IMG/VR virus record: IMGVR_UViG_3300009551_000003
Coordinates: 54,696-118,695 of that record
Strand: one strand, 5' to 3'
Source of the DNA: a virus
DNA: 64,000 nt
The notes beneath the pieces were generated by a model. That model saw nothing but the letters and a program-made list of their open reading frames with translations. It searched no databases and was not told where the DNA came from. The position numbers and the translations under genes were made by a program. This document shows positions 1 through 64,000 of this stretch, piece after piece; the stretch's first letter is position 1, and each line of letters starts with the position of its first letter.

Positions 1-1293
1 AGAATCTTGCAAGTCGCGGCGGCCGACGAGCTTGGCGGGCGGTTGCGCGAGGCTACGCCAACCCGGGCCGGAGTTGATGCCACGGCGACCGCTCTCGCGG
101 CAATGGTCTACGACGATCCGAAGTCAACTGACGCGCAGAAGGTTGACGCCAAAAAGATTATCGACGAGGCCGGCGGGCTGGAGGCGGCGCAAGCATTGGT
201 CAAAGCTACGAAGATCATGGGTGACAAAGACGCCAGTCAGAATACGACGAACGCGGCCAAGACATTGATCAATGCTTTCTATAAAAACGCCCCTCCGGAA
301 GTGATCAAGGCCTACGCTATGAACCTTGACACGATAGGTGGTAAGGGCAACTTCCCGATCGCTGCTGCCGATATCATCTATAACTACGAGGTAAATGCGA
401 ACAATGCCGCGCGAGCGGCCGACAAGAGTAAAGAGGCGCCAATTCTGAAGACCGAAACCGTGGACGGCTACATTCGATTACCGGACGTGAACATTGTGCG
501 CAACGGCGCCGCCTCGACCACGGTCAGTCGAGACGTGGCAAATGGCTGGGGCGGCACAGTTAACAACGTGCCATCCGGTATTGATCGGCGAGAAGTGATC
601 GACTACGCGAATCAGGAGTTCAAGAATATCGGAGGATACGACGGCGTCAAAGCTGCTATTCGCGCCAAGTGGGAGACGACGCAATATCTGCTTGACCGTG
701 CTGACATGCCCGTGGTGCAAGTCTATCGCGGGATCAATATGGAGCATAGACCCGACGTGACCACTAGTCAGAAAGGCGAGTTCAACCCGCCGACAAGTGG
801 AATGGTGTCAGGCTATAAAGTCGGCCACGGCGACCCCTCGGATATGGGGCCTCTGAATCTGAAAGACTTCGATATTGGTGCTGTACTGAAGATCGCGTCG
901 GGGAAGACGATCACAAAAGATAGCGCCATCGATCCGCCGGGCAATAAAGGCAGCGGCATTGGTACATGGACATACGATGAAGCCCCGACTGTTTCGCGGC
1001 GTATCGTGCTTCGTGCGGAAGTGCCTCGCACCGCTGTTATCTCGGTTCCGGCGTATGGAGTCAATGTCAAGAGCGAACAGGAAGTGGTTGTCGTTGGTAC
1101 TGCATGGCGTGATTGGGACGCATGGTCAGGGAGAGCCCCATCGTTTACCGAAGTGCCGCTGCATACGAAACGAACTGAAGACACGACTGCGGCATTCGAC
1201 AAGTGGGTCTCCGATAACGCTACACAAGAAGCCGCTGAGATGGCCGGCATTGATAAGCTTGTCACCGAACTGAAACAAAAGAAAGCCGCGTGA
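1..1293 (+). CDS. Head-region protein with C-terminal ADP-ribosyltransferase-like domain (5' partial)
   Basis: The frame is open to the left edge, so the true start lies outside the window; counting below starts at the TTG at 7. The N-terminal 150 residues are helical and not recognised. The C-terminal half carries VYRG (Arg about 241), a central segment with GSGIGTWTY, and KSEQEVVVVG, whose E357-x-E359 matches the catalytic ExE of R-S-E class ADP-ribosyltransferases. Phages commonly fuse such domains to portal or minor head proteins that are injected or packaged. The gene ends with an ATGA-type overlap into the next gene and sits upstream of the scaffold, which fits a minor head protein. ART activity is inferred from motif spacing only; an inactive structural relative is possible. 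Confidence 0.6.
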   Translation, partial: RILQVAAADELGGRLREATPTRAGVDATATALAAMVYDDPKSTDAQKVDAKKIIDEAGGLEAAQALVKATKIMGDKDASQNTTNAAKTLINAFYKNAPPEVIKAYAMNLDTIGGKGNFPIAAADIIYNYEVNANNAARAADKSKEAPILKTETVDGYIRLPDVNIVRNGAASTTVSRDVANGWGGTVNNVPSGIDRREVIDYANQEFKNIGGYDGVKAAIRAKWETTQYLLDRADMPVVQVYRGINMEHRPDVTTSQKGEFNPPTSGMVSGYKVGHGDPSDMGPLNLKDFDIGAVLKIASGKTITKDSAIDPPGNKGSGIGTWTYDEAPTVSRRIVLRAEVPRTAVISVPAYGVNVKSEQEVVVVGTAWRDWDAWSGRAPSFTEVPLHTKRTEDTTAAFDKWVSDNATQEAAEMAGIDKLVTELKQKKAA

Positions 1294-1772
1294 TGGATAT
1301 CGATCTCAATGATCACGGCGATCCCCATTGGTTGTCAGGAAAGGGCAAAGCCAATCGCGACGCTATCCGGCGCAAGCATCGCGCGGCGCACGTGCTCACT
1401 CGCGAGCGCGTGCACAAGCCGGCATCTCCGGAGACGCGTGCCAAGCTGGAGAAGTCGCTGCTCGCCTACAACGAGCGCGTGCTGGCAAAAGCTCGGGTCA
1501 AGATCGAAACTGAAAAGCAGGCTGTCGGAAAGAGCCACAGAGATATCGTTGCGATCTTCAATGCAGCACTGGCGATCCTCGACGCATCCGAACCGATCAT
1601 GCGTGAGATGATCGAGAGCGATTTGATGGACGTGGCAGGATCGAACAGCACAAAGCGCACAAGCGCGAAAAAGGCGACCGACGCGCTGATGAAGAAGATC
1701 ACGGCCGTTCGCGTCAAGGCGATCAAGGACGCGTTCCGGCACCTGAGAGCGAATCTGCCCAATGACGTATAA
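1290..1772 (+). CDS. Hypothetical head-region protein
   Basis: A 160-residue, highly charged and mostly helical protein with no signal peptide or membrane segment. It overlaps the preceding gene by 4 bases and the next gene by 11, so the three are probably translationally coupled. I do not recognise the family. Its position between an ART-like head protein and the scaffold suggests a small head-assembly or packaged protein. Confidence 0.7.
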   Translation: MMDIDLNDHGDPHWLSGKGKANRDAIRRKHRAAHVLTRERVHKPASPETRAKLEKSLLAYNERVLAKARVKIETEKQAVGKSHRDIVAIFNAALAILDASEPIMREMIESDLMDVAGSNSTKRTSAKKATDALMKKITAVRVKAIKDAFRHLRANLPNDV

Positions 1773-2733
1773 CCCAAGCGAGGCTCGAAACAACCATGGC
1801 GAATTTGGCACCACCGACGTCGCTCTCAAAGGCCCGGCGCCTCCGCAATCGAACGTGCGACCCGTCGCAACTGCCAGACCTATTGCGCCCGCTGCTCACG
1901 CTGGGGCGGATTCGCCGGAAGCCTCCCAGCTTCAAGCCCAGAAAGTCGCTGGGGGATATCAGCCGCTAGTCGGGCTGCCGGACAAACCCATCCAAGTCGC
2001 CGGCCAGTGGTACACACCCGGGCCGATCGGCCGGCTCAAGGACGCGGCGGCGGAGTACATGAAGACGGCCGGGCTCCCTTACAACCCGCCAACCGAATAC
2101 GCGAAGCTCGACAAGACCCGGGCGGCAGAGATCGCCGATGCGTTCGAGAAGGAAAAGGCCGAACCGAATGACCCGAAGGTGAAGGCCAGTTACGATGCGA
2201 TGGTGAAAGAAACGCTCGCGCAGTGGGATACGATCAAGGGCACCGGCCTGAAGGTCGAATGGGTAAAGCCCGGCCAGCCTGATCCATACGCGGCTAGCCC
2301 GCGCCTTGCTGCGCTCGACGTGAGCATGAACAATCATTGGTGGGGCTTCCCCACTGATCAGGGCTTCGGATCAGGACCCGACGCCGCGAAGTACATGAAG
2401 GACAACCCATTGCTCAAGCCGACAGGCGAAGTGATCGACGGGCGCCCCGTAGTCGCCAACGACGTCTTCCGGATCGTGCACGACATGATGGGGCATCTGA
2501 AGGAAGGCAATGGCTTCAGAGCCGAGGGCGAAGAGAATGCGTGGCGCTCTCACGCTGCGATGTATTCGGACCTCGCGCGGCCGGCCATGACAAATGAGAC
2601 GCGTGGACAAAATTCGTGGGTCAACTTTGGACCCTACGGCGAAAAGAACCGGACGGCGAATGCGGCTGATACGCACTTCGCTCCACAGAAGATCGGATTG
2701 CTGCCGGAGCGATTCGTGAATGAAGGTCGATAA
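1762..2733 (+). CDS. Conserved phage virion protein with HDxxGH motif
   Basis: This 323-residue protein opens with YNPSEARNNHGEF, which resembles the RDxxGRF-type N-termini of phage head proteins, followed by a Pro/Ala-rich linker of about 60 residues. The C-terminal half contains VFRIVHDMMGHLKEGNGF (His240, Asp241, Gly244, His245), then GEENAW and a conserved ETRGQNSWVNFGP stretch. I recognise this block as recurring in head-region proteins of large phages, without an assigned function. Clustered His, Asp and Glu suggest metal binding, and a hydrolase is possible. It overlaps genes on both sides, within the head block. Confidence 0.7.
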   Translation: MTYNPSEARNNHGEFGTTDVALKGPAPPQSNVRPVATARPIAPAAHAGADSPEASQLQAQKVAGGYQPLVGLPDKPIQVAGQWYTPGPIGRLKDAAAEYMKTAGLPYNPPTEYAKLDKTRAAEIADAFEKEKAEPNDPKVKASYDAMVKETLAQWDTIKGTGLKVEWVKPGQPDPYAASPRLAALDVSMNNHWWGFPTDQGFGSGPDAAKYMKDNPLLKPTGEVIDGRPVVANDVFRIVHDMMGHLKEGNGFRAEGEENAWRSHAAMYSDLARPAMTNETRGQNSWVNFGPYGEKNRTANAADTHFAPQKIGLLPERFVNEGR

Positions 2734-3077
2734 TGTCGATCGTAGAAATCCACGAACACGGTAGCGAGGGCTGGGATCGGCATCGTGCGAAGCACATGCC
2801 GAGGCACTTGAAGGTCTATGGTCGGCCGCTTCATCACTGGGCGCGTGTGCTCGCTGGCGCCGACTTGAAACAGATCGAGGCAGCCATCAAGATTGGACTC
2901 ACCTCTCAGGACGATAACACAACGATTGCTCACCGCGTCATCGGAAGCCGCCGGCTTAACGGCGTCAATGGCGCGACTGAGATCACGAGGCGACACATCC
3001 TCCACCTAGGTAGGGGATACTTGCGTAAGAGAAAATCCCGCATGAGCGGGTCTTCATCGGATGTCCGATCGAAGTAA
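2733..3077 (+). CDS. Small basic hypothetical protein
   Basis: A 114-residue, His/Arg-rich protein (WDRHRAKHMPRH near the N-terminus). The ATG overlaps the previous stop as TAATG, supporting this start. The C-terminus is low complexity (Arg/Lys/Ser) and the true protein may be valued mainly for its first 95 residues. No family is recognised. It lies between the HDxxGH protein and the scaffold gene. Confidence 0.5.
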   Translation: MSIVEIHEHGSEGWDRHRAKHMPRHLKVYGRPLHHWARVLAGADLKQIEAAIKIGLTSQDDNTTIAHRVIGSRRLNGVNGATEITRRHILHLGRGYLRKRKSRMSGSSSDVRSK

Positions 3078-3093
3078 CCACCAAGAGGATGCT

Positions 3094-3951
3094 ATGAAAC
3101 TTAAAACCGTATACGCCACAGTCGAGGAAATTCCCGAAGGCTATGGCGATCTCTACACCGAACGCAATGGCCAGTGGGAGTTGACTGCCGTCGAGGGTGT
3201 GAAGACCCAAGCCGATGTCGATCGCGTCCAAGAATCCCTCCGCAAGGAACGTGCCGACCACAAGGCAACCAAAGACAAGTTCACGCCTTTCGCTGAGCTT
3301 GACCCCGCTGAAGTTCTCGAAAAGCTGGAAGGTTACGACAGCCTTGTCGAGCAGAACGAAGCTCTCAAGGCCGGCGGCCAGTTCGACGAAGCGAAGGCCG
3401 AGCCGATCATTCAGGCACGTGTGCGTCAGGCGATCGGTCCGCTGGAGCGTGACAAAGTTTCGCTCCAGAAGCAAATCGAAGAGCGCAACCGCAAACTTGC
3501 TGAGAAGGATAGCGAGGTCTCCACGCTCAAACACACCATCACCTCCGGCACAGTCGAGCGGGAAATCCGCGACGCTGCTGTCGAGGCAAAGGTGATCGGG
3601 CCGGCGATCGGTGACGTGGTACTCAATGGCAACCGCGTGTTCGAGTTGACCGAAGACGGTCGAGTTGTCACTCGGGATGTACCGGGTGTTACCCCGGGCC
3701 TCACGCCGAAGGAATGGCTGAAGGACAAGCAGGAAAGTGCACCGCATTGGTGGCCTGCCTCGGTCGGCGGCGGCTCTCGCGGCGGTGGCGGACCGGGCGG
3801 TGCCGGAGTGGGCGCCAACAATCCTTGGTCAAAGGAAGGTTGGAATCTCACCAAGCAGGGCGCGTTCGTCCGCGAGCACGGCGAGGCAAAGGCTGCGGAA
3901 GCGGCTGCGCGTGTCGGCTCCAAGCTCGGAGCGACCAAGCCGGGAGCGTAA
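3094..3951 (+). CDS. Capsid scaffolding-like protein
   Basis: The 285-residue protein has the layout of a phage scaffold: a charged N-terminal region, a central coiled coil (about residues 100-160, ERDKVSLQKQIEERNRK), a Gly-rich linker (about 225-240) and a short C-terminal segment beginning NPWSKEGWNLTKQGAF. The start is ATG 3094, because AAGAGG lies 5 bases upstream; an in-frame ATG at 3061 lacks such a site. Scaffolds normally sit next to the capsid gene, but here a 6-kb fibre block separates them. The C-terminal motif recurs in the protein at 7440-7697. A strong hairpin follows the gene. Confidence 0.75.
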   Translation: MKLKTVYATVEEIPEGYGDLYTERNGQWELTAVEGVKTQADVDRVQESLRKERADHKATKDKFTPFAELDPAEVLEKLEGYDSLVEQNEALKAGGQFDEAKAEPIIQARVRQAIGPLERDKVSLQKQIEERNRKLAEKDSEVSTLKHTITSGTVEREIRDAAVEAKVIGPAIGDVVLNGNRVFELTEDGRVVTRDVPGVTPGLTPKEWLKDKQESAPHWWPASVGGGSRGGGGPGGAGVGANNPWSKEGWNLTKQGAFVREHGEAKAAEAAARVGSKLGATKPGA

Positions 3952-3983
3952 TGCAACTCCCCTAATCTGCTAGGTTACAGGCT

Positions 3984-4014
3984 AGGGCGTCGCGTATATC
4001 ATACGCGACGCCCT
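3984..4014 (+). terminator. Hairpin after scaffold gene
   Basis: A perfect 14-bp stem (AGGGCGTCGCGTAT and its complement) closes on a 3-base loop, 33 bases after the scaffold stop. There is no U tract after it, so it may be a weak terminator or an RNA-processing or stability structure separating the scaffold from the spike genes. Confidence 0.55.
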
Positions 4015-4046
4015 CTGTCTTGGACTGAAGCAAATGGGATTATACC

Positions 4047-4214
4047 ATGACCGATGTAACTGTTGCTCTTGTGGACATCCCGGTCACGAACATTCCAAGT
4101 GTCATTGACGTGCCGGTTACGCCGATCGTCTCGAACATCCCGGTTACTCCCGTGATCCCGCAAGTCACTCTTGAAGTCGGCGCCGGCAGTAGCGGCAATG
4201 GACCTCCCGCATGA
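4047..4214 (+). CDS. Small V/P/T-rich protein upstream of the tail spike
   Basis: A 55-residue protein built from imperfect repeats of (N/D)(I/V)PVTP, ending GSSGNGPPA. It overlaps the spike gene by ATGA, so the two are translationally coupled. The ending resembles that of the small protein at 7440-7697 (SGDGPPT), which overlaps the second fibre gene in the same way. A linker or adaptor for spike assembly is possible; no family is recognised. Confidence 0.6.
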   Translation: MTDVTVALVDIPVTNIPSVIDVPVTPIVSNIPVTPVIPQVTLEVGAGSSGNGPPA

Positions 4215-6748
4215 GCATCGTAGACGGACAATTCTATATCAACAACCTCAATGGTGACTACTATTTGAGGGAGAACGGCGCGTGGGTCCTGAGAGGGAAC
4301 ATCGAATCGCTAGGGTTCGCCGACGTGCTCGGTCTTGTGCAACCCGGGGATACTGATCAAACGGCTGCGCTAGCGCGTGCTATCGCTACCGGCAAACCGA
4401 TCATGTTCCGCTACAACGGAGGCACGCCGTATGTGATCTCTGCGCGTCAGACTGTTCCGGCTAATACCGCGATCTTTGGATTTGGTGGCCGTGCCGTGAT
4501 CTCCATGGCGGTTACGGGCCAATTGTTCTTGATGAACGCCGTCTCCGGAGTTCGGATCAAAGACCTCAAGGTCATTGGAAATAAAGCGGCTGTCACTGCG
4601 GGTCCTCCTATCGACTTTGAAGGCGCCTCTGACTGTGTTCTAGACGATTGCGATTTCACGGATTGCAGCCGAGAGATTCGATTGTTCGCAGGCACGAACA
4701 ACGTGCGAGTGCGACGCGTCAGCTATACAAACAGCGGACAGCACGGTCTCCAGATCGACAACTCATTCAACAACACCGTCTCGCAATTCAATGTCAACGG
4801 CAGCGTCGGTTTCGGCATCATCCTGACCGGGGGTTCGCACGAAAACGAACTTTCGTTCAACAAGACTTTCAGTAACGGTATCGAGCTTATCGGTATCACC
4901 TACGAGTGTTGGGGCAACCGTGTCATCGGCAACCACGCTGAAGGGACTGGCGACAACGGCATCTCGATCACGGGGTTCGACAATCTTGTCGTCGGTAATA
5001 TCTGCCGCTTCAACTCCAACAACGGCATTCACGTCTACGGCAACAACAACACGGTCGTAGGCAACAACTGCAAGAACAACAACCAACGCTTCCTAAGCGA
5101 TGGCGTCTCGACCTTCTCCGGCATTGAGGTAGGTCCTGCGTTCGGTGGTGCATGCTGGGATAATACGATCACTGGCAACATCTGCTCGGACGATCAAGTC
5201 GTGCCTACTCAAACGTATGGAACGCACGTCCAACCGAACGTGATGGCGCAATGGGCAACGGGCGTTGTGACCGGCGTTCGTGCCGTAGTCTTCAATGGCA
5301 CGAATGCTTACATCGCGACCTCGGCCGGCACCACGGGTGTAACCGCGCCAGTGCACACGACTGGAACTGTCTCAGACGGCGGAGTGAACTGGCTCTTCCT
5401 GTTTGGCTTGCACACGGACAATACCACGTTGGGCGCGGCTGGAAATGCGTTGATCGGCAATACGTGTGTTGGCAACCGCATTGCACCGTCGCTTGATGAC
5501 AGTCAAAATAATAACAGCGATATCGGTGGACCCGATTCGATGCTTCGAAGCATCAAGAACATTCCGCCAAACTCCAATGTGACGGGCGTAGGCGGCAACA
5601 TGGTTCTCCGTCGCGGCGTCGGCCAGCCGTGGCTCGCGGCGTATGTGAACTCTGGAGCAACCACTGCAAATCGAGGCTTGTGGCAGCCGGTGCAGATTAG
5701 GGCACTCGGTTTGCATTCGGTCAGGCCGTCGAGCGGGTCGGTCGGTTCCGGGTTCGAGGGCTCACAGTGGTATGATCTTGACGAAGGACGCATGGTCATC
5801 GCGGCCGGCGGCGCGCGTGGCGGTGCGTGGCTCGACGCTCTAAGCCGACAGGACCCCGTCACCGGAGTTTCGGCTGCCGGCACTGGGCAAAGCGATGCTA
5901 CACTGTTGGCATACGCGCACAATACAATCAGCACCGTGGCGGCCGGCGCCGGAGTCAAACTGCCGGTGATCACGTTCCCCGGTGAGGAGATGACGGTCTT
6001 CAACGATGGTGCCAACAATCTGCTCGTCTACCCGTCCACGGGAGCACAGATCAACGCGCTTGGCGCTAACAATCCGTTCACTCTGCCGACTGGGCAGGCG
6101 ATCACCTTTAGGACTTCATCCTCGACCCTATGGCGCACTCCAGCGCTCAACGTCTCGACGAGTGGCGGCGTTACGCCGATCACGCATACCGTGGGCAATT
6201 GGTATCTTCCGGAAGATATCCGCGTAACAGGTACGATCGCGGGCAGCGCGAACCAAATCAGGTTGTTTCCATTCATCGCGAATGAGAGTATCACGATCAG
6301 TCAGCTTGGGTCTTTCCTTGTCACTGGACAGGCAGCAGCCAATCTGCAATTGGCGATATATGCGGCTGATCCGACGACGCATCTCCCCACGGGGCCGGCT
6401 CTTAGCAGCACTGCGAGTATAGCAGTAGCCGTAGCTAATCAAGGCAGCGTATCCGCCGCTCTCGGGAGCAATGTCGCGCTGGTAAAGGGCAATCTCTATT
6501 ATCTGGCAGACAACGTGGATACGGCGTCTGTTTCGTTCACCTCACTGCATTCACTCGGCGTCATCGCTGCATATGCGATTGGCGATGCCACGTTGAGCAA
6601 CGTTCTTAATAGCCAAACTGACCTCGGGGGCTATTTCTTTTCGCAGACGTTCAATACATGGCCGACATTCACTGGAGCTTCGTCCTTCACGAGGGCTCAG
6701 GGTCCCAGTCTCGTCGCTATCGCGTTCAAAGTCGCAAGTGTACCGTAA
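4211..6748 (+). CDS. Tail spike with right-handed beta-helix
   Basis: An 845-residue protein. Residues 1-29 form a virion-anchor-like segment (FYINNLNGDYYLRENGAW) shared with the fibre at 7694-9718. From about 60 to 330 the sequence has NosD/pectate-lyase-like beta-helix turns rich in Asn and Gly, such as GNNNTVVGNNCKNN. A module near 360-400 ending in DGGVNWLFL resembles adhesin modules in later tail proteins. The C-terminal 250 residues are beta-rich and may aid trimerisation or receptor contact. Such spikes often cleave or bind host surface polysaccharide; enzymatic activity cannot be shown here. The gene is coupled to the small protein upstream and lies unusually between scaffold and capsid. 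Confidence 0.8.
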   Translation: MSIVDGQFYINNLNGDYYLRENGAWVLRGNIESLGFADVLGLVQPGDTDQTAALARAIATGKPIMFRYNGGTPYVISARQTVPANTAIFGFGGRAVISMAVTGQLFLMNAVSGVRIKDLKVIGNKAAVTAGPPIDFEGASDCVLDDCDFTDCSREIRLFAGTNNVRVRRVSYTNSGQHGLQIDNSFNNTVSQFNVNGSVGFGIILTGGSHENELSFNKTFSNGIELIGITYECWGNRVIGNHAEGTGDNGISITGFDNLVVGNICRFNSNNGIHVYGNNNTVVGNNCKNNNQRFLSDGVSTFSGIEVGPAFGGACWDNTITGNICSDDQVVPTQTYGTHVQPNVMAQWATGVVTGVRAVVFNGTNAYIATSAGTTGVTAPVHTTGTVSDGGVNWLFLFGLHTDNTTLGAAGNALIGNTCVGNRIAPSLDDSQNNNSDIGGPDSMLRSIKNIPPNSNVTGVGGNMVLRRGVGQPWLAAYVNSGATTANRGLWQPVQIRALGLHSVRPSSGSVGSGFEGSQWYDLDEGRMVIAAGGARGGAWLDALSRQDPVTGVSAAGTGQSDATLLAYAHNTISTVAAGAGVKLPVITFPGEEMTVFNDGANNLLVYPSTGAQINALGANNPFTLPTGQAITFRTSSSTLWRTPALNVSTSGGVTPITHTVGNWYLPEDIRVTGTIAGSANQIRLFPFIANESITISQLGSFLVTGQAAANLQLAIYAADPTTHLPTGPALSSTASIAVAVANQGSVSAALGSNVALVKGNLYYLADNVDTASVSFTSLHSLGVIAAYAIGDATLSNVLNSQTDLGGYFFSQTFNTWPTFTGASSFTRAQGPSLVAIAFKVASVP

Positions 6749-6762
6749 ACAGGAGAACTTCT

Positions 6763-7056
6763 ATGTCAGCATTTAGAGGCATCGCATTCATCACTCTGCC
6801 CCCTACCGTTCAAGTAAACGGGAGTACGGATGGTGATTATCCCGATATCACTAAACTCTATTTGATGATCAACGGTTACGCAACGGACGGTGCTATACGG
6901 CACCAAATCGATAATGTTGTGGCGCTCCCGTTCGATCTTGATCATGCCGCGATGGATAATCTAATCCGGACTGCTATATGCGATCAATTTGCGGTTAGCT
7001 GGAGTATTTTCCTCGATCCGAAGGATATCTATTTCCCGCTAGCCGTTTCGAGTTAA
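6763..7056 (+). CDS. Hypothetical virion-associated protein
   Basis: A 97-residue protein starting at ATG 6763, chosen because AGGAG lies just upstream; the longer in-frame reading would overlap the spike. It is beta-rich with no membrane segment. It belongs to the run of small genes between the two fibre genes, so a fibre accessory role is plausible. The family is not recognised. Confidence 0.65.
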   Translation: MSAFRGIAFITLPPTVQVNGSTDGDYPDITKLYLMINGYATDGAIRHQIDNVVALPFDLDHAAMDNLIRTAICDQFAVSWSIFLDPKDIYFPLAVSS

Positions 7057-7068
7057 GGATCAGGATCA

Positions 7069-7437
7069 ATGACTGCCAAAGTAACATTCCCGCAACCAAA
7101 CAACGCGTGGCTCTTGCTTGCCTTCCGATTCGGAACGCAAGGCGACACCTCATGGTCGTTCGTTGGCAAGCACTTCCTGTGCGACTTCAAAGCTGATCCC
7201 GGACAAGACGATGCCGACTTGGCGACCTCCTCGATCGGGAGCCCGCAAACCATCCTCGTGCTGGATACCGTCAATCGCATCCTGCAATTCAACCTGACGG
7301 ATCATCAGCTTCGTGCTGCGCTGGAGCCGGGGCCATACAGCTTCGATATGATCATGGTGGACGATGTTACGGGCGAGCGCGACGTGCTCATGACCGGCGT
7401 GATGACGCTAACCCAAGGTGTCACGATCGAGGACTGA
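7069..7437 (+). CDS. Phage tail-associated small protein
   Basis: A 122-residue beta-rich protein. The pattern LLLAFRFGTQGD, then a conserved Asp-rich stretch, a PGPYSFDMIMVDD segment and a terminal GVMTLTQGVT, is familiar from small proteins encoded beside phage fibre or baseplate genes, usually annotated only as structural. It starts 12 bases after the previous gene and ends 2 bases before the next, suggesting an operon with the fibre at 7694. Confidence 0.6.
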   Translation: MTAKVTFPQPNNAWLLLAFRFGTQGDTSWSFVGKHFLCDFKADPGQDDADLATSSIGSPQTILVLDTVNRILQFNLTDHQLRAALEPGPYSFDMIMVDDVTGERDVLMTGVMTLTQGVTIED

Positions 7438-7439
7438 AG

Positions 7440-7697
7440 ATGGCTTTTGAAGAGAACCCTTGGTCGGACGAATTTTGGAATCTGACGCAACAGGGTGCAT
7501 ACATCAAGCAGTTCGGTGTCGAAGTCGCGAAGACGAAAGCTCGTCAGGCTGGCACGAAGCTCTATGCCGCGCGTAAGACCGCTCCGAAGCCGGAGCTTCG
7601 TGTTCTCGTGCAGCGTCGCAACCTTGTCGTCGGCGGAGGTACAGTGGGCGGCCTCCCGGCTGATGCTCTTACGAGTGGCGACGGGCCTCCGACGTGA
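7440..7697 (+). CDS. Small protein carrying the scaffold C-terminal motif
   Basis: This 85-residue protein opens with ENPWSDEFWNLTQQGAY, matching the last 44 residues of the scaffold protein (NPWSKEGWNLTKQGAF), including the downstream basic helix with AGTKL versus VGSKL. The tail SGDGPPT resembles the end of the 55-residue protein at 4047. A GTGA overlap couples it to the fibre gene at 7694. It may compete with or mimic the scaffold tail, or be a recombination remnant. Confidence 0.65.
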   Translation: MAFEENPWSDEFWNLTQQGAYIKQFGVEVAKTKARQAGTKLYAARKTAPKPELRVLVQRRNLVVGGGTVGGLPADALTSGDGPPT

Positions 7698-9718
7698 GTG
7701 TATCCGCAGATAAATTCTATATTGATGATCTCACGGGCGACCTCTATCTGCACGAGAATGGCGCGTGGGCTCTAAAAGGGACTGTCAAAGCAGGCGGGGG
7801 AGGCGGCTCGGGTAGTGGACCTCCAGACGAGAGCACTGTAATTCCGGGAGGCGGCTCGACGGGCGAGGTGACTGGCCCATCCGTAGCTGTTGACGGGACA
7901 CCAGCCGTTTTCAATGGCGTCAGTGGCAAAGTCATCAAGAACATTTCTTTTTCGGCTTTCAAAACATCGCTTGCGCTAACGCAATCCGATGTCGGTCTCG
8001 GCAATGTCGATAACACATCCGATGCCAACAAGCCGGTCTCGACCGCAACGCAAGCTGAGTTCGCTTCGCTCACCAAAGCTAGTGTTGGTCTAGCCAATGT
8101 GGATAACACGTCTGACACCGCTAAGCCGATCTCGACCGCGACGCAAACCGCGCTCGACGCGAAAGTAGCCGGGCCAGTCAGCGTCACTGATGGCCTGCCA
8201 GTCTTGTTCGACGGCGTGACTGGCAAGCTGATAAAGAGCGTGGCGTTCACAGACTTCAAGACCTCGCTGTCGCTTGTTAAGGCAGATGTCGGTCTCAGCA
8301 ATGTGGACAACACGTCTGATGCAACCAAAAACGCTGCCTCTGTTGCATTGACCAACCACGCCTTCGATGCTTCGCTTAACACCTTGAGCAAGCTCGACAC
8401 GACGATGTTCGCTACGAACGTCATCGACACGGATGTTGCTCTTACCGCCAACAGCAATACGAGGTTGCCGACACAGGCCGCAGTCAAGGCGGCTATCAAT
8501 GCGTTGCTCGGAGCTAACGACGCCGAAGTCTACAAGGGCGTGATCGACTGCTCAGTTAATCCGAACTATCCCGCCGCCGATGCGGGTTTCGTCTATCGGG
8601 TCAGCGTTGCCGGTAAGATTGGCGGCGCGAGCGGAATCAACGTCGAGGTTAGTGATCGCCTGCAATGTATCGTAGACGGGACTGCGGCCGGCAATCAAGC
8701 TACTGTCGGCGCGAATTGGTGGATCACACAAGCTAACATTGATGGCGCTGTTGTCGGTCCGGCAAGCGCGGTGGACGCTACGCCGGCCGTATACGATGGC
8801 ACGACCGGCAAGTTGATAAAGAATGTCAGCTACTCGACTTTTAAGACGAGTCTCGCACTTGTCAAAGGCGATGTCGGGCTCGGCAACGTTGTCAACCTAG
8901 ACACCTCGACGCAAGCCAATGTGTCATTCACTGGCCTCAGTGCGGCGGCTGCGGCAGCCGACGCGGACACGATCCCTGTTAACCAAGGGGCCGGAAATCT
9001 CAAGCAAACGTTTACTGCGATCAAGACATGGATCAAAGGATGGATTGTCAAGGCTGACGTTGGCCTCGGCAATGTGGACAATACATCCGACGCTACGAAG
9101 AACTCGGCCGCCGTCACGCTAGCGAATAAGGTGATGGACTTTGCCAACAATACGATTTCGAACATCACGCTCGCGATGTTTGCTACCAATGTGGCTGATA
9201 CGGATGGGACGCTTGCGGCGAACAGTGACACTCGGGTCGCGACACAGAAAGCTACGAAGACCGCGATTGCTGCTTCAGTCAAGACAGTCGTTGCTTTTCG
9301 TGCTGACTTTGGGGGCACACCTAACACTATTTCCACTACTGGTACGATCACTTTTAAGACCGTGCCATTCAACAACAAAGTGTTCGAGGTCGGTGGCTCA
9401 CACTACAACCCTTCGACATTTCAATGGACGCCCCCCGCTGGCGTAGTCGCCCTATCTGCGGTTATTGCGACAGCGTCCCCAATTGCCTATACAAGCTCCA
9501 ACTACGTCCTCCCCGCCATTTTTAAGAACGGTGTGCGTATCACCGAAGGCATCCAACAAGGGAATGCGACCACTAACGATCCGACAGGGACAGGCGTGTT
9601 GGTTGTGGACTTGGCGAATGGCACAGATGTTTATGATGTGCGGGCTGTAGTCCAAGCAACGGGGACGATCATTTTGGATGGCGTCGTTTGTTTCTTCGGC
9701 GGTTACGTCGTAAATTGA
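7694..9718 (+). CDS. Tail fibre with DVGLGNVDNTSD repeats
   Basis: A 674-residue fibre starting at GTG 7694 inside the previous stop. Residues 1-29 repeat the anchor segment of the spike at 4211 (FYIDDLTGDLYLHENGAW). The shaft carries the phage fibre repeat VGLGNVDNTSD five times, three of them inside 52-residue repeats that begin GP and pass through a DG.PAVF-like and a GK(V/L)IK segment. The C-terminal 130 residues are beta-rich and probably bind the receptor. The protein likely coexists with, or alternates with, the beta-helix spike on the virion. Confidence 0.8.
   Translation: MSVSADKFYIDDLTGDLYLHENGAWALKGTVKAGGGGGSGSGPPDESTVIPGGGSTGEVTGPSVAVDGTPAVFNGVSGKVIKNISFSAFKTSLALTQSDVGLGNVDNTSDANKPVSTATQAEFASLTKASVGLANVDNTSDTAKPISTATQTALDAKVAGPVSVTDGLPVLFDGVTGKLIKSVAFTDFKTSLSLVKADVGLSNVDNTSDATKNAASVALTNHAFDASLNTLSKLDTTMFATNVIDTDVALTANSNTRLPTQAAVKAAINALLGANDAEVYKGVIDCSVNPNYPAADAGFVYRVSVAGKIGGASGINVEVSDRLQCIVDGTAAGNQATVGANWWITQANIDGAVVGPASAVDATPAVYDGTTGKLIKNVSYSTFKTSLALVKGDVGLGNVVNLDTSTQANVSFTGLSAAAAAADADTIPVNQGAGNLKQTFTAIKTWIKGWIVKADVGLGNVDNTSDATKNSAAVTLANKVMDFANNTISNITLAMFATNVADTDGTLAANSDTRVATQKATKTAIAASVKTVVAFRADFGGTPNTISTTGTITFKTVPFNNKVFEVGGSHYNPSTFQWTPPAGVVALSAVIATASPIAYTSSNYVLPAIFKNGVRITEGIQQGNATTNDPTGTGVLVVDLANGTDVYDVRAVVQATGTIILDGVVCFFGGYVVN
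7868..8905 (+). repeat. Three 156-bp coding repeats in the fibre shaft
   Basis: Copies start at 7868, 8165 and 8750, and each spans 52 codons ending at the VDNTSD (or VVN) motif. They are diverged at the base level but aligned without gaps at the protein level. Two further short VGLGNVDNTSD copies lie outside them. Confidence 0.7.
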
Positions 9719-9777
9719 TGCAAAAACCCTTGTGTGGCGCATCTTTCTTGCGATTCACACGTCTATAGTTTTGCAGC

Positions 9778-9817
9778 GTAATCGCTAGTTGTTCTTAATT
9801 AAGAGCCCTGATAATCT
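9778..9817 (+). promoter_or_regulatory. Putative late promoter of the capsid gene
   Basis: TTGTTC (9789-9794) and TAATCT (9812-9817) are 17 bp apart. The upstream 17-mer GTAATCGCTAGTTGTTC (9778-9794) is identical to 13717-13733, and its core recurs before 37240. Predicted transcripts would have a leader of about 115 bases with an imperfect hairpin at 9836-9871 before the capsid ATG. The 222-base gap between fibre and capsid genes holds nothing else that I see. Confidence 0.65.
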
Positions 9818-9940
9818 AACGGCACAATTTGGACAGCCGTCCGCAAGCCGAATGTCGGCGATTCGCACGGCATCCCTTTGATCCAGACACCTCCATGGGG
9901 ACGGTGCTGACACCCTACCCCCATTCAAACGAGGCACGTC

Positions 9941-11038
9941 ATGGTGAACGTTTCGACCCAAATCGCGGATGTCATTGTCCCCGCAGTCTTCACGCCGTAT
10001 ACCCAACAGCTTACGATGGAGAAGACCGCGATCATCCAGAGTGGCATCGCTGCCCGGGACGATTTTCTCGACAACTTGCTTGCCGGCGGCGGCCTGACCT
10101 TCACGGTCCCGTCTTGGCAGGACATCGGCGACCCGGCCGAAAACGTGTCGAGCGATGACCCGAACTCGACCTCCAACCCCAACATCACCCAGACGTCGGC
10201 CGAAGTCGCTGTACGCCTTTCGCGTAACGCTTCTTGGAGCACGATGCGCCTCACGACCGCTCTGGCCGGGTCCGACCCGATGCAGAGCATCGCGTCCCGC
10301 GTCTCGGACTATTGGGTCCGTCGCCTTCAGCGCGCGTTCGTCGCGGTCGCCAACGGCATCTTCGCGAACAACGCATTGAACGACCCGACCTTGGGCCGTT
10401 CGGGCAACGTCGGTAGCAACGCTGCTTACGGCAAGAAAGGCGACCTGACCAACGACATCTCTGGTGTGAGCTTCGTGGCCGGCGTTACCAACTTCTCGGC
10501 CCCGGCGTTTATCGACACCACGACCCTGCTTGGCGATGCGGCCAATGACGTGACCGCAACGTTCATGCACTCGGTTGTGTACTCGACCGCCAAGAAAAAC
10601 AACCTGATCGACTTCATCCCGGATTCGGAAGGCAAGGTTGATATTCCGACCTTCCTCGGTCTCCGAGTGATCGTGGACGACGGCATGCCGAACCCCGCTG
10701 GCGACCCCAGCAACGGAGCGCAGACCGCCGCCGGCATCTATCACACGTGGCTCGTTGGGCCTGCCTCATTCCGTCTCGGCGTGGGCACCCCGATCGTCCC
10801 GACCGAAGTCTTCCGCTTCCCGGACCGTGGTAACGGCGCCGGTTCGGACATCCTCTACAACCGCGTCGAATGGTGTATCCATCCGGTCGGTCACGCCTAC
10901 GTCGGTTCGCCGGCTCTGGAAGGTGGCCCCACCAACGCCGCGACCGCGAACAACCTCGCCCATCAGAACTCGTGGGTTCGTGTGTTCCCCGAGCGCAAGC
11001 AGATCAAGCTTGCCCGCCTGATCACCCGCGAGAGCTAA
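9941..11038 (+). CDS. Major capsid protein
   Basis: The 365-residue protein has the pattern of an HK97-fold coat family: an N-terminal IADVIVPAVFTPY, a conserved LAGSDPMQSIASRVSDYWVRR helix region (about 110-130), and a C-terminal half with FLGLRVIVDDGMP, YHTWLVGPASF and a late HPVGHAY. No N-terminal delta domain is present, consistent with a separate scaffold. CGAGG lies 6 bases before the ATG. It has its own putative promoter and a strong terminator hairpin directly after it, which fits high expression. The neighbouring fibre genes upstream are unusual company for a capsid gene. Confidence 0.87.
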   Translation: MVNVSTQIADVIVPAVFTPYTQQLTMEKTAIIQSGIAARDDFLDNLLAGGGLTFTVPSWQDIGDPAENVSSDDPNSTSNPNITQTSAEVAVRLSRNASWSTMRLTTALAGSDPMQSIASRVSDYWVRRLQRAFVAVANGIFANNALNDPTLGRSGNVGSNAAYGKKGDLTNDISGVSFVAGVTNFSAPAFIDTTTLLGDAANDVTATFMHSVVYSTAKKNNLIDFIPDSEGKVDIPTFLGLRVIVDDGMPNPAGDPSNGAQTAAGIYHTWLVGPASFRLGVGTPIVPTEVFRFPDRGNGAGSDILYNRVEWCIHPVGHAYVGSPALEGGPTNAATANNLAHQNSWVRVFPERKQIKLARLITRES

Positions 11039-11069
11039 GGCTCTCCGGACTGACGAGACTACCCTCTTC

Positions 11070-11102
11070 GGGGCGGCGGACAAACCGCCGCCCCTTCTCT
11101 TT
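11070..11102 (+). terminator. Terminator after the major capsid gene
   Basis: A perfect 10-bp GC stem (GGGGCGGCGG) with loop ACAAA is followed by TTCTCTTTG, 31 bases after the capsid stop. This is a good intrinsic terminator or attenuator between the capsid and downstream genes. Confidence 0.75.
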
Positions 11103-11114
11103 GTGGAGATCACC

Positions 11115-11339
11115 ATGCCGAATCAACTCAGCGGACAGAGCGGGCATAGCCCTCAGTGCCACGAGAACCACAAACGACACGACAAGTTTGCTCGTGCTCG
11201 CCACACTGATCAACTCGCGGCTTTTCTTGCTGCGCAGGCGACCCGTCTCGGGACCACCTCTGCGATCGTCTTCGCCAAGCTGGAGAAGTACGGCGCCAAT
11301 CGCGTCAAGGGCGCGGCCAATCTTGCCGCACTTCCGTAA
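11115..11339 (+). CDS. Small hypothetical protein after capsid
   Basis: A 74-residue protein starting at ATG 11115, with GGAG 6 to 7 bases upstream. The N-terminus is His/Gln-rich (CHENHKRHDKFARARH) and the rest forms a helix. The family is not recognised. It is flanked by hairpins at 11070 and 11417, so it may be expressed separately from the capsid gene. A decoration or cement role would be a guess. Confidence 0.55.
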   Translation: MPNQLSGQSGHSPQCHENHKRHDKFARARHTDQLAAFLAAQATRLGTTSAIVFAKLEKYGANRVKGAANLAALP

Positions 11340-11416
11340 GCAAATGACAGCTTTGCTCGGGAGCTTGAACGGGTCCAGAGGGGGGACTTCCGGCCCGATC
11401 GTTTTCGAGTAATGCG

Positions 11417-11449
11417 CCCGGAGCCGCGACTTCGCATCGCGGCTCCGGG
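11417..11449 (+). terminator. 13-bp perfect hairpin without U tract
   Basis: CCCGGAGCCGCGA pairs perfectly with 11437-11449 around a 7-base loop containing TTCG. No T run follows, so RNA protection or partial termination is as likely as full termination. Confidence 0.5.
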
Positions 11450-11488
11450 TGACCAATTCACTACCCTCCTAACCCCCAAGAGGATACC

Positions 11489-12157
11489 ATGGCTAACGAA
11501 GACATTAAGAAGGCACTTGCGGAACTTGATTCGAGTAACGACGCCCATTGGACCGATGATGGTCTTCCCCGGGTTGACGTGATCCAAGTGCTTCTGAAAG
11601 ACCCCACCATCAAACGCAAGGATGTCAGCGAAGCGTCGCCCGGATTCTCGCGTGCCGCGACCGAGGCTGTTACCGAGCCGGAAGACGTGCAACCGGGTGA
11701 TCCGACTGAAGCCGTTGCAGCAACTCCGCCGCCGGCTGACGCCGATCTCGAACACGATGACGGCCTCAACCTCGATCCGAAAGACCCGCTGTCCGATGTC
11801 GCTCGTCTCGACAAAAGCGATCTGCGCGAAGCAATGCTGAATCGTATCACGGCGGCAGAAGCTCGCTGGGACGCGGCTAAGCAGGCCACGTATGAGGCGG
11901 CCGAATACGAAAAGAAGTGTATGGCTTGGGCTGATAAGGCGAAGCTCGACTTCAATCGCGTCTTCCCGCCGCTGCATCCTTCCGACGCGATCAAAGCCCA
12001 TCTTCAGAACCAACTCGAACAGCGTTACATCGCGGCCGGTCAACTGCCCCCGACGCCCGGCAACATGAACCCGGCGCTCTCTCCGCTCGAAGTCTCTTTG
12101 ATGGGACGCAAGCGAGCGGGGCGTGTCTATCGGCAACCCGCCGTCACCGCGCACTGA
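11489..12157 (+). CDS. Conserved head-neighbour protein with HWTDDG motif
   Basis: A 222-residue protein. The N-terminal 45 residues have the motif DAHWTDDGLPRVDVI followed by a short basic region and APGF-like ASPGFSR; I recognise this DxHWTxxGxP module from many phage head-region proteins. An acidic, Pro/Ala-rich linker (about 60-100) leads to a helical region and a Met/Pro-rich C-terminus. It is probably a minor head or decoration protein. AAGAGGA precedes the start. Confidence 0.65.
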   Translation: MANEDIKKALAELDSSNDAHWTDDGLPRVDVIQVLLKDPTIKRKDVSEASPGFSRAATEAVTEPEDVQPGDPTEAVAATPPPADADLEHDDGLNLDPKDPLSDVARLDKSDLREAMLNRITAAEARWDAAKQATYEAAEYEKKCMAWADKAKLDFNRVFPPLHPSDAIKAHLQNQLEQRYIAAGQLPPTPGNMNPALSPLEVSLMGRKRAGRVYRQPAVTAH

Positions 12158-12175
12158 AGCGGCTAAGAGGCCGCA

Positions 12176-12811
12176 ATGGCATTCCGCCCCGCACTCAACC
12201 GCAGGCTCGCAGGACAAGGCCCCCTTCAAGCCGCGCTGTTTCGTGCGCGGCAGAAGCGGACCGTGCGAGGGTCATTCTACGGCACAACTTGGAATACAGC
12301 CGACAAGGGGACTACGATCTCGTTGTCGGCTGACAAGCTAACCGCAACTGGATCAGCCGGAAGCGGTAAGGTACGCGGCAGCACATCGCGAAGTTCGGGC
12401 AGACTGTACCTCGAATTTTCGAGTATCACACAAGTCGGTGCCCAAGGTGTCATTGGTTTTGGCAACGCGTCGGCGTCACTCAACGATGCTGTACTCGCTA
12501 ACACCATAGGTGTCGAGCCTAATGGCGCTTTGCTTCCGGGCGGTTCACTCGGATCAAACCCGGCTGGTCATGTTCTCAGGTGCGTGATCGATATCGGGCG
12601 CGGGCTTGCGTGGTTCTGCGAAGATAGCGGCAACTGGAATGGCTCTCCCAGTGCCAGCCCGGCTACGGGTGCGGGCGGCAAGTCTTTCAACATCAGTGGC
12701 CCTCTTTTTCCTCTGGCCTTCCTCCAGACTGGCGGCACCGTCAAGATCAACTCCGGCAACGCAGCGTTCGCGTTCTCAGTGCCATCCGGCTGTTCGCCGT
12801 GGGGAGTCTAA
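12176..12811 (+). CDS. SPRY/concanavalin-like virion protein
   Basis: The 211-residue protein begins with a basic helix and then shows a SPRY-like beta pattern: a paired SGRLYLEF strand, VIGFGNASASL, a TIGVEPNG strand, DIGRGLAWFCED and a terminal SGCSPWG. SPRY-type folds in phages appear in capsid decoration or adhesin proteins and can bind carbohydrate or protein. It sits between head genes, so decoration of the capsid is a reasonable inference. No catalytic role is evident. Confidence 0.6.
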   Translation: MAFRPALNRRLAGQGPLQAALFRARQKRTVRGSFYGTTWNTADKGTTISLSADKLTATGSAGSGKVRGSTSRSSGRLYLEFSSITQVGAQGVIGFGNASASLNDAVLANTIGVEPNGALLPGGSLGSNPAGHVLRCVIDIGRGLAWFCEDSGNWNGSPSASPATGAGGKSFNISGPLFPLAFLQTGGTVKINSGNAAFAFSVPSGCSPWGV

Positions 12812-12814
12812 TCA

Positions 12815-13720
12815 ATGGCGTCCTCTGTCTTCTCAGTACAAGATGAAACCGGCACCGTCTATCAATTGACGGCGGACGTTGCGCCAGCGCTACCCGTCGC
12901 TGTAGGCGATACAGGAAACTATGTCGGGCAGCCTGATGATGGCACGGATGGCTTCACGCTGCCGGCCTCCGTGACGAGCGGCTTTCAGGTCACTCAGGTC
13001 TTCACTTCAACTCAGTTCTCAATCCGCACGCTGATCCAGAGCGGCGCTGACTGGCCTCGGTCTGGCACTGTCACGTGGCTCACGGGTGCGAACGCGACCG
13101 TCAACACGACGATCGTCGAAATCGATCCTGCCAATGCGTATATCGATACTGTATTCTACAAGAAGTATTTCGCGAGCCGGGGTATCGACACTGGCACGCC
13201 CACGAAAGCCGCCTTGTGCGGCGCGATCGTTACGGCAACCGACTATCTCAATCAGAAGTACCGATACCGTGGCATCAAACTTGTGCAGCGTGTCGGACAG
13301 GATTTCTCAGATGCCAACGCGGTTTTCCTTGAGCCGTGGCTCACGCCGTATGCGCTCAACGGTCTCGCGATCCTGACGCCCTCGACCACACCGCAGGCTA
13401 CAGAATTTCCTCGACAAGGCGTCGTCGATAACAACGGTGACACGGTCAACGGAATCCCACTGGTGCTAAAGATGGCGTGTGCCGAACTTTCTTTTCGCGT
13501 GCTAAACGGAGTCAAGCTTCAGGCTGACTTTGACACATCTCTCGGCGGCCAAGGCGGCGTCGTTTCCTCGATCACCGAAGAGATCGGCCCTATCAAAACC
13601 ACCACCGCTTACGATACGAAGCTCGGACTTGGGTTCTTCGCGTCGTTCCCGCAAATTGATCGAATGCTCAGCAAAGCCGGGCTCCTCGTGTCCAATAGCG
13701 GTCGGACTGTGATGCGGTAA
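12815..13720 (+). CDS. Head-tail connector, DnaT-like adaptor with N-terminal extension
   Basis: A 301-residue protein. From about 105 onward it matches phage adaptor proteins (DnaT-like/gp6-like): an aromatic AYIDTVFYKKYFASRG segment, AATDYLNQKYRYRG-type helix, a Phe-Pro-Arg (EFPRQGV) site and a final helix MACAELSFRVL. The first 100 residues form an unusual beta-rich extension. The adaptor ring joins portal and stopper. The stop codon lies inside the repeated 17-mer that precedes the next gene. Confidence 0.65.
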   Translation: MASSVFSVQDETGTVYQLTADVAPALPVAVGDTGNYVGQPDDGTDGFTLPASVTSGFQVTQVFTSTQFSIRTLIQSGADWPRSGTVTWLTGANATVNTTIVEIDPANAYIDTVFYKKYFASRGIDTGTPTKAALCGAIVTATDYLNQKYRYRGIKLVQRVGQDFSDANAVFLEPWLTPYALNGLAILTPSTTPQATEFPRQGVVDNNGDTVNGIPLVLKMACAELSFRVLNGVKLQADFDTSLGGQGGVVSSITEEIGPIKTTTAYDTKLGLGFFASFPQIDRMLSKAGLLVSNSGRTVMR

Positions 13721-13756
13721 TCGCTAGTTGTTCGGGAGCTAAGGTCTAGGTACAAT
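13717..13756 (+). promoter_or_regulatory. Putative late promoter overlapping a start codon
   Basis: The 17-mer GTAATCGCTAGTTGTTC is identical to that before the capsid gene. TTGTTC (13728-13733) is 17 bp from TACAAT (13751-13756), which overlaps the ATG of the next gene, so transcripts would begin inside that gene and serve those after it. Confidence 0.55.
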
Positions 13757-14123
13757 GGCACAGTTTGACTATGCGAGAGTGCGTGGCACCGCCGACAGAC
13801 TTCTACAGAAGTTCGGCATGTCGGCAGTTCTTCGTAGAGAGGGAGTAGCCGACCGCCCCTGTGTTGTGGCGATCATCGATTATCTCCCGCGCGAAAAAGC
13901 AAGTAGCTTGGCGAATCCGACCGATCGGCGCGTGCTGATTTCAGCGGACACTCCCGAGGTGCAGGCGACACCGCCAAACAACGAGCTTGATCAATTGGTG
14001 ACGTTCGTCCAACCCCCCTCGGACACGCCAGTCGAGAATGAGGTTCTGCCGTTTCTGGAGCCGATCAAACTGTATTCGCCGGCCGGGGTTCCGGTTCTTT
14101 ATGAAGGGCGAGTTCGACAATGA
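13755..14123 (+). CDS. Head closure/stopper-like protein
   Basis: A 122-residue protein whose opening (MAQFDYARVRGTADRLLQKFG) and beta-rich remainder fit the small head-completion proteins encoded between the adaptor and the tail terminator. It is coupled to the next gene by ATGA. The assignment rests mainly on gene order and general pattern. AAGG lies 10 bases upstream of the ATG. Confidence 0.6.
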   Translation: MAQFDYARVRGTADRLLQKFGMSAVLRREGVADRPCVVAIIDYLPREKASSLANPTDRRVLISADTPEVQATPPNNELDQLVTFVQPPSDTPVENEVLPFLEPIKLYSPAGVPVLYEGRVRQ

Positions 14124-14626
14124 CGGCGGCAGTTGATCGGCGCGTCCTGATCCTTCAGGAGCTTGAAGCGCTCTTGAGTAATTTGGACATCGAATTGACG
14201 ACGGGGCGCATCCCGGCTGGTAACTTCGTCCGTAACCGGAACGCGTTGCCGAAGGAATTAGTCCCGGGAGTAATCCTCATTGACGGAGACGAGGCCCCTG
14301 ATCCTCGATTCCGGCAGATGCAGCAAGGACGCCAAGGTGGCATCCCGGCGCAGATCATGAAGATGACTCCAGAAATCTACGTCGTGCTCGACGTGCGCAA
14401 GCCGGCGAACAAGAATGTGGGCGAAGATTTGTCTATCGCGCGAATCGCGATCATGAAAGCGATCTTGGGAGATAAGACGCTTAGCACGATCGTCGGAGCG
14501 AACGGGGACATCACTTACAGCGGATGCGTCACCGATCTGGCCCGCAACCGACAGATGGAAGGCCAGATGGGTATGATCTTCTCGTATTCATACCCATGGC
14601 TGCCCGGCGAGATTATCGAGCTTTAA
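14120..14626 (+). CDS. Tail terminator-like protein
   Basis: A 168-residue protein with an N-terminal helix, a DGDEAPDPRF turn, a central TPEIYVVLDVRKP strand and a C-terminal segment SYSYPWLPGEI. Order (stopper, this gene, tail tube) and size fit the tail completion/terminator protein that caps the tube and binds the head. It overlaps the preceding stop by ATGA and lies 15 bases before the tube gene. Confidence 0.6.
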   Translation: MTAAVDRRVLILQELEALLSNLDIELTTGRIPAGNFVRNRNALPKELVPGVILIDGDEAPDPRFRQMQQGRQGGIPAQIMKMTPEIYVVLDVRKPANKNVGEDLSIARIAIMKAILGDKTLSTIVGANGDITYSGCVTDLARNRQMEGQMGMIFSYSYPWLPGEIIEL

Positions 14627-14641
14627 CGCGGAGAGACGAAC

Positions 14642-15217
14642 ATGCCGAACCTTGGGAATGAGATCATCGAAGGCTCTCTGCTTTCGCCGAACATCGGCAA
14701 CTATTACATCGGCAAGGGTATCGTCAGCATCAAGTTGCTTGGCGAATCGAAGTACGTCGACTGCGGCAACTGCCCGCAGTTCGAGTTCACCGCGAAGGTA
14801 ACGCAACTGGATCACTACAGTTCGCGAACCGGCGTCCGCGTGAAGGACTTCACGGCGGTTATTGAGATCGCGGGCTCCCTCAACATCGTGCTCGAAGAGT
14901 TGACCGCCCGCAACATGGGCTTCGGTTTGCTTGGGTTGCCTTTCGGCGGACCGTCGCCGGCACCCGACACGATCGATATTTTCTCGAACCCGGTTATTTA
15001 CGGGTCAGTGAAATTCCAAGGCACCAACGTCATCGGCCCGGTCTACACGGTGACCTTCCCGCTCGTCAAGCTCTCGCCCTCGAAGGCGCTCGGCTTGATC
15101 CAGAATCAGTGGGGCACGATTGACCTCGACGGCGACGTGCTGTTCGATCAGGTGCTCCAGAGCTTCGGCACCGCGACTGTCACTCAGCCGACCTCGCCGT
15201 CCCAGCTTCTCGGCTAA
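14642..15217 (+). CDS. Major tail tube protein
   Basis: A 191-residue protein with the expected order and size for the tube subunit of a long non-contractile tail. It has alternating beta strands including QFEFTAKVTQLDHYSSRTG and a late FQGTNVIGPVYTVTFP strand, as in other tube proteins that describe lens-like VxxxDHxSSR patterns. It precedes the tail chaperone and tape measure. No sheath gene is seen, which supports a siphovirus-type tail. Confidence 0.75.
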   Translation: MPNLGNEIIEGSLLSPNIGNYYIGKGIVSIKLLGESKYVDCGNCPQFEFTAKVTQLDHYSSRTGVRVKDFTAVIEIAGSLNIVLEELTARNMGFGLLGLPFGGPSPAPDTIDIFSNPVIYGSVKFQGTNVIGPVYTVTFPLVKLSPSKALGLIQNQWGTIDLDGDVLFDQVLQSFGTATVTQPTSPSQLLG

Positions 15218-15247
15218 ACTTCGGCCCGAGACATGGCTTTGATAAAC

Positions 15248-15271
15248 GGCGGCTGCCCCACGGCTGCCGCC
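15248..15271 (+). terminator. Weak hairpin after tail tube gene
   Basis: GGCGGC pairs with GCCGCC, with a further 3-bp inner stem after one mismatch. There is no U tract. It lies in the 97-base gap before the next gene and may reduce read-through from the abundant tube transcript. Confidence 0.35.
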
Positions 15272-15314
15272 GCTACTGTAATACCCCTCCCCAAACCGTA
15301 GAAGGAAGTTCCCC

Positions 15315-15749
15315 ATGACCAATCTCTATGCTCCGACCTCTGATGAAGCCCAGAACGTTCAAGACCCCGGCGCTGACCCGGCCGTAGCCGCCAGTGAGGG
15401 GGCGCCGGAAGTCGCTGCCGAATCACCGGCCGAACCGGAAGCCGCCTCAGAGGCCCCGGGAGCCTCCTCAGAAGCCATTCCGGAACAAGATTATTCAGAC
15501 GAAGACCCGCAGACAGGAGCCCCGGGAAGCCCGGAAGCTCTCACGGCTGCCTCAAAGATCGTCCCGGAAGCTCCGGGAGCCCCGGGCGGCCCAGAAGCCG
15601 CTCAGGACTTCTCCGACCCGGAAGCTGAAGAGGGTGACGGTCGATACGGTCTTCAGGATTTCCATCCCTCCCGTCTCCCTGTAGGGCATCGGCCGCCGCC
15701 GGCCGGACCCGTAGAGATCGACTACAGCAACGACGATAGCAAGGCCTGA
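15315..15749 (+). CDS. Acidic, disordered Pro/Ala/Glu-rich protein
   Basis: A 144-residue protein dominated by Ala, Pro, Glu and Ser with repeated PEA and APG units; the DNA shows matching repeats of CCGGGAGCC-like units. Three short acidic aromatic boxes recur: QDYSDEDP, QDFSDPEAEE and IDYSNDDS. No fold is expected. It lies between the tube and tail chaperone genes, so it could be a tail-assembly helper or minor tube decoration. GAAGG precedes the ATG. Confidence 0.6.
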   Translation: MTNLYAPTSDEAQNVQDPGADPAVAASEGAPEVAAESPAEPEAASEAPGASSEAIPEQDYSDEDPQTGAPGSPEALTAASKIVPEAPGAPGGPEAAQDFSDPEAEEGDGRYGLQDFHPSRLPVGHRPPPAGPVEIDYSNDDSKA

Positions 15750-15798
15750 TCGGAATCCCCCTGTCAGGCGTCCCCCACTGCCCAAGGAAACTAATCGA

Positions 15799-16257
15799 AT
15801 GTCAAGTCAAGGTTTGAGCCTCCGCGATATCGCGAAGCTCCACGAAGATGTCAAGATCGGCGATGCCGAGGATCAGTTCGTTCGCGTCAACGGGCTTTCA
15901 GCCCAAGTTGCTCTTGCAATTTTGAATCGTTATCCAGCCGTGCTCGGTAAAGCACTGGAGGGAGAAGGTTTCAAGTTCGCGGACGCCATCAAAGCGGCGC
16001 CGGAAGTTCTTTCGTCGATCATCGTCGCCGGCACAGGCGGCAAGTTTGATGACGAAGAGGCCCTTGAAGACGCGAGCGCGCTCCCTCTTGAAGTCCAGAT
16101 GGACGTTCTCGAAGCCATTGGGAGGCTGACCTTCAGGAGTGGGTTCGGCCCTTTCGTTCGGAGAATCGTGGCGCTCGCCGAAGCCGCCCAGCGCGGCGGA
16201 AACGACACCTATGGAAGGGTCCCGGATATGAAATCGCCGCAGGAATATCACTCCTGA
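15799..16257 (+). CDS. Tail assembly chaperone, short form (G-like)
   Basis: A 152-residue mostly helical protein located between the tail tube and tape measure, where long-tailed phages encode the chaperone that holds the tape measure during tail assembly. Its last 19 codons overlap a second open frame in the -1 register that continues 190 bases to 16448 without its own good start, the typical G/GT arrangement. The short form is made by normal termination. Confidence 0.75.
   Translation: MSSQGLSLRDIAKLHEDVKIGDAEDQFVRVNGLSAQVALAILNRYPAVLGKALEGEGFKFADAIKAAPEVLSSIIVAGTGGKFDDEEALEDASALPLEVQMDVLEAIGRLTFRSGFGPFVRRIVALAEAAQRGGNDTYGRVPDMKSPQEYHS
16197..16203 (+). other. Candidate -1 slippery site
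   Basis: CGGAAAC in the zero frame (C GGA AAC) resembles lambda GGGAAAG but with an imperfect first base. It is the best-looking heptamer in the overlap; the AGGGTCC stretch at 16216-16222 is an alternative. The exact site is uncertain. Confidence 0.4.
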
Positions 16258-16448
16258 TTTCCAAGGGACACGATTCGGAAAAAGTCTGGGACTACACACC
16301 TCGCATGATCGCGGCGTATTGTTTTCTACTCTCGCGGCAGCAAGACATGGACAGTCATCGGCTTGTTGGAATCAGTGTCATGGCTCAGGCATCCGGTGAC
16401 AAGGAAGTCAAGGATCAGCTTGATCTTTGGGAGGATGAAGCCGAATGA
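16200..16448 (+). CDS. Tail assembly chaperone -1 frameshift extension (T-like part of GT)
   Basis: This frame is open from before 16200 and encodes LWKGPGYEIAAGISLL, then VWDYTPRMIAAYCF and an acidic end LWEDEAE. It lacks a convincing start, begins inside the G-like gene in the -1 register, and ends in an ATGA overlap with the next gene. The fusion product would be about 215 residues. The C-terminal WDYTPR-like motif fits T domains that contact the tube subunit. Confidence 0.75.
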   Translation, partial: KRHLWKGPGYEIAAGISLLISKGHDSEKVWDYTPRMIAAYCFLLSRQQDMDSHRLVGISVMAQASGDKEVKDQLDLWEDEAE

Positions 16449-16969
16449 CCCTCGAACTAACACTCACAATTGACGCGGCGAAATTCAAGAACGATATCGA
16501 CGCTGCGGCCGAGGGGTTCGATTCGGCTTTGAGCGCTACGAAGAACATCATCGCCTCCATGATCCTCGATCAGAGCACGACGGACATCAGTAACGCGGGG
16601 AAGTTCGGCGAAAATTATTTGACCGGACTGAAAGTCACAGTAGACGGAGATCAGATCACCACTACACTTGATTCTCCCGGGGCGAGTATCTTTGAAGACG
16701 GCGGCATCATTACTGGGGACCCTCTTCTCTGGATTGGAATAAGCGGCACTGACGCGGAGGGCGTTCAAGCAAGCGCGTATGGTGATAAACTGTTTTCGGT
16801 CAATCGAAAATCAGGTGGGGCACCGCTTCTATTCTCCATCACTGATAAGCAGCCGAAATACTTCGGCATCTCCAGCGTAACAATCCCCAAGAAATTCCAC
16901 CTCAAGGAAATCCAATTGAGCGTGATGGAGAACTTCAAGGCTGTTTTTCAAAGCGCGCTGAAAGACTAA
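16445..16969 (+). CDS. Hypothetical tail protein between chaperone and tape measure
   Basis: A 174-residue protein with an N-terminal helix region and a C-terminal segment YFGISSVTIPKKFHL. The start is the ATGA overlap with the GT frame. Genes in this slot are usually minor tail proteins, but I do not recognise the family. No membrane segments are present. Confidence 0.65.
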   Translation: MTLELTLTIDAAKFKNDIDAAAEGFDSALSATKNIIASMILDQSTTDISNAGKFGENYLTGLKVTVDGDQITTTLDSPGASIFEDGGIITGDPLLWIGISGTDAEGVQASAYGDKLFSVNRKSGGAPLLFSITDKQPKYFGISSVTIPKKFHLKEIQLSVMENFKAVFQSALKD

Positions 16970-16970
16970 A

Positions 16971-19286
16971 ATGGCTGAGCTTGATCCACTCGTAGCAAAA
17001 ATTCTCCTCAAGGGAGACGACGAATTTCTCAAATCTTTGGAGAACGTCGGCGCGAAAGGCGCTGAGCAAATTGCAAAGCTTGCGGAGGCGGCCGAGCAAG
17101 GCGCTAGTCGTCTTTCAATTCTCGGCGGCGCTGTAGGTATCCTTGAAGTAGCGATCTCCGGCATCACCGCTGCCATGGTCGTATTTATCGAGCAGCAAAC
17201 GGAACTATCCCAGAAAACTCAGTTGCTCGCTAACGCATTCGGCACCACCGCCGGACAGCTTCAAGAGTTGGAGGCAATCTTCACGTCGTCCGGGGTCAAG
17301 GTCGAGCAGTTCGAACGGTTTGCAAACCGGCTCACGATCACGATCGCTCGCGAGTGGCCCGCTATTGCCGAGAGCATCAAGACTTACGCGAATGAGAATG
17401 ACTCCGCGACGTTGCGGGTGCAGAATGCTATCTTGCGCGTTCGTGATGCGCAGAACGCGCTAGCTGATAACTCGGCGGAGAGGTCAGCGCGTTCGGCAAA
17501 GGACAATGACGCTCTCGAACAGTCGTGGATCAAGCTAAAATTCGCTGCCCAGAATGCAGCGTCCGAACAGAAGGGCGCGCTTCTGAGCGTGCAGTCGGCA
17601 GCGCTCGGAGTGTTGTCGGCCGAGCAACGTCTCGCCGAACTACAGGGCAACCCGCCTTCGGCAGCCGCGAAACAGGGCCTCGCTATCCAGCAAGCACAAT
17701 TGGCAGTCGATCAGGCACGCAAGGCAGCGGCCGACGCTGTTATCGCGCAACAAGAGAAGGCCGCTAGTGCTGCGCTCAAGAAGGCGCAAGCCGAACAGGC
17801 ATATGATGACCTCGCTCGCAAAGCCGCCAAGAATGCGCGCGACGACGCAGAGCAACGTCAGAAAGACGAGAATAGCGTCAAGGAAGCTATCATTGCGCGT
17901 GGTGAGGCAGAAGAGAAAGCCGCTAAGTTTGCATTGACCAACATTGGGAGTGTTAAACAAGCGCTCGACGGGGTCGCCAATAATAACAAATCGGCAGCTA
18001 CAGCAATCGATCTTACTGCGGTATCCGTTGAGAACCTGACAAAGGGAATCATCGCGCAGGCTAAAGAGCAGGCCAAAGGTGTCTCTCCGACAGGATATGA
18101 GACCCTGCGGACAATTTCCAATCTGCTTGCGAAAGATACTGATCATCTGATCAATAATCAGCAACGGTTGGCGATCGTCAATAAGCTCGCCGGAACTTCG
18201 ATGCAAGCTCTCGGTGTGTCGGCGTCCGAAATCCTTGACGTTATCGAGAACGACAGCAAGGCGATCGAAGGTCTGAAAGACAAGATCAGTGGCCTCGATA
18301 AGAACGTCCCACCTCCGGCCATCAAAGAATTTCGTGGCGCACTGGCAGGCCTTAACCTTGAGATCAGTCAGTTGTCGCAGGCGTTCGCTGCGGCGGTAGC
18401 TCCGGTCTTCACTGAGTTTTTGAAGGCCATGTTGGCAAGCCTCAAGGACAGCGATGGTGTCCTGCATATTTTCATTGAAGGCCTGAAGGCTTTCGGAACC
18501 GCCATCAAGGGCATCATCATCGTTATCGGGCAGATGAAAGAAGCGCTCGCGGAGATGCTGGGGCAAGTTGACAAGGCTTTCAGTCTTGAGAAGGGGACTA
18601 CGTTCAAGCTTCTCGTTATAGCCATCGCGACAGCTATCGGTTACATCGCTCCGGCACTCGTCGCGATCCCAGTCCTGATCGGGCTGATCATTACCGCGAT
18701 GGGCAGCCTGTCCGAACTAACTAAAAAGGCTTTCGAATCGCTCAAAGATAATTCAGTTACGCGATTCTGGGAGCGGCTGCTGGACGTTATTGCCAAGGTC
18801 AAGAACCTGATTAGCGGAAACGGATGGAAAGGTGCAGATACCGGCAGCAGTGGTGATACGCCGCACGGTTCGCGTGACAATTCCAGCGGACAGGATGATC
18901 CGCTAGGCGTCGGTACGCGCGGATATGCCGGCGGCGGTCTTGTCAGGGGTCCCGGCACGCCGACAAGCGACAGTGTCCCTATTCGGGCATCGCGTGACGA
19001 GTATGTTACGAACGCGAAAGCAGTCGCGCATTACGGCGTGGACTTCTTCCATGCCTTGAACAACATGACGATCCCCGGGTTCGCAGCCGGCGGCCTTGTC
19101 GGTGTTCCCACTCGCATGGGCGGAAGCACTGGCCCAGTACAGGCTTCTCGCACACTTAATCTCACGATCGACGGTCGCACATTCAGTGGCTTCCGTGGGC
19201 CGGCGAATGTTGTGGACAGCCTCGCCAGCTACGCCGTCGCTCGCCAGACCTCTTCCACAGGTCGTCAGCCTTCGTGGGTTAAGTGA
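16971..19286 (+). CDS. Tape measure protein
   Basis: A 771-residue protein. It has N-terminal LAxxAEQGASRL and hydrophobic GGAVGILEVAISG, a long Ala/Gln/Lys-rich coiled coil (about 150-330), a hydrophobic stretch (about 545-580, AIATAIGYIAPALVAIPVL), and the typical tape-measure C-terminus with AGGGLVRGPGTPTSD, VTNAKAVAHYG and a second AAGGLV repeat. At roughly 1.5 angstroms per residue it predicts a tail of about 115 nm. It follows the chaperone genes directly, with the start 1 base after the previous stop codon. Confidence 0.87.
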   Translation: MAELDPLVAKILLKGDDEFLKSLENVGAKGAEQIAKLAEAAEQGASRLSILGGAVGILEVAISGITAAMVVFIEQQTELSQKTQLLANAFGTTAGQLQELEAIFTSSGVKVEQFERFANRLTITIAREWPAIAESIKTYANENDSATLRVQNAILRVRDAQNALADNSAERSARSAKDNDALEQSWIKLKFAAQNAASEQKGALLSVQSAALGVLSAEQRLAELQGNPPSAAAKQGLAIQQAQLAVDQARKAAADAVIAQQEKAASAALKKAQAEQAYDDLARKAAKNARDDAEQRQKDENSVKEAIIARGEAEEKAAKFALTNIGSVKQALDGVANNNKSAATAIDLTAVSVENLTKGIIAQAKEQAKGVSPTGYETLRTISNLLAKDTDHLINNQQRLAIVNKLAGTSMQALGVSASEILDVIENDSKAIEGLKDKISGLDKNVPPPAIKEFRGALAGLNLEISQLSQAFAAAVAPVFTEFLKAMLASLKDSDGVLHIFIEGLKAFGTAIKGIIIVIGQMKEALAEMLGQVDKAFSLEKGTTFKLLVIAIATAIGYIAPALVAIPVLIGLIITAMGSLSELTKKAFESLKDNSVTRFWERLLDVIAKVKNLISGNGWKGADTGSSGDTPHGSRDNSSGQDDPLGVGTRGYAGGGLVRGPGTPTSDSVPIRASRDEYVTNAKAVAHYGVDFFHALNNMTIPGFAAGGLVGVPTRMGGSTGPVQASRTLNLTIDGRTFSGFRGPANVVDSLASYAVARQTSSTGRQPSWVK

Positions 19287-19287
19287 G

Positions 19288-19884
19288 ATGAAAGATAAAC
19301 TCGGCCACGGCAGTAATCCGAGAGGTGTGACGCAGGGCATCAACGGGAGCCATTTGCCGGTATGGTATCATGGTTCGCCAACCGGCAAGCCACATTCAAA
19401 AGGTCCAATTCATCTAGGCACGCTAAGAGCCGCGAGAGAGGCTCTTGAATCGCGCATCGGAATCCCCGCAGATGGAAAAGGCTGGCGAGGAAAATCGGAG
19501 TACGGGAAGACTTTGCTAGCTGGACAGGACACCATGAATGAATTTGCGAAACCCGGGCATTACTACACCCCGAGTGTCCAGACTGGATTCAACGCCGATG
19601 CTCCGGACAAAAATTATTATCCAGAACCGGGCGCCGCCCACTTTAGCGATGGCTCTCCTGTCCCGATGAACGCAAAGCCTGACGTTCGCATGTATGAGAT
19701 CACCGGAGCGATGGGTAATAGCCCGTCCACCGCCTATTCCGACACAAAAGCAAATGCACTCGCCAAGGCACAAGTGACCCGAGGTCGCGGTGTTCATGGC
19801 TTCTACTATGAAAACGATGGAGAAGACGCGGGCTCGATCTCCGCCGTAGTGCCAAGTGCCAAGCACCTCAAAGGGCCGGTCTAA
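19288..19884 (+). CDS. ADP-ribosyltransferase-like protein (H-Y-E type pattern)
   Basis: The 198-residue protein starts at ATG 19288, 1 base after the tape measure stop; a longer reading would overlap that gene. It has VWYHGSP (His28), IHLGTLRAAREAL (41-53) and a late YENDGEDAGSISAVVP. This order resembles phage ADP-ribosyltransferase-like domains of polyvalent or packaged effector proteins (YHGT, HFGT, then Tyr-x-Asn...Ser). No secretion signal is present. Its place after the tape measure suggests virion delivery into the host. Activity is inferred from the pattern only. Confidence 0.5.
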   Translation: MKDKLGHGSNPRGVTQGINGSHLPVWYHGSPTGKPHSKGPIHLGTLRAAREALESRIGIPADGKGWRGKSEYGKTLLAGQDTMNEFAKPGHYYTPSVQTGFNADAPDKNYYPEPGAAHFSDGSPVPMNAKPDVRMYEITGAMGNSPSTAYSDTKANALAKAQVTRGRGVHGFYYENDGEDAGSISAVVPSAKHLKGPV

Positions 19885-20357
19885 TGACGTTCTCTCCGCC
19901 ACTCGAAAACGTGCTGCCTGCCGGCGCGGATACCGTGTTGACGATCTCCGGATTCGGCAACATGATCTATCAGGCGCGCAAACTCAATCAGACGCTTGAG
20001 CCGATCGCCGCCGCATCCCAACTTGAGCGAACGATCTCCGGCAAATATATTGACGTGTCGGCTCCGCAGTTTCAGAAGTATCAAACGAAGATCGTTATCA
20101 CTGACGAGGTTGACGCTCCTCCGCTCGACGGCATCTTCCCCGGTATGGAAGTGACTATCCACTGTGCAGTGGAGTTCTGCTATCCGATCGGCCGCGTCGG
20201 CTCTCCCCGGCGCCCTGTAGTGTCCGGCTCCGACTACACTCAGAACGGCTACAATTTTTATCGGCCGTCGCTCCTCATGCTGATCAAGGATGTGCAAGAG
20301 AACCTTGACGAATGGGGCCGTCGAGTCGGATGGACACTAGACGCCGAAGAAGTATGA
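19884..20357 (+). CDS. Distal tail-like protein
   Basis: A 157-residue beta-rich protein directly after the tape measure region and before a large baseplate protein, the usual place for the distal tail adaptor, though shorter than typical Dit proteins. The TGA/ATG overlap with the upstream ART-like gene suggests coupling. No recognisable catalytic motif. Identification is by position. Confidence 0.5.
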   Translation: MTFSPPLENVLPAGADTVLTISGFGNMIYQARKLNQTLEPIAAASQLERTISGKYIDVSAPQFQKYQTKIVITDEVDAPPLDGIFPGMEVTIHCAVEFCYPIGRVGSPRRPVVSGSDYTQNGYNFYRPSLLMLIKDVQENLDEWGRRVGWTLDAEEV

Positions 20358-20358
20358 T

Positions 20359-22920
20359 ATGACTCTCCCGTTCTATTTCTATTGGGCACAAGAAAACCAA
20401 ACGACGTTCGACCCTTCCATCATGGAAGTTCTCGACGAGGACATTGTCTCGTTCAAAATCAACCACGAGGAGGGACAAGTCCCGACCTTCGATATCACGA
20501 TTCGGAATCCTCGTGTCGGCCTCCTCGCGCCGGGCCGCAGACAGTGGGTATGGTTTGCGTGGGACAACAATGGCACGACCGTCCCGCTGTTCTTCGGAGT
20601 GCTCGTCGGCATCCCTACCAATATGTTCAAGGAATTGGTGACGCTGCAATTCATCGCGCGCAGCCACACCTTCATCGCCGACAAGCAAGCGGTCGCCGAA
20701 ACCATGAAGGTTACGCCGTACTTCGATCCGATCTGGCTCGATCAGCGGCACCGCGATGATCCGGATTCGATCCTCGAAGGTTGGTCCGCGCTCTGGCACA
20801 TCGATCGCACGACACTCGCTATCAGCGCCTCGGATATCCTTGTGGGCGAGGATGGCACAGTAGACTTCTTCGAGGACGACGCGTTCTACGACAGCGTGGC
20901 GATGGAGATCGGTCAACCTCCGCTTGTCAATCTTCGTATCCAAGCATCGGTCAATTGGACTCAACGGACGTCAGGGTTCTTTGACGTGCCGACTGTCAAC
21001 GTCACGAGTTATACCGGCGACACTTTCATGGGCGATTGGCCGAAGCCCGGCGCTGGTATCGGCGGCGGCTACAAGGTAGAGAGTAGCTTCGTTACTGACA
21101 TCTTCCATGTGGGCCAGACGCCGACCACCAACTTCCAATCGTCGTGGACTAACACTGATCCTAATCCGGGTCAGTGCTCCAACGCGTCGGCCTCCTCGCA
21201 GTCATCCGGTCCCGCGCTGCTCTCGCCTAACCCGCTATCATGTATTCTAACAGAGTATCTTCAGACCGGCATTTGTTTCCCGGACAGTGATCCTCCCGAG
21301 AACCGGCCGGCTCAGGTTTCTGTCACTGGCATGATCGTGCCGTGTTGGTTCGTCACGGGCGATATGACGATCCGGTATGACATGAGCCGGGCGTATTCCG
21401 AATTGCTTTCGTTCGACATGATCGCGAACGTACAGGGCATCCTCGCGTCGCCAACCGTCGATCAGGATACTGAGTTGATCACCATCCAGTCGGTCGATCT
21501 CGGCAAGCCGCTGATCAACGTGAAGGCGTGGACTGATTTTGCCAACAGCAGCGTCAGCGTCCCGCAGATCATCTTTCCGAACAACCCGACGAAGCCGGGC
21601 GGTCTTGCATATCAGATTTGCGTGCAAGGCGGCACGGCTGGCGCGGTCGAACCGACCTTCAGCGACATCCCCGGCACGGTCACAGTTGACAACGGCGTGC
21701 TCTGGGCGAGTTTGGGAGATTCAGGTCTCACGGACGCGCCGCATTGGGCTCCGGGCGAGGGCGTCCCGGTCGGACAGGTCGTGCTGATCACGAATCAGGT
21801 CTTCAACGTCAACACGGGAAATCTTGAGGACGTGCCGGGCCAAACCTCGTACTATATGTGCGTCCGAGGTGGATATACAAACGGCGTCTTTGACACGTTC
21901 ACTTATGTCCCGCCGGTCACGTCGAATGACGAACCGACGCCGGCCCCGCGCACGGTCTCGATCATCAATCAACCGACGTTCTCGACGGCCGGGGGCCAGA
22001 TCATCAATGACGGCTCAGTCGAGTGGTTGGTCCTCGGCGTGAGTCCTTCAGGGTTCGGTATTCCGATCGGCGGCACACCGAGCGATGTCCGGGCCAACCA
22101 CTTTTTTGACACGGCTCGCGGCCGTATCGCCGTCGAGTATCTGCTCTGCAAAGGCCGGGCGCGGCTCCGCTATCGTTCGCGCGCCGTCACGATCAAGTGG
22201 GAGAGCCCATTCGCGCTCGTCGTCGGGATGTCGTGCCGCAAGAATGCGACATTGTTCGATCCTCGACTCCCCGGAGGCGCCGCGACTGGCAAGGTCATTG
22301 CGTACAGTCTGGAGTGCGACGGTCCGAGCGGCAAACTGAGGGGCAGCGTCAAGATCGGCGTAGCGATCGGCTTCGGCGATAGCGTCGCGGCCGTCACCGG
22401 AACGCCGGTCTATGCCAGCGCCGGCTATGCACAAGCCGGCTGGCAGGAATATGAAGGGCAGACGATCGTTCCGGCCAGCAACGATCTCAGCTACACTCCG
22501 CCCCGTTTCACGCCGTATGACGACGGATTGGTTGCGCCGCTTACATGGAAACAAGTGAGCGATGGTGGCGTTTTCAGCAACACACTTGAATTGCAAAAGG
22601 CCGCGATCATAAAATCGTTCGGGATCGCACAACAGCTTCAGTTCGCCCAGATGTGGGCCGGGAAGACTCTTTCGACTACAGACAATCCGAGCAACGTTCA
22701 ATCTGGCATCTCGCCTTCCTATGCGTGGGCGCTCGAAGAACAACAACTTGCTCTCGCATCGCAGGATACGCCCTACGTGATGGAAGCCAATTCGATTTCA
22801 TGGACCGCGCTGTTCAAGCCGTGCGCTAACAACGGACCATTCGAAGGATCGTATGTGATCATTGTATCGCCGCTCGTGATCGAGCAAGGCATCAACTTGG
22901 AAGCGCCGTCTTCCCCGTAA
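20359..22920 (+). CDS. Baseplate/tail hub protein with embedded adhesin-like modules
   Basis: An 853-residue protein. The first 150 residues (hydrophobic strands, FFGVLVGIPTNMF, FIARSHTFIADKQ) fit the hub domain of tail-tip proteins that bind the tube end. Between about 415 and 570 there are two modules of the pattern aromatic-x-C-V-x-G-G-T...P-x-F...V-D-x-G-V-x-W (CVQGGTAGAVEPTF; CVRGGYTNG), resembling modules in proteins at 4211 and 25709. The C-terminal part returns to a hub-like beta pattern (IAVEYLLCKGRARLRYRSR). It is probably the central hub linking tail to adhesins. Confidence 0.65.
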   Translation: MTLPFYFYWAQENQTTFDPSIMEVLDEDIVSFKINHEEGQVPTFDITIRNPRVGLLAPGRRQWVWFAWDNNGTTVPLFFGVLVGIPTNMFKELVTLQFIARSHTFIADKQAVAETMKVTPYFDPIWLDQRHRDDPDSILEGWSALWHIDRTTLAISASDILVGEDGTVDFFEDDAFYDSVAMEIGQPPLVNLRIQASVNWTQRTSGFFDVPTVNVTSYTGDTFMGDWPKPGAGIGGGYKVESSFVTDIFHVGQTPTTNFQSSWTNTDPNPGQCSNASASSQSSGPALLSPNPLSCILTEYLQTGICFPDSDPPENRPAQVSVTGMIVPCWFVTGDMTIRYDMSRAYSELLSFDMIANVQGILASPTVDQDTELITIQSVDLGKPLINVKAWTDFANSSVSVPQIIFPNNPTKPGGLAYQICVQGGTAGAVEPTFSDIPGTVTVDNGVLWASLGDSGLTDAPHWAPGEGVPVGQVVLITNQVFNVNTGNLEDVPGQTSYYMCVRGGYTNGVFDTFTYVPPVTSNDEPTPAPRTVSIINQPTFSTAGGQIINDGSVEWLVLGVSPSGFGIPIGGTPSDVRANHFFDTARGRIAVEYLLCKGRARLRYRSRAVTIKWESPFALVVGMSCRKNATLFDPRLPGGAATGKVIAYSLECDGPSGKLRGSVKIGVAIGFGDSVAAVTGTPVYASAGYAQAGWQEYEGQTIVPASNDLSYTPPRFTPYDDGLVAPLTWKQVSDGGVFSNTLELQKAAIIKSFGIAQQLQFAQMWAGKTLSTTDNPSNVQSGISPSYAWALEEQQLALASQDTPYVMEANSISWTALFKPCANNGPFEGSYVIIVSPLVIEQGINLEAPSSP

Positions 22921-22937
22921 GAGTGAGATAATAGAAT

Positions 22938-23174
22938 ATGGCAGGCATGGAGGGCATGATCCGACCGTTCGTCGGACAAGATGTCACCCCGACGAAAGAG
23001 TTCGTTCCGGGGGGCCAGAGCGCGCCTCCTGTTCGGCTTACCGTGGGCCTGATCGGCGGCACGAAGACGTTCTCCTATAGCGGTAGCTCAACGCTCAGCA
23101 ACTACATGGCGGCCGTCCACACTGAGAAGGCCTCCGACGCATTTGATATGTCAACTGGCAAGCTGGCGGAATAA
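22938..23174 (+). CDS. Small tail-tip protein
   Basis: A 78-residue protein with a disordered N-terminus and a short beta hairpin (TKTFSYSGSSTL). It lies between the hub gene and a 536-residue structural gene. GAGTGAG upstream is a weak ribosome binding site. The family is not recognised. Confidence 0.55.
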   Translation: MAGMEGMIRPFVGQDVTPTKEFVPGGQSAPPVRLTVGLIGGTKTFSYSGSSTLSNYMAAVHTEKASDAFDMSTGKLAE

Positions 23175-23177
23175 AAC

Positions 23178-24788
23178 ATGACCGCCTTTACGCGCAGAAC
23201 GCATATCGTCAGAGTGTCCTTGGATGCAACCCCACCGAAGCCCGGCGAGAAGCCGAGCGAGTACATGGACCTTGAAATTTTGGACGCTGTTGCATTTCGA
23301 ATTGAGCGAAACAAGGAAGTCATCCTCGATATGGATCAGACTAAGGCAGTCCCGTTCATCGTCGATGAAACAGGAGGCGACCACTCAAAGGCTTTGAGAG
23401 ATGCGACTCAGCGCACGCACATGAAACGGATCGTCAATCCCGATGACAAAGGGCAGAAGCTCGACATTGAAGTGATGGATTGCGTCGCTTACCGGGATCA
23501 ACGTGGCGAGGAGTGGATTCTCGACATGCAGCCCGGCTCTGACAAAGACGACGGCTACTTTAACATCAGCGATGGTACAGGCGATTCGACAGCAACCCGA
23601 CGCGTCCACAGTGAAATCGTTTCTTCTCCGTTCGGGAAAGCGAAAAAGGATGCCGGCAAGGACTACGTCACTGTGGTTCGCAACGACAACATCGCGTTCC
23701 GCAAGCTCCGAGGTGAAGAGGTCATCATCAGCATTCCGTCTAGTGATGACCCCAATGCCGAGAATGTGGACTTCCCGCGAGCCCTGACGTTTGTGTCCTC
23801 ACCGGATGGATACGATCCTGCGGACGACAGCGCTAATGCGGTCGAGCCGCCGCTGCTTTCGACTACGGATGACCAGCACAACTATGTCAACCCCGTTGAT
23901 GGGGCAGATGGATTCCTGACTGGAGATGCTAAAATCGCGATGGGGCCGTTTTGGTGGATCAGGAAGGTCCAGTCAGGCATCGCCTATGTTCTATTTCACT
24001 TGGTCTCTAAAGGCGCTCCTCCCGGGATCACTCTTCGCAAGGGGGAGACCACTATCACTCCTCTGTACGATCAATCAGCCAACACGGGGACGACCGACGT
24101 AACGTGGTATGTCTGGATGCCGGCGACGCCCAATGTCCAAGTCATCGATAGCGTGCACGGCGGTTTCATTTTTGTCACATACGGATCGCTGTCTCTTGAA
24201 GACTCACTGGCCGGACGATCAGTGATGGGCTACGGAGATATTCACTACGGAAATGGGGCTGATGCTCCAACCTACAATCCGAGCAATCAATTTTATAGTG
24301 CATCTGGCGTTCCTCCATCTCAGCACTCTTTCAATCCGTTCTTTGATACAGAAGCTGACGCGCAGGCCTACGCTAATTTCTTGAACGCATGGACCGCGTT
24401 CGCGGGAACGACGCCGCAGTTTACAGTCGGGGCAGTGACGGATCAACACAACCGATTTACCCGGGACGTGATCATAAAAGTAAACGGTGTCCCTTCAAGT
24501 TTGTTCGCTGATGTCACGCTAGCTGCCGATCCTAATGACCCTACCAGCACAGGATCGATTCAGGCTCAAATCTATAGCACGGACAAGTCGGCGCCCGTGC
24601 CATCGGATATCACGCCGGCTACGATAAACGAGGCTCCCTTCGTGTTCAACAGTGAGGGAATTGGTAGCGGAGTGTCCACGACATATACGGTCAACGTCAC
24701 ACGAGATACGGACACGACGGATACCGTCCCCCCGGCAAACACGGTGAGGCTCTTCATTGACGTGATACCCCCGCGACCGCCGGCCTAA
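23178..24788 (+). CDS. Tail structural protein with repeated N-terminal units
   Basis: A 536-residue protein. The N-terminal 190 residues carry three related units of the pattern (V/I)xDxxAFR-x-x-R-x-x-E-(V/E)-I-(L/I)-x-(M/I): DAVAFRIERNKEVILDM, DCVAYRDQRGEEWILDM and DNIAFRKLRGEEVIISI. The middle and C-terminal parts are beta-rich and Thr/Pro-rich. It lies among tail-tip genes and is probably an adhesin or baseplate protein. No known family is recognised. Confidence 0.65.
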   Translation: MTAFTRRTHIVRVSLDATPPKPGEKPSEYMDLEILDAVAFRIERNKEVILDMDQTKAVPFIVDETGGDHSKALRDATQRTHMKRIVNPDDKGQKLDIEVMDCVAYRDQRGEEWILDMQPGSDKDDGYFNISDGTGDSTATRRVHSEIVSSPFGKAKKDAGKDYVTVVRNDNIAFRKLRGEEVIISIPSSDDPNAENVDFPRALTFVSSPDGYDPADDSANAVEPPLLSTTDDQHNYVNPVDGADGFLTGDAKIAMGPFWWIRKVQSGIAYVLFHLVSKGAPPGITLRKGETTITPLYDQSANTGTTDVTWYVWMPATPNVQVIDSVHGGFIFVTYGSLSLEDSLAGRSVMGYGDIHYGNGADAPTYNPSNQFYSASGVPPSQHSFNPFFDTEADAQAYANFLNAWTAFAGTTPQFTVGAVTDQHNRFTRDVIIKVNGVPSSLFADVTLAADPNDPTSTGSIQAQIYSTDKSAPVPSDITPATINEAPFVFNSEGIGSGVSTTYTVNVTRDTDTTDTVPPANTVRLFIDVIPPRPPA

Positions 24789-24793
24789 CTACC

Positions 24794-24821
24794 TTGACGG
24801 CGGCCCTAAACATGGTTAATG
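24794..24821 (+). promoter_or_regulatory. Possible promoter before adhesin genes
   Basis: TTGACG (24794-24799) lies 16 bp from TTAATG (24816-24821) in a 58-base intergenic gap. It is a moderate match and could drive the adhesin cluster starting at 24847. Confidence 0.35.
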
Positions 24822-24846
24822 CAATCGATCCCGAAGGATTCCCAAC

Positions 24847-25698
24847 ATGGTTCATCCTCTAGTATATCGCACGGACGACGTTACGCGTTGGGGCCTCGGG
24901 CAGGGCTCGGACCTCGCGGCCGTCACGATCGATCTGGATTTTTGGTATCTGTTCTCCGCGCTCGATACGCTGGAGAGCACGGTCGCGGCGAACACGACTG
25001 TCAGTATCGACTTCATCAGCACGGTAGGCAACAAGCTTTACGTCCACTTGACAAACCACGCTGTTGAGGGACCCTTCACGATTCCGGCTCTGTTCTGGGC
25101 ACCGAAGGGAAACTGGGCACCGGCCACGATCTATAATCCGCTCGACGTTGTCAGCAATGATGGTGCGCTCTATATCGTCAACGTCACGCATACGAGCGCC
25201 GGCACGTTCTCGGTTTTCGCGACGGACGGTCTCGGCCACGATCTCTATACGCTGTTGCTCGAACAGCCGATGAACGAACTGCCGCTCGGCGGCACTCCGG
25301 GCCAGCGTCTCGCCAAATCCACCAACTCACCGTATCAAACGGAATGGGTCACCGACTTCGTCAGGCTCGCGATCTTCGTCGAGGGCCAGCCTCTCCCCAA
25401 CGAAGAGGTCGCGCAATACAACGTCGTCGATCATATGTTCTTTCCGGCCGGACTTGTCGGCTCGATCGCGTACTCCGGCAGTATCACTCATTCCGCTGTC
25501 TCGTGGACGATCAACAAGAATGGCGCTCCGATCGGCACCATAGATTTCAATGGCCCCTCGCCGGCAACTGTCAACGCGACGTTCTCGACACAAGTCACGC
25601 TCGTTCCCGGCGATATCATCACAGTCATCGCTCCTGCGATTCCGGACACCGTACAGGCGAACATCTCAATCACGCTCGTCGCGAGCCTGACGCTCTAA
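24847..25698 (+). CDS. Tail adhesin with chitin-binding-like module
   Basis: A 283-residue protein. The first 90 residues are beta-rich. WAPKGNWAPATIYNPLDVV (about 93-111) followed by GALYIVNVTHTSAG matches the small carbohydrate-binding modules (G-x-W...Y...DVV...G-x-x-Y) found in chitinases and phage fibres. After GGTPGQRLAK, a fibre-like linker, a C-terminal Ig-like beta domain follows. It is likely a host-surface binding protein of the tail tip. Confidence 0.65.
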   Translation: MVHPLVYRTDDVTRWGLGQGSDLAAVTIDLDFWYLFSALDTLESTVAANTTVSIDFISTVGNKLYVHLTNHAVEGPFTIPALFWAPKGNWAPATIYNPLDVVSNDGALYIVNVTHTSAGTFSVFATDGLGHDLYTLLLEQPMNELPLGGTPGQRLAKSTNSPYQTEWVTDFVRLAIFVEGQPLPNEEVAQYNVVDHMFFPAGLVGSIAYSGSITHSAVSWTINKNGAPIGTIDFNGPSPATVNATFSTQVTLVPGDIITVIAPAIPDTVQANISITLVASLTL

Positions 25699-25708
25699 AG
25701 GATATCCC

Positions 25709-27658
25709 ATGGCGTACACCGGCCAAATCGTCAACTACACTTCGTCGGCCAAATACGCGGCCGTATCCGCATGGGGCACTGCGCAAACCGTGGCGGTCGG
25801 AGCATTGCGCAAGCAGCTTACGACACCAGCTAACGGAAATGAGCGTGTGTTTGTTTGCATTGTCCCCGGCACGACGCACGCCACGACGGAGCCTGTTTGG
25901 ACCTTAAATCGCGGCGACAAGCAGCCCTCCGACAACGGCGTGATCTGGCAGGAGTGCACGGGCGTCGCGGCGGTCAATGGGGACATCGCCAATACGCCGC
26001 CTTGGCTGACGGGCGCGAAGAACGTCAGCAACTCGCTGGGCCACATCATCAAGGACGCGGCCGGCACGCATCTGTTCATTGTCACCACTGCCGGCACGGG
26101 CGGCAATGGCGCGGAGCCGACATGGAATACGGCGGCGCTCGGAAATACCACGACCGACAACACAACGACGTGGACCTACATCGGGACTTCGTTCGCCAAT
26201 TGGGCTGCCCCTCATCATCATCTCAGGAACGCGCAGCAAACTAATTGGGGCGATCCTCCGATCGTGAAGTTTTTCGTCGGACATGATCATGCCTACCTAT
26301 CTCCGACTGGCGCGAGCACTTACTCATGGACAGGACGCGGAACGCTTGGTGCGCCCGTGGACTACATCTGTGTCAGCACGGCTGGCAGCGTACCGCCAGT
26401 CTCCGCCGACTTGGCTTTGACGGGCTCAGAGGGGTGCGCGTCAGGCGGCAATAACAACATGCAAATCAGCGGGGCTATCAGAATTTGCTATGGCCTCGTA
26501 TTCAATCCAGACCGCGCTATCGTCATCAATGCGGACAATCTCGACAAGAACTTCGAAAGCTGCCAGTTCCGGCCCGGCGGCAGTTCAAATCCTATGTTCA
26601 ACTTCACTGGCAATAGCAGCTTCATCACGCTGCTGAATTGCAAACTGAAATTCGCTGCCACGAACTCGTCTATTAGTCTGGGCGGCTACATGGAGATGAT
26701 CGGAGGTAGTGTCGATAGCGCTGGCTCAGTTCCCGGGACTCTCGTCACGGGCGGTAGCGGAAATACAATTTTCACTTTCCGCGATGTCGATCTTAGTTTC
26801 TTGTCCAGTTCAACCCTTTATGACAACGGCGGCCAATCGCCTCAACATCTTCTACAATTCATCGATTGCAAGATGCCAGCGACCTATACACCGGCCGCCG
26901 GTACTGGGAGCAATTCGAAAGCCGATTTTCAGGTATATATTTCACGATGCGACAACAGCGCTACCAATTATAAATTCACGTACTCTGACCCTACCGGCCG
27001 AATCGATGCTGACTCTACCGCTGTCAGGACAGGTGGGGCAGTGGACGGAGCGCAAGCCTTTTCATGGAAGTTCGTGACTACGATCAATGCCAATGCGGGT
27101 AATAGTCCACTCCAAGCTCCCAAGATAGGTATCTGGAACCCCATTGTAGCTGGTAACGTAACTGTCACGTTGCGCGGCATCGTCAACGCGGCTGCGGTCC
27201 CGAGTGACCACGATATGTGGATGGAAGTGGACTATCACGGCTCCAGCGGTAATCCGCAGGGCACGCGCGCCAGCACGCGATTCGCTGACTACCTCGCGGC
27301 CCCGTCGAATCTTACGGCAGACAGCACGTCCACATGGGACAGCAACGCGACGGCCCGCGCTAATGGCCACGTGTACGCGGCGGGCGACATCATCAAACTC
27401 GCCAGCAACCCGGGACGAATCTTCTTTTGCACCGCTCCCGGTACGTCGGCGGGCAGCGAACCCGGCGGCTATGCGAGTGCCGTGGACGGCGGGAGCGTAA
27501 CTGATAACACTGCGACGTTCCGCGCCGGTTGCCGCTTCAGTATGGCTGTCACACTCTCCAGCCCCCAGCCGCAGATCGCCGGCAACCTGTACGTCACGCT
27601 GAAAGCTACGAAGCCGTCCACTACGACCTACGTTGATCCACAAATCATTCTGACCTGA
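25709..27658 (+). CDS. Tail spike/adhesin with three binding modules and beta-helix-like core
   Basis: A 649-residue protein. Two modules near the N-terminus (about 48-90 and 110-160: CIVPGTTHATTEPVW, VTTAGTGGNGAEPTW) and one near the C-terminus (about 565-610: CTAPGTSAGSEPGGY) share the pattern found in the hub and spike proteins. The centre (about 210-420) has repetitive short strands rich in Asn, Gly and Ser, consistent with a parallel beta-helix. The start codon has AAAGGA upstream. It ends in a TGATG overlap with the next gene. Confidence 0.7.
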   Translation: MAYTGQIVNYTSSAKYAAVSAWGTAQTVAVGALRKQLTTPANGNERVFVCIVPGTTHATTEPVWTLNRGDKQPSDNGVIWQECTGVAAVNGDIANTPPWLTGAKNVSNSLGHIIKDAAGTHLFIVTTAGTGGNGAEPTWNTAALGNTTTDNTTTWTYIGTSFANWAAPHHHLRNAQQTNWGDPPIVKFFVGHDHAYLSPTGASTYSWTGRGTLGAPVDYICVSTAGSVPPVSADLALTGSEGCASGGNNNMQISGAIRICYGLVFNPDRAIVINADNLDKNFESCQFRPGGSSNPMFNFTGNSSFITLLNCKLKFAATNSSISLGGYMEMIGGSVDSAGSVPGTLVTGGSGNTIFTFRDVDLSFLSSSTLYDNGGQSPQHLLQFIDCKMPATYTPAAGTGSNSKADFQVYISRCDNSATNYKFTYSDPTGRIDADSTAVRTGGAVDGAQAFSWKFVTTINANAGNSPLQAPKIGIWNPIVAGNVTVTLRGIVNAAAVPSDHDMWMEVDYHGSSGNPQGTRASTRFADYLAAPSNLTADSTSTWDSNATARANGHVYAAGDIIKLASNPGRIFFCTAPGTSAGSEPGGYASAVDGGSVTDNTATFRAGCRFSMAVTLSSPQPQIAGNLYVTLKATKPSTTTYVDPQIILT

Positions 27659-28209
27659 TGACCAACATCACAACCATCGTCATTGGCGGCGCTACAGAGC
27701 CAATCCTTATAAATGAGGACGGCAATAAACGTGCAACGGCAGCCGGCCCGGGCGCACTGCTTGACACCGTCGATTCATTTCCGTCCGGCACATGGGTTTC
27801 GACGGAAGCGGCCGATGGATTCAGCGGCGTTGGCTTCCCCGGCTTCCCGTGGCCACGCGGCGATTGGCTCTCGACTGAAGCGCCTGACACTTTCTTCGCT
27901 AACGGCTTCGAGCGCGACAGCGGTGTGCTGTTCGCTTCGGAAACGGCCGACACTTTCTCGGCGTTCGGCCGCCAGCCGCTAGCTGGCACGTGGGTCTCGA
28001 CTGAAGCAAGAGATATCCTCCACGCTGCCGGTCTCGGCCGGGGCGAGGATGGGACACTAATTTCAACGGAATCGGTTGACATTTTCGCCGCGATAGGGCA
28101 TACCCCTATCTCCGGCACCTTCGTCACAACTGACGCCGCTGATCGCTTCCTCGCAATTGGAGCGGGCGTCACTCGGGTTCGCCGACGCCGCACTCTGTTC
28201 GTATCATGA
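27658..28209 (+). CDS. Tandem-repeat tail protein (STEAxDxFxAxG repeats)
   Basis: A 183-residue protein. From residue 44 it consists of six tandem units of 21-24 residues with consensus G-x-(W/F/L)-(V/I/L)-S-T-E-x-x-D-x-F-x-A-x-G, starting near residues 44, 68, 89, 110, 132 and 153. The C-terminus is very basic (RVRRRRTL). The start overlaps the upstream stop (TGATG). The repeats suggest a solenoid or elongated spacer on an adhesin; no family is recognised. Confidence 0.65.
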   Translation: MTNITTIVIGGATEPILINEDGNKRATAAGPGALLDTVDSFPSGTWVSTEAADGFSGVGFPGFPWPRGDWLSTEAPDTFFANGFERDSGVLFASETADTFSAFGRQPLAGTWVSTEARDILHAAGLGRGEDGTLISTESVDIFAAIGHTPISGTFVTTDAADRFLAIGAGVTRVRRRRTLFVS

Positions 28210-28231
28210 ACCCGATCTAGGAGAGATCACC

Positions 28232-28609
28232 ATGTCGGTTGTCTACAATACCACGCTCAAAAATACGCGCATGACGGATGTCGTCACCGCGATCGGTGCC
28301 ACCGGCTTTCTCAACATCTATACCGCCGGACTCGCGCTGTTGCTCGCTACGATCCCGCTTGCGAATCCGGCTGGCACCGTTTCGGCCGGCGTGCTGACTT
28401 TCAGCGGCACTCCGTTGACGGAAGCGAGTGCGAACAACTCAGGCACGGCGGCAGCGGCTACCGTCTCGACCGCCTCAGCGGGCGGCGGGACCGTCGTGAT
28501 CAGCGGCTTGACAGTGTCTTCGACCTCGGGCGATATCGTGCTGTCCTCGACGAATATCGTCGCCGGCCAGCCCATCACGGTCACCTCTGCCTCCATCACG
28601 CACGGCTGA
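28232..28609 (+). CDS. Small Ser/Thr/Ala-rich structural protein
   Basis: A 125-residue protein starting at ATG 28232 with AGGAG 8 bases upstream; a longer in-frame reading from 28157 would overlap the repeat protein. It has a hydrophobic segment GLALLLATIPLANP (about 33-46) and a beta-rich end. I recognise this type as small proteins near tail fibres in other phages, without known function. Confidence 0.6.
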   Translation: MSVVYNTTLKNTRMTDVVTAIGATGFLNIYTAGLALLLATIPLANPAGTVSAGVLTFSGTPLTEASANNSGTAAAATVSTASAGGGTVVISGLTVSSTSGDIVLSSTNIVAGQPITVTSASITHG

Positions 28610-28616
28610 TTCGAAA

Positions 28617-29723
28617 ATGAAGTCCCCCCTCCTGATCGAGGGCATGCGTGGGATGGGTGACAGCATCCACCAACGCGGCCCTCTCCGCCAGATCATGCAA
28701 ACACGCGAAGTCTATCTTGAGACCTCGTGGCCCTCGGCCTATCACGATCTCGTCGGCCCTGATCTGCATCTGATCCACAAGCCGGTAGCGTTGCGGACTC
28801 AGACCAAGAATGCAGCGCGCGAGCGCATGAAGTTCTGGGCTGGCCCGGTCCCGCGCGGAATGGAGCGCATGCGCGTCGGATACAACGGCCCACAAGTGAT
28901 GCACTGCCCGAGCAAGACAGTTCTGGAGGGGATGTGCCGCGTGACCGGCACTGACTACGCCACGGCGGACTATCGTCTCCCGGTGCCATCTGAGTGGGGC
29001 AAGAGCCTTGACGAAAAGATCGGTCCGCAACCACTCGATAAGCCATGGCTTGTTTATCGGCCCCTGTGCGATAGGACTGAATATCGCGGCGCCGGCATCC
29101 GCAATGCTAACGCTCAATGCTATACCCATCTGTTCGCCTTCCTTCGCGAGCACTTCCATGTCTTCTCCGTTGCCGATCTGCATCCGGGTAAAGAGGATTT
29201 GGTCGGTCCGGTCCTGAAAGCGGACGTGACGTTCCATAATGGCGAGTTGACCTTCGAGGAGTTGGCCGCGCTTTTCAAAGCGACTGATCTCGTCTTCACG
29301 TCTTCCGGATATCCAGCGATCTTGGCGCCGGCAGTCGAGACGCCTTGCATCAATATCGTCGGCGGCTACGAGGAGCCTTCCACGCACGATTCCGGCGCCC
29401 GATTTGCGCCATTTCTGTCAATCGGCCCGCGCGATCCCTGCCGCTGTTGGACCTCGGGTTGCATGCAGCGATGTCTCAAGGATATCGATATGGTGCCGGC
29501 GATCGATAAGATCGCAGCATTCATGCAGGAACACTTCGCCATCAATATCCTTCCGAGGCGCGGCGAGGTCTCTGATATGTTCGAGACCGAGTCAGCGTCA
29601 AGCGGTCCGGCTCCGCTGGCCGCGCCGTTCGGCGCTCCTGCGCGCAATACGCCGGCCTTTTATGCTGCGCTCCAGAACTCTCGGCTCCGCGCGATGAATC
29701 CCGGACAGGGGCAGAAGGCATGA
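28617..29723 (+). CDS. GT9-like (heptosyltransferase-like) glycosyltransferase
   Basis: The 368-residue protein has the N-terminal G-x-GDSIHQRGPLRQ loop and a C-terminal ATDLVFTSSGYPAILAPAVETPCINIVGG segment (discussed as two halves around residue 225), typical of GT-B family 9 enzymes that transfer sugars from nucleotide donors onto lipopolysaccharide cores. A Cys cluster (CRCW, GCMQRC) follows near 275-290. The tail ends PGQGQKA. It starts the sugar cassette directly after the tail genes. It may modify the virion or the host surface; the acceptor is unknown. Confidence 0.6.
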   Translation: MKSPLLIEGMRGMGDSIHQRGPLRQIMQTREVYLETSWPSAYHDLVGPDLHLIHKPVALRTQTKNAARERMKFWAGPVPRGMERMRVGYNGPQVMHCPSKTVLEGMCRVTGTDYATADYRLPVPSEWGKSLDEKIGPQPLDKPWLVYRPLCDRTEYRGAGIRNANAQCYTHLFAFLREHFHVFSVADLHPGKEDLVGPVLKADVTFHNGELTFEELAALFKATDLVFTSSGYPAILAPAVETPCINIVGGYEEPSTHDSGARFAPFLSIGPRDPCRCWTSGCMQRCLKDIDMVPAIDKIAAFMQEHFAINILPRRGEVSDMFETESASSGPAPLAAPFGAPARNTPAFYAALQNSRLRAMNPGQGQKA

Positions 29724-29887
29724 GGGCTCTCTTGATCGCGATCGTGCTCGTCAGCTTGTCGGCTTCGAATGTTGGTAGCTCGGTATTTGAGTGGGCATGC
29801 TGGCACAACCGTTACGAGGCGGCGGAGCCCGGCGCCATGTGCACTCAGTATCAGGTCAACCGCGAAACAAAAGGCGACCGGCAATGA
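29720..29887 (+). CDS. Small exported peptide
   Basis: A 55-residue protein too short for most gene callers. It has a hydrophobic N-terminus ([13 protein letters not shown], about 4-16) resembling a signal peptide or anchor, then two Cys residues at 27 and 41. It overlaps both neighbours by ATGA (with the glycosyltransferase and with gmd), which supports it being translated. Function is unknown. Confidence 0.55.
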
Positions 29888-30900
29888 AAAAGCGAGCACT
29901 GATCACCGGGGTCACCGGACAGGACGGTTCGTACCTTGCCGAGTTGCTGCTCGCGAAGGACTACGAGGTGCACGGCATCAAGCGGCGTTCTTCGTCGTTC
30001 AATACGCCTCGCGTCGATCATCTCCTCCCCAATCCGGATTTCAGTCTGCACTTCGGCGACGTGACCGATTCGACGAACCTGAGCCGTCTCCTAAATGAAG
30101 TGCAGCCCGACGAAGTCTACAATCTTGCCGCGCAGAGCCACGTTCACGTGTCATTCGAGACGCCAGAATACACGGCCAATGCGGACGGGCTCGGCACGCT
30201 GCGCTTGCTGGAGGGCATCCGCAGTATCCGGAAAGATCATCTCGTCAAATTCTATCAGGCCTCCACCTCCGAGCTTTATGGTAACACCCCGGGGTTCTTG
30301 CGCAACGAGAAGACGCCGTTCGCGCCGCGCAGTCCGTATGCCGCCGCGAAGCTCTATGCCTACTGGATCACGGTCAACTATCGCGAAGCCTACGGCCTGC
30401 ACGCCTCGAATGGTATCCTGTTCAATCACGAGAGCCCGCGACGCGGCGAGACGTTCGTCACGCGCAAGATCACCAAGGCGGTCGCCGCGATTCATCACGG
30501 CAAGCAGGAGCATATGTTCCTCGGCAATCTCGACGCGCTCCGCGACTGGGGCCACGCTCGGGACTATGTCGAGGGCATGTGGCTGGCTCTGCAACAGCCC
30601 GAACCTGACGACTACGTTCTCGCGACGGGAGACGCTTATTCGGTGCGCGACTTCGTCGAGGAGGCCTTCGCGTGCGTTGACATCTTCCTCGACTGGCGCG
30701 GCGAAGGCGTCGAGGAACGCGGCGTCTGCCGACAGACCGGCCGCACTCTCGTCTATGTCAGTCCGAAATATTTTCGCCCAACGGAGGTTGACGTTTTGCG
30801 CGGAGATGCTAGTAAGGCGCGGCACGTGCTCGGCTGGGCTCCGAAGACGGAGTTCCGTGATCTCGTGCGAGAAATGGTTGTATCAGACTTGAAAGATTGA
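29884..30900 (+). CDS. gmd: GDP-mannose 4,6-dehydratase
   Basis: The enzyme converts GDP-D-mannose to GDP-4-dehydro-6-deoxy-D-mannose, the first step to GDP-L-fucose and related sugars. The 338-residue protein starts at ATG 29884 (ATGA overlap). It shows the Rossmann NADP site GVTGQDG (9-15), [11 protein letters not shown] typical of GMD, STSELYG (127-133) and the catalytic Y152xxxK156 in [12 protein letters not shown], then [17 protein letters not shown] and a late [10 protein letters not shown]. It is slightly shorter than the usual 345-375. An fcl-like gene lies 1.7 kb downstream in the same operon, which supports a working nucleotide-sugar pathway. Confidence 0.92.
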
Positions 30901-30902
30901 TC

Positions 30903-31703
30903 ATGAACGAAGACACACGAGTAGCTGTTTGCTGTTACGCCGGAGATCAACATCAAGTCATTGGAGCGCTCGAATTTTATCTTCATCATGGCTGCCCGCT
31001 CGTCATATTATCACCGGAAGATTCAAAAGCAGAGATCACATACCCCGGCGTCGAGAACCGCTTTGCCGGCAAGCGCGCTTATATCGGACAGGATAGTCTT
31101 GATCGTCAGCGAGAACATCTGAAGCTGTTGTTGACGTTCTCTGAAAATCATTTTTTGATCCATGACAGCGACAGCGTCAATCTCGACGCGAAAATTCCGG
31201 ACTACCTTTATGAGGACCCGGATGTCGTATGGTCAAACCAAGTCAACGACGATATCCCAGAACACCAAGAGACACTGAATCGTTACGGCTGGGCGCGAGT
31301 GGCCTTTCAGCCGCCATACTTCCTGAGCCGGAAAACGATCGAAGCCATGCTTGCCGTTGCGGACGACCCGCGATGCAAAGCAACGGACATGATGCCCTTC
31401 ATTGACTATTACATGGTACAGTTGACAATGTGCGCCGGCTTGCGCTGGGCTCGTTTCAAGGACAGCATCAGTTGTCCGATCGCGATCGACCTCCAGAAGA
31501 TCAATCCACCGGCTGCCGATCTCGTGACCTACAGCCAAGGGTTCAAAATCGCAATGGGCGCCGTTCGCAATGGAGGAGCGAACATTCTTCATTCGATCAA
31601 GAATCCTCACGCAATCCGAGAACTCGCCGAAGCCCATAAGCTTTGGCTGGCAGAAAACCCCGACAAGACCCCGACGCCGACACGAGCCCCGAGAGTACGT
31701 TGA
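30903..31703 (+). CDS. Putative GT-A-like glycosyltransferase
   Basis: A 266-residue protein starting at ATG 30903, 2 bases after the gmd stop. It has an N-terminal VAVCCYAGD strand, and HFLIHDSDSV with a DxD motif at 88-90 that could bind a nucleotide sugar through a metal. A C-terminal helix-rich part follows, and the end is Pro/Thr/Arg-rich. No family is firmly recognised. Its position between gmd and two further sugar genes supports a transferase role. Confidence 0.5.
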   Translation: MNEDTRVAVCCYAGDQHQVIGALEFYLHHGCPLVILSPEDSKAEITYPGVENRFAGKRAYIGQDSLDRQREHLKLLLTFSENHFLIHDSDSVNLDAKIPDYLYEDPDVVWSNQVNDDIPEHQETLNRYGWARVAFQPPYFLSRKTIEAMLAVADDPRCKATDMMPFIDYYMVQLTMCAGLRWARFKDSISCPIAIDLQKINPPAADLVTYSQGFKIAMGAVRNGGANILHSIKNPHAIRELAEAHKLWLAENPDKTPTPTRAPRVR

Positions 31704-31704
31704 C

Positions 31705-32565
31705 ATGATCGACCTCCATCAGATCACACTTGTCATGGTCGCCACACGCGCTCACGATCTCAGCAAGATCGCTATTAACGATTGCCTTCGTCAAGCTGCC
31801 TTTGGCGACGTGCTGATCTATACCAACGATCAGGCTAGGGTTCAAATTCCCGGAGCGCGATATTTCAGCGTCACGGACTGGGATAACAAAAAAGACGCTG
31901 GCCGCTTCTACTATTCGGCGGCGGCGGCGAATGTAGAGACGCCCTTCGGCCTCTTCATTGAGTGGGACGCCGGAATCTTCAACCCGGGCAAGTGGCGTGA
32001 CGACTTCCTCGCCTATGATTACGTCGGCGCTCCATGGAATACAGGCGATGATCTGAAGGTTGGAAATGGTGGCTTCACGTTGATGTCGAAACGATTCGGA
32101 GATTTTCTCTGCAAGGAAACATTGCGATTCCCAGTCACAACTGATTGGGATATTTGCCGCACTCATAGGCGCGGCATTGAAGCGGCGGGAGGTTTTAAGT
32201 GGGCACCCTATGAAGTTGCGCAGGACTTCGCGTGGGAGCTTGCTCCGCGCTCGCCTAACACATTTGGCTACCACGGTATCTTTAACTGGCCAGATATGAT
32301 CGGGCATCCAGAGACTATCCAGCGCGTGAAGCTGATGGTCGACGACACATACCTTTGCACCAAGCTGGCCCCGTTGTTCAAATCCGCCCCGTGGCTTGTC
32401 GAGGCGATCGGCACGGCGGCCTTCGAGAAGTATCTCAGTGCAATCCCGAACAATGTCAGACCAGCCCGTCCGTTCGGCGCTATCCAACAGCCGAATCGGG
32501 GAATGTCGCTCTCGCATCGGCGAGCACTGCTCGCTTCAATGGTGCGGCCCGGATTGAAAGCCTAG
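31705..32565 (+). CDS. DUF5672-like putative glycosyltransferase
   Basis: A 286-residue protein starting at ATG 31705, 1 base after the previous stop. It shows ITLVMVATRAHDL, GLFIEWDAGIF (a metal-binding acidic motif), YDYVGAPWN and VGNGGFTLMSKR, the hallmark block of DUF5672 proteins, which are often part of sugar-transfer clusters. The C-terminal end MVRPGLKA resembles the ends of the proteins at 28617 and 33481. The donor may be made by the neighbouring gmd and fcl-like enzymes. Confidence 0.65.
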   Translation: MIDLHQITLVMVATRAHDLSKIAINDCLRQAAFGDVLIYTNDQARVQIPGARYFSVTDWDNKKDAGRFYYSAAAANVETPFGLFIEWDAGIFNPGKWRDDFLAYDYVGAPWNTGDDLKVGNGGFTLMSKRFGDFLCKETLRFPVTTDWDICRTHRRGIEAAGGFKWAPYEVAQDFAWELAPRSPNTFGYHGIFNWPDMIGHPETIQRVKLMVDDTYLCTKLAPLFKSAPWLVEAIGTAAFEKYLSAIPNNVRPARPFGAIQQPNRGMSLSHRRALLASMVRPGLKA

Positions 32566-32567
32566 TC

Positions 32568-33527
32568 ATGAAAAAGAACTCCTGTATTGTCGTCACCGGA
32601 GCAAACGGTCTCGCCGGCTCAGCCGTAGTCGATCACCTTCGCTCTCAACTCTATACGTGCGTTGTCGGATTGGGTCGTGAGGATTGCGATCTGATGGATA
32701 TCAAAGCCACTCGCGAGGCCTTCGAGCGGATCAGGCCGCAATACGTCTTCCACGCCGCTGCATGTGTCTATGGCATTGGTGGTAACATGAAGAACCAAGG
32801 CAAGTCGTTCCTCGAAAACACGTTGATCAATACCAGCGTGATCGATGCGAGTTCTCTAGTCGGCGTCGATCGTATCGTTGTCATGGGGACCAACGCGATC
32901 TATCCGAGGGATGCGGCCCTCCCCTATCACGAGAGCAGCATCTTCGATGGTCGCCCGCATCCGTCCGAGAGCGCATACGGCCACGCCAAGCGCGGCATGC
33001 TCGCGATGCTGGAGGCTTACAACGAGAGCTACGGCATGAACTACTGCTACATCGTTTCTGGCAACCTCTATGGCCCGCGTGACAAGTTCGATCCAATCAA
33101 CGGTCACGTCCTGCCGTCCATGATCGCGAAGTTCTACGAGGCGTCCCTTGATGATCAGAAAATAGTGGCGCTCTGGGGCAACGGTGAGCCAAAGCGGGAC
33201 TTCCTCTTCTCGAAGGACCTTGCCCGAATCGCTGAGATGCTTCTTGGCTATAGCGCGCGGGGCACGATCAACATTGGCAGCGGCCACACCTATGCTATCA
33301 AGGATGTTGCCAAGAAACTCTGCGATATCACGGGCGTCCCGATCGACCGGGTATGGTTCGATCGCGACAAGCCAAACGGCCGCATGTGCTGCACGTCTGA
33401 CCTGACGCGGCTCAGTGTGACGGGATTCCAACCGGAGTTCTCGCTCGATCGAGGCCTCAAAGAGACGTGGGATTGGTATTGTGGACATCAACAGCGTTCC
33501 GCTGGGGCATCCGTTCCGGCTCATTGA
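32568..33527 (+). CDS. fcl: GDP-L-fucose synthase-like reductase/epimerase
   Basis: A 319-residue short-chain dehydrogenase/reductase starting at ATG 32568. It has GANGLAG (11-17), Y137xxxK141 in SAYGHAKRGML, GNLYGPRDKF, GHVLPSM with the expected His, and WGNGEPKRDFLF, all as in GDP-fucose synthase. Where that enzyme has the GSSCIYP segment with catalytic Ser and Cys, this one reads GTNAIYP, so Ser is replaced by Thr and the Cys by Ala. It may therefore act only as a reductase or with altered epimerisation, giving GDP-fucose or another 6-deoxyhexose. It lies in one operon with gmd. Confidence 0.82.
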   Translation: MKKNSCIVVTGANGLAGSAVVDHLRSQLYTCVVGLGREDCDLMDIKATREAFERIRPQYVFHAAACVYGIGGNMKNQGKSFLENTLINTSVIDASSLVGVDRIVVMGTNAIYPRDAALPYHESSIFDGRPHPSESAYGHAKRGMLAMLEAYNESYGMNYCYIVSGNLYGPRDKFDPINGHVLPSMIAKFYEASLDDQKIVALWGNGEPKRDFLFSKDLARIAEMLLGYSARGTINIGSGHTYAIKDVAKKLCDITGVPIDRVWFDRDKPNGRMCCTSDLTRLSVTGFQPEFSLDRGLKETWDWYCGHQQRSAGASVPAH

Positions 33528-34155
33528 GCATCAGCGTAGTCAGCGACCGATGCTCCCTACCCGACAAGATGTGGCGATTGTGCTTTGCGGAGGCGGTCCG
33601 GACCCCTTTGCCGAGCATGATCGCGCGGTCGCGCTCTGCGCAGAAGCCGGCAAACCGTATGAGCTTCTAGTCGGCAATGACATGATCGCCGAGTTTCCCG
33701 GTCCGGTCCACCATGCCGTGACATTGCATGCTGACAAGCTCAGTGCGTGTTTCACGGGTCCGCGCCGGAGCAAGGGATACCCCCTTCCGGACAAAGTTTG
33801 GTCACATAGACCCTATACTGGGGTCTCCGATTGGACCCGCGATTGGTCCGGCTCGACTGGGCTCTTCGGAGTCAAAATATTTCGCGAGCTAGGATTCGTT
33901 CATATCATTCTGTGCGGTGTCCCCATGACGGTTGATGGCGGTCACTTCCTCCGCAAGCAGCCGTGGCATGATGCGACCAACTTCACGAAGGGTTGGGAAA
34001 TGCGTTGGGCGCAACTCAAGCCCTACGTCCGAAGCTTCAGCGGATGGACCCTCCAGAATCTCGGGGAGCCGACCGTCAAATGGCTCAAGACCGAGATCGA
34101 GGACAAGCACCGACAGCCGGCGCCCCCGACGAGTGGACAGGGATTGAAAGCATGA
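33481..34155 (+). CDS. Conserved phage Rossmann-like protein
   Basis: A 224-residue protein read from GTG 33481, overlapping the fcl-like gene by 47 bases; ATG 33550 is an alternative start. It has VAIVLCGGGPDPFAEHDRA, a central HAVTLHADKLS, GSTGLFGVKIF and VHIILCGVPMT, a pattern I know from uncharacterised phage proteins with a Rossmann-like fold resembling DUF115 or sialyltransferase-type proteins. It ends SGQGLKA, like two other cassette proteins. A role in glycan or nucleotide handling is possible. Confidence 0.6.
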   Translation: MDINSVPLGHPFRLIEHQRSQRPMLPTRQDVAIVLCGGGPDPFAEHDRAVALCAEAGKPYELLVGNDMIAEFPGPVHHAVTLHADKLSACFTGPRRSKGYPLPDKVWSHRPYTGVSDWTRDWSGSTGLFGVKIFRELGFVHIILCGVPMTVDGGHFLRKQPWHDATNFTKGWEMRWAQLKPYVRSFSGWTLQNLGEPTVKWLKTEIEDKHRQPAPPTSGQGLKA

Positions 34156-34709
34156 TGTATCGCACTCCGCCGAACCCCAAGCAAAATTGCAAAGAGTATC
34201 GCTATGACGGACCAACGCCTTGTCGGTATCCGCACTGCGATTGCATCAAGCCCGACTGGCCTAAGCCCAAGGGCTGCACCTGTACCTTGCTTCGCGAACG
34301 CGAGCGTTGCTATGAGCAGTGCGAACCGCCGCACTGGGGAATCCTCGAAGACACCACGCTGCTCAAGCCGAGGCTACCTCCAGTCCCGGGCGTGTTGTTC
34401 TTCGTCGTCGCGCTGATCCTCCTCGTGCTGTTCTCCGGACGCACGGCACGCGGCGCTGATGCTGACCCCTATTCATGCTATGGCGGCGGACGCTATGAGG
34501 CAATGAGTGAAGCCGCTCCCGCGTGCAATGATATGCCGCGATACTGTGTCGTCATCCGCAATATGGCGCGCAACTGCACATCAGCAAAACTGCTCGTCAA
34601 GATGTGGGGCACGAACAAGGCCGAACAGCGCGCTCGCGCGTGCGGCGCACTCGACACGGACATCACCGAGGCGAGGGCGTGTCTAAAGCAGGACGAATCG
34701 ACAAAATAA
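34152..34709 (+). CDS. Cys-rich membrane protein
   Basis: A 185-residue protein starting at ATG 34152 (ATGA overlap). The N-terminal 60 residues hold nine Cys in CxxxC and CxC clusters (CRYPHCDCI, GCTCTLL, CYEQC), suggesting metal binding in the cytoplasm. One membrane segment follows (about 78-96, PGVLFFVVALILLVLFSG). The C-terminal 90 residues would be periplasmic and contain four Cys that could form disulfides. It lies at the boundary of the sugar and lysis cassettes. Confidence 0.65.
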   Translation: MMYRTPPNPKQNCKEYRYDGPTPCRYPHCDCIKPDWPKPKGCTCTLLRERERCYEQCEPPHWGILEDTTLLKPRLPPVPGVLFFVVALILLVLFSGRTARGADADPYSCYGGGRYEAMSEAAPACNDMPRYCVVIRNMARNCTSAKLLVKMWGTNKAEQRARACGALDTDITEARACLKQDESTK

Positions 34710-34726
34710 AGTTCCGCCTAGCTGCC

Positions 34727-34755
34727 TTGACAAAACGCCGCGTCTCCGTTAACCA
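34727..34755 (+). promoter_or_regulatory. Putative promoter of the lysis cassette
   Basis: TTGACA (34727-34732) lies 17 bp from TAACCA (34750-34755) in the 90-base gap before the first lysis-region gene. The -35 is perfect and the -10 is weak. Confidence 0.45.
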
Positions 34756-34799
34756 TGTTGGGAACCTCCGCAAATCCCCCAGCATGAAGGCGCTTGACC

Positions 34800-35180
34800 A
34801 TGTCGTTCTTGTCATTTTTCACTGATCTCCAGCTTCTCCTCATTGTTGCGGCCGTCGCATTCGTTGCCGGCGTTGTTCTTAGCACGCGCGTCAAAGACTG
34901 GTTCAAGGGAGTCCCGAGCGAGTTGCGTACCGCGCTCAACGGCGCCGAGACTTCAGCCCGTGCAGCGATTGAGCAAGCTCAGATCGATGTGCTCGCGAAG
35001 ATTTTGCCCGGTGCTGCTCAGCCGAAGGCCCCGGCGCCCTTGGCGCCGACCGTCACCTTGACGCCGCTAGCCCCCGTCGCCGCTGCGGGTCCGGCTCCCC
35101 TTCTGCCGCCGCTTCCTGCCGCCGCTCCGCCTGTAGCCCTGGCCCCCGTCGCCGCTGCCCCGGCCGCCCCCGCCGCTTAA
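34800..35180 (+). CDS. Membrane-anchored Pro/Ala-rich protein
   Basis: A 126-residue protein starting at ATG 34800. One N-terminal membrane segment (about 10-28, LQLLLIVAAVAFVAGVVL) precedes a 35-residue helix and a C-terminal tail of about 55 residues that is almost only Pro, Ala, Leu and Val. This layout suits an inner-membrane protein whose tail spans part of the envelope, such as a spanin-like or lysis accessory protein. The endolysin gene is next. Confidence 0.6.
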   Translation: MSFLSFFTDLQLLLIVAAVAFVAGVVLSTRVKDWFKGVPSELRTALNGAETSARAAIEQAQIDVLAKILPGAAQPKAPAPLAPTVTLTPLAPVAAAGPAPLLPPLPAAAPPVALAPVAAAPAAPAA

Positions 35181-35236
35181 CTCTGTTACCGATCGCCGGC
35201 ATCTATCGGCGATTGCCTACGGTATAGGTCACACCG

Positions 35237-36052
35237 ATGTCTCAGGTCACTTACATCGCGTTCACGGACCGCATGATCAAGCGGTATGAAGGCGGGTATG
35301 GATGGAACCGGGCTGATCCCGGCGGCCCTACCAAGTATGGCATCACGTGCTACGACCTCGCCGAGCATCGTGGCCTGAAGATGGATTCGATGGCGCGTTG
35401 GGCTCCGATCGTGGCAGCGATGGAGCTTCCCGAGGCCGAAGCCATCTATGCCAAGAAATACGCCGCCGGCATTCGCTATAGCGATCTCCCGGCCGGCCCT
35501 GACGCCTGCATGTATGACTACGGTGTCAACTCCGGCATCTCCCGTCCTATCCTCGTTGCGCATCGGATCGTCGGCACTCCCGGCACCGGCATGAGCCAAG
35601 CGCTCGTGGACGCAATCCGCAAGGTCGATCCCAACAAGTTCGTCGATCTGATGTGCGATGAACGACTTGCGTTCATGCACGCGATTCGCGGAGGTTCGGC
35701 GTGGGCTGAGTTCGGCAAAGGCTGGGGCGCACGTGTCTCCGATCTTCGAGGATATTCCCACCATCTCGCGACCACGGCCAGCACTGTCAAGGCGACAATT
35801 CCAACGCCGGACGCCCCTGACCTGACCACTATAGCGATGCCAAAGGCTACCCACGTCGCCAAGACAGCCGGCAAAGTCACGGCTGGCGGAGCTATCTCGG
35901 CCGGCGCGTCCGCCGAGGTTGCCGGCGCCCCCCATTGGCAAGCTGCCGCGATCGTCATTGGCATCTTTGCCGCCGGCATCGCTTATGAGGCGTGGCAAGA
36001 TTACAAGACGAATGCCGCGAACAATGTCGTCCACTTTCCCGTTGCTGCTTGA
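35237..36052 (+). CDS. Endolysin, GH108-type N-acetylmuramidase, with C-terminal membrane segment
   Basis: The enzyme cleaves the peptidoglycan glycan backbone at lysis. The 271-residue protein has the GH108 signature KRYEGGYGWNRADPGGPTKYGIT with the catalytic Glu18 in EGG and the DPGG turn, then a peptidoglycan-binding-like middle (MYDYGVNSG, about 95-105). A Thr/Ala/Lys-rich linker leads to a hydrophobic segment (about 235-251, AAIVIGIFAAGIAYEA) and a short polar tail. The C-terminal membrane segment is unusual: most signal-anchor endolysins carry it at the N-terminus. It is followed by four small membrane or helical proteins. Confidence 0.82.
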   Translation: MSQVTYIAFTDRMIKRYEGGYGWNRADPGGPTKYGITCYDLAEHRGLKMDSMARWAPIVAAMELPEAEAIYAKKYAAGIRYSDLPAGPDACMYDYGVNSGISRPILVAHRIVGTPGTGMSQALVDAIRKVDPNKFVDLMCDERLAFMHAIRGGSAWAEFGKGWGARVSDLRGYSHHLATTASTVKATIPTPDAPDLTTIAMPKATHVAKTAGKVTAGGAISAGASAEVAGAPHWQAAAIVIGIFAAGIAYEAWQDYKTNAANNVVHFPVAA

Positions 36053-36061
36053 GGCTCTGCC

Positions 36062-36346
36062 ATGTATGAGACAATCAAAACGGGCGTCGTCGCATTTCAT
36101 CAGTCGTTCCGCAAGTCGGCGACGATCTTCTTCGCGCGCCTCCAGCTTCTCCTCGCCGCGCTTTGGACCGTGCTGATCGCTACCGATCTAGCACCACTAA
36201 TCGTGAATCCGAAATATGTCACGGCATGGCTGATCTTCAGCGGTTTCGTGACTGAGTATTGCCGGCGCCGGCCGGGCACCGGCACCCCGCTCGATCCTGT
36301 CGCGCCGGTCATTCCGTTCCAGCCGACCTCTGGCCCTTTGAAATGA
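36062..36346 (+). CDS. Putative holin-like membrane protein
   Basis: A 94-residue protein with two predicted membrane segments (about 22-42, IFFARLQLLLAALWTVLIAT, and 50-66) and a polar Pro-rich tail. Size, two-segment topology and position 9 bases after the endolysin gene fit a holin or lysis accessory protein. It starts with GGCTCTGCC upstream, a weak ribosome site. No specific family is recognised. Confidence 0.6.
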   Translation: MYETIKTGVVAFHQSFRKSATIFFARLQLLLAALWTVLIATDLAPLIVNPKYVTAWLIFSGFVTEYCRRRPGTGTPLDPVAPVIPFQPTSGPLK

Positions 36347-36353
36347 GAACAAA

Positions 36354-36827
36354 ATGCTAGCCACAATTTTCGGCGGCATCGCCGGCCTCAGTTCATTTTT
36401 CAAGGGTCTCTTCGGCTCGATCGATCACGTCACCGACGCGATCTCGAATGAGAAGATCGCCGTCATCAATGCGAAGACACAGGAAGAGCAGATCAGTGCA
36501 CAGGAACGCGTTAATTCGCTGACCCTGCGACGCGATGTCATGATTGCCGAGGCCGCGACCTCTAGTCTCAACGTCAGAATGCGTTTTATGCTCGCGCTCG
36601 GCCCCTGTTACATCTTGCTGAAGATTTTCATTTGGGACAAGGGCATTGGACCGTTCTTCGGTTGCGTTGGTAAGTTGACCGGAGAAGCTGCGCAAGCCTG
36701 TCTCAGGTTCCAGACCGATTCTCTTGATCCTAATCTCTGGGGCGTCGTCATGGCTGTTCTCGGCTTCTATTTCCTCTGCGAAGGTGGAATCACAATCGCC
36801 AAGGTATTCAAAGGGGCAGGGAAATGA
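36354..36827 (+). CDS. Putative holin with 2-3 membrane segments
   Basis: A 157-residue protein. It has an amphipathic Gly-rich N-terminus (MLATIFGGIAGLSSFFKGLFG), a charged coiled segment (about 25-65), and membrane segments at about 75-92 and 128-145 with a Cys-containing loop between. It resembles phage holins with cytoplasmic helical linkers. The stop overlaps the next start (ATGA). Lysis function is inferred from context. Confidence 0.6.
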   Translation: MLATIFGGIAGLSSFFKGLFGSIDHVTDAISNEKIAVINAKTQEEQISAQERVNSLTLRRDVMIAEAATSSLNVRMRFMLALGPCYILLKIFIWDKGIGPFFGCVGKLTGEAAQACLRFQTDSLDPNLWGVVMAVLGFYFLCEGGITIAKVFKGAGK

Positions 36828-36973
36828 GTGATGCTGATGACCAACGACAGGTCCGCCAGTCGATCGAGAATCTAGCAGGAAGAACGGCAGCAAGGGTCCT
36901 TGAAGAGACCCGAGCTTCCGATCGCGAGCTTGAAACAGCCAAAGCTCTCGGCGCCATGGGCGCAACATCATGA
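36824..36973 (+). CDS. Small helical lysis-region protein
   Basis: A 49-residue soluble, charged helical protein (RQSIENLAGRTAARVLEETR). Both ends overlap neighbours by ATGA, a strong sign of a coupled gene. It may regulate or precede the single-segment membrane protein that follows. The family is not recognised. Confidence 0.5.
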   Translation: MSDADDQRQVRQSIENLAGRTAARVLEETRASDRELETAKALGAMGATS

Positions 36974-37137
36974 CGTTGATGGTGCAACAAGAAGCTATGG
37001 ACAAGAAGCTCGACAATGTCGTCGCCGTCGTCAATCGATGGAAGGGTGCGACCGCGCTCTTGATCATCGTCGGAGGTATTCTTGGATACCTCGGCAACTT
37101 CCTCATGAAGTTCGCGGGCTTCACGGGCAAGGCTTGA
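36970..37137 (+). CDS. Single-segment membrane protein, XhlA-like layout
   Basis: A 55-residue protein with a charged N-terminal helix (DKKLDNVVAVVNRWKG) and one membrane segment (about 28-46, TALLIIVGGILGYLGNFLM). This layout resembles XhlA-type holin-associated proteins. The ATGA overlap with the upstream 49-residue gene supports translation. It closes the lysis operon. Confidence 0.55.
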   Translation: MTLMVQQEAMDKKLDNVVAVVNRWKGATALLIIVGGILGYLGNFLMKFAGFTGKA

Positions 37138-37179
37138 TTCGTCAACTGCGAATTTTCAAAACACGAAACGTGACCAAAG

Positions 37180-37214
37180 CGCTAGTTGTTAGAACTGGCG
37201 AATCCTGCTAATCT
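37180..37214 (+). promoter_or_regulatory. Putative late promoter with conserved CGCTAGTTGTT
   Basis: CGCTAGTTGTT (37180-37190) includes TTGTTA (37186-37191), 17 bp from TAATCT (37209-37214). Both boxes match the capsid promoter. The next gene starts at 37240, giving a short leader of about 20 bases. Confidence 0.65.
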
Positions 37215-37239
37215 CTTTTCCAGATTCAGAGGACGCCCG

Positions 37240-37701
37240 ATGACTTTGCTCCAGCATGAAATTGACTACATCGCGAACCGCCTCCTCGACAAAATATCCG
37301 AACGGCTCGGCGGAATAATTCGAGCTACCATCCAAAAGGAAATGAAGCTGATGACTGACCAAGCTATTCTTGACCTCACTCAGGCTACCGACGCGATCGT
37401 AGCGGAACTGGCGGCGGTGGTTACCGCACTCCAAACCGACGCGAAGGCGCTCGCCGACGCCCTCGCCCAAGCTGCGGCGAACGCCGGCACGACTCTCGAT
37501 CCGCTTATCGCGGCTCAGACCAAGCGGCTGACGGATGGAACCACGGCTGCTGTTGCGGCAGTTACCGCCCTTCAGGCGCCCGTCAGCACGTCCACCGCTG
37601 CCCCGGCTCCTTCGGACGCCCCGGCGCCGGCACCGGCCCCTGCCCCTGCGCCAGCCCCGGCAACCGATGCTCCAGCGACTCCGGCGGCTCCGACCGCGTA
37701 A
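37240..37701 (+). CDS. Coiled-coil protein with Pro-Ala repeat tail
   Basis: A 153-residue protein starting at ATG 37240 with AGAGGA 7 bases upstream. Residues 1-110 form an Ala/Leu/Asp-rich coiled coil (DAIVAELAAVVTALQTDAKAL); the last 40 residues are a PAPAPA-type tail. Tail fibre or capsid-decoration stalks sometimes have this structure. It is the last gene of the plus-strand half, has its own promoter and ends in a strong terminator, so it is probably made abundantly and independently. Confidence 0.6.
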   Translation: MTLLQHEIDYIANRLLDKISERLGGIIRATIQKEMKLMTDQAILDLTQATDAIVAELAAVVTALQTDAKALADALAQAAANAGTTLDPLIAAQTKRLTDGTTAAVAAVTALQAPVSTSTAAPAPSDAPAPAPAPAPAPAPATDAPATPAAPTA

Positions 37702-37721
37702 GACGGTCCAGCCGACCACGG

Positions 37722-37755
37722 AAAAAGCCCCGGGATGTGACCCCCGGGGCTTTTT
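37722..37755. terminator. Bidirectional terminator between the two genome halves
   Basis: AAAAAGCCCCGGG and CCCGGGGCTTTTT form a 13-bp stem around an 8-base loop, with T runs on both strands. It lies between convergent genes ending at 37701 (plus) and 37770 (minus). Confidence 0.9.
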
Positions 37756-37769
37756 CTTTGCGTCAATTT

Positions 37770-38102
37770 TCAGCGGAACTTGCAGGCCGGAACGAACCGG
37801 CCGCCGGACGGATGCAGTCGGCGGTATTCGTGACTCTTCGGGACTGACAAGGCGCCCATGTGTATCAAGCGGCGCCGCCGGTTGGTTCCGGCCGGGCGGG
37901 CAAAGTTCCGCCAGCCCTTGCGAGGATGCAGCCAAGCATGGTGGGTTCGGCGGACCTCGGGCTCGACCGCCGCATTATCACCCACCATGATCTCGGCAAG
38001 TTGAGCGGTTGTGATATCCTGTGCTCCAGCGGCCACGAGCGCGGCAGCGGCAGCTTTGATGCTCTCGACGAAGCTCGGCTTGGAGGTAGGAGGAGCATTC
38101 AT
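37770..38102 (-). CDS. Small hypothetical protein with basic C-terminus
   Basis: A 110-residue protein. The N-terminal helix (AAAAALVAAGAQDITTAQLAEIM) leads to a basic, aromatic region (HHAWLHPRKGWRNFARP, GTNRRRR). It may bind nucleic acid. GAGG lies 7 bases before the ATG. It is the last gene of the leftward operon. The family is not recognised. Confidence 0.55.
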   Translation of the reverse strand: MNAPPTSKPSFVESIKAAAAALVAAGAQDITTAQLAEIMVGDNAAVEPEVRRTHHAWLHPRKGWRNFARPAGTNRRRRLIHMGALSVPKSHEYRRLHPSGGRFVPACKFR

Positions 38103-38103
38103 T

Positions 38104-38553
38104 TCAAATCCTCATGGGTTCGAGTTGCAGGATCATCAGATGCCACGAATCCATTTCGCGCACAACCTCGAATCCAAATTTTTTGAAGAAGCCCGGCTTC
38201 TGTGTCCACAACGAGACAACGCTGCCGCCGCGAAGCTTGATCTCCGCGAGACGATGACGCGTCAGGGCCTCTCCGATGTGCAAGCCTTGACAGTCTTCAG
38301 CGACTACGATCCAGATCAAATCGTAGTCACCCTTCATTCGCATTGACGGACAGTACGCCGCAAACCCGGCGAGGCCGCCTTCTGGCCAATCAGGTCTATC
38401 GACGACGAAAAATTTCGGCGCGTAGGGACCGCCCTTATAGTATTCGATCATCTGATCGCGTGCGCGATCGGCGGTCTCGACACCCCAGTTGTCTCGGACA
38501 AGCTTGCATGCTTCGAGAACATCAGCGTAGAGCATTTCGCGAACTTCGATCAC
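38104..38553 (-). CDS. GNAT-family acetyltransferase
   Basis: A 149-residue protein that would transfer an acetyl group from acetyl-CoA to an unknown amine. It has a central strand DYDLIWIVVAEDCQGLHIGEAL with the Q-G-x-H-I-G coenzyme A loop, and a C-terminal FFKKFGFEVVREM that is typical of GNAT enzymes. The start is GTG 38553, which overlaps the upstream stop as GTGA; ATG 38535 is an alternative. It is a possible modifier of host proteins or nucleotides. Confidence 0.75.
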   Translation of the reverse strand: MIEVREMLYADVLEACKLVRDNWGVETADRARDQMIEYYKGGPYAPKFFVVDRPDWPEGGLAGFAAYCPSMRMKGDYDLIWIVVAEDCQGLHIGEALTRHRLAEIKLRGGSVVSLWTQKPGFFKKFGFEVVREMDSWHLMILQLEPMRI

Positions 38554-38993
38554 AACAGAGTTTTCCACCAATGCTTCTCGATCAAAATAATGGCATGGTT
38601 GATCTCGACCGCAAGCTCGGGCACTGTAAGGCCGGCGGCATAGATTGTGTCGGATGCACTCTCTGTCATCATGAGGTTGATCTTGTCGGCGCCCTCGAAC
38701 AGACGGAAGTCGGTTCGGTAGTTGAGAATAAGCTTGGCCTTGGCGTAGCCGTACCCAAGCTCCCAGCACGTGCCACTGTCCGGGTCCGCACCGTCGAGAT
38801 TGGCGAGCACCATATCTGCCCAGTCAATGCCGGCGACATCGGAGGCGAAGATCAGATCGGGCCGATCGGCGCGCTGCTCATGCTCTTGCGGCAGAAAAAC
38901 TTCATGGCCGAATCGACGAAGCGCTTCGGCCAGACAACGGTTGAAAGTTATTTCGGCCGTCGAGAAAAGCGGCCCAGCCATATAAATCTTCAT
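38550..38993 (-). CDS. Nucleoside 2-deoxyribosyltransferase-like protein
   Basis: The 147-residue protein opens with MKIYMAGPLFSTAEITFN, and has an acidic VLANLDGADPDSGTCWELGYGYAKAKLIL region (about 70-98) with the Asp and Glu of the family, which exchanges bases on deoxyribonucleosides or hydrolyses the glycosidic bond. Start ATG 38993 overlaps the upstream stop (ATGA). Phage members are linked to nucleotide salvage or base-modification pathways, fitting the MazZ-like and HD phosphohydrolase genes nearby. Confidence 0.8.
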   Translation of the reverse strand: MKIYMAGPLFSTAEITFNRCLAEALRRFGHEVFLPQEHEQRADRPDLIFASDVAGIDWADMVLANLDGADPDSGTCWELGYGYAKAKLILNYRTDFRLFEGADKINLMMTESASDTIYAAGLTVPELAVEINHAIILIEKHWWKTLL

Positions 38994-39265
38994 GCGTCCG
39001 GTCCCTTCCACTCAATGAACGGCGTCTGACAGCCACATGGACCGATGTCAGAATAATACGAAGGCCCAAGCCCAGAGCCCATCAACAGACCTTCGATGAA
39101 CTCTCTCGTCGTGCCCTTGATCGGGAGCTTGTGCGTGATGCGAAGCATGTGACTGCCCTGCGATGGGTAGGAGAACGAGAGCTTCACGCCATGGGCCGCG
39201 AGCGGCGTCCATCTCGCGATTAGCTCCTGTATCTTGACTTTGGTCTCTTTCATCATGTCGGGCAT
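38990..39265 (-). CDS. Hypothetical small early protein
   Basis: A 91-residue protein with a central ITHKLPIKGTTREFIEGLL segment and two Cys near the end (GPCGCQTP). It overlaps both neighbours (TGATG and ATGA). The family is not recognised. Confidence 0.6.
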   Translation of the reverse strand: MPDMMKETKVKIQELIARWTPLAAHGVKLSFSYPSQGSHMLRITHKLPIKGTTREFIEGLLMGSGLGPSYYSDIGPCGCQTPFIEWKGPDA

Positions 39266-39678
39266 CAGACCGGCCCCTCGCGCAGCGAGCCGTTTTGAGT
39301 TGTCAGTGCATCGCTCTCGGGCCTGATCTCATGCACAGTGTACGGGTCTTCCCCGGGACCGTGCATCGGAGCGAATGGACGAACTTCGTCGGGACCGAAC
39401 CGCAGGCTTTCGCCTAGTTCGTGATTCATGGTGCGGATGCACTGTTCGAAAATCCAGCGCCGCCAGCTTTTCTCGTTATATGTTGTGATCGGCACCGGAT
39501 GGATGTGGTTGACGACCCATCGGCGCGAAGGATTGTAATTGTCAACGCCGTCGATCTGTATCACTAGCCGCAGGGCGCCGTCTTCGTTGATCAGATCAAA
39601 CGACCAACCCGGCTTGCATTGGGTACTCGCTACGATTCGGGCGAGCAAGTCGAAAGTGTTTTCCGCTGTAACTTCCAT
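39265..39678 (-). CDS. Conserved phage hypothetical protein
   Basis: A 137-residue protein starting at ATG 39678, chosen for AAGAGG 6 bases upstream. The segment YNEKSWRRWIFEQCIRTMNHELGESLRFG (about 70-98) matches a conserved W-x-RW-x-F-EQ...HE motif of uncharacterised phage proteins. It heads a leftward gene group; the 211 bases upstream of it hold a structured element. Confidence 0.65.
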   Translation of the reverse strand: MEVTAENTFDLLARIVASTQCKPGWSFDLINEDGALRLVIQIDGVDNYNPSRRWVVNHIHPVPITTYNEKSWRRWIFEQCIRTMNHELGESLRFGPDEVRPFAPMHGPGEDPYTVHEIRPESDALTTQNGSLREGPV

Positions 39679-39803
39679 TGATATCCTCTTTTTCGGTACG
39701 CCCGCTCCCGACAACCAAAGCGCGCTGTTGTCGAGAGCGTTTGGAGATGGGTTGACCGATTATCACCGGGCCGATCTCCAGCGTTCGTGAATAGCGGTAT
39801 AAA

Positions 39804-39879
39804 AGAGGGCAGGGTTCTTGCATCATAAGCCCCTACCACGCCGGATGCTTAGCGGCGCCGGTTCTTGAGACCGCCCTCT
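39804..39879. other. 76-base structured intergenic element, cloverleaf-like
   Basis: AGAGGGC (39804-39810) pairs with GCCCTCT (39873-39879), enclosing an arm GGGTT/AAgCCC (39812-39832), a CGCCG/CGGCG arm (39839-39857) and a short CGGT/ACCG arm. GGTTCTTG occurs twice inside. It is the length of a tRNA but lacks canonical D and T loops. It occupies most of the gap between 39679 and 39889. Confidence 0.35.
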
Positions 39880-39889
39880 TCTATGCCGC

Positions 39890-40069
39890 TCAGAATACTC
39901 CGAACCAAACACCGATACCATGGATGACTCCGATCGGCGCAACGATACAACCGAAGAGGAGCAATATCCATGACGCTGTTTTGATGCAGACAATGACGTG
40001 CGTGGTCCACGCTGCGATGCAGGCCGTGGCTCCGACCACAAGGGCCGCGAGAGCAGAGATGGCTTTCAT
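39890..40069 (-). CDS. Small two-segment membrane protein
   Basis: A 59-residue protein with two hydrophobic segments (about 4-22, ISALAALVVGATACIAAW; 32-55, WILLLFGCIVAPIGVIHG). A promoter with an overlapping 10-bp dyad lies just upstream. Two-segment early membrane peptides may act in superinfection exclusion or host membrane change; this is only a guess. Confidence 0.6.
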   Translation of the reverse strand: MKAISALAALVVGATACIAAWTTHVIVCIKTASWILLLFGCIVAPIGVIHGIGVWFGVF

Positions 40070-40094
40070 TTGGGTTATGTTCCTCGTGTGGGCT

Positions 40095-40132
40095 GGCCGG
40101 AGCTTGGTAGCTCCGGCCCGAATCAATGTCAA
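40095..40132 (-). promoter_or_regulatory. Minus promoter with operator-like perfect dyad
   Basis: TTGACA (40127-40132) lies 17 bp from TACCAA (40104-40109). The -10 sits inside a perfect 10-bp inverted repeat GGCCGGAGCT-TGGT-AGCTCCGGCC (40095-40118), so a repressor could block it, or the transcript could fold. Confidence 0.55.
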
Positions 40133-41259
40133 TCCCTTTTTGTCATCCTTGCGCCCTCGAACGTGCACCATGGTTCCCGCACCGTAGCCCGTTCCTTGGC
40201 GTCCAAATAAATCGGCCACTGCGCAGTGAACCCGCGCTTCGGATGGATGAATGCCAGAGCTTGCATCGGGCGAGTTGGCTTCGCGCGCAACACGAGTCGG
40301 GCGTATTCGTTGTAGCCAATCAGTGAGCCGTTGGCCAGCACAGGCACCGCATCGCCGCGAGCGATATAGGTGTGATAGTGGCCGATCAAGAGGGTATCGA
40401 AGTCCCGGCCGCAAGCGGCTTCTGAGGAGCCGACCTTGATAGCGCCACGGGCGATCGGACCGAGCGCGCCAATGATGCCATCGCCTCCCTTGACACCTAG
40501 CGTATCACCGTGCGTCAGCATGAAGCGGTGCCCATAGATCGCGAAGTGAGCATCGACCTCGTTTGGCACATAGATGTTAACCCTCGGGTCATCACGGAAG
40601 AAACGTTCGAGATGGCAGTACACAAGCCATTCGTATGAATCGAAGACGCGGTTCTTGGCGCGAGGCTTGATCGTGGTGCGGCCGTGATTGCCGGGCACGC
40701 AAGGCACGAACACCTTGCCGAACTTGTCGGCGAGATCGAGGATCAGGCCAATCAATTGCTCCTCGACTTCTGCGACCGATAGCGTCACCGGGCCGTCGTT
40801 TGTCTCGCGAAGGTCCTCATGGATGGCGCCCGTGATCATGTCGCCGCCGAGACCAACGACGATGCCGGGATAGATCGGGTTTGTCATATGATGGAGGCAG
40901 AGGTCGATCGTGGCGTCGCGCAGGATTCGCACGCGCTGGCGAGCGATCTTGCGGTTGAAGGCGTTCATGCCGCCGACCTGATCCGGATCGACCGTCTCGC
41001 CCCAGTGCCAGTCGCTCAAAAGCAATAGTGGGACGCCGGTTGACTTGCCCGAAGGCTTGACGTCAACCCACTTCGGCGGCTCCGGTGTGTAGGCTTCGAG
41101 CCCGAGGATTTCCTCGCGGATGCGCTCAGCCGTGTCGTTGATCTGAGTTCGCTCGCGCAACTGCCGCTGTAGCTGGCGGACTTGTTCGTTCTTCTGGCGA
41201 ATGATCGCATTAGCATCGGCGAGCATGTCAGCGTCGGTCTTCTTCGGGGCAGAGGCCAT
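40129..41259 (-). CDS. Calcineurin-like metallophosphoesterase
   Basis: A 376-residue protein starting at ATG 41259 with GGAG 8 bases upstream. An N-terminal coiled coil (about 22-50, RQKNEQVRQLQRQLRER) is followed by the metal-binding motifs LLLSDWHWGE (D-x-H), GGDMI, PGNHGR, LTHGDTLG and GHYHTY, in that order. These enzymes hydrolyse phosphodiesters or phosphomonoesters; phage members include nucleases. Substrate cannot be read from the sequence. It overlaps the promoter of the downstream membrane protein gene. Confidence 0.82.
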   Translation of the reverse strand: MASAPKKTDADMLADANAIIRQKNEQVRQLQRQLRERTQINDTAERIREEILGLEAYTPEPPKWVDVKPSGKSTGVPLLLLSDWHWGETVDPDQVGGMNAFNRKIARQRVRILRDATIDLCLHHMTNPIYPGIVVGLGGDMITGAIHEDLRETNDGPVTLSVAEVEEQLIGLILDLADKFGKVFVPCVPGNHGRTTIKPRAKNRVFDSYEWLVYCHLERFFRDDPRVNIYVPNEVDAHFAIYGHRFMLTHGDTLGVKGGDGIIGALGPIARGAIKVGSSEAACGRDFDTLLIGHYHTYIARGDAVPVLANGSLIGYNEYARLVLRAKPTRPMQALAFIHPKRGFTAQWPIYLDAKERATVREPWCTFEGARMTKRD

Positions 41260-41260
41260 C

Positions 41261-41416
41261 TTATTTTCTCCGTCTATTGCGAGTTTCAACGCCTTTCGGC
41301 GACTGGATGTAGCAGTGCTTTCGATCTTTATATTTCGGGGATGCCTCGTATCTCCGCCGACGCTCGCGGCCCTTCGGTGATTTGTTATAACGGATATACG
41401 CCGCTCGATCTGTCAC
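41261..41416 (-). CDS. Small basic RYxxSPKGRxRxxRY protein
   Basis: A 51-residue, very basic protein with units IRYNKSPKGRERRRRYE and YKDRKHCYIQSPKGVETR. Short proteins with such repeated S-x-KGR and RY units are common in phages and probably bind nucleic acid. The GTG start lies inside the upstream stop (GTGA), and it ends 1 base before the metallophosphoesterase ATG. Confidence 0.65.
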   Translation of the reverse strand: MTDRAAYIRYNKSPKGRERRRRYEASPKYKDRKHCYIQSPKGVETRNRRRK

Positions 41417-41844
41417 GATGGTCGCTCCGGCACCTTCAACCCTTCGCGCACCATTGCGTTAGCGAGCCTGCTCAACGTGCGAATCGGGACGCGCGAAAAT
41501 TTGCGTTGCGTCCTGTCACTGATGATTCGTAGCGGGAGGCCCACTCCGAACTCGTCGCGTTGCATCAGCAATGATCGTGCAAATTCACGGGACAGTATCT
41601 TGTCTGATCCCAGCCTTGTGCGGCAGCGCGCCGGCAGACGAACATCATTGGTGCCGCGCCGCATGAAGTACAGTTCGTAGCGGAGCGCCCCCATCGTTGC
41701 ACGCGCCTTGGGAAACTCGGCCTTGATGCGCTCCAGAATCGCCGCATAGCCGAGCCCGATATTGCGGCCGTAGCAATCGACAAAATCCACCTTCAATAGA
41801 AGATGCTGCGAAAACGCGCGGATCGTTTTGAACCTCAAGGGCAC
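41413..41844 (-). CDS. Conserved phage DNA-binding-like protein
   Basis: A 143-residue basic protein with a GTG start 1 base after the VRR-NUC stop. The segment YAAILERIKAEFPKARATMGALRYELYFMR followed by VRLPARCRTRL (shown in parts) matches small phage proteins with a helix-turn-helix-like L-R-(Y/W) region and basic tail. A regulator or DNA-binding role is likely but untested. Confidence 0.6.
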   Translation of the reverse strand: MPLRFKTIRAFSQHLLLKVDFVDCYGRNIGLGYAAILERIKAEFPKARATMGALRYELYFMRRGTNDVRLPARCRTRLGSDKILSREFARSLLMQRDEFGVGLPLRIISDRTQRKFSRVPIRTLSRLANAMVREGLKVPERPS

Positions 41845-41845
41845 C

Positions 41846-42286
41846 TTAGAAGCCTTCAGTCGCTCTTAAGAGCACTTCGGGGAGCGGCGTACTCGGATGT
41901 AGGAGAACGCTCATGCTCGCCAGTTCGGGCTCGGGGCAGATAATCTTCGGGTACAAATTTCCGGGAATGAGATACAACCGGGACGCCGCCGCGTCGCCGA
42001 CTTGAATCAGAACGAAACACGTTTTGCAGCCTGCCCGGACACGCTCTTGCAGCCAAATATCTTGTGAAGGGCGCACCTTCGGCCGGATGCACGTTGACAG
42101 CCGTTTCGGGCGGTCGCATGACTTTAGTTCGAGCCATAGTTGGCCTCCATCAATGCAGCCCTCGACATCGGGGTTGCCGGCGCCGGCATCGTTCTCGATC
42201 CGACAGAGATGCACTCCGAAGCCGCACTTCCTGAGATGGATACCGGCTTTACGGACGCGCTTCCATAGTTCGCTCTCGCGAGCCAT
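41846..42286 (-). CDS. VRR-NUC domain nuclease
   Basis: A 146-residue PD-(D/E)xK nuclease. RIENDAGAGNPDVEG (29-43) gives the catalytic Glu31 and Asp40, and QLWLELKSC (49-57) gives Glu53 and Lys55, as in the VRR-NUC family of Holliday-junction or flap nucleases found beside phage polymerase and SNF2 genes. A Cys-rich middle (GCKTCFVLIQVG) follows. The start overlaps the upstream stop. It probably acts in recombination or DNA processing. Confidence 0.85.
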   Translation of the reverse strand: MARESELWKRVRKAGIHLRKCGFGVHLCRIENDAGAGNPDVEGCIDGGQLWLELKSCDRPKRLSTCIRPKVRPSQDIWLQERVRAGCKTCFVLIQVGDAAASRLYLIPGNLYPKIICPEPELASMSVLLHPSTPLPEVLLRATEGF

Positions 42287-42705
42287 CAGAGGTTTTTATT
42301 GACGCCGTCTTCGTCAAATTTCTTCGCGGCCAATTTCTCTGCTAGAATTGCCTTGTTCTTTGCGATCACCTCTTCATCCCAGATCGGGAGCCCGTCGCGC
42401 TCGCGCTGCTTGAGAGAGGTCTCCAGATTCGCAAACGCTCGCCATGCGAGCTTGCCTTCATGGAGCGCACCATCGTCCGGATCGAATGTGCCTTGTTCAA
42501 TCAGATGTCGGGTGATGCAGTCGGGATGATCCATGCTCTTGCCCTCGGCCCAGTGCAGCGGTTCGCCGGGGTTGTGCTTGTCGTTGCCGAGCACGGAGAT
42601 GCGCGCGACGTATGCCGCAGCGCGCGGGAAATATTTGAGCATGCCGCTGAAGATCGGGGTGTCTTTTCGGAGAGCCGAATCGGTCGGGAGGATTGACTTG
42701 GTCAT
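42286..42705 (-). CDS. dATP/dGTP diphosphohydrolase-domain protein (MazZ/DUF5664-like)
   Basis: A 139-residue protein with RKDTPIFSGMLKYFPRAAAYVARISVLGNDKH, then HWAEGKSMDHPDCITRHLIEQG and HEGKLAWRAFANLETSL (shown in parts), which is the block of the DUF5664 (dGTP_diPhyd_N) family. In 2-aminoadenine phages MazZ makes dGMP from dGTP for the dZTP pathway; elsewhere members trim dNTP pools. An HD phosphohydrolase and a family A polymerase are encoded nearby, but no PurZ is in the window. Confidence 0.75.
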   Translation of the reverse strand: MTKSILPTDSALRKDTPIFSGMLKYFPRAAAYVARISVLGNDKHNPGEPLHWAEGKSMDHPDCITRHLIEQGTFDPDDGALHEGKLAWRAFANLETSLKQRERDGLPIWDEEVIAKNKAILAEKLAAKKFDEDGVNKNL

Positions 42706-42944
42706 TTGTACTCTTTCAGCGTTAGTGTTTTGGCAGTCATGACAATACCGGCATCGTCCATAGAGCCTAGCGCTTCAGCCGCGATCTTCAACTGCTCAAT
42801 GCGTTCGGCGAGACGAGAGCATTTGGTGCGATCTGTTATAAGTTCGCGGTCATGATAGCTGATGCTGCTCTTCACACTCTCCAATTCGGCTTCAAGGGCG
42901 GCCTTAGTATCCCACAAGGTCTTGCGCGTTTCCTCATATGCCAC
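42702..42944 (-). CDS. Small coiled-coil protein
   Basis: An 80-residue protein that is nearly all heptad-like helix (ALEAELESVKSSISYHDREL). It overlaps the next gene by ATGA. It could dimerise or bind a partner; the family is not recognised. Confidence 0.65.
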   Translation of the reverse strand: MAYEETRKTLWDTKAALEAELESVKSSISYHDRELITDRTKCSRLAERIEQLKIAAEALGSMDDAGIVMTAKTLTLKEYK

Positions 42945-42947
42945 GGC

Positions 42948-43160
42948 TTACCTCCGATCGATTTGTTCACGAGCGTTCTTGCCGGCCAGACGAACGTCCG
43001 CGAGGACGCCGTCGAGAAATCCGAAGAAAAAGCTGAGGGACTTGTCGCCGTTTTCCTCCATTTCGATCTCTTCGATACGCTCGATCACTTGCAGGAAAGG
43101 AGTGCTCGCGACATAAGCTTCGCGTCCCTCAACGAATCGCTCGGCATCAACCTTGGACAC
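42948..43160 (-). CDS. Small hypothetical protein
   Basis: A 70-residue protein read from GTG 43160, supported by AGAGG 6 bases upstream and a 14-base overlap with the preceding gene; a longer reading from 43292 would be out of frame with that gene. It is helical and acidic then basic (ERIEEIEMEENGDKSLSFF). Not recognised. Confidence 0.6.
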   Translation of the reverse strand: MSKVDAERFVEGREAYVASTPFLQVIERIEEIEMEENGDKSLSFFFGFLDGVLADVRLAGKNAREQIDRR

Positions 43161-43566
43161 GGGCCGCCTCTTCGGAGGAGATGGCTGGATTCGCGGTGTG
43201 ATAGGGCTCCGCGCGCTTGGCCCGGGTGTAGTCCTCGCCGGCAGCAAGCTTGCGCTTGATCTCACTGCGGAGGAAGGCAGCGGCGACGACAAGGTTGGCC
43301 ACGTCGCTGCCGTAGTCGCGGAAGCCGTCCCAATCCTTCGGATAGAAGTCGTCCTTGCAGTGAGCGACAGCTACATCCGACGAGACACCTCTGCTCTTCA
43401 GAGCGACGACGCCGATCTGCGCCATGGCGGCATCGGCCATCTGTCCGGCGGTCGCGTCGGCGCGGTCATTGCCGACACCCCACATTTTATCTTGAATCGC
43501 GACTTCGCTCGCGATCAGCTTGTCTGCAAGATAGCCGGCCTCGATTGCATCTTTCTCATTGGACAT
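43147..43566 (-). CDS. Conserved phage protein with GNDRADATAGQM motif
   Basis: A 139-residue protein. The SEVAIQDKMWGVGNDRADATAG and later FLRSEIKRKLAAGEDYTR blocks occur in many uncharacterised phage proteins, and the first half slightly resembles the helical scaffold of NTP pyrophosphatase-like proteins. A putative promoter lies 40 bases upstream. It starts a seven-gene leftward group ending near 40129. Confidence 0.6.
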   Translation of the reverse strand: MSNEKDAIEAGYLADKLIASEVAIQDKMWGVGNDRADATAGQMADAAMAQIGVVALKSRGVSSDVAVAHCKDDFYPKDWDGFRDYGSDVANLVVAAAFLRSEIKRKLAAGEDYTRAKRAEPYHTANPAISSEEAARVQG

Positions 43567-43604
43567 GGATTCGGCTCCAGAGGAGGTTGGCGGAACAATG
43601 CCGC

Positions 43605-43633
43605 TTGCTACCCGTCTCTGGAGCCGATGTCAA
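43605..43633 (-). promoter_or_regulatory. Putative minus-strand promoter
   Basis: TTGACA (43628-43633) is 17 bp from TAGCAA (43605-43610), 40 bases before the ATG at 43566. The -35 is perfect. Confidence 0.55.
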
Positions 43634-43649
43634 GATAGTTAACAAAAGG

Positions 43650-43735
43650 GAAATGGGGAGCGGCGCGGGCAGCACCCCGGCTCACTCCCCATCCCCGGAC
43701 GCGACGACGCGGGGCAGGCTGGGGGATGCGTCGTC
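43650..43735 (-). terminator. Hairpin pair ending the AAA+ cassette transcript
   Basis: GACGACGC (43703-43710) pairs with 43728-43735, and a second GC-rich stem with GGGGAG/CTCCCC arms follows (about 43652-43688), then ATTTCCCTTTTG on the minus strand. It lies after the gene at 43745 and before the next promoter. The region 43567-43744 has no gene. Confidence 0.5.
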
Positions 43736-43744
43736 CCGTGTAGC

Positions 43745-43918
43745 TCAGTCCTGATCCAGAAGCACACGCGCGTCGGATCGAGGGAGACCGTCCAGATGCG
43801 ATGCACCAAAAAGCAGTGCACCGTGCCTGATGCAGCGCGGTGGATCACCCCGCCGAAGTGCCGTATCCTCGTCGAACAGACAGACAGTTTCGTTCCTATC
43901 TGTCACGTCGCAAGTCAT
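43745..43918 (-). CDS. Small conserved phage protein
   Basis: A 57-residue protein starting at ATG 43918, 8 bases after the upstream stop. TVCLFDEDTALRRG, PPRCIRHGALLFG and SHLDGLPRSDARVLLD resemble a recurrent small phage family I know only as hypothetical. Two Cys could bind metal. It is the last gene of the AAA+ cassette transcript. Confidence 0.55.
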   Translation of the reverse strand: MTCDVTDRNETVCLFDEDTALRRGDPPRCIRHGALLFGASHLDGLPRSDARVLLDQD

Positions 43919-43926
43919 CCAGCGTG

Positions 43927-44271
43927 TCAATGGCCGTGATGCCACGTCTCGCCTCCGTCGTGAGAATGGTGCCCGGCAGCGAGCGCTTGACGATCGACAG
44001 CCCGGCCGGCGACTTGTTCGGCCGCAGTGATCTTGGCCTTGGTCAAAGCGCTGCCCGAAACCATCAGCCGGCGATACACGCACGCGTCGGTCACGCCGTC
44101 GCGGAGGTTTTCGTCGAGGCCTTGGAAGGCAATAGCGCCAGTCTTCTTGTCCACTACCGGCTTGACTTTGCCGGCAGCGATCAGGCTATTGACGTCGTAG
44201 ACCACCTTTTGGACTTCAGCTTTGCGTTGCTGGATCGTCTGGCGGAGTTTCAGTCGGGTGTCACAGGGCAT
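43927..44271 (-). CDS. AAA+ cassette protein with His-rich C-terminus
   Basis: A 114-residue protein. It opens MPCDTRLKLRQTIQQRK, has TDACVYRRLMVSGSAL in the middle, and ends HHSHDGGETWHHGH, with six His in 15 residues, which suggests metal binding. It is the third downstream partner of the Ycf46-like ATPase and shares the repeated CCTACAGCACTAGGAG leader. In bacteria such ATPases have small partner proteins of unclear function; this may be one. Confidence 0.6.
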   Translation of the reverse strand: MPCDTRLKLRQTIQQRKAEVQKVVYDVNSLIAAGKVKPVVDKKTGAIAFQGLDENLRDGVTDACVYRRLMVSGSALTKAKITAAEQVAGRAVDRQALAAGHHSHDGGETWHHGH

Positions 44272-44277
44272 TGATCT

Positions 44278-44293
44278 CTCCTAGTGCTGTAGG
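44278..44293 (-). promoter_or_regulatory. Repeated leader/RBS element, copy 1
   Basis: Minus strand CCTACAGCACTAGGAG, placing AGGAG 6 bases before the ATG at 44271. Identical copies precede 46853 and 47150; a near copy precedes 45148. Confidence 0.75.
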
Positions 44294-44313
44294 ATGGACG
44301 AAGGATATCAGCA

Positions 44314-44344
44314 CCGCCGGCTGCCCGTCAAGGACAGCCGGCGG
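44314..44344 (-). other. Intercistronic hairpin in the AAA+ cassette
   Basis: CCGCCGGCTG pairs perfectly with CAGCCGGCGG around an 11-base loop, without a U tract, between the gene at 44351 and the repeated leader at 44278. Confidence 0.55.
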
Positions 44345-44350
44345 GGATGG

Positions 44351-45148
44351 TTACTCAATCTCCAGTTCGTTCGCCAGCGTCTCGACAGCCGACTTAGGCC
44401 TGCCACTGTCAGCAACCGGCTCGAAGTCGAGAGCCCGGCCCTCGTGCGTCGGCGCGGCGATCTCTCCGGCTTCGTCAAGGTCGAGGAACGCGGTGCGCGC
44501 TTCGGCCAAGGTCTTCAACGTGGCTTGGTCGATCTCGACAGCCGCCGTCTCGCCGGCCGCAACGATCTTGGTCGCTACCGCCCGGGCGGCCTTGAGCCCG
44601 GTCTCAATGCGAGCCTGTGCATCCGGCGTCAGCATGCTGCCCAGTTGCTTCGTGCGCTTGGCCGCGTCGCGGATCAGCGTCACGTCGAGGTTCTTAACAC
44701 CCTCCTCCATGTCGGCGATAAGTTCGCGAACCTCTCGGTTTATCGCGCGGACCGCCGTCACGTCATCGGGAGCAATGCGCCCAGTGATGGCGTTGAAATA
44801 AATCGTAGTAATGCGGGACGTGCGGTTGAAGTCGTCGCAGAGTTTGCGAGCGTCGGCTAGGGCAGTCTGAAGCTTCTTTTCGTTGTTGTCCGGGCAGAGA
44901 TACCCGAACGCCGAAGCCGCACAAACCGAAGCGACGAGGCCTCGGGCCTTGCTGCGGATTTTCGTCGCGGCATCTAACTCCTCCGCGTCGCGAATGGTGC
45001 GGTCAGTCTGCCATGCCGCCTTGCGGGCGCCGTCCTCGATCGCGTGATCTTCCTCGATCACGGTTTTGAAGTAGTCAACGTTGCCCTTGATCGAAGTCGA
45101 AAGGCCGACGAGAAGACCCGGGCGAAGGGTTGTGGAAGCGAATGACAT
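44351..45148 (-). CDS. Partner protein of the Ycf46-like ATPase
   Basis: A 265-residue, mostly helical protein. It starts SFASTTLRPGLLVGLSTS, has an ASAFGYLCPDNNEK segment near 80 and GRIAPDDVTAVRAINREV near 128, then a long Ala/Glu/Lys helix and an acidic end. I know this protein as a companion of AAA+ ATPases in several phages, without function. It could be the substrate adaptor or filament subunit for the ATPase. It carries a variant of the repeated leader. Confidence 0.6.
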   Translation of the reverse strand: MSFASTTLRPGLLVGLSTSIKGNVDYFKTVIEEDHAIEDGARKAAWQTDRTIRDAEELDAATKIRSKARGLVASVCAASAFGYLCPDNNEKKLQTALADARKLCDDFNRTSRITTIYFNAITGRIAPDDVTAVRAINREVRELIADMEEGVKNLDVTLIRDAAKRTKQLGSMLTPDAQARIETGLKAARAVATKIVAAGETAAVEIDQATLKTLAEARTAFLDLDEAGEIAAPTHEGRALDFEPVADSGRPKSAVETLANELEIE

Positions 45149-45157
45149 TTTGTGGTT

Positions 45158-45171
45158 CTCCAGTGCTGTAG
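45158..45171 (-). promoter_or_regulatory. Repeated leader/RBS element, variant copy 2
   Basis: Minus strand CTACAGCACTGGAG, one TA shorter than the other copies, placing GGAG 9 bases before the ATG at 45148. Confidence 0.65.
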
Positions 45172-45201
45172 AGGTTCAAGTGATCCTAGATTTATCACCG
45201 G

Positions 45202-45229
45202 CCCACGCCGCCTTCAAGAGCGGCGTGGG
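45202..45229 (-). other. Intercistronic hairpin in the AAA+ cassette
   Basis: CCCACGCCGC pairs perfectly with GCGGCGTGGG around an 8-base loop, 20 bases after the ATPase stop. No U tract follows on either strand. Confidence 0.55.
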
Positions 45230-45248
45230 GTATTGGTTAACAGGTCGT

Positions 45249-46853
45249 TTAGATATCCAACTCGCGGCCGACCTTGGCGACTTCGTTGGCTTTGACGACG
45301 GACGCCGGCCGGGCCTTTTCCTTGGCCCAGTTGCGGAGCTTCGTGATCTTAGGCTCCGCAGACTTGCTCAGCGGATAGACATGCTTCGCAGCTTCGAGAA
45401 TGTCCGCCGTAGTGATCTCGCGAGCATCTTCTGCGAACGCCTCGAACAGCGCGGCCGGAACAAGCTCGGCGATCTCCGAACCCGTGAAGCCTTCCGACAC
45501 CTTGGCGACAGCTTCGAGGTTGATCTTGACGGTCTCGCGACCATGTTGCTTCAGCGCGGCTTTCAGAACGGCTTTACGTTCTTCGAACACCGGCAAGTCA
45601 ACGAACCAAGTTTCGTCGAACCGACCCTTGCGCAGAAGCTCCGGCGGGAGTGCTTCAACATCGTTCGCAGTGGCGATAATAAACGCCTCCGAAGTGCGGT
45701 CTTGCATCCACGACAGGATAGCGCCGAGAGCATCCGACGACACGCCGCCGTCAGCCGACCCCGAAGTCGCGCCCTGCATTGCCTTCTCGATCTCGTCGAT
45801 CCAGACCACGCAACGGCCGATCGCTTCGATCACCTTTAGAGCCTTCCGGAGGTTGCCCTCGCTCTCGCCCACGAACTTGCCCTTGAGAGCGCCAAGGTCA
45901 AGACGGAGGAGCGGGACTTCCCACGCGGTAGCGATGGCTTTCGCAGTGAGCGACTTACCGCAACCCGAGATACCGACAAGCACACCGCCCTTCGGCGACG
46001 GCAGACCATATTCTCGGGCCTTGGTGCTATATGCGCTCTTCCGAGAAACCAGCCAAGCCTTCAGGTTCTCCAAACCACCGACAGCGTCGAGGCCGCCCTT
46101 GATCGGATCAACCCATTCCAACACGCGCTCACGCGCGATGACTCGTTTCTTCTCATTTGACACGACAGCGGGGTCGATCTTCTTCGTCTGCACGAGCGAC
46201 TTAGCATAGCAGGCGGCGGCCTCTTCTGAAGTTAAGCCCACGGCCGCGTCGATCGCCGCGTCACGCGTGCCATTCGGGGCAGCGTCCGCGCGGAGAGTTT
46301 CCGGCAGTGAGTTGATCGCGGCCGACAGGACAGCCTCGATCTCCGAACGATCCGGGAGCGGCCACTCAATGACAGTCGCATGGCCGGCCAGTTCCGGCGG
46401 CAGATTAGTTTCGGTCGTCAAAATGATGACAGCCTGTGCGTTCTTCCGAGCAACGCCCGGGAGGTACTTCGCGAGATTGCGAAGCTGGCGAAGCGGCGTG
46501 GCGCCCGGCGTACCATTGAGCCACACCGGAAGATCACGCATGATCCACACGTTGCGCTGGCCATCCGCCGAAGATTTGTCGTCGGCACGCGCCTTGATTG
46601 CGCCAAGAGTTTCGCCCGGATCAGCCGAGCCAAGGCGGCTGTTCACTTTGCCATCCAGCCCGGTCACGCCTTGAGCCACGTCCCAGAACAACGGTTCGTA
46701 GCCGGCCGACGCACCGGCTTCGGCAAGGAAGCTCTCGACGCGAGTTTCTTCGCGAGAGATGATCCAGATCAAAGGATTGCGGGCGCGGAGGAGAGCCGAG
46801 ATATCGGCTGCAACCTTCTGGCCTTTAGACAGGGTCTTTGTTTCGGTAGTCAT
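45249..46853 (-). CDS. Ycf46-like AAA+ ATPase
   Basis: A 534-residue protein starting at ATG 46853 (7 bases after AGGAG). The N-terminal 250 residues match the Ycf46 arrangement, with RNPLIWIISREETRVESFL and a degenerate ATPase-like region (NVWIMRDLPVWL). The AAA+ core has GGLENLKAWL, the Walker A GISGCGKS (294-301), VGESEGNLRKAL, Walker B CVVWIDEIEKA (D353, E354), and a sensor FIIATANDVEALPPELLRKGRFDE. The C-terminus (about 460-534) is basic. Ycf46 proteins have no firm function; here it heads a four-gene cassette with identical leaders. Confidence 0.87.
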   Translation of the reverse strand: MTTETKTLSKGQKVAADISALLRARNPLIWIISREETRVESFLAEAGASAGYEPLFWDVAQGVTGLDGKVNSRLGSADPGETLGAIKARADDKSSADGQRNVWIMRDLPVWLNGTPGATPLRQLRNLAKYLPGVARKNAQAVIILTTETNLPPELAGHATVIEWPLPDRSEIEAVLSAAINSLPETLRADAAPNGTRDAAIDAAVGLTSEEAAACYAKSLVQTKKIDPAVVSNEKKRVIARERVLEWVDPIKGGLDAVGGLENLKAWLVSRKSAYSTKAREYGLPSPKGGVLVGISGCGKSLTAKAIATAWEVPLLRLDLGALKGKFVGESEGNLRKALKVIEAIGRCVVWIDEIEKAMQGATSGSADGGVSSDALGAILSWMQDRTSEAFIIATANDVEALPPELLRKGRFDETWFVDLPVFEERKAVLKAALKQHGRETVKINLEAVAKVSEGFTGSEIAELVPAALFEAFAEDAREITTADILEAAKHVYPLSKSAEPKITKLRNWAKEKARPASVVKANEVAKVGRELDI

Positions 46854-46860
46854 ATGCAAG

Positions 46861-46876
46861 CTCCTAGTGCTGTAGG
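46861..46876 (-). promoter_or_regulatory. Repeated leader/RBS element, copy 3
   Basis: Minus strand CCTACAGCACTAGGAG, directly before the ATPase start. The 45 bases between it and the upstream gene are GT-rich (GGGTTT repeats). Confidence 0.75.
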
Positions 46877-46904
46877 GGTTTGGGTTTGGATTTGGGTTTG
46901 TGCT

Positions 46905-47150
46905 TCAGGGACGAACGCCAGTGTCGTAATACATGCGAGCGAAAGCGATCATCGCGTTCCTCAATTCTTGCGCGTCCCGGTCTTTGCGGTATTGACGGCG
47001 TTCGCGGGTTTTGAAGTTGCCGGAAGGATGTTCGTATCCGACAAGATCACCGATCACGCGCTCGGCTATGAGTTTGTCGGCATCAACGCCGTTTGGCGCT
47101 GGGATTTTGCCGAAAATCTCGATCCACTGTTCTACGGGTCTTGCGTCCAT
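46905..47150 (-). CDS. First gene of the AAA+ cassette, small hypothetical protein
   Basis: An 81-residue protein with an N-terminal acidic-aromatic part (VEQWIEIFGKIPAP) and a basic helix (KTRERRQYRKDRDAQELR). It precedes the ATPase and shares the repeated leader, with 10 bases between AGGAG and ATG. It may be a regulator or adaptor of the cassette. Not recognised. Confidence 0.6.
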   Translation of the reverse strand: MDARPVEQWIEIFGKIPAPNGVDADKLIAERVIGDLVGYEHPSGNFKTRERRQYRKDRDAQELRNAMIAFARMYYDTGVRP

Positions 47151-47160
47151 TTTTGGTGTG

Positions 47161-47176
47161 CTCCTAGTGCTGTAGG
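47161..47176 (-). promoter_or_regulatory. Repeated leader/RBS element, copy 4
   Basis: Minus strand CCTACAGCACTAGGAG before the ATG at 47150; identical to copies 1 and 3. Confidence 0.75.
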
Positions 47177-47213
47177 GTTGGCCCAGAGATACGCTAGGCG
47201 CGGGAGCTACGCA

Positions 47214-47306
47214 ATGACTGACTTGACAGATGGTAAAGATTCAGTTAAGAAACTCAAATGCCTGCCGAGGTGGGCGGCCTCTGCAACATGGGGCCAGCAA
47301 ATCTAA
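47214..47306 (+). CDS. Possible 30-residue leader peptide or small RNA region
   Basis: ATG 47214 has GGGAG 7 bases upstream and encodes 30 residues (DLTDGKDSVKKLKC within), followed by a strong terminator. Alternatively a promoter inside it makes a short untranslated RNA. It is the only plus-strand signal in this stretch before 47463. Confidence 0.35.
   Translation: MTDLTDGKDSVKKLKCLPRWAASATWGQQI
47223..47257. promoter_or_regulatory. Overlapping divergent promoters
   Basis: Plus strand: TTGACA (47223-47228), 17 bp, TAAGAA (47246-47251). Minus strand: TTGAGT (47252-47257), 16 bp, TACCAT (47230-47235), upstream of the AAA+ cassette. The two occupy the same bases. Confidence 0.4.
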
Positions 47307-47344
47307 TGATCACGGATAAGGGCATCTATTCCCCTCAATGAGAA

Positions 47345-47383
47345 GCCGCCGGGAGCATACACTCTCGGCGGCTTTTTCTTTTT
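47345..47383 (+). terminator. Intrinsic terminator
   Basis: GCCGCCGGGAG pairs with CTCTCGGCGGC (one G-T pair) and is followed by TTTTTCTTTTT. It would end a plus-strand RNA of about 120 bases starting near 47257. Confidence 0.75.
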
Positions 47384-47462
47384 GATTATGATCTATAGTG
47401 ACCACATGCTCTTGGGTCGGACAAGTTACATAGGGGATTCCAACGGAAAGGAAACCCCACCA

Positions 47463-47621
47463 ATGGCCTTCGAAGTCGTCAAGGACGAACCCCTATCGCC
47501 AGACGAAGCTCAACTGAAAAGCAGACGTCGGGAGACCGCCCGGGCCGGCCCTAAGCCTCGCTCTGCCGCTGCGCCTGACGAGCTTCCAGACGGCGACCGT
47601 GAGCCTCCTGCACCGACTTAG
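47463..47621 (+). CDS. Isolated plus-strand small protein
   Basis: A 52-residue charged, probably disordered protein (DEPLSPDEAQLKSRRRETAR). AAGGA lies 11 bases before ATG 47463, after the terminator at 47345. It is the only likely plus-strand gene in the minus-strand half and overlaps a minus-strand small gene by 71 bases, so only one of the two may be real. Confidence 0.45.
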   Translation: MAFEVVKDEPLSPDEAQLKSRRRETARAGPKPRSAAAPDELPDGDREPPAPT

Positions 47622-47724
47622 CCGGCAGCCTTGAACTGTTCGTTCGGATATTAGCGGCGCGCTCGGCCTGAAGCTCGGCCCGGCGCGGTCCGTTGATCTC
47701 GGCAATCCCTTCAAGGTCTCTCAT
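47551..47724 (-). CDS. Small charged protein overlapping a plus-strand gene
   Basis: A 57-residue helical protein (RDLEGIAEINGPRRAELQAE) from ATG 47724 with AGGAG 11 bases upstream. It overlaps the plus-strand gene at 47463. The helical, charged composition is protein-like. Not recognised. Confidence 0.45.
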   Translation of the reverse strand: MRDLEGIAEINGPRRAELQAERAANIRTNSSRLPAKSVQEAHGRRLEARQAQRQSEA

Positions 47725-47831
47725 TTTGGGACAATCTCCTGTTTCGGGAAGCTCCAGCTTACTCCGAATCCCGGGCACCGGAAAGCAAGAAGCTAGAGCG
47801 TAGTTAATAGCGCCTTAAAGCCCCAGAGGAA

Positions 47832-47867
47832 GCCCTACAGGGGCCATCCGGCTCCCGGGCGTAGGGC
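47832..47867 (-). terminator. Hairpin after the 47869 gene
   Basis: GCCCTAC (47832-47838) pairs with GTAGGGC (47861-47867), with inner GC pairing, and the minus strand continues TTCCTCTGG. It separates this group from the small genes near 47.7 kb; 47725-47831 holds no other feature that I see. Confidence 0.45.
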
Positions 47868-47868
47868 A

Positions 47869-48081
47869 TCAGATCGAATCCCAATCACCATGGGCGTCTA
47901 CGACTGCCTCGCCAGTGCTGAAAATCTCGGCCGGGTTCGCAACCACCGCCCCAAAGCCCTTGCCCTCGATAAGAATTACCACTTTGTTAGCTTGCTCGGG
48001 ATGATCGACCGCGTACTCGCCCCGGAGCATGTTGAGCACCGGACGCCATTGCCCCATCCACCAAAACTTGTACCGACTCAT
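47869..48081 (-). CDS. Small hypothetical protein
   Basis: A 70-residue protein from ATG 48081 with AGAGG 8 bases upstream. The aromatic start (SRYKFWWMGQWRPVLNML) and KVVILIEGKGFGAVV strand suggest a compact fold. It overlaps the upstream gene by 4 bases. Not recognised. Confidence 0.6.
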   Translation of the reverse strand: MSRYKFWWMGQWRPVLNMLRGEYAVDHPEQANKVVILIEGKGFGAVVANPAEIFSTGEAVVDAHGDWDSI

Positions 48082-48407
48082 TCGGGACGCCTCTTGCAGT
48101 CGCCGGTCCCGCAGAGCGTGCAGAGGCCGCCCTTGCCCGGCATGCACGCCGGGTATTCGCGGCGTCCGATCGCGTCGGCAGATTTTCGAGCCATCCACGG
48201 AGGATATTGACTCGCCCGCTTTGAGGCCTGTTCTAGTTGATGCGTCAACCATCCGGACTGCGGCGCTACGGGAGCCGGCTTCGGCTCAAGCAGCGGCACT
48301 AAGGAAGCTGGCTTCGGCCCAAGCTTTAATGATACAACATCACAGACTTCGCGCCACGGCTCGTCATCAGAGTGTCGGAAAAACAGTTTGCCGGTGCTGA
48401 TCTTCAT
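48078..48407 (-). CDS. Hypothetical protein with C-terminal CxxC cluster
   Basis: A 109-residue protein. The N-terminus is beta-like (GKLFFRHSDDEPW), the middle Pro-rich, and the end has PACMPGKGGLCTLCGTGDC, a likely zinc site. ATGA overlaps link it to both neighbours. Confidence 0.6.
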   Translation of the reverse strand: MKISTGKLFFRHSDDEPWREVCDVVSLKLGPKPASLVPLLEPKPAPVAPQSGWLTHQLEQASKRASQYPPWMARKSADAIGRREYPACMPGKGGLCTLCGTGDCKRRPE

Positions 48408-48661
48408 TTCAGAACAGCCCTTCCGCCGACATACTTGTATGCGCTCTTCGGATGGCCCGAAAGCTTCGCGGCGCGATCGATGGCGCGGCCGGCGGGTCCC
48501 ATGGCTTCCCGGACTTGCCCCGCCTTGGTCAACCGTTCGCTGTTCTTGTGAACGTGTCCACGCTCGCGCAAGATTCGGAGCGCTTCGTCACGGGCCTGCG
48601 GGACTTTGGCGGTCGAAAGCTGGCGCGTTAGTCGAGTGATCAGGGGAAGATGTTTTGGCAT
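48404..48661 (-). CDS. Small basic hypothetical protein
   Basis: An 85-residue basic helical protein from ATG 48661 (GAGGG 5 bases upstream). It overlaps the AT-hook gene by 74 bases in another frame, an unusually long overlap. It may bind DNA or RNA. Not recognised. Confidence 0.55.
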   Translation of the reverse strand: MPKHLPLITRLTRQLSTAKVPQARDEALRILRERGHVHKNSERLTKAGQVREAMGPAGRAIDRAAKLSGHPKSAYKYVGGRAVLK

Positions 48662-49166
48662 AGGTCCCTCGGGCGGTTCGGCGCCTATCGAGCTTATCAC
48701 TTCTCACAGACTTTGCATAGGCCGCAAGCTCAGCCTGCAATTTGACGTCGATCTCGCCGGTCTTGATGAAGTGATTGCAAAACTTAGCGCGAATTTTCTT
48801 GATGCGATCTGGAGCGGAATCCGGGAGGGGTTTGCCGTAATGCGTGCCCGGCTTCCGGCCGCGACGTTTCGGCTGGTTCTCCAGAGATTTCTGCCACGCC
48901 ATGGCGATGATCTCGTCGGCGGATAGTTGCGGTCGCGAGAGGCGCTTTTGTTCAAGCTCGAACAGGATTCGCTCGGGGCTTTTGGGAGGCCGACCGATCT
49001 GTCCGGGATATTTCCGGCGACGGGGGCGCGGAGGTTCGCCTAGGCGTGGACGCCCGGGTTTAAATCCAGTTGGCTTGTAATATGATTTCCGCTCGGACTT
49101 GGGCGTCGATAGCCGATCGAGCGCGGCTTTCCTGTTCCATTCGATAGTTTCATCAGAGCTAGACAT
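48588..49166 (-). CDS. AT-hook-like DNA-binding protein
   Basis: A 192-residue protein starting at ATG 49166. It is rich in Arg, Lys and Pro and has three AT-hook-like cores: KPGRPRLGEPPRP, IGRPPKSP and RRGRKPGTH. Between them are a helix LSADEIIAMAWQKSLE and a C-terminal basic stretch. It overlaps the SNF2-like helicase gene by 8 bases, so a DNA-architectural partner of that helicase is plausible. Confidence 0.65.
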   Translation of the reverse strand: MSSSDETIEWNRKAALDRLSTPKSERKSYYKPTGFKPGRPRLGEPPRPRRRKYPGQIGRPPKSPERILFELEQKRLSRPQLSADEIIAMAWQKSLENQPKRRGRKPGTHYGKPLPDSAPDRIKKIRAKFCNHFIKTGEIDVKLQAELAAYAKSVRSDKLDRRRTARGTYAKTSSPDHSTNAPAFDRQSPAGP

Positions 49167-50646
49167 TGGTCCGCAGTAGCAGATCGCGCAAACCCTGTCC
49201 AGAGATAGAATCAGCCAAAGAAACTTTTCCGTCGCAGATTGCCCAGTTGCGATCATCCACAGTGCCGTAGGTGCGCAGGCGCACAACCGCGACGCTGGTC
49301 TTCTTCCCCTTCAAACTGCCGCGCTCTTTACCTTGCTCAAAATGGATGGCGTTGGGCGTCGAGGAGAAGAACACGATGCAGTCCGCCGCAGAGAAGTCGC
49401 GGCCCTCGCCGCCGGCTCCCGGATGCCCCACGAGCACGGTATAGCGCGGGTCAGTGTTGAACGCGATGCGGATACCTTCGCGTTTCGAGTTCGGGACTCG
49501 ACCGTCAAATTGAAGGCACTTATGTCCGGCGCGCTTCAGCGCCGCCATGCAGCGATCGACATCCTCGTGATATCGGCACCAAACGAGCGTCTTCCCCGGC
49601 AGCGTCCCGTCCACCTCGTCAACGAGCGCCTGATAGATCGGCGCTTCGTCATCAATAGTGATAACCTCGTCGGTAGCTGTATCGATGATGTAGCCGTTGA
49701 GTATTTGCTGGAGCTTCATCATGCGAGGGCCGGCATCCTTAGCAGTCACGAGCCCGGCATCGAGATCGACCAAGTGTCGCGAAACCATCTCCAGATACGC
49801 CTTGCGCTGTTTTTCGCTCATGACTATCGGTCGCTCGATCGGCAGAAGATCAGGCATGTCCGGGACCTCGGAGCGCAGCACGACGCTGGCGTGAGGCGCG
49901 ATCAGGTCGCGAAGCTCGTCGAGATTCTTGTATCCCGTGATCTTCTTGTGAGCCCGGCGCCGCGCCCTGCCGAATTTAGTTTTTGCCTCCTCGACGTTTT
50001 CGATAACCGCGAAGTGCTGCACGAACTTTTCATAGGTGTCGAGATCAGGCCGGAGTGGCTGCCCGCGCATCAGGATTTTGAACATCGCGTAGGCGCGCAA
50101 CGGTGAGCTTAGCAACGGCGTTCCGGTCTCACCTGTTATGAATCGGGCTCGCATGGAGAGACGCTGGGCAAGTTTCGTGCGCTTCGAGGCTGCGTATCCG
50201 AAGTGATGCAGTTCGGAGATCGCCAACAGAAATTCGTGGTTGCACGAGGTCAAGAAATAGCGGATGGCCGCGATCGTCTCCGGAAAGCGGATTGACTCTA
50301 TGTTAACGGCGAGCCACTTCATGCCGTCGTAGTCGATCAACTCTTGGAAGCCGTTGATATGTTCGAAGTTGCCGCGCTTCGGCATTTCCCACGCGAAGGC
50401 CTTGACCTCGCCGACCTCGGGCCACGTCCACCGTGGTATTTCGTTCAAAATCCAATTGATGTGCACGCCATTCGGGGCGAGGATGATGCCGGCGCGGATG
50501 TTGCGCTTTTGATACTGGAAACAAGCCTTGTCGATCACGGCCTTGGACTTGCCTGTTCGCATAGACCAAAAAAGCGCGCGTGCTCTGGCGCTACGGCCGG
50601 CGCGATACTCTCTGTCTTGATGCTCCCACGCCCTGCGCTCAGCCAT
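49159..50646 (-). CDS. SNF2-like superfamily 2 helicase, divergent motifs
   Basis: A 495-residue protein. Motif I is FWSMRTGKS (27-34), followed by GIILAPNGVHINW (Ia) and a TGETGTPLLSSP motif III. Motif II reads ISELHHFG (143-150) where the family has DExH, so the metal-binding Asp is replaced by Ser. The second RecA domain shows TLVWCRYHEDVDRC, PGAGGEGRDFSAAD (V) and FEQGKERG (VI), also diverged from QxxxRxxR. Phage SNF2 proteins usually lie beside VRR-NUC and polymerase genes, as here. It may translocate on DNA with altered ATP use. Confidence 0.8.
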   Translation of the reverse strand: MAERRAWEHQDREYRAGRSARARALFWSMRTGKSKAVIDKACFQYQKRNIRAGIILAPNGVHINWILNEIPRWTWPEVGEVKAFAWEMPKRGNFEHINGFQELIDYDGMKWLAVNIESIRFPETIAAIRYFLTSCNHEFLLAISELHHFGYAASKRTKLAQRLSMRARFITGETGTPLLSSPLRAYAMFKILMRGQPLRPDLDTYEKFVQHFAVIENVEEAKTKFGRARRRAHKKITGYKNLDELRDLIAPHASVVLRSEVPDMPDLLPIERPIVMSEKQRKAYLEMVSRHLVDLDAGLVTAKDAGPRMMKLQQILNGYIIDTATDEVITIDDEAPIYQALVDEVDGTLPGKTLVWCRYHEDVDRCMAALKRAGHKCLQFDGRVPNSKREGIRIAFNTDPRYTVLVGHPGAGGEGRDFSAADCIVFFSSTPNAIHFEQGKERGSLKGKKTSVAVVRLRTYGTVDDRNWAICDGKVSLADSISGQGLRDLLLRTNV

Positions 50647-50788
50647 CCCGCCGGCTCAATTCCTGCAACACCTGATCATGTTCGAACCACGTGTCGTCTC
50701 CCGCGACTTCCTGATCATACAGACGCTCTTCGTAGTCTCGAAGAGCTTCAATAGTCCAGTCGGCGTAAGGGCGCGCGGGGTCAGTCAT
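50639..50788 (-). CDS. Small acidic protein
   Basis: A 49-residue acidic protein (DWTIEALRDYEERLYDQEVAG) that overlaps the helicase gene start and the upstream gene by ATGA. It is too short for family assignment. Coupling to the helicase suggests a small partner. Confidence 0.55.
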   Translation of the reverse strand: MTDPARPYADWTIEALRDYEERLYDQEVAGDDTWFEHDQVLQELSRRDG

Positions 50789-50946
50789 AGGACGTGATGA
50801 TTCCGGATCACGTCAACGCAAACAGTCGGGAGCCACATGCCTTGGTTCGGCCCCCACTCGCAATAGATACGCGGACCGTCCAAATCCGTTACCAGCATGA
50901 CTGGGCCGCCGGAGGCGAGACGTACTTTTGTTCCGATCGGTAACAT
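50785..50946 (-). CDS. YodC-like (DUF2158) small protein
   Basis: A 53-residue protein with the DUF2158 pattern: IGTKVRLASGGPVMLV, then IYCEW and a hydrophobic end. These tiny beta proteins are common and of unknown function. It overlaps genes on both sides. Confidence 0.65.
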   Translation of the reverse strand: MLPIGTKVRLASGGPVMLVTDLDGPRIYCEWGPNQGMWLPTVCVDVIRNHHVL

Positions 50947-51210
50947 TCATCGCGCCCGATCATCGCGAAGAGCCTCGCGAGCTTCGGCGATTGACATTCG
51001 GTGCAGACCACGACTGACGCACCACGAGCGTTGCGAAGCCGACGCCCCCATGTCTACCCAATATGTTTCGGTCGGGCTCAGTCCTTGCAGCCGATAAGTC
51101 TCATGGTCGCCTTGAACAAGGATCACTCGCCTATCCGGCATGCGATGGAGATCGAGATCGACTTGAACGCGAACCCATTGAGCTTGATGACCTACACAAG
51201 CGATTCTCAT
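50947..51210 (-). CDS. Small hypothetical protein
   Basis: An 87-residue protein from ATG 51210 with GGAG 5 bases upstream. VQVDLDLHRMPDRRVILVQ forms a likely strand pair, and the C-terminus MSIAEAREALRDD is helical. It lies in the tightly overlapped group leading to the helicase. Not recognised. Confidence 0.55.
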   Translation of the reverse strand: MRIACVGHQAQWVRVQVDLDLHRMPDRRVILVQGDHETYRLQGLSPTETYWVDMGASASQRSWCVSRGLHRMSIAEAREALRDDRAR

Positions 51211-51386
51211 AGCAACTCCGCGCATCCGGGGCAGTAATGTTCGTTGCTCTTCATGACCCAACCCTCTTCCTTGGCGTGGCCCCAGCACTTCCTGAAGTCG
51301 TCGAGGTCTTCGGTCACTTCTATCGTCTCGTCACACGCATCGCAGCAAAAGACGAGCAGCCCACGGGCCGGCCTTTCAAAACTCAT
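51207..51386 (-). CDS. Small zinc-ribbon-like protein
   Basis: A 59-residue protein with CCDACDE (about 16-22) and CPGCAE near the end, a CxxC pair spacing typical of zinc ribbons, around an acidic helix DLDDFRKCWGHAKEEG. ATGA overlaps link it to the HD phosphohydrolase and the next gene. Confidence 0.65.
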   Translation of the reverse strand: MSFERPARGLLVFCCDACDETIEVTEDLDDFRKCWGHAKEEGWVMKSNEHYCPGCAELL

Positions 51387-52282
51387 ACCCGGTCCACCAC
51401 TTCGAACTTGCCGTGATGCCACTCGAAGTCAACCGCCGGGAAGGCGCCCGCGTTCGGGTCTCTCAGATGGATGCCGTCACGCCCGCGAATCTTGACACGA
51501 GCGACGCCGCCGCGCACGTCAACTTCACTAATGTCGAGCGCTTCGTGCATCGGCATGTCACTTGAAGTCTCGTGCATGACCTTGACCGGGATTCCCCAGT
51601 CATGGTTGATATAGTTGTGGAAGCCGTAGACCTCGCGACTATAGGCGGCATATTGTGTAAGAAACGTCTGCTCGGCCTCCTCCGGCGTCCATGGCTGAAT
51701 GACAATCCCCATCGGCTCAAGCTTGTGCCCCCAATCGTTGGGACTGCAACTCATGAGTTGAGCGCGTTCGTCAACGATGATCCGCGAATCGAACTCGTCT
51801 TGGAAGCTCGGAATGGGGATGTTCTTCCAACCCATCCACTCCCGGATCACATCGTTGACGGCGTGATCCCAGACGCGGTACTGCGGCATGTATTGCTTGA
51901 CAGGACGCGGCACATCCACGAGGTAGGCCTCGGGCGCGTCGTGCATGAGAATCTGGAGGCAGTCGAGCGCCGAACCGCCGCGACGGGCCAGCCATTCCGC
52001 CAGCAAACAACAGTGCTGGGCAACGGGATAGAAGAACGCGACGTGGCCGGAGTAGCGGCACTGGTTGGAGAGAGCGTGCGCGATGTCGATCACGGACAGG
52101 GCGTCCATCGTCGGATTGAGCGGCCAGAACGCGCGGCCGGTGTAAGTTTCGATGAATGTCGCGGCCTTGTATCTCGTGTCGGTCGGCAAAACTTTTTCGG
52201 TTGCGGCCTGTACCGCTTCGTTAATCTCGCGCTGATCGTCTTCTGTGACCACGACCACGCGACCTTCGGGGGACGAAGACAT
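51383..52282 (-). CDS. HD-domain phosphohydrolase (YfbR-like)
   Basis: A 299-residue protein. The core (about 40-160) reads FIETYTGRAFWPLNPT, DIAHALSNQCRYSGHV, PVAQHCCLLAEWL, LMHDAPEAYLVDVPRPVK, giving the H...HD...D metal ligands of YfbR-like nucleotidases that cleave deoxynucleotides. A C-terminal 90-residue beta domain is extra. Such enzymes shape phage dNTP pools; an HD enzyme (DatZ) depletes dATP in 2-aminoadenine phages. Specificity cannot be read here. Confidence 0.8.
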   Translation of the reverse strand: MSSSPEGRVVVVTEDDQREINEAVQAATEKVLPTDTRYKAATFIETYTGRAFWPLNPTMDALSVIDIAHALSNQCRYSGHVAFFYPVAQHCCLLAEWLARRGGSALDCLQILMHDAPEAYLVDVPRPVKQYMPQYRVWDHAVNDVIREWMGWKNIPIPSFQDEFDSRIIVDERAQLMSCSPNDWGHKLEPMGIVIQPWTPEEAEQTFLTQYAAYSREVYGFHNYINHDWGIPVKVMHETSSDMPMHEALDISEVDVRGGVARVKIRGRDGIHLRDPNAGAFPAVDFEWHHGKFEVVDRV

Positions 52283-52285
52283 AGG

Positions 52286-52519
52286 TCAGATACCTTCCAA
52301 TTGATCGTAGCCTTGGAGAATTTTCTGGGCGAGGGCGTAGGCCTCGTCGGCGGGGAGAACTTGGTAGCTCAGAACTCCAGTTGCATTACGGTGAAGGATT
52401 CGCATCAGACTTTGATCGCGATCTATCGCCACTTCGTAGCCATCGGCTACTTTCGGGTCCGCATTCGCGGGTACGGTTTTTGTCGGCACGCCACTTCCCC
52501 CCTGTACTGCATTCATCAT
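52286..52519 (-). CDS. Small hypothetical protein next to polymerase
   Basis: A 77-residue protein starting with two ATGs at 52519 and 52516, the latter in the polymerase stop (TGATG). A beta-like middle (SLMRILHRNATGVLSYQVLP) and a C-terminal helix are visible. Not recognised. Confidence 0.6.
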   Translation of the reverse strand: MMNAVQGGSGVPTKTVPANADPKVADGYEVAIDRDQSLMRILHRNATGVLSYQVLPADEAYALAQKILQGYDQLEGI

Positions 52520-54753
52520 TTTCTCAACCTTTCACCGATCCAACCTTCGGCCGCGATCGGCATACCGGGCGCCCAATGCGGAACTTCTGCCATCACTGCC
52601 TCAAACTCTTTGAGAGTGCAAGTACCTTTGGGAGCCTCTGCGATAACTTCGTCATGGATAGAAAGAAGCAAGTCAAACTCAAACATATCGTCAACGCGCA
52701 GCATAGATTCGGCTAGGAGATCACGCGAACTTGCTTGATCGTAGTTCTCTACGAGAGTCCCGCCGTGCGTGCCGAGGCGCTTCCACTGCTTTGTGTAAGT
52801 GTCGCGGCCCATGAAAGACAGATGGGGTTGTAGGAAGCTCTCTGGCTTGTCGGCCAGCAATGTTTTCTTTTGCTTTTCCGCCAATCTTTCGGCGTGTCGA
52901 TATACCCTAACTAGCGGAACGTTTTTCTTGGCCGGGAATGTGATTTGCGAGGGGCTGCCACGTTCATTAAGTGCTGCGAAGCGGTAGTTGATGCGAGTAT
53001 GCACCTCCGGGTAGAGATATGCAAGTAGGCGTCCGGAGGGAAGGCGGCAGTGCAGAAAATCTTTATCAACGAAGTAGGATACAGCGCCTACACCAAATTC
53101 ATCGCCGCCGCAATAGTGTTCGCCGCCTTCCGTGACCGCCGCTATCGCAGCGCGCTCGCTACCCTTCCAAAGCATTGGCACTTCAGGGTACATTTTCTTG
53201 CGGTAAGTATTCACGATCCTCTGACAGAAATCGTCGGCAAGCCAAATGCCTTCATCCATCCACACCGTCATTTGGAACTTTTCCCAGCCCATGGCGTAGC
53301 CGAGGCCCAGAATGGCTTTCTTCCCGAGGTTGCGTTCGGTTTTATTCGCCTTTGTGATGATGCGCCCATAGATTTCACAGGCCATGTCGAGGTAGGGGTC
53401 ACCCCCGGGCGTGTTGAACAGATTGAGCAATCTTGAACATCCAGAGAGCCACGCGAGCTTGCGGGCTTCGATGGCGTTGAAGTCGGCCGCGTATAGCTCT
53501 TTGCCGGCGGAGGCCGTCAGGGCGCCTCTACAGGCCTTTGCAAGCACCACCGTAGGTTCGTCGCCCCAGATCAGGGAGAACATATCGGGCGAAAGTTCTC
53601 CACAGATATCATCCCAGACCTCACACATATCTTTCGAATAGCCCCGGACGAAGTTGTGCGGCTGCACGCCCTTGCCGGCCCAGCGGCCGGTCCGGTCGGC
53701 GCCGTTGAAGAGCATGATGTCGTGGAGCTTGCCGTCCGGGCAGACGCTCTCGATCATGCGCTTGTACTTGGCGACGGAAGAGCGGTTGCCCTCCATGGAA
53801 ATCTCAACCACTCGCTTGACACGAGCGCCGTCCTCGCCTAGCGTTTCCCATTTCGCGTCGATCGTCGGCTTGATTGCAGCCTTGGCTTCGTCGCCAGCTT
53901 TAGTGGGGACGCCATACAACGCAAACGAAAATGTGTCAGCCTTGGTGTCCTTCAGCGGCTCGGCGCCGATCGCCTCCAGCCGGCCGTTGATCCATTCGAG
54001 GAGCGGTTTGCGACGCGAGAACTTGTCAACATAGCCGCCTGTCAGTTCGGTAAGCTCGCCGTTGAGTCGGTCGGCCTCGACGCCGGCCAGTTCGAGCGCG
54101 CGGTGCGCGCCTTCGAGATCAAGCGTGATCCCGCGTTGATTCATCCGAAAGTCCATTCGCCAGTATTCAAGCTCACGCTCGGTCATCGGCGGACAGTAGT
54201 TCGAGAGCCCGCGTTCGCCGCGCACGTCACCCTTGCAGTATTCCCAATTCCTGCGATGCTCGATCTCTTCTTCGCACCATCGGATGCCAGTGAAGCCCTT
54301 GCGCTTGGGCATTGGCTTGGAGAGCTTCTGGATCAGCCGGCGACCGTCCGCGATCTTGCGGTGCTCCAGATGCACGGCGTTAATCGCGTCGCCCAGAGAG
54401 CGCGGCAGCGACACGCATGAGGCCTTGGCGGCGGAGCATTGTAGTTGGTCGAGCGAAAGCTCGACATCGAACTCGGAAAACTCCCGGCGTAACGCGATAT
54501 TCCAGATATAGAACTCGAAGCCGGCGTTGTGCGCCTCGACGGGCTCGCCGTCGCGGATGCGTTCGATCAGTTCGTCCGGACGTGGGCTCTTCTCTATCCA
54601 CGGATGGTCGCGGTGCCAGAGATGAACCTCTTCCTCTTCGTCGTAGGCCCACGCAAGGCAGAGCGCTTGTGTACTAACATCGTGCGCGTAGCGTTGCTGG
54701 CCCCACTTAATGAGGTCGGCAGCGCTGCGAGTCTCGAAGTCGAGGGTAATCAT
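52516..54753 (-). CDS. Family A DNA polymerase with 3'-5' exonuclease
   Basis: The 745-residue replicative polymerase has the exonuclease Exo I motif TLDFETRS (Asp5, Glu7), VEAHNAGFEFYIWN (Exo II region) and a later KGDV site. The polymerase domain shows motif A YAADFNAIEARKLAWLSG, motif B around RNLGKKAILGLGYAMG and motif C LSIHDEVIAE. This long form lacking a 5'-nuclease domain is typical of phages that also encode DUF2815 and DUF2800 proteins. The stop overlaps the next start. It would replicate the phage genome; a 2-aminoadenine-selective variant cannot be excluded. Confidence 0.9.
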   Translation of the reverse strand: MITLDFETRSAADLIKWGQQRYAHDVSTQALCLAWAYDEEEEVHLWHRDHPWIEKSPRPDELIERIRDGEPVEAHNAGFEFYIWNIALRREFSEFDVELSLDQLQCSAAKASCVSLPRSLGDAINAVHLEHRKIADGRRLIQKLSKPMPKRKGFTGIRWCEEEIEHRRNWEYCKGDVRGERGLSNYCPPMTERELEYWRMDFRMNQRGITLDLEGAHRALELAGVEADRLNGELTELTGGYVDKFSRRKPLLEWINGRLEAIGAEPLKDTKADTFSFALYGVPTKAGDEAKAAIKPTIDAKWETLGEDGARVKRVVEISMEGNRSSVAKYKRMIESVCPDGKLHDIMLFNGADRTGRWAGKGVQPHNFVRGYSKDMCEVWDDICGELSPDMFSLIWGDEPTVVLAKACRGALTASAGKELYAADFNAIEARKLAWLSGCSRLLNLFNTPGGDPYLDMACEIYGRIITKANKTERNLGKKAILGLGYAMGWEKFQMTVWMDEGIWLADDFCQRIVNTYRKKMYPEVPMLWKGSERAAIAAVTEGGEHYCGGDEFGVGAVSYFVDKDFLHCRLPSGRLLAYLYPEVHTRINYRFAALNERGSPSQITFPAKKNVPLVRVYRHAERLAEKQKKTLLADKPESFLQPHLSFMGRDTYTKQWKRLGTHGGTLVENYDQASSRDLLAESMLRVDDMFEFDLLLSIHDEVIAEAPKGTCTLKEFEAVMAEVPHWAPGMPIAAEGWIGERLRK

Positions 54754-55016
54754 CCGATATCGATGTCTTCACCTCTGCCGGGCGGAGGTGGATCGTTCAC
54801 CACGATTCGCAGAGTTGGCTTCAGAAGTTCGCGGAGGGCCTTAGTCATCTCCTCGCGGGCGTCGCCACGCTCCGTCGCCAAAAGCTCGGCTGTCGTGTGA
54901 CGGGAGAAGGGGCTGGCGACCTCGGCCATGATCTGGCCGCGTGCGATATTGATGGCGAAATTCTCGATCGCCTCGACGACTTGCTCAATCTTCGTATTCT
55001 CTTGGGCTGATGACAT
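54750..55016 (-). CDS. Small helical protein before polymerase
   Basis: An 88-residue protein from ATG 55016 with GAGG 6 bases upstream. It is a two-helix protein (IEQVVEAIENFAINIARGQ; REEMTKALRELL) with a polar end, and overlaps the polymerase gene by 4 bases. Not recognised. Confidence 0.6.
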   Translation of the reverse strand: MSSAQENTKIEQVVEAIENFAINIARGQIMAEVASPFSRHTTAELLATERGDAREEMTKALRELLKPTLRIVVNDPPPPGRGEDIDIG

Positions 55017-55090
55017 GGGAGACCTCGCCACGGACCGCCCGTGGTGTCCGCATAAAACCAATTCGATTCCCGCCGTCAAGGCACTTAGGC

Positions 55091-55123
55091 AAAATAAAAG
55101 AGGCGCGGATTTCTCCGCGCCTC
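55091..55123 (-). terminator. Terminator after the DUF2815 gene
   Basis: A perfect 10-bp GAGGCGCGGA stem with a 4-base loop (55100-55123) is followed on the minus strand by TTTTATTTT. It separates the DUF2815 transcript from the polymerase operon. Confidence 0.85.
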
Positions 55124-55175
55124 AGTATTTCCCGCCGGTCCTCCGGGCGGATTTATGGGACTGTCCCCGAGATTC

Positions 55176-55811
55176 TTATGCGGTCGGATCACTTTCGTCA
55201 CCGCCGCCGACATCGAAGTCGTCATCGGCGCCGCCGAAATCAGCGGATACATCGTCATCGCCGAAATCATCCTCGGCCGACGTGAAGCCTTCGAACGATT
55301 TGTCGTCCTTCAGCTTTTGGATGTTGCCCAGCCCGAGCGAAAGGCCCTTGCCGATCTTGTTGAACCAATACGGATTGACCGAAGCGCGAGCCCAGCAGCC
55401 GGCGTAGAACTCCTCGGCATTCTCGCCAGTGATAGGGTTGCCGCTGAGATCGAGAATCTGCGGCCGGCGCTTGCTGTTCGCCATCGTGCAGTAGCGCATG
55501 TCCGGGTCGCCGTAGCCCTCATAGTCCTTCTCGTCGCCCTTGTGGAAGGGCAGCTTGAAGACGCCACGGTCAAGGTCCTTCATCGGCTTCTTGAAACCGT
55601 CGATCGACACCTGATTGAGGGCCGCGAGAATCGCCTGCCACTTCGCCTTGTCCTTGTCGGTAAAGGTCTTGGGGAAGAACAGCGCAGTCAACGAGAATCG
55701 CGGCGTACCGTTGTTATAGGACGCCTTCTCGAAGACTTGTGGGAAGCTGACGCGGAAGGGAGGAGTGAGCAGACGCGAAGATTTCTTCGCCGCTGTTGCG
55801 GTGTTTGCCAT
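55176..55811 (-). CDS. DUF2815 single-stranded DNA-binding-like protein
   Basis: A 211-residue protein with the DUF2815 pattern: FRVSFPQVFEKASYN, KDKAKWQAILAAL, PFHKGDEKDYEGYGDPD and YAGCWARASVNPYWFN. The last 40 residues are acidic (DDFGDDDVSADFGGADDDF), like the partner-binding tails of single-strand binding proteins. It is always found with DUF2800 and polymerase genes in phages. It has its own strong promoter and terminator, implying high expression. Confidence 0.87.
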   Translation of the reverse strand: MANTATAAKKSSRLLTPPFRVSFPQVFEKASYNNGTPRFSLTALFFPKTFTDKDKAKWQAILAALNQVSIDGFKKPMKDLDRGVFKLPFHKGDEKDYEGYGDPDMRYCTMANSKRRPQILDLSGNPITGENAEEFYAGCWARASVNPYWFNKIGKGLSLGLGNIQKLKDDKSFEGFTSAEDDFGDDDVSADFGGADDDFDVGGGDESDPTA

Positions 55812-55863
55812 AGGATGTCCTTTCTGATGTGAGTTGATGTGATATCGGACCTTGGCAAGGATA

Positions 55864-55892
55864 CGTTAAGCATATCCGTTAACCATTGTCAA
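55864..55892 (-). promoter_or_regulatory. Strong promoter of the DUF2815 gene
   Basis: TTGACA (55887-55892), 17 bp, TTAACG (55864-55869), 53 bases before the ATG at 55811. The leader contains AAAGGA 6 bases before the start. Confidence 0.65.
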
Positions 55893-55899
55893 GCGCGAA

Positions 55900-56259
55900 T
55901 CAGAAGGGAATTTCCTGCGGCGCGATCGGAGCCGGCGCGCACGGCCGGGCCGTCCTGCGGTTTTGCGACGGCGTTGCCCATTCGAGATTGTTGCGCCGGC
56001 AGTTGAGCGAATCACCATCGCCATGATCGCCTATAGTATGACGCTTACTCGGCGGAAGTTTCATTGATCGCTTCAAAATTTCCTTGTGCAGATAAAGCTT
56101 GATCCGCTGGCGGTCGTCCCACGTCGAGCGCGTCGCGTAGGCCTTGCGCTTGTGACGATCCCACGTGATCTGCCACTTCCACTTGATGGCCCACGCATAG
56201 TCTTCATCGGAGACTACCGCGAAAATCGTCGCCGTCGTGTCGAGGTATATCCGGTTCAC
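55900..56259 (-). CDS. HNH homing-type endonuclease
   Basis: A 119-residue protein read from GTG 56259, which overlaps the upstream TAG; ATG 56283 is an alternative. It has IYLDTTATIFAVVSDEDYAWA, YATRSTWDDRQRIKLYLHKEIL and RHTIGDHGDGDSLNCRRNNLEWAT (in parts), matching small HNH nucleases with a H-I-D-x-N-x-LNNRRxNLR-type active site, here with Asp-Gly-Asp. Such genes are often mobile and sit near replication genes. It may cut DNA of competing phages. Confidence 0.8.
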   Translation of the reverse strand: MNRIYLDTTATIFAVVSDEDYAWAIKWKWQITWDRHKRKAYATRSTWDDRQRIKLYLHKEILKRSMKLPPSKRHTIGDHGDGDSLNCRRNNLEWATPSQNRRTARPCAPAPIAPQEIPF

Positions 56260-56657
56260 TAGGCTTTCCGAATTTCCACGCATCTGATTCGGCGCCGGCC
56301 GAGCAGCACGTGCGCGACCGCGCGATGGTTGCCGTCCCATACGAGGTGCGTGCCGTCCTTCAGTCGGCAAACAGTCGGACGCTTTTTGTGCGGGACGCGA
56401 CGCAATTGATAGATCAGCCGGCGCGGAGACAGGCACGATTGCTTCGCGCTCTTGAGCGTCGCCAGATCAGCCCATACGACACGGGCATATCGTAGCTTCG
56501 TAACGTCGGTCGCATTAAGAGCTTCAGAGAATTGCGCGTTCGTGCAGGGCTTCAGCACGTTGCGGATGTACCAGCCTTTCGGATCACGCTTCTTGCATTC
56601 CGGATCACGGTAGCGCTGTAGCTCGCGGACGACCTTGATCGCCGTGTCGAGTTTCAT
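56259..56657 (-). CDS. ParB/Srx-like protein
   Basis: A 132-residue protein. The C-terminal half CRLKDGTHLVWDGNHRAVAHVLLG carries the DGNHR motif of ParB-N-like nucleotide-binding domains, which in phages include nucleases and modification partners. The N-terminal 80 residues are basic and unique. It overlaps its neighbours. Confidence 0.7.
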   Translation of the reverse strand: MKLDTAIKVVRELQRYRDPECKKRDPKGWYIRNVLKPCTNAQFSEALNATDVTKLRYARVVWADLATLKSAKQSCLSPRRLIYQLRRVPHKKRPTVCRLKDGTHLVWDGNHRAVAHVLLGRRRIRCVEIRKA

Positions 56658-56911
56658 TTTGCACAGTAGACCTTGCTGAGATTGGCCAGCCCGAGGAGTA
56701 CACTTTCGATGTCTCGCTTACCGACGCCTGTGCAGTCGTTGAGCAGAACCACGATCGCCTTCTGATTGAGACCACTTTTCTTCAGGCTCTCAAAGCCGGC
56801 GCTGATCTTGACGATCGCTTCAGCTAGTATCTCGGGGCTCGGAGCATTCTTCTCCGGAGGCAAGAGACTGTCGGCGCCGAGCGTCTTCACTTGTCGTTTG
56901 AGATCAATCAT
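56654..56911 (-). CDS. Small helical hypothetical protein
   Basis: An 85-residue protein from ATG 56911, which overlaps the PAP2 stop (ATGA). It is helical with IVKISAGFESLKKSGLNQKAI and ends KVYCAK. Not recognised. Confidence 0.6.
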   Translation of the reverse strand: MIDLKRQVKTLGADSLLPPEKNAPSPEILAEAIVKISAGFESLKKSGLNQKAIVVLLNDCTGVGKRDIESVLLGLANLSKVYCAK

Positions 56912-57528
56912 GATGTCATCCATCTCCAGAGGAAAAACGCGCCGGCTCCCATGATCGCGCCGGGGATCACGTCCACAACGTAGTGCTGTTTTGTCTTGAT
57001 CGCGCTGGCGCCGATCAGGACCGGGAAGAGCCAACCTACCCACGCGAACCACGGCCACGAGTGCGATATCGTAAGATCGACCATCGTTGCGACGCTGACG
57101 TGCATGCTCGGCATAGAATTGCGGAGCTTGTCGTAGCTCCAGACGAGATCGATGAAGCGCATCGATCGCGGGTAGTTATAGCGCGCGTGATAGACGGCGG
57201 GTTGTTCTCGCCAGTCTGCCGGAATCGCAACAGGATGGCGGAGGAAGAAGTACATCTGACAGGTTAGCAGGAAGAGGAAGCCGCCGGACGTGATCGCGTA
57301 GCTTCGCCAGTCCGGTTGCGCCATCGCCGCCAGCACAATCATCGGATAATACAATCCGCTGTAAACCCAAACCCATCGCGGGTCGAACGTCACCCACGAA
57401 TCGAGGCGCGTCGTCAGGTAGCGCGGCGGATAGAAGTTCTGACGCTGCGCCCAGAAATAAAATTGGTAGCCGCCGATGATCAGGACGATCGTGATCGGAA
57501 TTTCGAGAAGGCGATCGAACAGATTCAC
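56908..57528 (-). CDS. PAP2-family membrane phosphatase
   Basis: A 206-residue membrane protein read from GTG 57528 with GAGG 8 bases upstream. It has about six hydrophobic segments. The active-site motifs are SMPSMHVSVATMV (PSxH) and KTKQHYVVDVIPGA (HxxxD), as in PAP2_3 phosphatases and inositol-phosphorylceramide-like transferases that act on lipid phosphates. Phage-borne PAP2 genes are rare; membrane lipid remodelling or interference with undecaprenyl phosphate is possible. Confidence 0.78.
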   Translation of the reverse strand: MNLFDRLLEIPITIVLIIGGYQFYFWAQRQNFYPPRYLTTRLDSWVTFDPRWVWVYSGLYYPMIVLAAMAQPDWRSYAITSGGFLFLLTCQMYFFLRHPVAIPADWREQPAVYHARYNYPRSMRFIDLVWSYDKLRNSMPSMHVSVATMVDLTISHSWPWFAWVGWLFPVLIGASAIKTKQHYVVDVIPGAIMGAGAFFLWRWMTS

Positions 57529-57596
57529 TGGGGAAGCCTCGCACAATAGAAAAACGACCGGAGCTTTATCCGGGCGCTTCGTAGGAGTCAAGATGG

Positions 57597-57923
57597 TTAG
57601 GGCGAGATTTGTTCGGCGTTCGCGACGAGAGCGCGACCAAGAGTTTGACGCCTCCGGGCGCAAGATACACACGCGCCGCACTTTGTATATCGCTCACTCC
57701 CCCCGCATTTGGAGCATGCTATGCCCTGATACGTCGGGAGAGAATTTGCTACCGTCTGCGCGTTGCGGACAGCTTGATGGATTCCAAGAACGCGGAACAT
57801 CTCATTCAGCGCCGGATTATCTTTTCGAGCAACAAGGGCTTCGATGACTTTTGTCCGGTCATTGTTGAACTCCCCCATCGTATCCCGTGTAGCAGCCCTT
57901 ATTGAATCAAAATGCGCGCTCAT
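57597..57923 (-). CDS. Hypothetical protein with zinc-binding cysteines
   Basis: A 108-residue protein. A helical N-terminus with EFNNDRTKVIEALVARKDNP is followed by CSKCGG and CGACVSCARRRQ, forming a zinc-ribbon-like cluster. A strong promoter with flanking inverted repeat lies upstream. It may be an early regulator or nucleic-acid binding protein. Confidence 0.65.
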   Translation of the reverse strand: MSAHFDSIRAATRDTMGEFNNDRTKVIEALVARKDNPALNEMFRVLGIHQAVRNAQTVANSLPTYQGIACSKCGGSERYTKCGACVSCARRRQTLGRALVANAEQISP

Positions 57924-57950
57924 GACGGCTGGGTCTCCAAAAGAACTTCT

Positions 57951-57990
57951 CGCGTACCCCGCTTTTAGACAGAGTACGCGATATTGTCAA
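57951..57990 (-). promoter_or_regulatory. Promoter with flanking operator-like inverted repeat
   Basis: TTGACA (57985-57990), 17 bp, TAAAAG (57962-57967). CGCGTAC (57951-57957) and GTACGCG (57974-57980) flank the -10 as 7-bp arms 16 bases apart, suitable for a dimeric repressor. Confidence 0.6.
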
Positions 57991-57995
57991 CCCGT

Positions 57996-58490
57996 CTAGC
58001 CGACCTTGTATAGCCCGACGAGTTCGCCGTGATCGCCAAGCTGGCCGTCGAGGGTGTGGCTGCCGTCCTTGCAATCGATGTAGAGCCGAGCGAACGGGTC
58101 CTTGGCGTATTCCTTCGAGTAGCCCTTCAGCCGGCCGGCCTTGCGCTTGACGACCTTCACTTCACGATTTTTCATGCACGTAAAGCCGCAGTCGCATTCG
58201 AGCTTGTCGCCGACTTTGACTTCGGCGGCTATCGCGTAGGGGCGCCCGTTCACGTCGGACGGCACGAACACCGGCTCGCCGAGCTTGATCGTCTCGACAT
58301 CGGCAGCGAACTCGCAACTCTCGCCGTCGTCGGGTCCAATGCTGCTCCTACTTACTTGCAAAAATCCTGTCACAGTGAACGGGATGCGATAGTGATCCGA
58401 GACGAGCTTGGTAAGCTCTTCGCGGCCGTCCTTGACATCGATCAGCGCGAAGTCAGACGTGACTTTCGGGGACTTCAGTTTCTTAGGCAT
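57996..58490 (-). CDS. Hypothetical early protein
   Basis: A 164-residue protein from ATG 58490 with GGAG 8 bases upstream. It has a DGREELTKLVSDHYRIPF region, an EFAADVETIKLGEPVFVP strand set and Cys-containing CDCGFTCMKN. It ends with a Lys-rich segment. A TTGATG/TATATG promoter precedes it. Not recognised. Confidence 0.6.
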   Translation of the reverse strand: MPKKLKSPKVTSDFALIDVKDGREELTKLVSDHYRIPFTVTGFLQVSRSSIGPDDGESCEFAADVETIKLGEPVFVPSDVNGRPYAIAAEVKVGDKLECDCGFTCMKNREVKVVKRKAGRLKGYSKEYAKDPFARLYIDCKDGSHTLDGQLGDHGELVGLYKVG

Positions 58491-58518
58491 AGGTGCGTCT
58501 CCATGGTTGCTGCCATGG

Positions 58519-58546
58519 CATATACCATGCCCGTAGGATTCATCAA
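58519..58546 (-). promoter_or_regulatory. Putative promoter
   Basis: TTGATG (58541-58546), 16 bp, TATATG (58519-58524), 29 bases before the ATG at 58490. CCATGG repeats surround the start of the leader. Confidence 0.5.
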
Positions 58547-58551
58547 GGGGG

Positions 58552-58821
58552 TCAGCGCCTTGAATCAAGATAGATGATATACTTGACTCCCATAGCGGCC
58601 GTCTGGAGGGCTTCGGTCATCGCGCTCTGTTGATAGCCGCGATCGGCTTTGACTTCATCCCAAAGCTCCTCAAGCTCTTCGCGGATCACGCTATGGCCCT
58701 CGTGGGCCGACGCCAGCCCGCCGTGCATGTTGATCGCGCGTTCGACTTCAGCACGCACATCGGCCAGCACCTTATCGAGCCGGCGGAGAGCTTCGGCCTT
58801 TTTGATCTTTGGTCGCTTCAC
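58552..58821 (-). CDS. MazG-like nucleotide pyrophosphohydrolase fold protein
   Basis: An 89-residue protein read from GTG 58821 with GAGG 9 bases upstream. HEGHSVIREELEELWDEVKADR (in two halves) carries the EExxE...ExxD-like acidic pattern of MazG-type helical pyrophosphohydrolases, and LQTAAMGVKYIIYL is the final helix. Such proteins hydrolyse NTPs or alter ppGpp levels in infected cells. It overlaps the next gene by 50 bases. Confidence 0.65.
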   Translation of the reverse strand: MKRPKIKKAEALRRLDKVLADVRAEVERAINMHGGLASAHEGHSVIREELEELWDEVKADRGYQQSAMTEALQTAAMGVKYIIYLDSRR

Positions 58822-58963
58822 GTAGTATCCTCTCTTGTTCGGCTGCCCACTCCGGCGAGCCCGGCCGCATGGCGCCGGTCGGGTTCTTCGCCCATTCCAT
58901 GACTCCGGCCGCGATCTTCTTTATGGCTTCGCGGCGCTTCGCGCAACCCTCGCACTCCAACAC
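58772..58963 (-). CDS. Small hypothetical protein
   Basis: A 63-residue protein from GTG 58963 with GGAGG 5 bases upstream. It starts with CEGCAKRREAIKK, so two Cys may bind metal, then a helix and a basic end. It overlaps the MazG-like gene by 50 bases. Not recognised. Confidence 0.55.
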   Translation of the reverse strand: MLECEGCAKRREAIKKIAAGVMEWAKNPTGAMRPGSPEWAAEQERILREATKDQKGRSSPPAR

Positions 58964-58964
58964 G

Positions 58965-59642
58965 TCAGCCTCCGGTCGGATGCCGAACGAAGCAATAGAT
59001 TCGGCCGACCTCGCCAGCGTGTACCACCATAAAAATCCAGCCGTGCTCTGTAGGATTGTCAAGATCATCCATCAGATCATTGATCTTCGTTTCCGGCACT
59101 TCCACTTCTGTCCCGGTCGCAATGTACTCGCGATGCGTACCGTCTGGGAAAAGCTTGGCGCTGCCATCTGCGATGACGGCCGTCCACGTTCCAGTCGGCG
59201 TCCCATTGCTGTCAACGTTTTTCCAGTAACGATCTACCGGATAGCCGTCAGCCTTGCCACAACACGAGCCCGGCTGATTGTCAGGCTGCTGGAGACGTTC
59301 AAACCATTTGGTTGCCGGCGCGTCAGGATCGAATCCATGGTTCATCGCGGGCGCGGGTGATGCCGAGAACATCCAAAAAAGCGCGGCCAACACGACGGCG
59401 AGCTGGACGAGGCGTTGCCAGAACGGCGGCTCGGTAGGTTCGAGCGTTTCCTGATAGAGCAGCGTTTCCTGAGAGAGCGGGCGCAGATAGCGCGTCCCGC
59501 GTTGCGTCTCGTAATAGCCATCTCGGCCGTCCGGACACATCGGATGATTGCATGTCAAATATCGATTCGGATCAGCGACGTCGCACGTCGGGCACTGATA
59601 CGGCGGCTCCGGGTACGCCGGTCCGTGTTCATCATACCCCAT
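58965..59642 (-). CDS. Membrane protein with zinc-binding N-terminus and periplasmic domain
   Basis: A 225-residue protein from ATG 59642 (AGAGG 9 bases upstream). CPTCD and CNHPMC near the N-terminus form a cytoplasmic zinc site. A membrane segment (about 78-98, LVQLAVVLAALFWMFSAS) leads to a periplasmic part with GSCCGKADGYPVDRYW and GWIFMVVHAG. This periplasmic SCCG pattern recalls secreted proteins of alphaproteobacteria and their phages. Confidence 0.65.
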   Translation of the reverse strand: MGYDEHGPAYPEPPYQCPTCDVADPNRYLTCNHPMCPDGRDGYYETQRGTRYLRPLSQETLLYQETLEPTEPPFWQRLVQLAVVLAALFWMFSASPAPAMNHGFDPDAPATKWFERLQQPDNQPGSCCGKADGYPVDRYWKNVDSNGTPTGTWTAVIADGSAKLFPDGTHREYIATGTEVEVPETKINDLMDDLDNPTEHGWIFMVVHAGEVGRIYCFVRHPTGG

Positions 59643-59964
59643 CGCCGTGCGCCTCTTCGTTGATAGTGATTGCCGGCGTGCCGTGGCGATCATCAACAAT
59701 CACTTCGCCGACTGGATCGACCACACTGAGGTAGCATGGCGGTTGGACATTCGTGAGCAGCGCCATTTCGATCACGCCGCCCCGGTTAAGGTGCGCAAGC
59801 TCGACAGCGGTCGGACGCCATGTGCTGACGAGTTGTATGATCTTGCGCTCGCCGTAGTGCTCGGCACGAACTTTGAGATCGCCACAAGCCCCGTCTTTCT
59901 TTTCATCCCAGTTTGCGGGCGGCTGGTAATTGTGCGTGGCGCCACGGGTTTCAACGGGTTTCAT
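59632..59964 (-). CDS. Hypothetical early protein
   Basis: A 110-residue protein from ATG 59964 with AGGAGA 6 bases upstream. KVRAEHYGERKIIQLV, VELAHLNRGGVIEMALL and PPCYLSVVDP strands suggest a compact beta fold. It overlaps the next gene by 11 bases. Not recognised. Confidence 0.6.
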   Translation of the reverse strand: MKPVETRGATHNYQPPANWDEKKDGACGDLKVRAEHYGERKIIQLVSTWRPTAVELAHLNRGGVIEMALLTNVQPPCYLSVVDPVGEVIVDDRHGTPAITINEEAHGDGV

Positions 59965-60173
59965 GTTTCTCTCCTGAGATGCAGTCCGTGTTTGCGTGCC
60001 CAATCGATCGCAGAGTTGTAGTCAGTCCGGGCGGCTTGCGGCATATCTTCCGGCTCAGGAACTACGTCCATGTAATAGCCGCCGTTGATGACCGCTAGCC
60101 GGCACGCCGCAAGTTTCGCGTCTGTGTCGCACCACAGTTGAACATCACCACCGTAGCAGATGAAGACGCGCAT
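59961..60173 (-). CDS. Small hypothetical protein
   Basis: A 70-residue protein with a beta hairpin start (MRVFICYGGDVQLWC) and helical end (SAIDWARKHGLHLRRET). Overlaps both neighbours. Not recognised. Confidence 0.6.
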   Translation of the reverse strand: MRVFICYGGDVQLWCDTDAKLAACRLAVINGGYYMDVVPEPEDMPQAARTDYNSAIDWARKHGLHLRRET

Positions 60174-60316
60174 CAGTGCCTCAGTTGCGGGGGAAGGGGC
60201 GGAACGGGCACGCAGCGGAGCGTCGGCGCCGGCTCGCTAACGAGCGGATGCGGACAGTCCATGGAGCGCGTGCGATCTTCCCACGAGCGACCACATTTCG
60301 GACAACGATGGATCAT
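60173..60316 (-). CDS. Tiny zinc-finger protein
   Basis: A 47-residue protein too short for many callers. It has CPKCGRSWEDRTRSMDCPHP, a CxxC...CxxH zinc knuckle, then a Pro-rich end. It overlaps both neighbours, which supports translation. Confidence 0.6.
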   Translation of the reverse strand: MIHRCPKCGRSWEDRTRSMDCPHPLVSEPAPTLRCVPVPPLPPQLRH

Positions 60317-60582
60317 GTGGACCTACGATTGTAGTTGACGGCCTTGAGCGCTTCGTAGACAAGATGCCAGACATGGATGGCCAGACGCGGATAGTTCTTC
60401 ACACTTCCTTGCCGATTCACGACGCATTTGTCAAGAGCCTCTTTGCTCCGGCCGCGAAAAGTTTCAACCGAATAGTCGCCGTGCTCGCCGTCACCGCCGA
60501 CGTTGCAGATGTGCATCCGGGCCAGTTCCTTGCTCCGGCTCGGATGGATGGCGGAGTGAAGCTCGACGCGGATGACGATCAT
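60313..60582 (-). CDS. Small hypothetical protein
   Basis: An 89-residue basic protein from ATG 60582 (ATGA overlap). RVELHSAIHPSRSKELAR and FRGRSKEALDKC segments are visible. Not recognised. Confidence 0.6.
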   Translation of the reverse strand: MIVIRVELHSAIHPSRSKELARMHICNVGGDGEHGDYSVETFRGRSKEALDKCVVNRQGSVKNYPRLAIHVWHLVYEALKAVNYNRRST

Positions 60583-60686
60583 GGGACATGATGTCCTTTT
60601 CCAAACACGGTGATGTACCAGCCGCCAGCGGCGGAGCGATAGACCCAGAACCACCAACGGCGGTATGTCCACATCGGGCGCCTCAT
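60579..60686 (-). CDS. Tiny Trp-rich protein
   Basis: A 35-residue protein, MWTYRRWWFWVYRSAAGG in its first 22 residues, with six Trp. ATGA overlaps on both sides suggest it is expressed. It may associate with membrane or bind carbohydrate; nothing firmer can be said. Confidence 0.5.
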   Translation of the reverse strand: MRRPMWTYRRWWFWVYRSAAGGWYITVFGKGHHVP

Positions 60687-61960
60687 GCTCCGAAGTCAGC
60701 ACTGTCATCGGCAAATTCGTCGGCTGCATCCTCGGCAGAAGAGACAGCCTCGCGCGGATCGATGTCTTCGGCCACCGTCAGTTTGCCTTCGGGTTTGAAC
60801 GCAAGCTCGGTGACCTTCTGCTTGACCGCCTTGCGGGCTTCCTTGCCCATGCCCAGCTTCTCGATCTGAGCCGGTGACCGAAGCTCCGGCTTTGTCCAGA
60901 GGTCATCAGCGGGCACGCCAAGCTCTTCGAAGGCCTGTGCGATGGAGTCCTCGCTATAGCTCACGTCCCATTTACGATTGGCCCGGCCGCGCACGAGCTT
61001 GAACCCGGGGACAGCGTTGCCGTTCACAAGTTCGTTCATGATATCGCCTTCGATCTGGCGAGCCCAACCGTCGAGCAGTGGAATCCATCTGGCTTTCCGC
61101 GCCAATTCAGCGACGTCTTTCGGCACCGCCAGCGGTTCGTTCGGCGGTTCTTCGGCGAAGTCGGCTTGCGCCTCCTCCAGAGCTTTCGCATCGAACTCGG
61201 GACAGCGGGTCTTGGCCGGACAGAACGTGCACCAATCACCGGCTCTGAGAGGAGCGTTAGGCACCGATGTAGCGTCCGCCGCCTGTTTCATCCTGATCTC
61301 GAACAGCTTCAGTTCGTCCCGCGTGTAGGTCGCGGAGCGAATGGGGCCGTCAATATGCGGCGCGTTCGGTTGCGAGATGACGATCGTCACACTCTCAAGA
61401 TCGGGATGCTCGTGCAGCATGCCGACGCCGTAGTTTTGAAGCTGTTCGTTATCACGCGCCTCGACGAGCATGTAGCCGTTCTTGTGATCGATCAGCACAC
61501 CCCGGCCGAACGCCTCAACGAGCGAAACGTCGCCTGTGCCGCCAAGACGCGAATCGAGCCACGACATATCGAAGTAGCGTTCGGAGAACACCTCGACGCC
61601 GGCTCCCAATTCCTCCCGCCAGCGATCGACCTCGTCGATCGTGCACTGCACGCCGTTGACCATCTCTTCGTCGCAGATGAAAAGAAACCATCCTTCGCGG
61701 TTGAGATTGATTTCGGTGTCAGGCGGATAGACTTCGGTCTCTTCTTCACCGGGGCCATGCACAAGGACGCTGTAGCGATGATAGGCGCGGGCGTCGTGAA
61801 TGTCGTGAATAATCATCAATTCGATGATCTTGTGCGCGGCCGTTCCCTTCATGGCTGCCGAGTTCGTCGTGCTCGACTCGTCGCCGATCAGCTTGACGCT
61901 TCCTGCGCAATTCATCCAGCGATGCGCTGCTGATGGTGAGAGTTTGGAGTGGAAGGCCAT
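60683..61960 (-). CDS. DUF2800 (Cas4-like PD-(D/E)xK) exonuclease
   Basis: A 425-residue protein starting at ATG 61960 (TGATG overlap). It has FHSKLSPSAAHRWMNCAGS with the first Cys, GTAAHKIIEL (catalytic His region), FGRGVLIDHKNGYML (Asp and Lys), and WCTFCPAKTRCPEF carrying the remaining Fe-S cysteines, as in DUF2800/Cas4-like nucleases. The C-terminal part holds an acidic end (AADEFADDSADFGA). It is typical of the polymerase/DUF2815 module and probably processes DNA ends in recombination. Confidence 0.85.
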   Translation of the reverse strand: MAFHSKLSPSAAHRWMNCAGSVKLIGDESSTTNSAAMKGTAAHKIIELMIIHDIHDARAYHRYSVLVHGPGEEETEVYPPDTEINLNREGWFLFICDEEMVNGVQCTIDEVDRWREELGAGVEVFSERYFDMSWLDSRLGGTGDVSLVEAFGRGVLIDHKNGYMLVEARDNEQLQNYGVGMLHEHPDLESVTIVISQPNAPHIDGPIRSATYTRDELKLFEIRMKQAADATSVPNAPLRAGDWCTFCPAKTRCPEFDAKALEEAQADFAEEPPNEPLAVPKDVAELARKARWIPLLDGWARQIEGDIMNELVNGNAVPGFKLVRGRANRKWDVSYSEDSIAQAFEELGVPADDLWTKPELRSPAQIEKLGMGKEARKAVKQKVTELAFKPEGKLTVAEDIDPREAVSSAEDAADEFADDSADFGA

Positions 61961-62259
61961 CAGTCGTCCTGATCTCGGTAGCCGCGATAGTGCTCGGTCC
62001 AATCGGACAACAGCACGACAAGAGCGCCGAGCCACGCGCGCATGTGCAACGTCGCGGTTGCACGCTCGATCCATTCGCAGTCGTCGGTCTCGCCGACGCC
62101 GCGCACTGGGCCGCACTTCGCGAGGATCACGATCTCGTCGATCTCGCCGCGCTTCGCTTCGGCCAGCGTCCTCTCCAAGAGCGCGACCACTTCAGCGCGA
62201 ATCTCTTCGACCGGAGTGACTTTCTTGGCGACGCGGAGACGATGAATGTTGTCGGTCAC
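61960..62259 (-). CDS. Hypothetical early protein
   Basis: A 99-residue protein with a helical N-terminal half (EEIRAEVVALLERTLAEAK), EIVILAKCGPV strand and Trp-rich end. Overlaps both neighbours. Not recognised. Confidence 0.6.
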   Translation of the reverse strand: MTDNIHRLRVAKKVTPVEEIRAEVVALLERTLAEAKRGEIDEIVILAKCGPVRGVGETDDCEWIERATATLHMRAWLGALVVLLSDWTEHYRGYRDQDD

Positions 62260-62555
62260 TTTCGCCCCGCGATCTCGGAATACTCAATCAGAAACTCACG
62301 CGTTTCGTGATTATGCGTGAGCACCATGAACTGACCTTCGATCGGAGGGATGACTTTCAGGCGGTAACTGTCATAGCCCTCGCACGCAATCATGACCTCA
62401 AGCGGCTGCCCGTGGGCCTGAAAGGTCGCAATCTGGCAACCCTCTTCATACCGGACCCTAACCGTATCCTTGTTCGGGTGATCGACGAGCGCGGCAACGT
62501 CCACAAGTATGCCACGATCAGGGTCGTAGCCTTGAAGTTTATTATATTGGGACAT
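62256..62555 (-). CDS. Hypothetical early protein
   Basis: A 99-residue beta-rich protein (GQPLEVMIACEGYDSYRLKV; FMVLTHNHETREFLIEY). It overlaps the upstream gene by 14 bases. Not recognised. Confidence 0.6.
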   Translation of the reverse strand: MSQYNKLQGYDPDRGILVDVAALVDHPNKDTVRVRYEEGCQIATFQAHGQPLEVMIACEGYDSYRLKVIPPIEGQFMVLTHNHETREFLIEYSEIAGRK

Positions 62556-62898
62556 TCAAAACTCCGGCTCCGGCCTCTCGCAACTTCTGATTTTGCGCAA
62601 CCTTGAGCTTGCGCATCTCCAGCAAGAAATCTTTCTGTTTTTCGGACGCGTCGTTCCACGCTGGCCCGAATGATTCCCATGGCTCGTCGCCCTTGTGGGT
62701 CGAAAGGATCAGCCATTTGTCGCCGGCCTGCCGGCTAAGCTGTTCGACGCGGAATGTCAGATCGTCGGCGCGCTTGACCACGCGGAAGGCACGACTTGGC
62801 ACCATATGCGCGATGATCGTGTCGGTCGGATCATTGAGCGCATTGAGAATGCGATCGATGTCTTCCGCTGTCAGCGCTCCGATTTTCTGGATCGTCAT
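62542..62898 (-). CDS. Hypothetical early protein
   Basis: A 118-residue protein from ATG 62898 in the SprT-like stop (TGATG). Helix DIDRILNALNDPTDT, strand AFRVVKRADDLTFRV and a C-terminal charged helix are seen. Not recognised. Confidence 0.6.
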   Translation of the reverse strand: MTIQKIGALTAEDIDRILNALNDPTDTIIAHMVPSRAFRVVKRADDLTFRVEQLSRQAGDKWLILSTHKGDEPWESFGPAWNDASEKQKDFLLEMRKLKVAQNQKLREAGAGVLNVPI

Positions 62899-63257
62899 CA
62901 GAACAACTTGAAATCGAATTGATGAATCTCGCAGACTTGTTTGGCCCAGCCGATGAACGCTGCATTGTGCATGGCGTGGGGTGATACCGCGCCGGTCTTG
63001 CGCTCGTGCAGATGGATCATCTCGTGAGCCATAACCCGAACTAGCTCCGCGAGATTGCCGATGCAGTTCACACTGATACCGATCTCGTGGAGCTTTTGTT
63101 TCTTGTGCCACAGATACCAGCCGCGCGAATCTTTCGACCGCATCAACGTGAACTTCACGTCATGGCTGTCAGGCATGTTCCAGCCTTCGAACGGCGGACA
63201 TTCCGCCAGCAAGTCGTAGGCGAGACGCAAGCGCTCCCGGTTAAGCGGTAGGGTCAT
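62898..63257 (-). CDS. SprT-like zinc metalloprotease
   Basis: A 119-residue protein from ATG 63257 with GAGG 6 bases upstream. HEMIHLHE gives the HExxH zinc site (His78, Glu79, His82), with a further His97 in MHNAAF as likely third ligand, as in SprT/WSS1-type proteases. In cells this family removes DNA-protein crosslinks. The phage form lacks extra domains and lies next to a HIRAN gene, suggesting DNA-repair association. Confidence 0.82.
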   Translation of the reverse strand: MTLPLNRERLRLAYDLLAECPPFEGWNMPDSHDVKFTLMRSKDSRGWYLWHKKQKLHEIGISVNCIGNLAELVRVMAHEMIHLHERKTGAVSPHAMHNAAFIGWAKQVCEIHQFDFKLF

Positions 63258-63555
63258 TATCAACCTCGGGTTCTTCCCATTCGAGCTTGATCGCGGCGCC
63301 CTCGACCGGGATTTTGGTCGCGGTGATCTCGACCCCGGCATCCATTTTCGGCGCCAGTTCTTCGGCCAATCCTCGCGGGATGTAGCCGAGAACCTGATTG
63401 AACATTCCGACTTGGATGGCATTCGCGTCGTATTTGTTCTTTGGCTCGCGCCTGAGCCACAACGTCTCGCCACCGCGAAGCCGCATGATGATGTTGCCGG
63501 CGCCAAGGTGGAAGCTGGAGCCTGCGATCGTGGACTTGCGAACGATGGTCGTCAT
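63241..63555 (-). CDS. HIRAN-domain protein
   Basis: A 104-residue protein from ATG 63555 (ATGA overlap). STIAGSSFHLGAGNIIMRL, LWLRREPKNKYDANAIQVG and LGYIPRGLAEELA match the HIRAN domain, which binds 3' DNA ends in HLTF-type SNF2 enzymes. Here it is stand-alone, so it could act in trans with the SNF2-like helicase at 49159. A 17-base overlap links it to the SprT-like gene. Confidence 0.8.
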   Translation of the reverse strand: MTTIVRKSTIAGSSFHLGAGNIIMRLRGGETLWLRREPKNKYDANAIQVGMFNQVLGYIPRGLAEELAPKMDAGVEITATKIPVEGAAIKLEWEEPEVDNDPTA

Positions 63556-64000
63556 TTGAACCACCTCAATAGACTGTCACGACAGGCCTCGCCGACTTCG
63601 GCGTTGGTCGCGTCGCGCGGCTTGGCGTCGATCCACTTTTCGTTGATCGGATAGAAGACGCGAGCGTGTTCACCATCGCCGACCGTCTGACGCTCGTTGA
63701 ACGTCACTGTGCCGTCGTAAGGGATGCTCTCGTGAATTTCGGTAGCCTCTTGGTGATAGGTGTCGCCGCCGACGTAAAGCTCTGGACGCCCGGCCACAAG
63801 AATGCAAGAGCCCGGCTGTTGATTATTGTCCATTCCGCCGTCAGGGCCGCACTTAATCTCGATATAATTGTGAGTGCAACGAGACGTGTGAGTTGTATCG
63901 TAAAGCTTTGCGGCCATCCTGTAACGGACGTTGCAAAAACAGCCGGCCACGATCACGCTATCGAAGTGCCACGGATGATCATGGATCGTCGAGACGCCCG
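63552..64000 (-). CDS. Cupin-like protein, 5' end beyond the window
   Basis: The frame is open through the right edge. The N-terminal part visible reads IHDHPWHFDSVIVAGCF, a HxHxxx(5)...cupin-like metal site found in phage proteins of the HDHPW type. The rest is beta-rich (LYVGGDTYHQEATEIHESIP). At least 149 residues are visible. GTG 63956 could be an internal start but the HDHPW motif lies upstream of it, so the gene is truncated. An oxygenase or sugar-modifying role is only a possibility. Confidence 0.65.
   Translation of the reverse strand, partial: GVSTIHDHPWHFDSVIVAGCFCNVRYRMAAKLYDTTHTSRCTHNYIEIKCGPDGGMDNNQQPGSCILVAGRPELYVGGDTYHQEATEIHESIPYDGTVTFNERQTVGDGEHARVFYPINEKWIDAKPRDATNAEVGEACRDSLLRWFK

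Follow-up and report, generated by a model that had tools for sequence, protein, structure and literature searches.

Known AAA+ systems and the conserved trio

The protein families described here are already known from Corndog-like (cluster O) mycobacteriophages, in which genes 93, 95 and 96/97 belong to phrog_11784, phrog_11021 and phrog_8638, the same families in the same order as in our locus. In the Corndog description, annotation of the trio goes no further than an AAA ATPase plus two hypothetical proteins, and no system is described (PMC4351075). Expression in lytic infection is reported there: peptide counts (1x CsCl/2x CsCl/cells) were 52/0/15 for gp93, 5/0/1 for gp95 and 0/0/3 for the AAA protein gp96, all three being detected during infection and none in twice-banded virions (PMC4351075). 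Two other kinds of gene group resemble the trio. Ycf46-type modules (plasmids, cyanobacteria, other phages) combine an AAA+ protein of the same kind as ours with Ycf35/DUF1257 and DUF2997. MoxR-DUF3150-VWA operons (Cupriavidus and Burkholderia plasmids; Synechococcus phage MinM2) likewise join an AAA+ ATPase to a DUF3150-type protein, but their ATPase belongs to another AAA+ clade and a VWA protein is included. The literature searched yielded no comparable AAA+/partner/Cys/His system and, for Ycf46-type AAA+ proteins, no partner or function.

We analysed a window of 64,000 nt, positions 54,696-118,695 of the 118,695-base phage record IMGVR_UViG_3300009551_000003 (Table 1). Of 79 non-redundant viral loci, 70 contain the full set of an AAA+ ATPase, a 265-aa partner and a 114-aa Cys/His protein; the order is AAA>partner>His in 65 and rearranged in five, and the trio stays joined even where the order differs. 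Loci lacking the complete trio are mostly interrupted by contig ends. All three families were matched in 31 Corndog-like mycobacteriophage records, in some of which additional genes are inserted between the members. Searching contigs with the Cys/His protein returned a single match, a Rhizobiales MAG contig that bears the full trio and is probably a phage contig. The conserved cassette is three genes: AAA+ ATPase, partner and Cys/His protein. The preliminary description had proposed a four-gene system, the last member a small regulator, and had named a lack of co-conservation as a refuting result. Co-conservation holds for the trio, but the fourth gene, an 81-aa ORF, matches no Pfam, PHROGs, NCBIfam or PADLOC family and no phage (in IMG/VR, one 16-residue fragment matches). 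Having neither relatives nor a regulator signature, it was rejected as a conserved regulator.

Table 1. Features of the cassette (positions in the window).
Feature	Position	Strand	Basis or remark
AAA+ ATPase, 534 aa, ATG at 46853	45249..46853	-	Pfam AAA 2e-27, AAA_lid_3; phrog_8638 3e-172
Partner, 265 aa, folded domain and disordered tail	44351..45148	-	phrog_11021 1.5e-53; AlphaFold2; Foldseek; hhalign
Cys/His protein, 114 aa, MPCDT start, end HSHDGGETWH	43927..44271	-	phrog_11784 7e-36; AlphaFold2
81-aa ORF with the same leader, outside the conserved set	46905..47150	-	private to this phage
Leader copy 1, CCTACAGCACTAGGAG, upstream of 81-aa ORF	47161..47176	-	exact match
Leader copy 2, CCTACAGCACTAGGAG, upstream of AAA+ gene	46861..46876	-	exact match
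Leader copy 3, CCTACAGCACTAGGAG, upstream of Cys/His gene	44278..44293	-	exact match
Leader near-copy, CCTCTACAGCACTGGAG, upstream of partner gene	45157..45173	-	sequence and fold; CUCUA(CAGCAC)UGGAG possible
Hairpin CCCACGCCGCU/GGCGGCGUGGG, AAA+/partner gap	45202..45229	-	z -3.76; conserved in relatives
Hairpin CGCCGGCUGUCC/GGGCAGCCGGCG, partner/Cys/His gap	44314..44344	-	z -4.68; conserved in relatives

By Pfam matches and an alignment of 33 relatives, the AAA+ ATPase comprises a degenerate N-terminal half, a C-terminal AAA+ domain and the tail GRELDI. Over its full length the protein resembles AAA+ proteins adjoining DUF1257/DUF2997, with ∼41% identity to a Pseudanabaena plasmid protein. 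The Ycf46 model is absent among its Pfam and NCBIfam matches; the earlier label "Ycf46-like" is reasonable because AAA+ proteins of this type adjoin Ycf35/DUF1257 and DUF2997 on cyanobacterial plasmids. About 1,500-1,700 plasmid records match Ycf46-type AAA+ proteins, part of them by the AAA core only. DUF1257 and DUF2997 themselves have no match across the whole phage record, and the Cys/His protein was rejected as a relative of either (hhalign probabilities 0.2 and 6); the phage instead has a DUF3150-like partner and a Cys/His protein. For the IetA type of the IetAS anti-phage system the AAA+ protein reached 61 bits, the cut-off being 510, and PADLOC shows the shared AAA core only; scores against proteasomal, FtsH and CDC48 AAA ATPases all fell far under the family cut-offs. 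Neither the partner nor the Cys/His protein has a PADLOC or protease match.

The partner appears to be a distant DUF3150-like protein. Its AlphaFold2 model (pLDDT 84; tail 54-63) matched a DUF3150 viral protein in Foldseek (probability 0.99, TM 0.4), and hhalign against DUF3150 scored 31.3 versus a decoy maximum of 22.8, at a low probability of 16%. The likeness lies outside the reach of the Pfam model PF11348, which has no match in the phage record at E <= 1; DUF3150 is not among the 25 families best represented in the matches of 32 relatives, and an IMG/VR scan using plasmid DUF3150 proteins gave 0 matches. Since DUF3150 genes elsewhere sit between MoxR-type AAA and VWA genes, the fold has a precedent as an AAA partner. 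VWA and DUF2201 have no match in this phage. The disordered tail of the partner holds GRALDFEP and a terminal ELEIE. In the Cys/His protein, C3, C64, H102 and H104 are invariant among 33 relatives; its AlphaFold2 model (pLDDT 90) has no PDB fold match.

The cassette is surrounded by helicase, polymerase and nuclease genes, and this location amid replication and nucleotide genes suggests a role in phage DNA metabolism or host takeover.

Leaders and intergenic hairpins

The 118.7-kb phage genome contains exactly three copies of CCTACAGCACTAGGAG, all of them directly upstream of a cassette gene, and the partner gene (start 45148) carries CTACAGCACTGGAG, one base shorter. This agrees with the preliminary description, which had placed the leader before the starts at 44271, 46853 and 47150 and a near copy before 45148. 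Allowing up to three mismatches added one match in the window versus 0.26 expected by chance; allowing up to two added none across the whole 118,695-base record. Among the repeated 15-mers of the genome, the leader was the only family found to be non-coding and directly upstream of start codons; MKDAKGHGS repeats were ruled out as additional leaders, being coding sequence. Three related phages have the same leader type, there too confined to the cassette. A genome-wide distribution, which the preliminary description had named as a refuting result, is thus not seen. Other relatives have a different, private leader upstream of the same genes. In relatives, leader pairs scoring at least 11 made up 14% of pairs within a cassette versus 0.6% across loci.

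The SAS/ESAS elements of cluster K mycobacteriophages are likewise short repeats upstream of many starts, some with inverted repeats upstream (PMC3203893). Our leader is also a repeat whose Shine-Dalgarno core adjoins start codons, those of four cassette genes, a likeness in which sequence was compared at the core only. SAS mark many genes genome-wide (PMC3203893), whereas the leader is confined to one cassette, in this phage and three relatives, and its sequence differs by phage clade. Unlike the leader, the cluster O repeats are palindromes without a link to start codons.

The hairpins noted earlier in two intergenic gaps are also present, with stems of 11 bp and 13 bp, for which comparison with dinucleotide shuffles gave z = -3.8 and -4.7. 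Considering gaps of at least 45 nt in relatives, z was below -2 in 34 of 42 AAA/partner gaps and 24 of 29 partner/His gaps, compared with 17% for the remaining gaps of those loci. The partner/His gap is shorter than 20 nt in about half of the relatives, so that the insulated layout described earlier is not universal. What stands of the preliminary interpretation is a co-conserved set with its own leader; four genes and a regulator do not.

Could the leader be a translational operator, whose hairpin CCUA(CAGCAC)UAGG masks part of the Shine-Dalgarno sequence and binds a phage repressor, so that the genes are co-switched? A CCUA/UAGG stem forms in the three copies; in the near-copy the stem becomes CUCUA/UGGAG around an identical loop, and a different leader, in L022, also folds across its Shine-Dalgarno sequence. 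However, the stems are weak (-2 to -5 kcal/mol), and across 210 cassette starts Shine-Dalgarno pairing was not above shuffles, which rules out such hairpins as a general cassette feature. We consider an operator unlikely.

A C-terminal tail common to motor and partner

The AAA+ protein has R-x-Φ-[D/E]-Φ as its C-terminus at 63 of 75 loci, compared with 0.13% of 8,183 background ORFs. The same motif lies within the disordered tail of the partner in 66 of 74 loci (background 3.7%), mostly 15-40 residues before the C-terminal end; linker lengths differ between loci and the motif is constant. Among the plausible genes of this genome, only those for the AAA+ protein and the partner have it near the C-terminus. 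This tail sharing is a newly found feature, and the motif goes unmentioned in the part of the Corndog description consulted (PMC4351075).

Actinobacterial plasmid systems, which have an unrelated HhH protein as partner, show the same tail, the AAA+ protein being common to both kinds (tail pairs GGRRIDF/GGRTLDL, GGRTFEF/PGRRLEF and GGRQIDF/SARKLDI). Taken one by one, most other Ycf46-type systems show no significant tail sharing, which rules out significance in every system. Gene conversion or phage-specific matching of tails was not supported either, within-phage likeness not being clearly above between-phage likeness (p = 0.09). As a pattern in protein sequences, the shared tail suggests a previously undescribed way in which AAA+ motors may dock partners.

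The trio might instead be co-travelling neighbours with independent functions, the leader and hairpins being merely acquired expression elements. The genes inserted in Corndog-like phages and the five rearranged loci of 70 would fit such a history. Nevertheless, the trio remains together despite the changes of order, and its AAA+ protein and partner share a tail seen nowhere else among the plausible genes of the phage; we find mere neighbourhood improbable. The tail might also be a sliding-clamp-binding peptide through which both proteins dock on a host or phage beta clamp, placing the system at replication forks. The shared tail seems similar to the final part of the clamp motif QL[S/D]LF, and helicase, polymerase and nuclease genes lie around the cassette. 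Corndog-like phages encode a beta clamp (PMC4351075). Yet no more than ∼8 of 63 matched AAA+ tails have the key Gln, and the conserved residue is Arg; moreover, since no beta clamp was detectable in this phage, that of the host would be required. We find clamp binding equally improbable. Finally, a C-terminal degradation tag, by which a host protease would remove both proteins late in infection, would suit a short, family-wide peptide at the extreme C-terminus behind a disordered linker but is very improbable, given that the partner motif usually lies 15-40 residues from the end and that phages and plasmids with hosts from different groups carry the same tail.

A possible remodelling system

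Our preferred reading, to which we give a probability of about 0.5, is that the trio is a phage AAA+ remodelling system made up of a motor, an adaptor docked through the shared tail and a Cys/His component, expressed in lytic infection. Judging by its family, the AAA+ protein would form an ATP-driven ring. The 265-aa protein, in which a flexible tail extends from a DUF3150-like folded domain, may be a dedicated adaptor or handle. Since the partner tail carries the AAA+ terminal peptide, we propose that motor and adaptor tails dock at one site, for which the AAA+ ring would be the simplest location; the motor's own tails would be placeholders that the adaptor tail displaces. The abundant Cys/His protein may be a third soluble component, possibly metal-binding. 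Because it has neither the shared tail motif nor a known fold match, it is co-conservation that would place it in the complex. Each gene has its own start element in the short repeated leader bearing a Shine-Dalgarno sequence and, given the intergenic hairpins, unequal amounts of protein could be made from one message. The unit is thus predicted to act through its protein tails in addition to its leader.

Plasmids and phages commonly encode Ycf46-type AAA+ proteins. More tentatively, we suggest that members of this family and their partners, even structurally unrelated ones, use R-x-Phi-[D/E]-Phi on phages and plasmids as a common docking peptide, motor and partner tails competing for one site in a general recruitment code. 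A tail common to motor and partner offers a cheap, direct test of binding pairs and can be used as a string to search for partners in other systems. Production of the trio proteins has already been seen in Corndog-like phages of Mycobacterium smegmatis, an established laboratory phage. If the recruitment code is true, the partners of a large uncharacterised family of motors would become predictable.

Gene content and setting of the cassette

The neighbours of the cassette are replication and nucleotide genes: those for a helicase, a DNA polymerase, exonucleases and a nucleotide phosphatase, together with one encoding a dATP/dGTP hydrolase domain. The window that holds them is the second part of a record of 118,695 bases. 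Genes for a major head protein, a scaffold, a head-tail adaptor and a tape measure identify a tailed phage. Its genome is probably complete because the first and last 123 bases of the record are identical, forming a direct terminal repeat. Outside the window, the record carries a cluster of seven tRNAs (Pro, Trp, Gln, Thr, Met, Ile, Asn; record about 37555-38261) and ten ORFs (record 42440-47214; about 4440-9214 of locus L065) whose starts share variants of the peptide MKDAKGHGS[N/D]xRG, a protein family with a common N-terminal tag.

Coordinates of cassette features and the terminal repeat (window positions)
Feature	Position	Strand	Basis
Cys/His protein gene	43927-44271	-	
Partner gene	44351-45148	-	
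AAA+ ATPase gene	45249-46853	-	
81-aa ORF	46905-47150	-	
Leader CCTACAGCACTAGGAG, exact copy	44278	-	sequence match
Leader CCTACAGCACTAGGAG, exact copy	46861	-	sequence match
Leader CCTACAGCACTAGGAG, exact copy	47161	-	sequence match
Terminal repeat	63878-64000		identical to record 1-123

PHROGs give no function for the AAA+ (phrog_8638), the partner (phrog_11021) or the Cys/His protein (phrog_11784). Each family matches 31 mycobacteriophage records, and the gene order was the same in both Corndog-like loci read. Across four IMG/VR scans, all three genes occurred together in 70/79 non-redundant loci, a rate that is not from a random sample, the loci having been found by searching for one of the genes; the picture was the same whichever gene served as query. 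The order was the same in 65 of the 70 full loci; the AAA+ gene was shifted to the end in 3 and the Cys/His gene came first in 2. The preliminary description had proposed a four-gene cassette: co-conservation holds for these three and fails for the 81-aa gene, which had no comparable relatives in phage and IMG/VR searches. At one locus (L044:4786-6078), the AAA+ frame is interrupted within the AAA domain and fused in frame onto the Cys/His protein's end, and the partner is absent; this arrangement is probably a deletion.

Leader and hairpins

The proposed repetition of one leader before the cassette genes was borne out by three exact copies of CCTACAGCACTAGGAG and a shortened copy at the partner gene. 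Nor is the leader genome-wide, one of the findings that the preliminary description had named as contrary to its proposal: allowing up to 2 mismatches, we found no further site in the entire record. In three relatives (records of 61, 84 and 127 kb), leaders of the CCTACAGCACTAGGAG type occurred inside the cassettes only, and another relative pair carried a different leader, CAACGCTCARAGGAGCA, again confined to the cassette. Similarity scores of at least 11 were reached by 14% of the 93 within-cassette pairs versus 0.6% between loci (p = 2e-7, only approximate because the compared loci are related). Thus, the leader is private to the cassette, repeated ahead of its genes, and varies between phage lineages. 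Among described elements, the nearest are the start-associated sequences (SAS) of mycobacteriophage cluster K (PMC3203893); these mark genes genome-wide, whereas the leader here is restricted to the cassette.

The two intergenic hairpins were likewise recovered, with z = -3.8 (AAA+/partner) and -4.7 (partner/His). Among relatives with gaps of at least 45 nt, z was below -2 in 34/42 and 24/29, respectively, compared with 17% of the remaining same-strand gaps at these loci; both tests used mononucleotide shuffles, and the control gaps came from a simple ORF choice. The hairpins are unlike intrinsic terminators because they lack a U-run; a role in unequal message stability or processing is likelier.

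A shared C-terminal tail

The AAA+ and the partner share a tail, R-x-Φ-[D/E]-Φ, a pattern spotted before counting and written as a regular expression after the first 33 loci had been viewed; the larger set including later loci carried it at the same rate. It lies at most 3 residues from the AAA+ C-terminus in 63/75 loci (most commonly RALDL, RALDI or RVLDL), and the Φ-[D/E]-Φ core in 72/75, against 0.13% of 8,183 other ORFs in the same loci for the AAA+-type ending. In the AAA+, linker plus tail span 14 to 23 residues. The partner carries the motif in 66/74 loci (background 3.7%), about 12 residues past the conserved FLDL and 0 to 53 residues from the C-terminus, in a region modelled as disordered (pLDDT 54-63). 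We found no other plausible gene with the motif near its C-terminus in the whole genome.

Three actinobacterial plasmid operons (L074, L163, L164) encode an AAA+, a 141-aa protein, a DUF2997 protein, a membrane HhH protein bearing the shared tail, and a 4Fe-4S protein. Their AAA+ proteins end in GGRRIDF, GGRTFEF and GGRQIDF; the helix-hairpin-helix membrane-type proteins, unrelated to the phage partner, end in GGRTLDL, PGRRLEF and SARKLDI, respectively. Resemblance between tails in other systems was suggestive without reaching significance. Since both the phage and the actinobacterial sets contain the AAA+, it would be the simplest candidate for recognising the tail.

Partner, Cys/His protein and proposed function

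AlphaFold2 gave a confident alpha/beta model of the partner (pLDDT 84) with no match in the PDB. Against predicted viral proteins, the best matches, a Corndog-like homologue aside, include a DUF3150 protein (probability 0.99, TM about 0.4). Profile comparison with DUF3150 was colinear across the first 110 residues and scored 31.3 versus at most 22.8 in 60 shuffled decoys, at a stated probability of just 16%. Judging from model and profile, we call the partner DUF3150-like rather than a member, because the DUF3150 Pfam model did not match it. MoxR-type AAA and VWA genes flank DUF3150 genes in plasmids and Synechococcus phage MinM2, a placement that supports a role as an AAA partner.

The Cys/His protein was also modelled confidently (pLDDT 90), with no PDB match. 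C3, D62, C64, R67, H102 and H104 are among its residues invariant across 33 relatives, and metal binding would be our guess from these.

In the Corndog proteome study (PMC4351075), gp93, gp95 and gp96, matched to the trio by order and length (an assignment resting on coordinates and the relative Catdawg), were detected in lysate or infected cells, and no peptides of the three were reported from twice-banded virions. Peptide counts in 1x CsCl, 2x CsCl and cells were 52/0/15, 5/0/1 and 0/0/3, respectively, the Cys/His protein (gp93) yielding by far the most.

The AAA+ had already been annotated as such, and all three families were known. Within partial literature coverage, we found no paper on DUF3150 or on Ycf46-type systems of phages; the conserved tail shared by AAA+ and partner, the recognition that the partner is DUF3150-like and the private leader-plus-hairpin layout appear undescribed. 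The likeliest interpretation of the cassette is a phage AAA+ remodelling machine accompanied by a tethered adaptor plus a third, soluble component.
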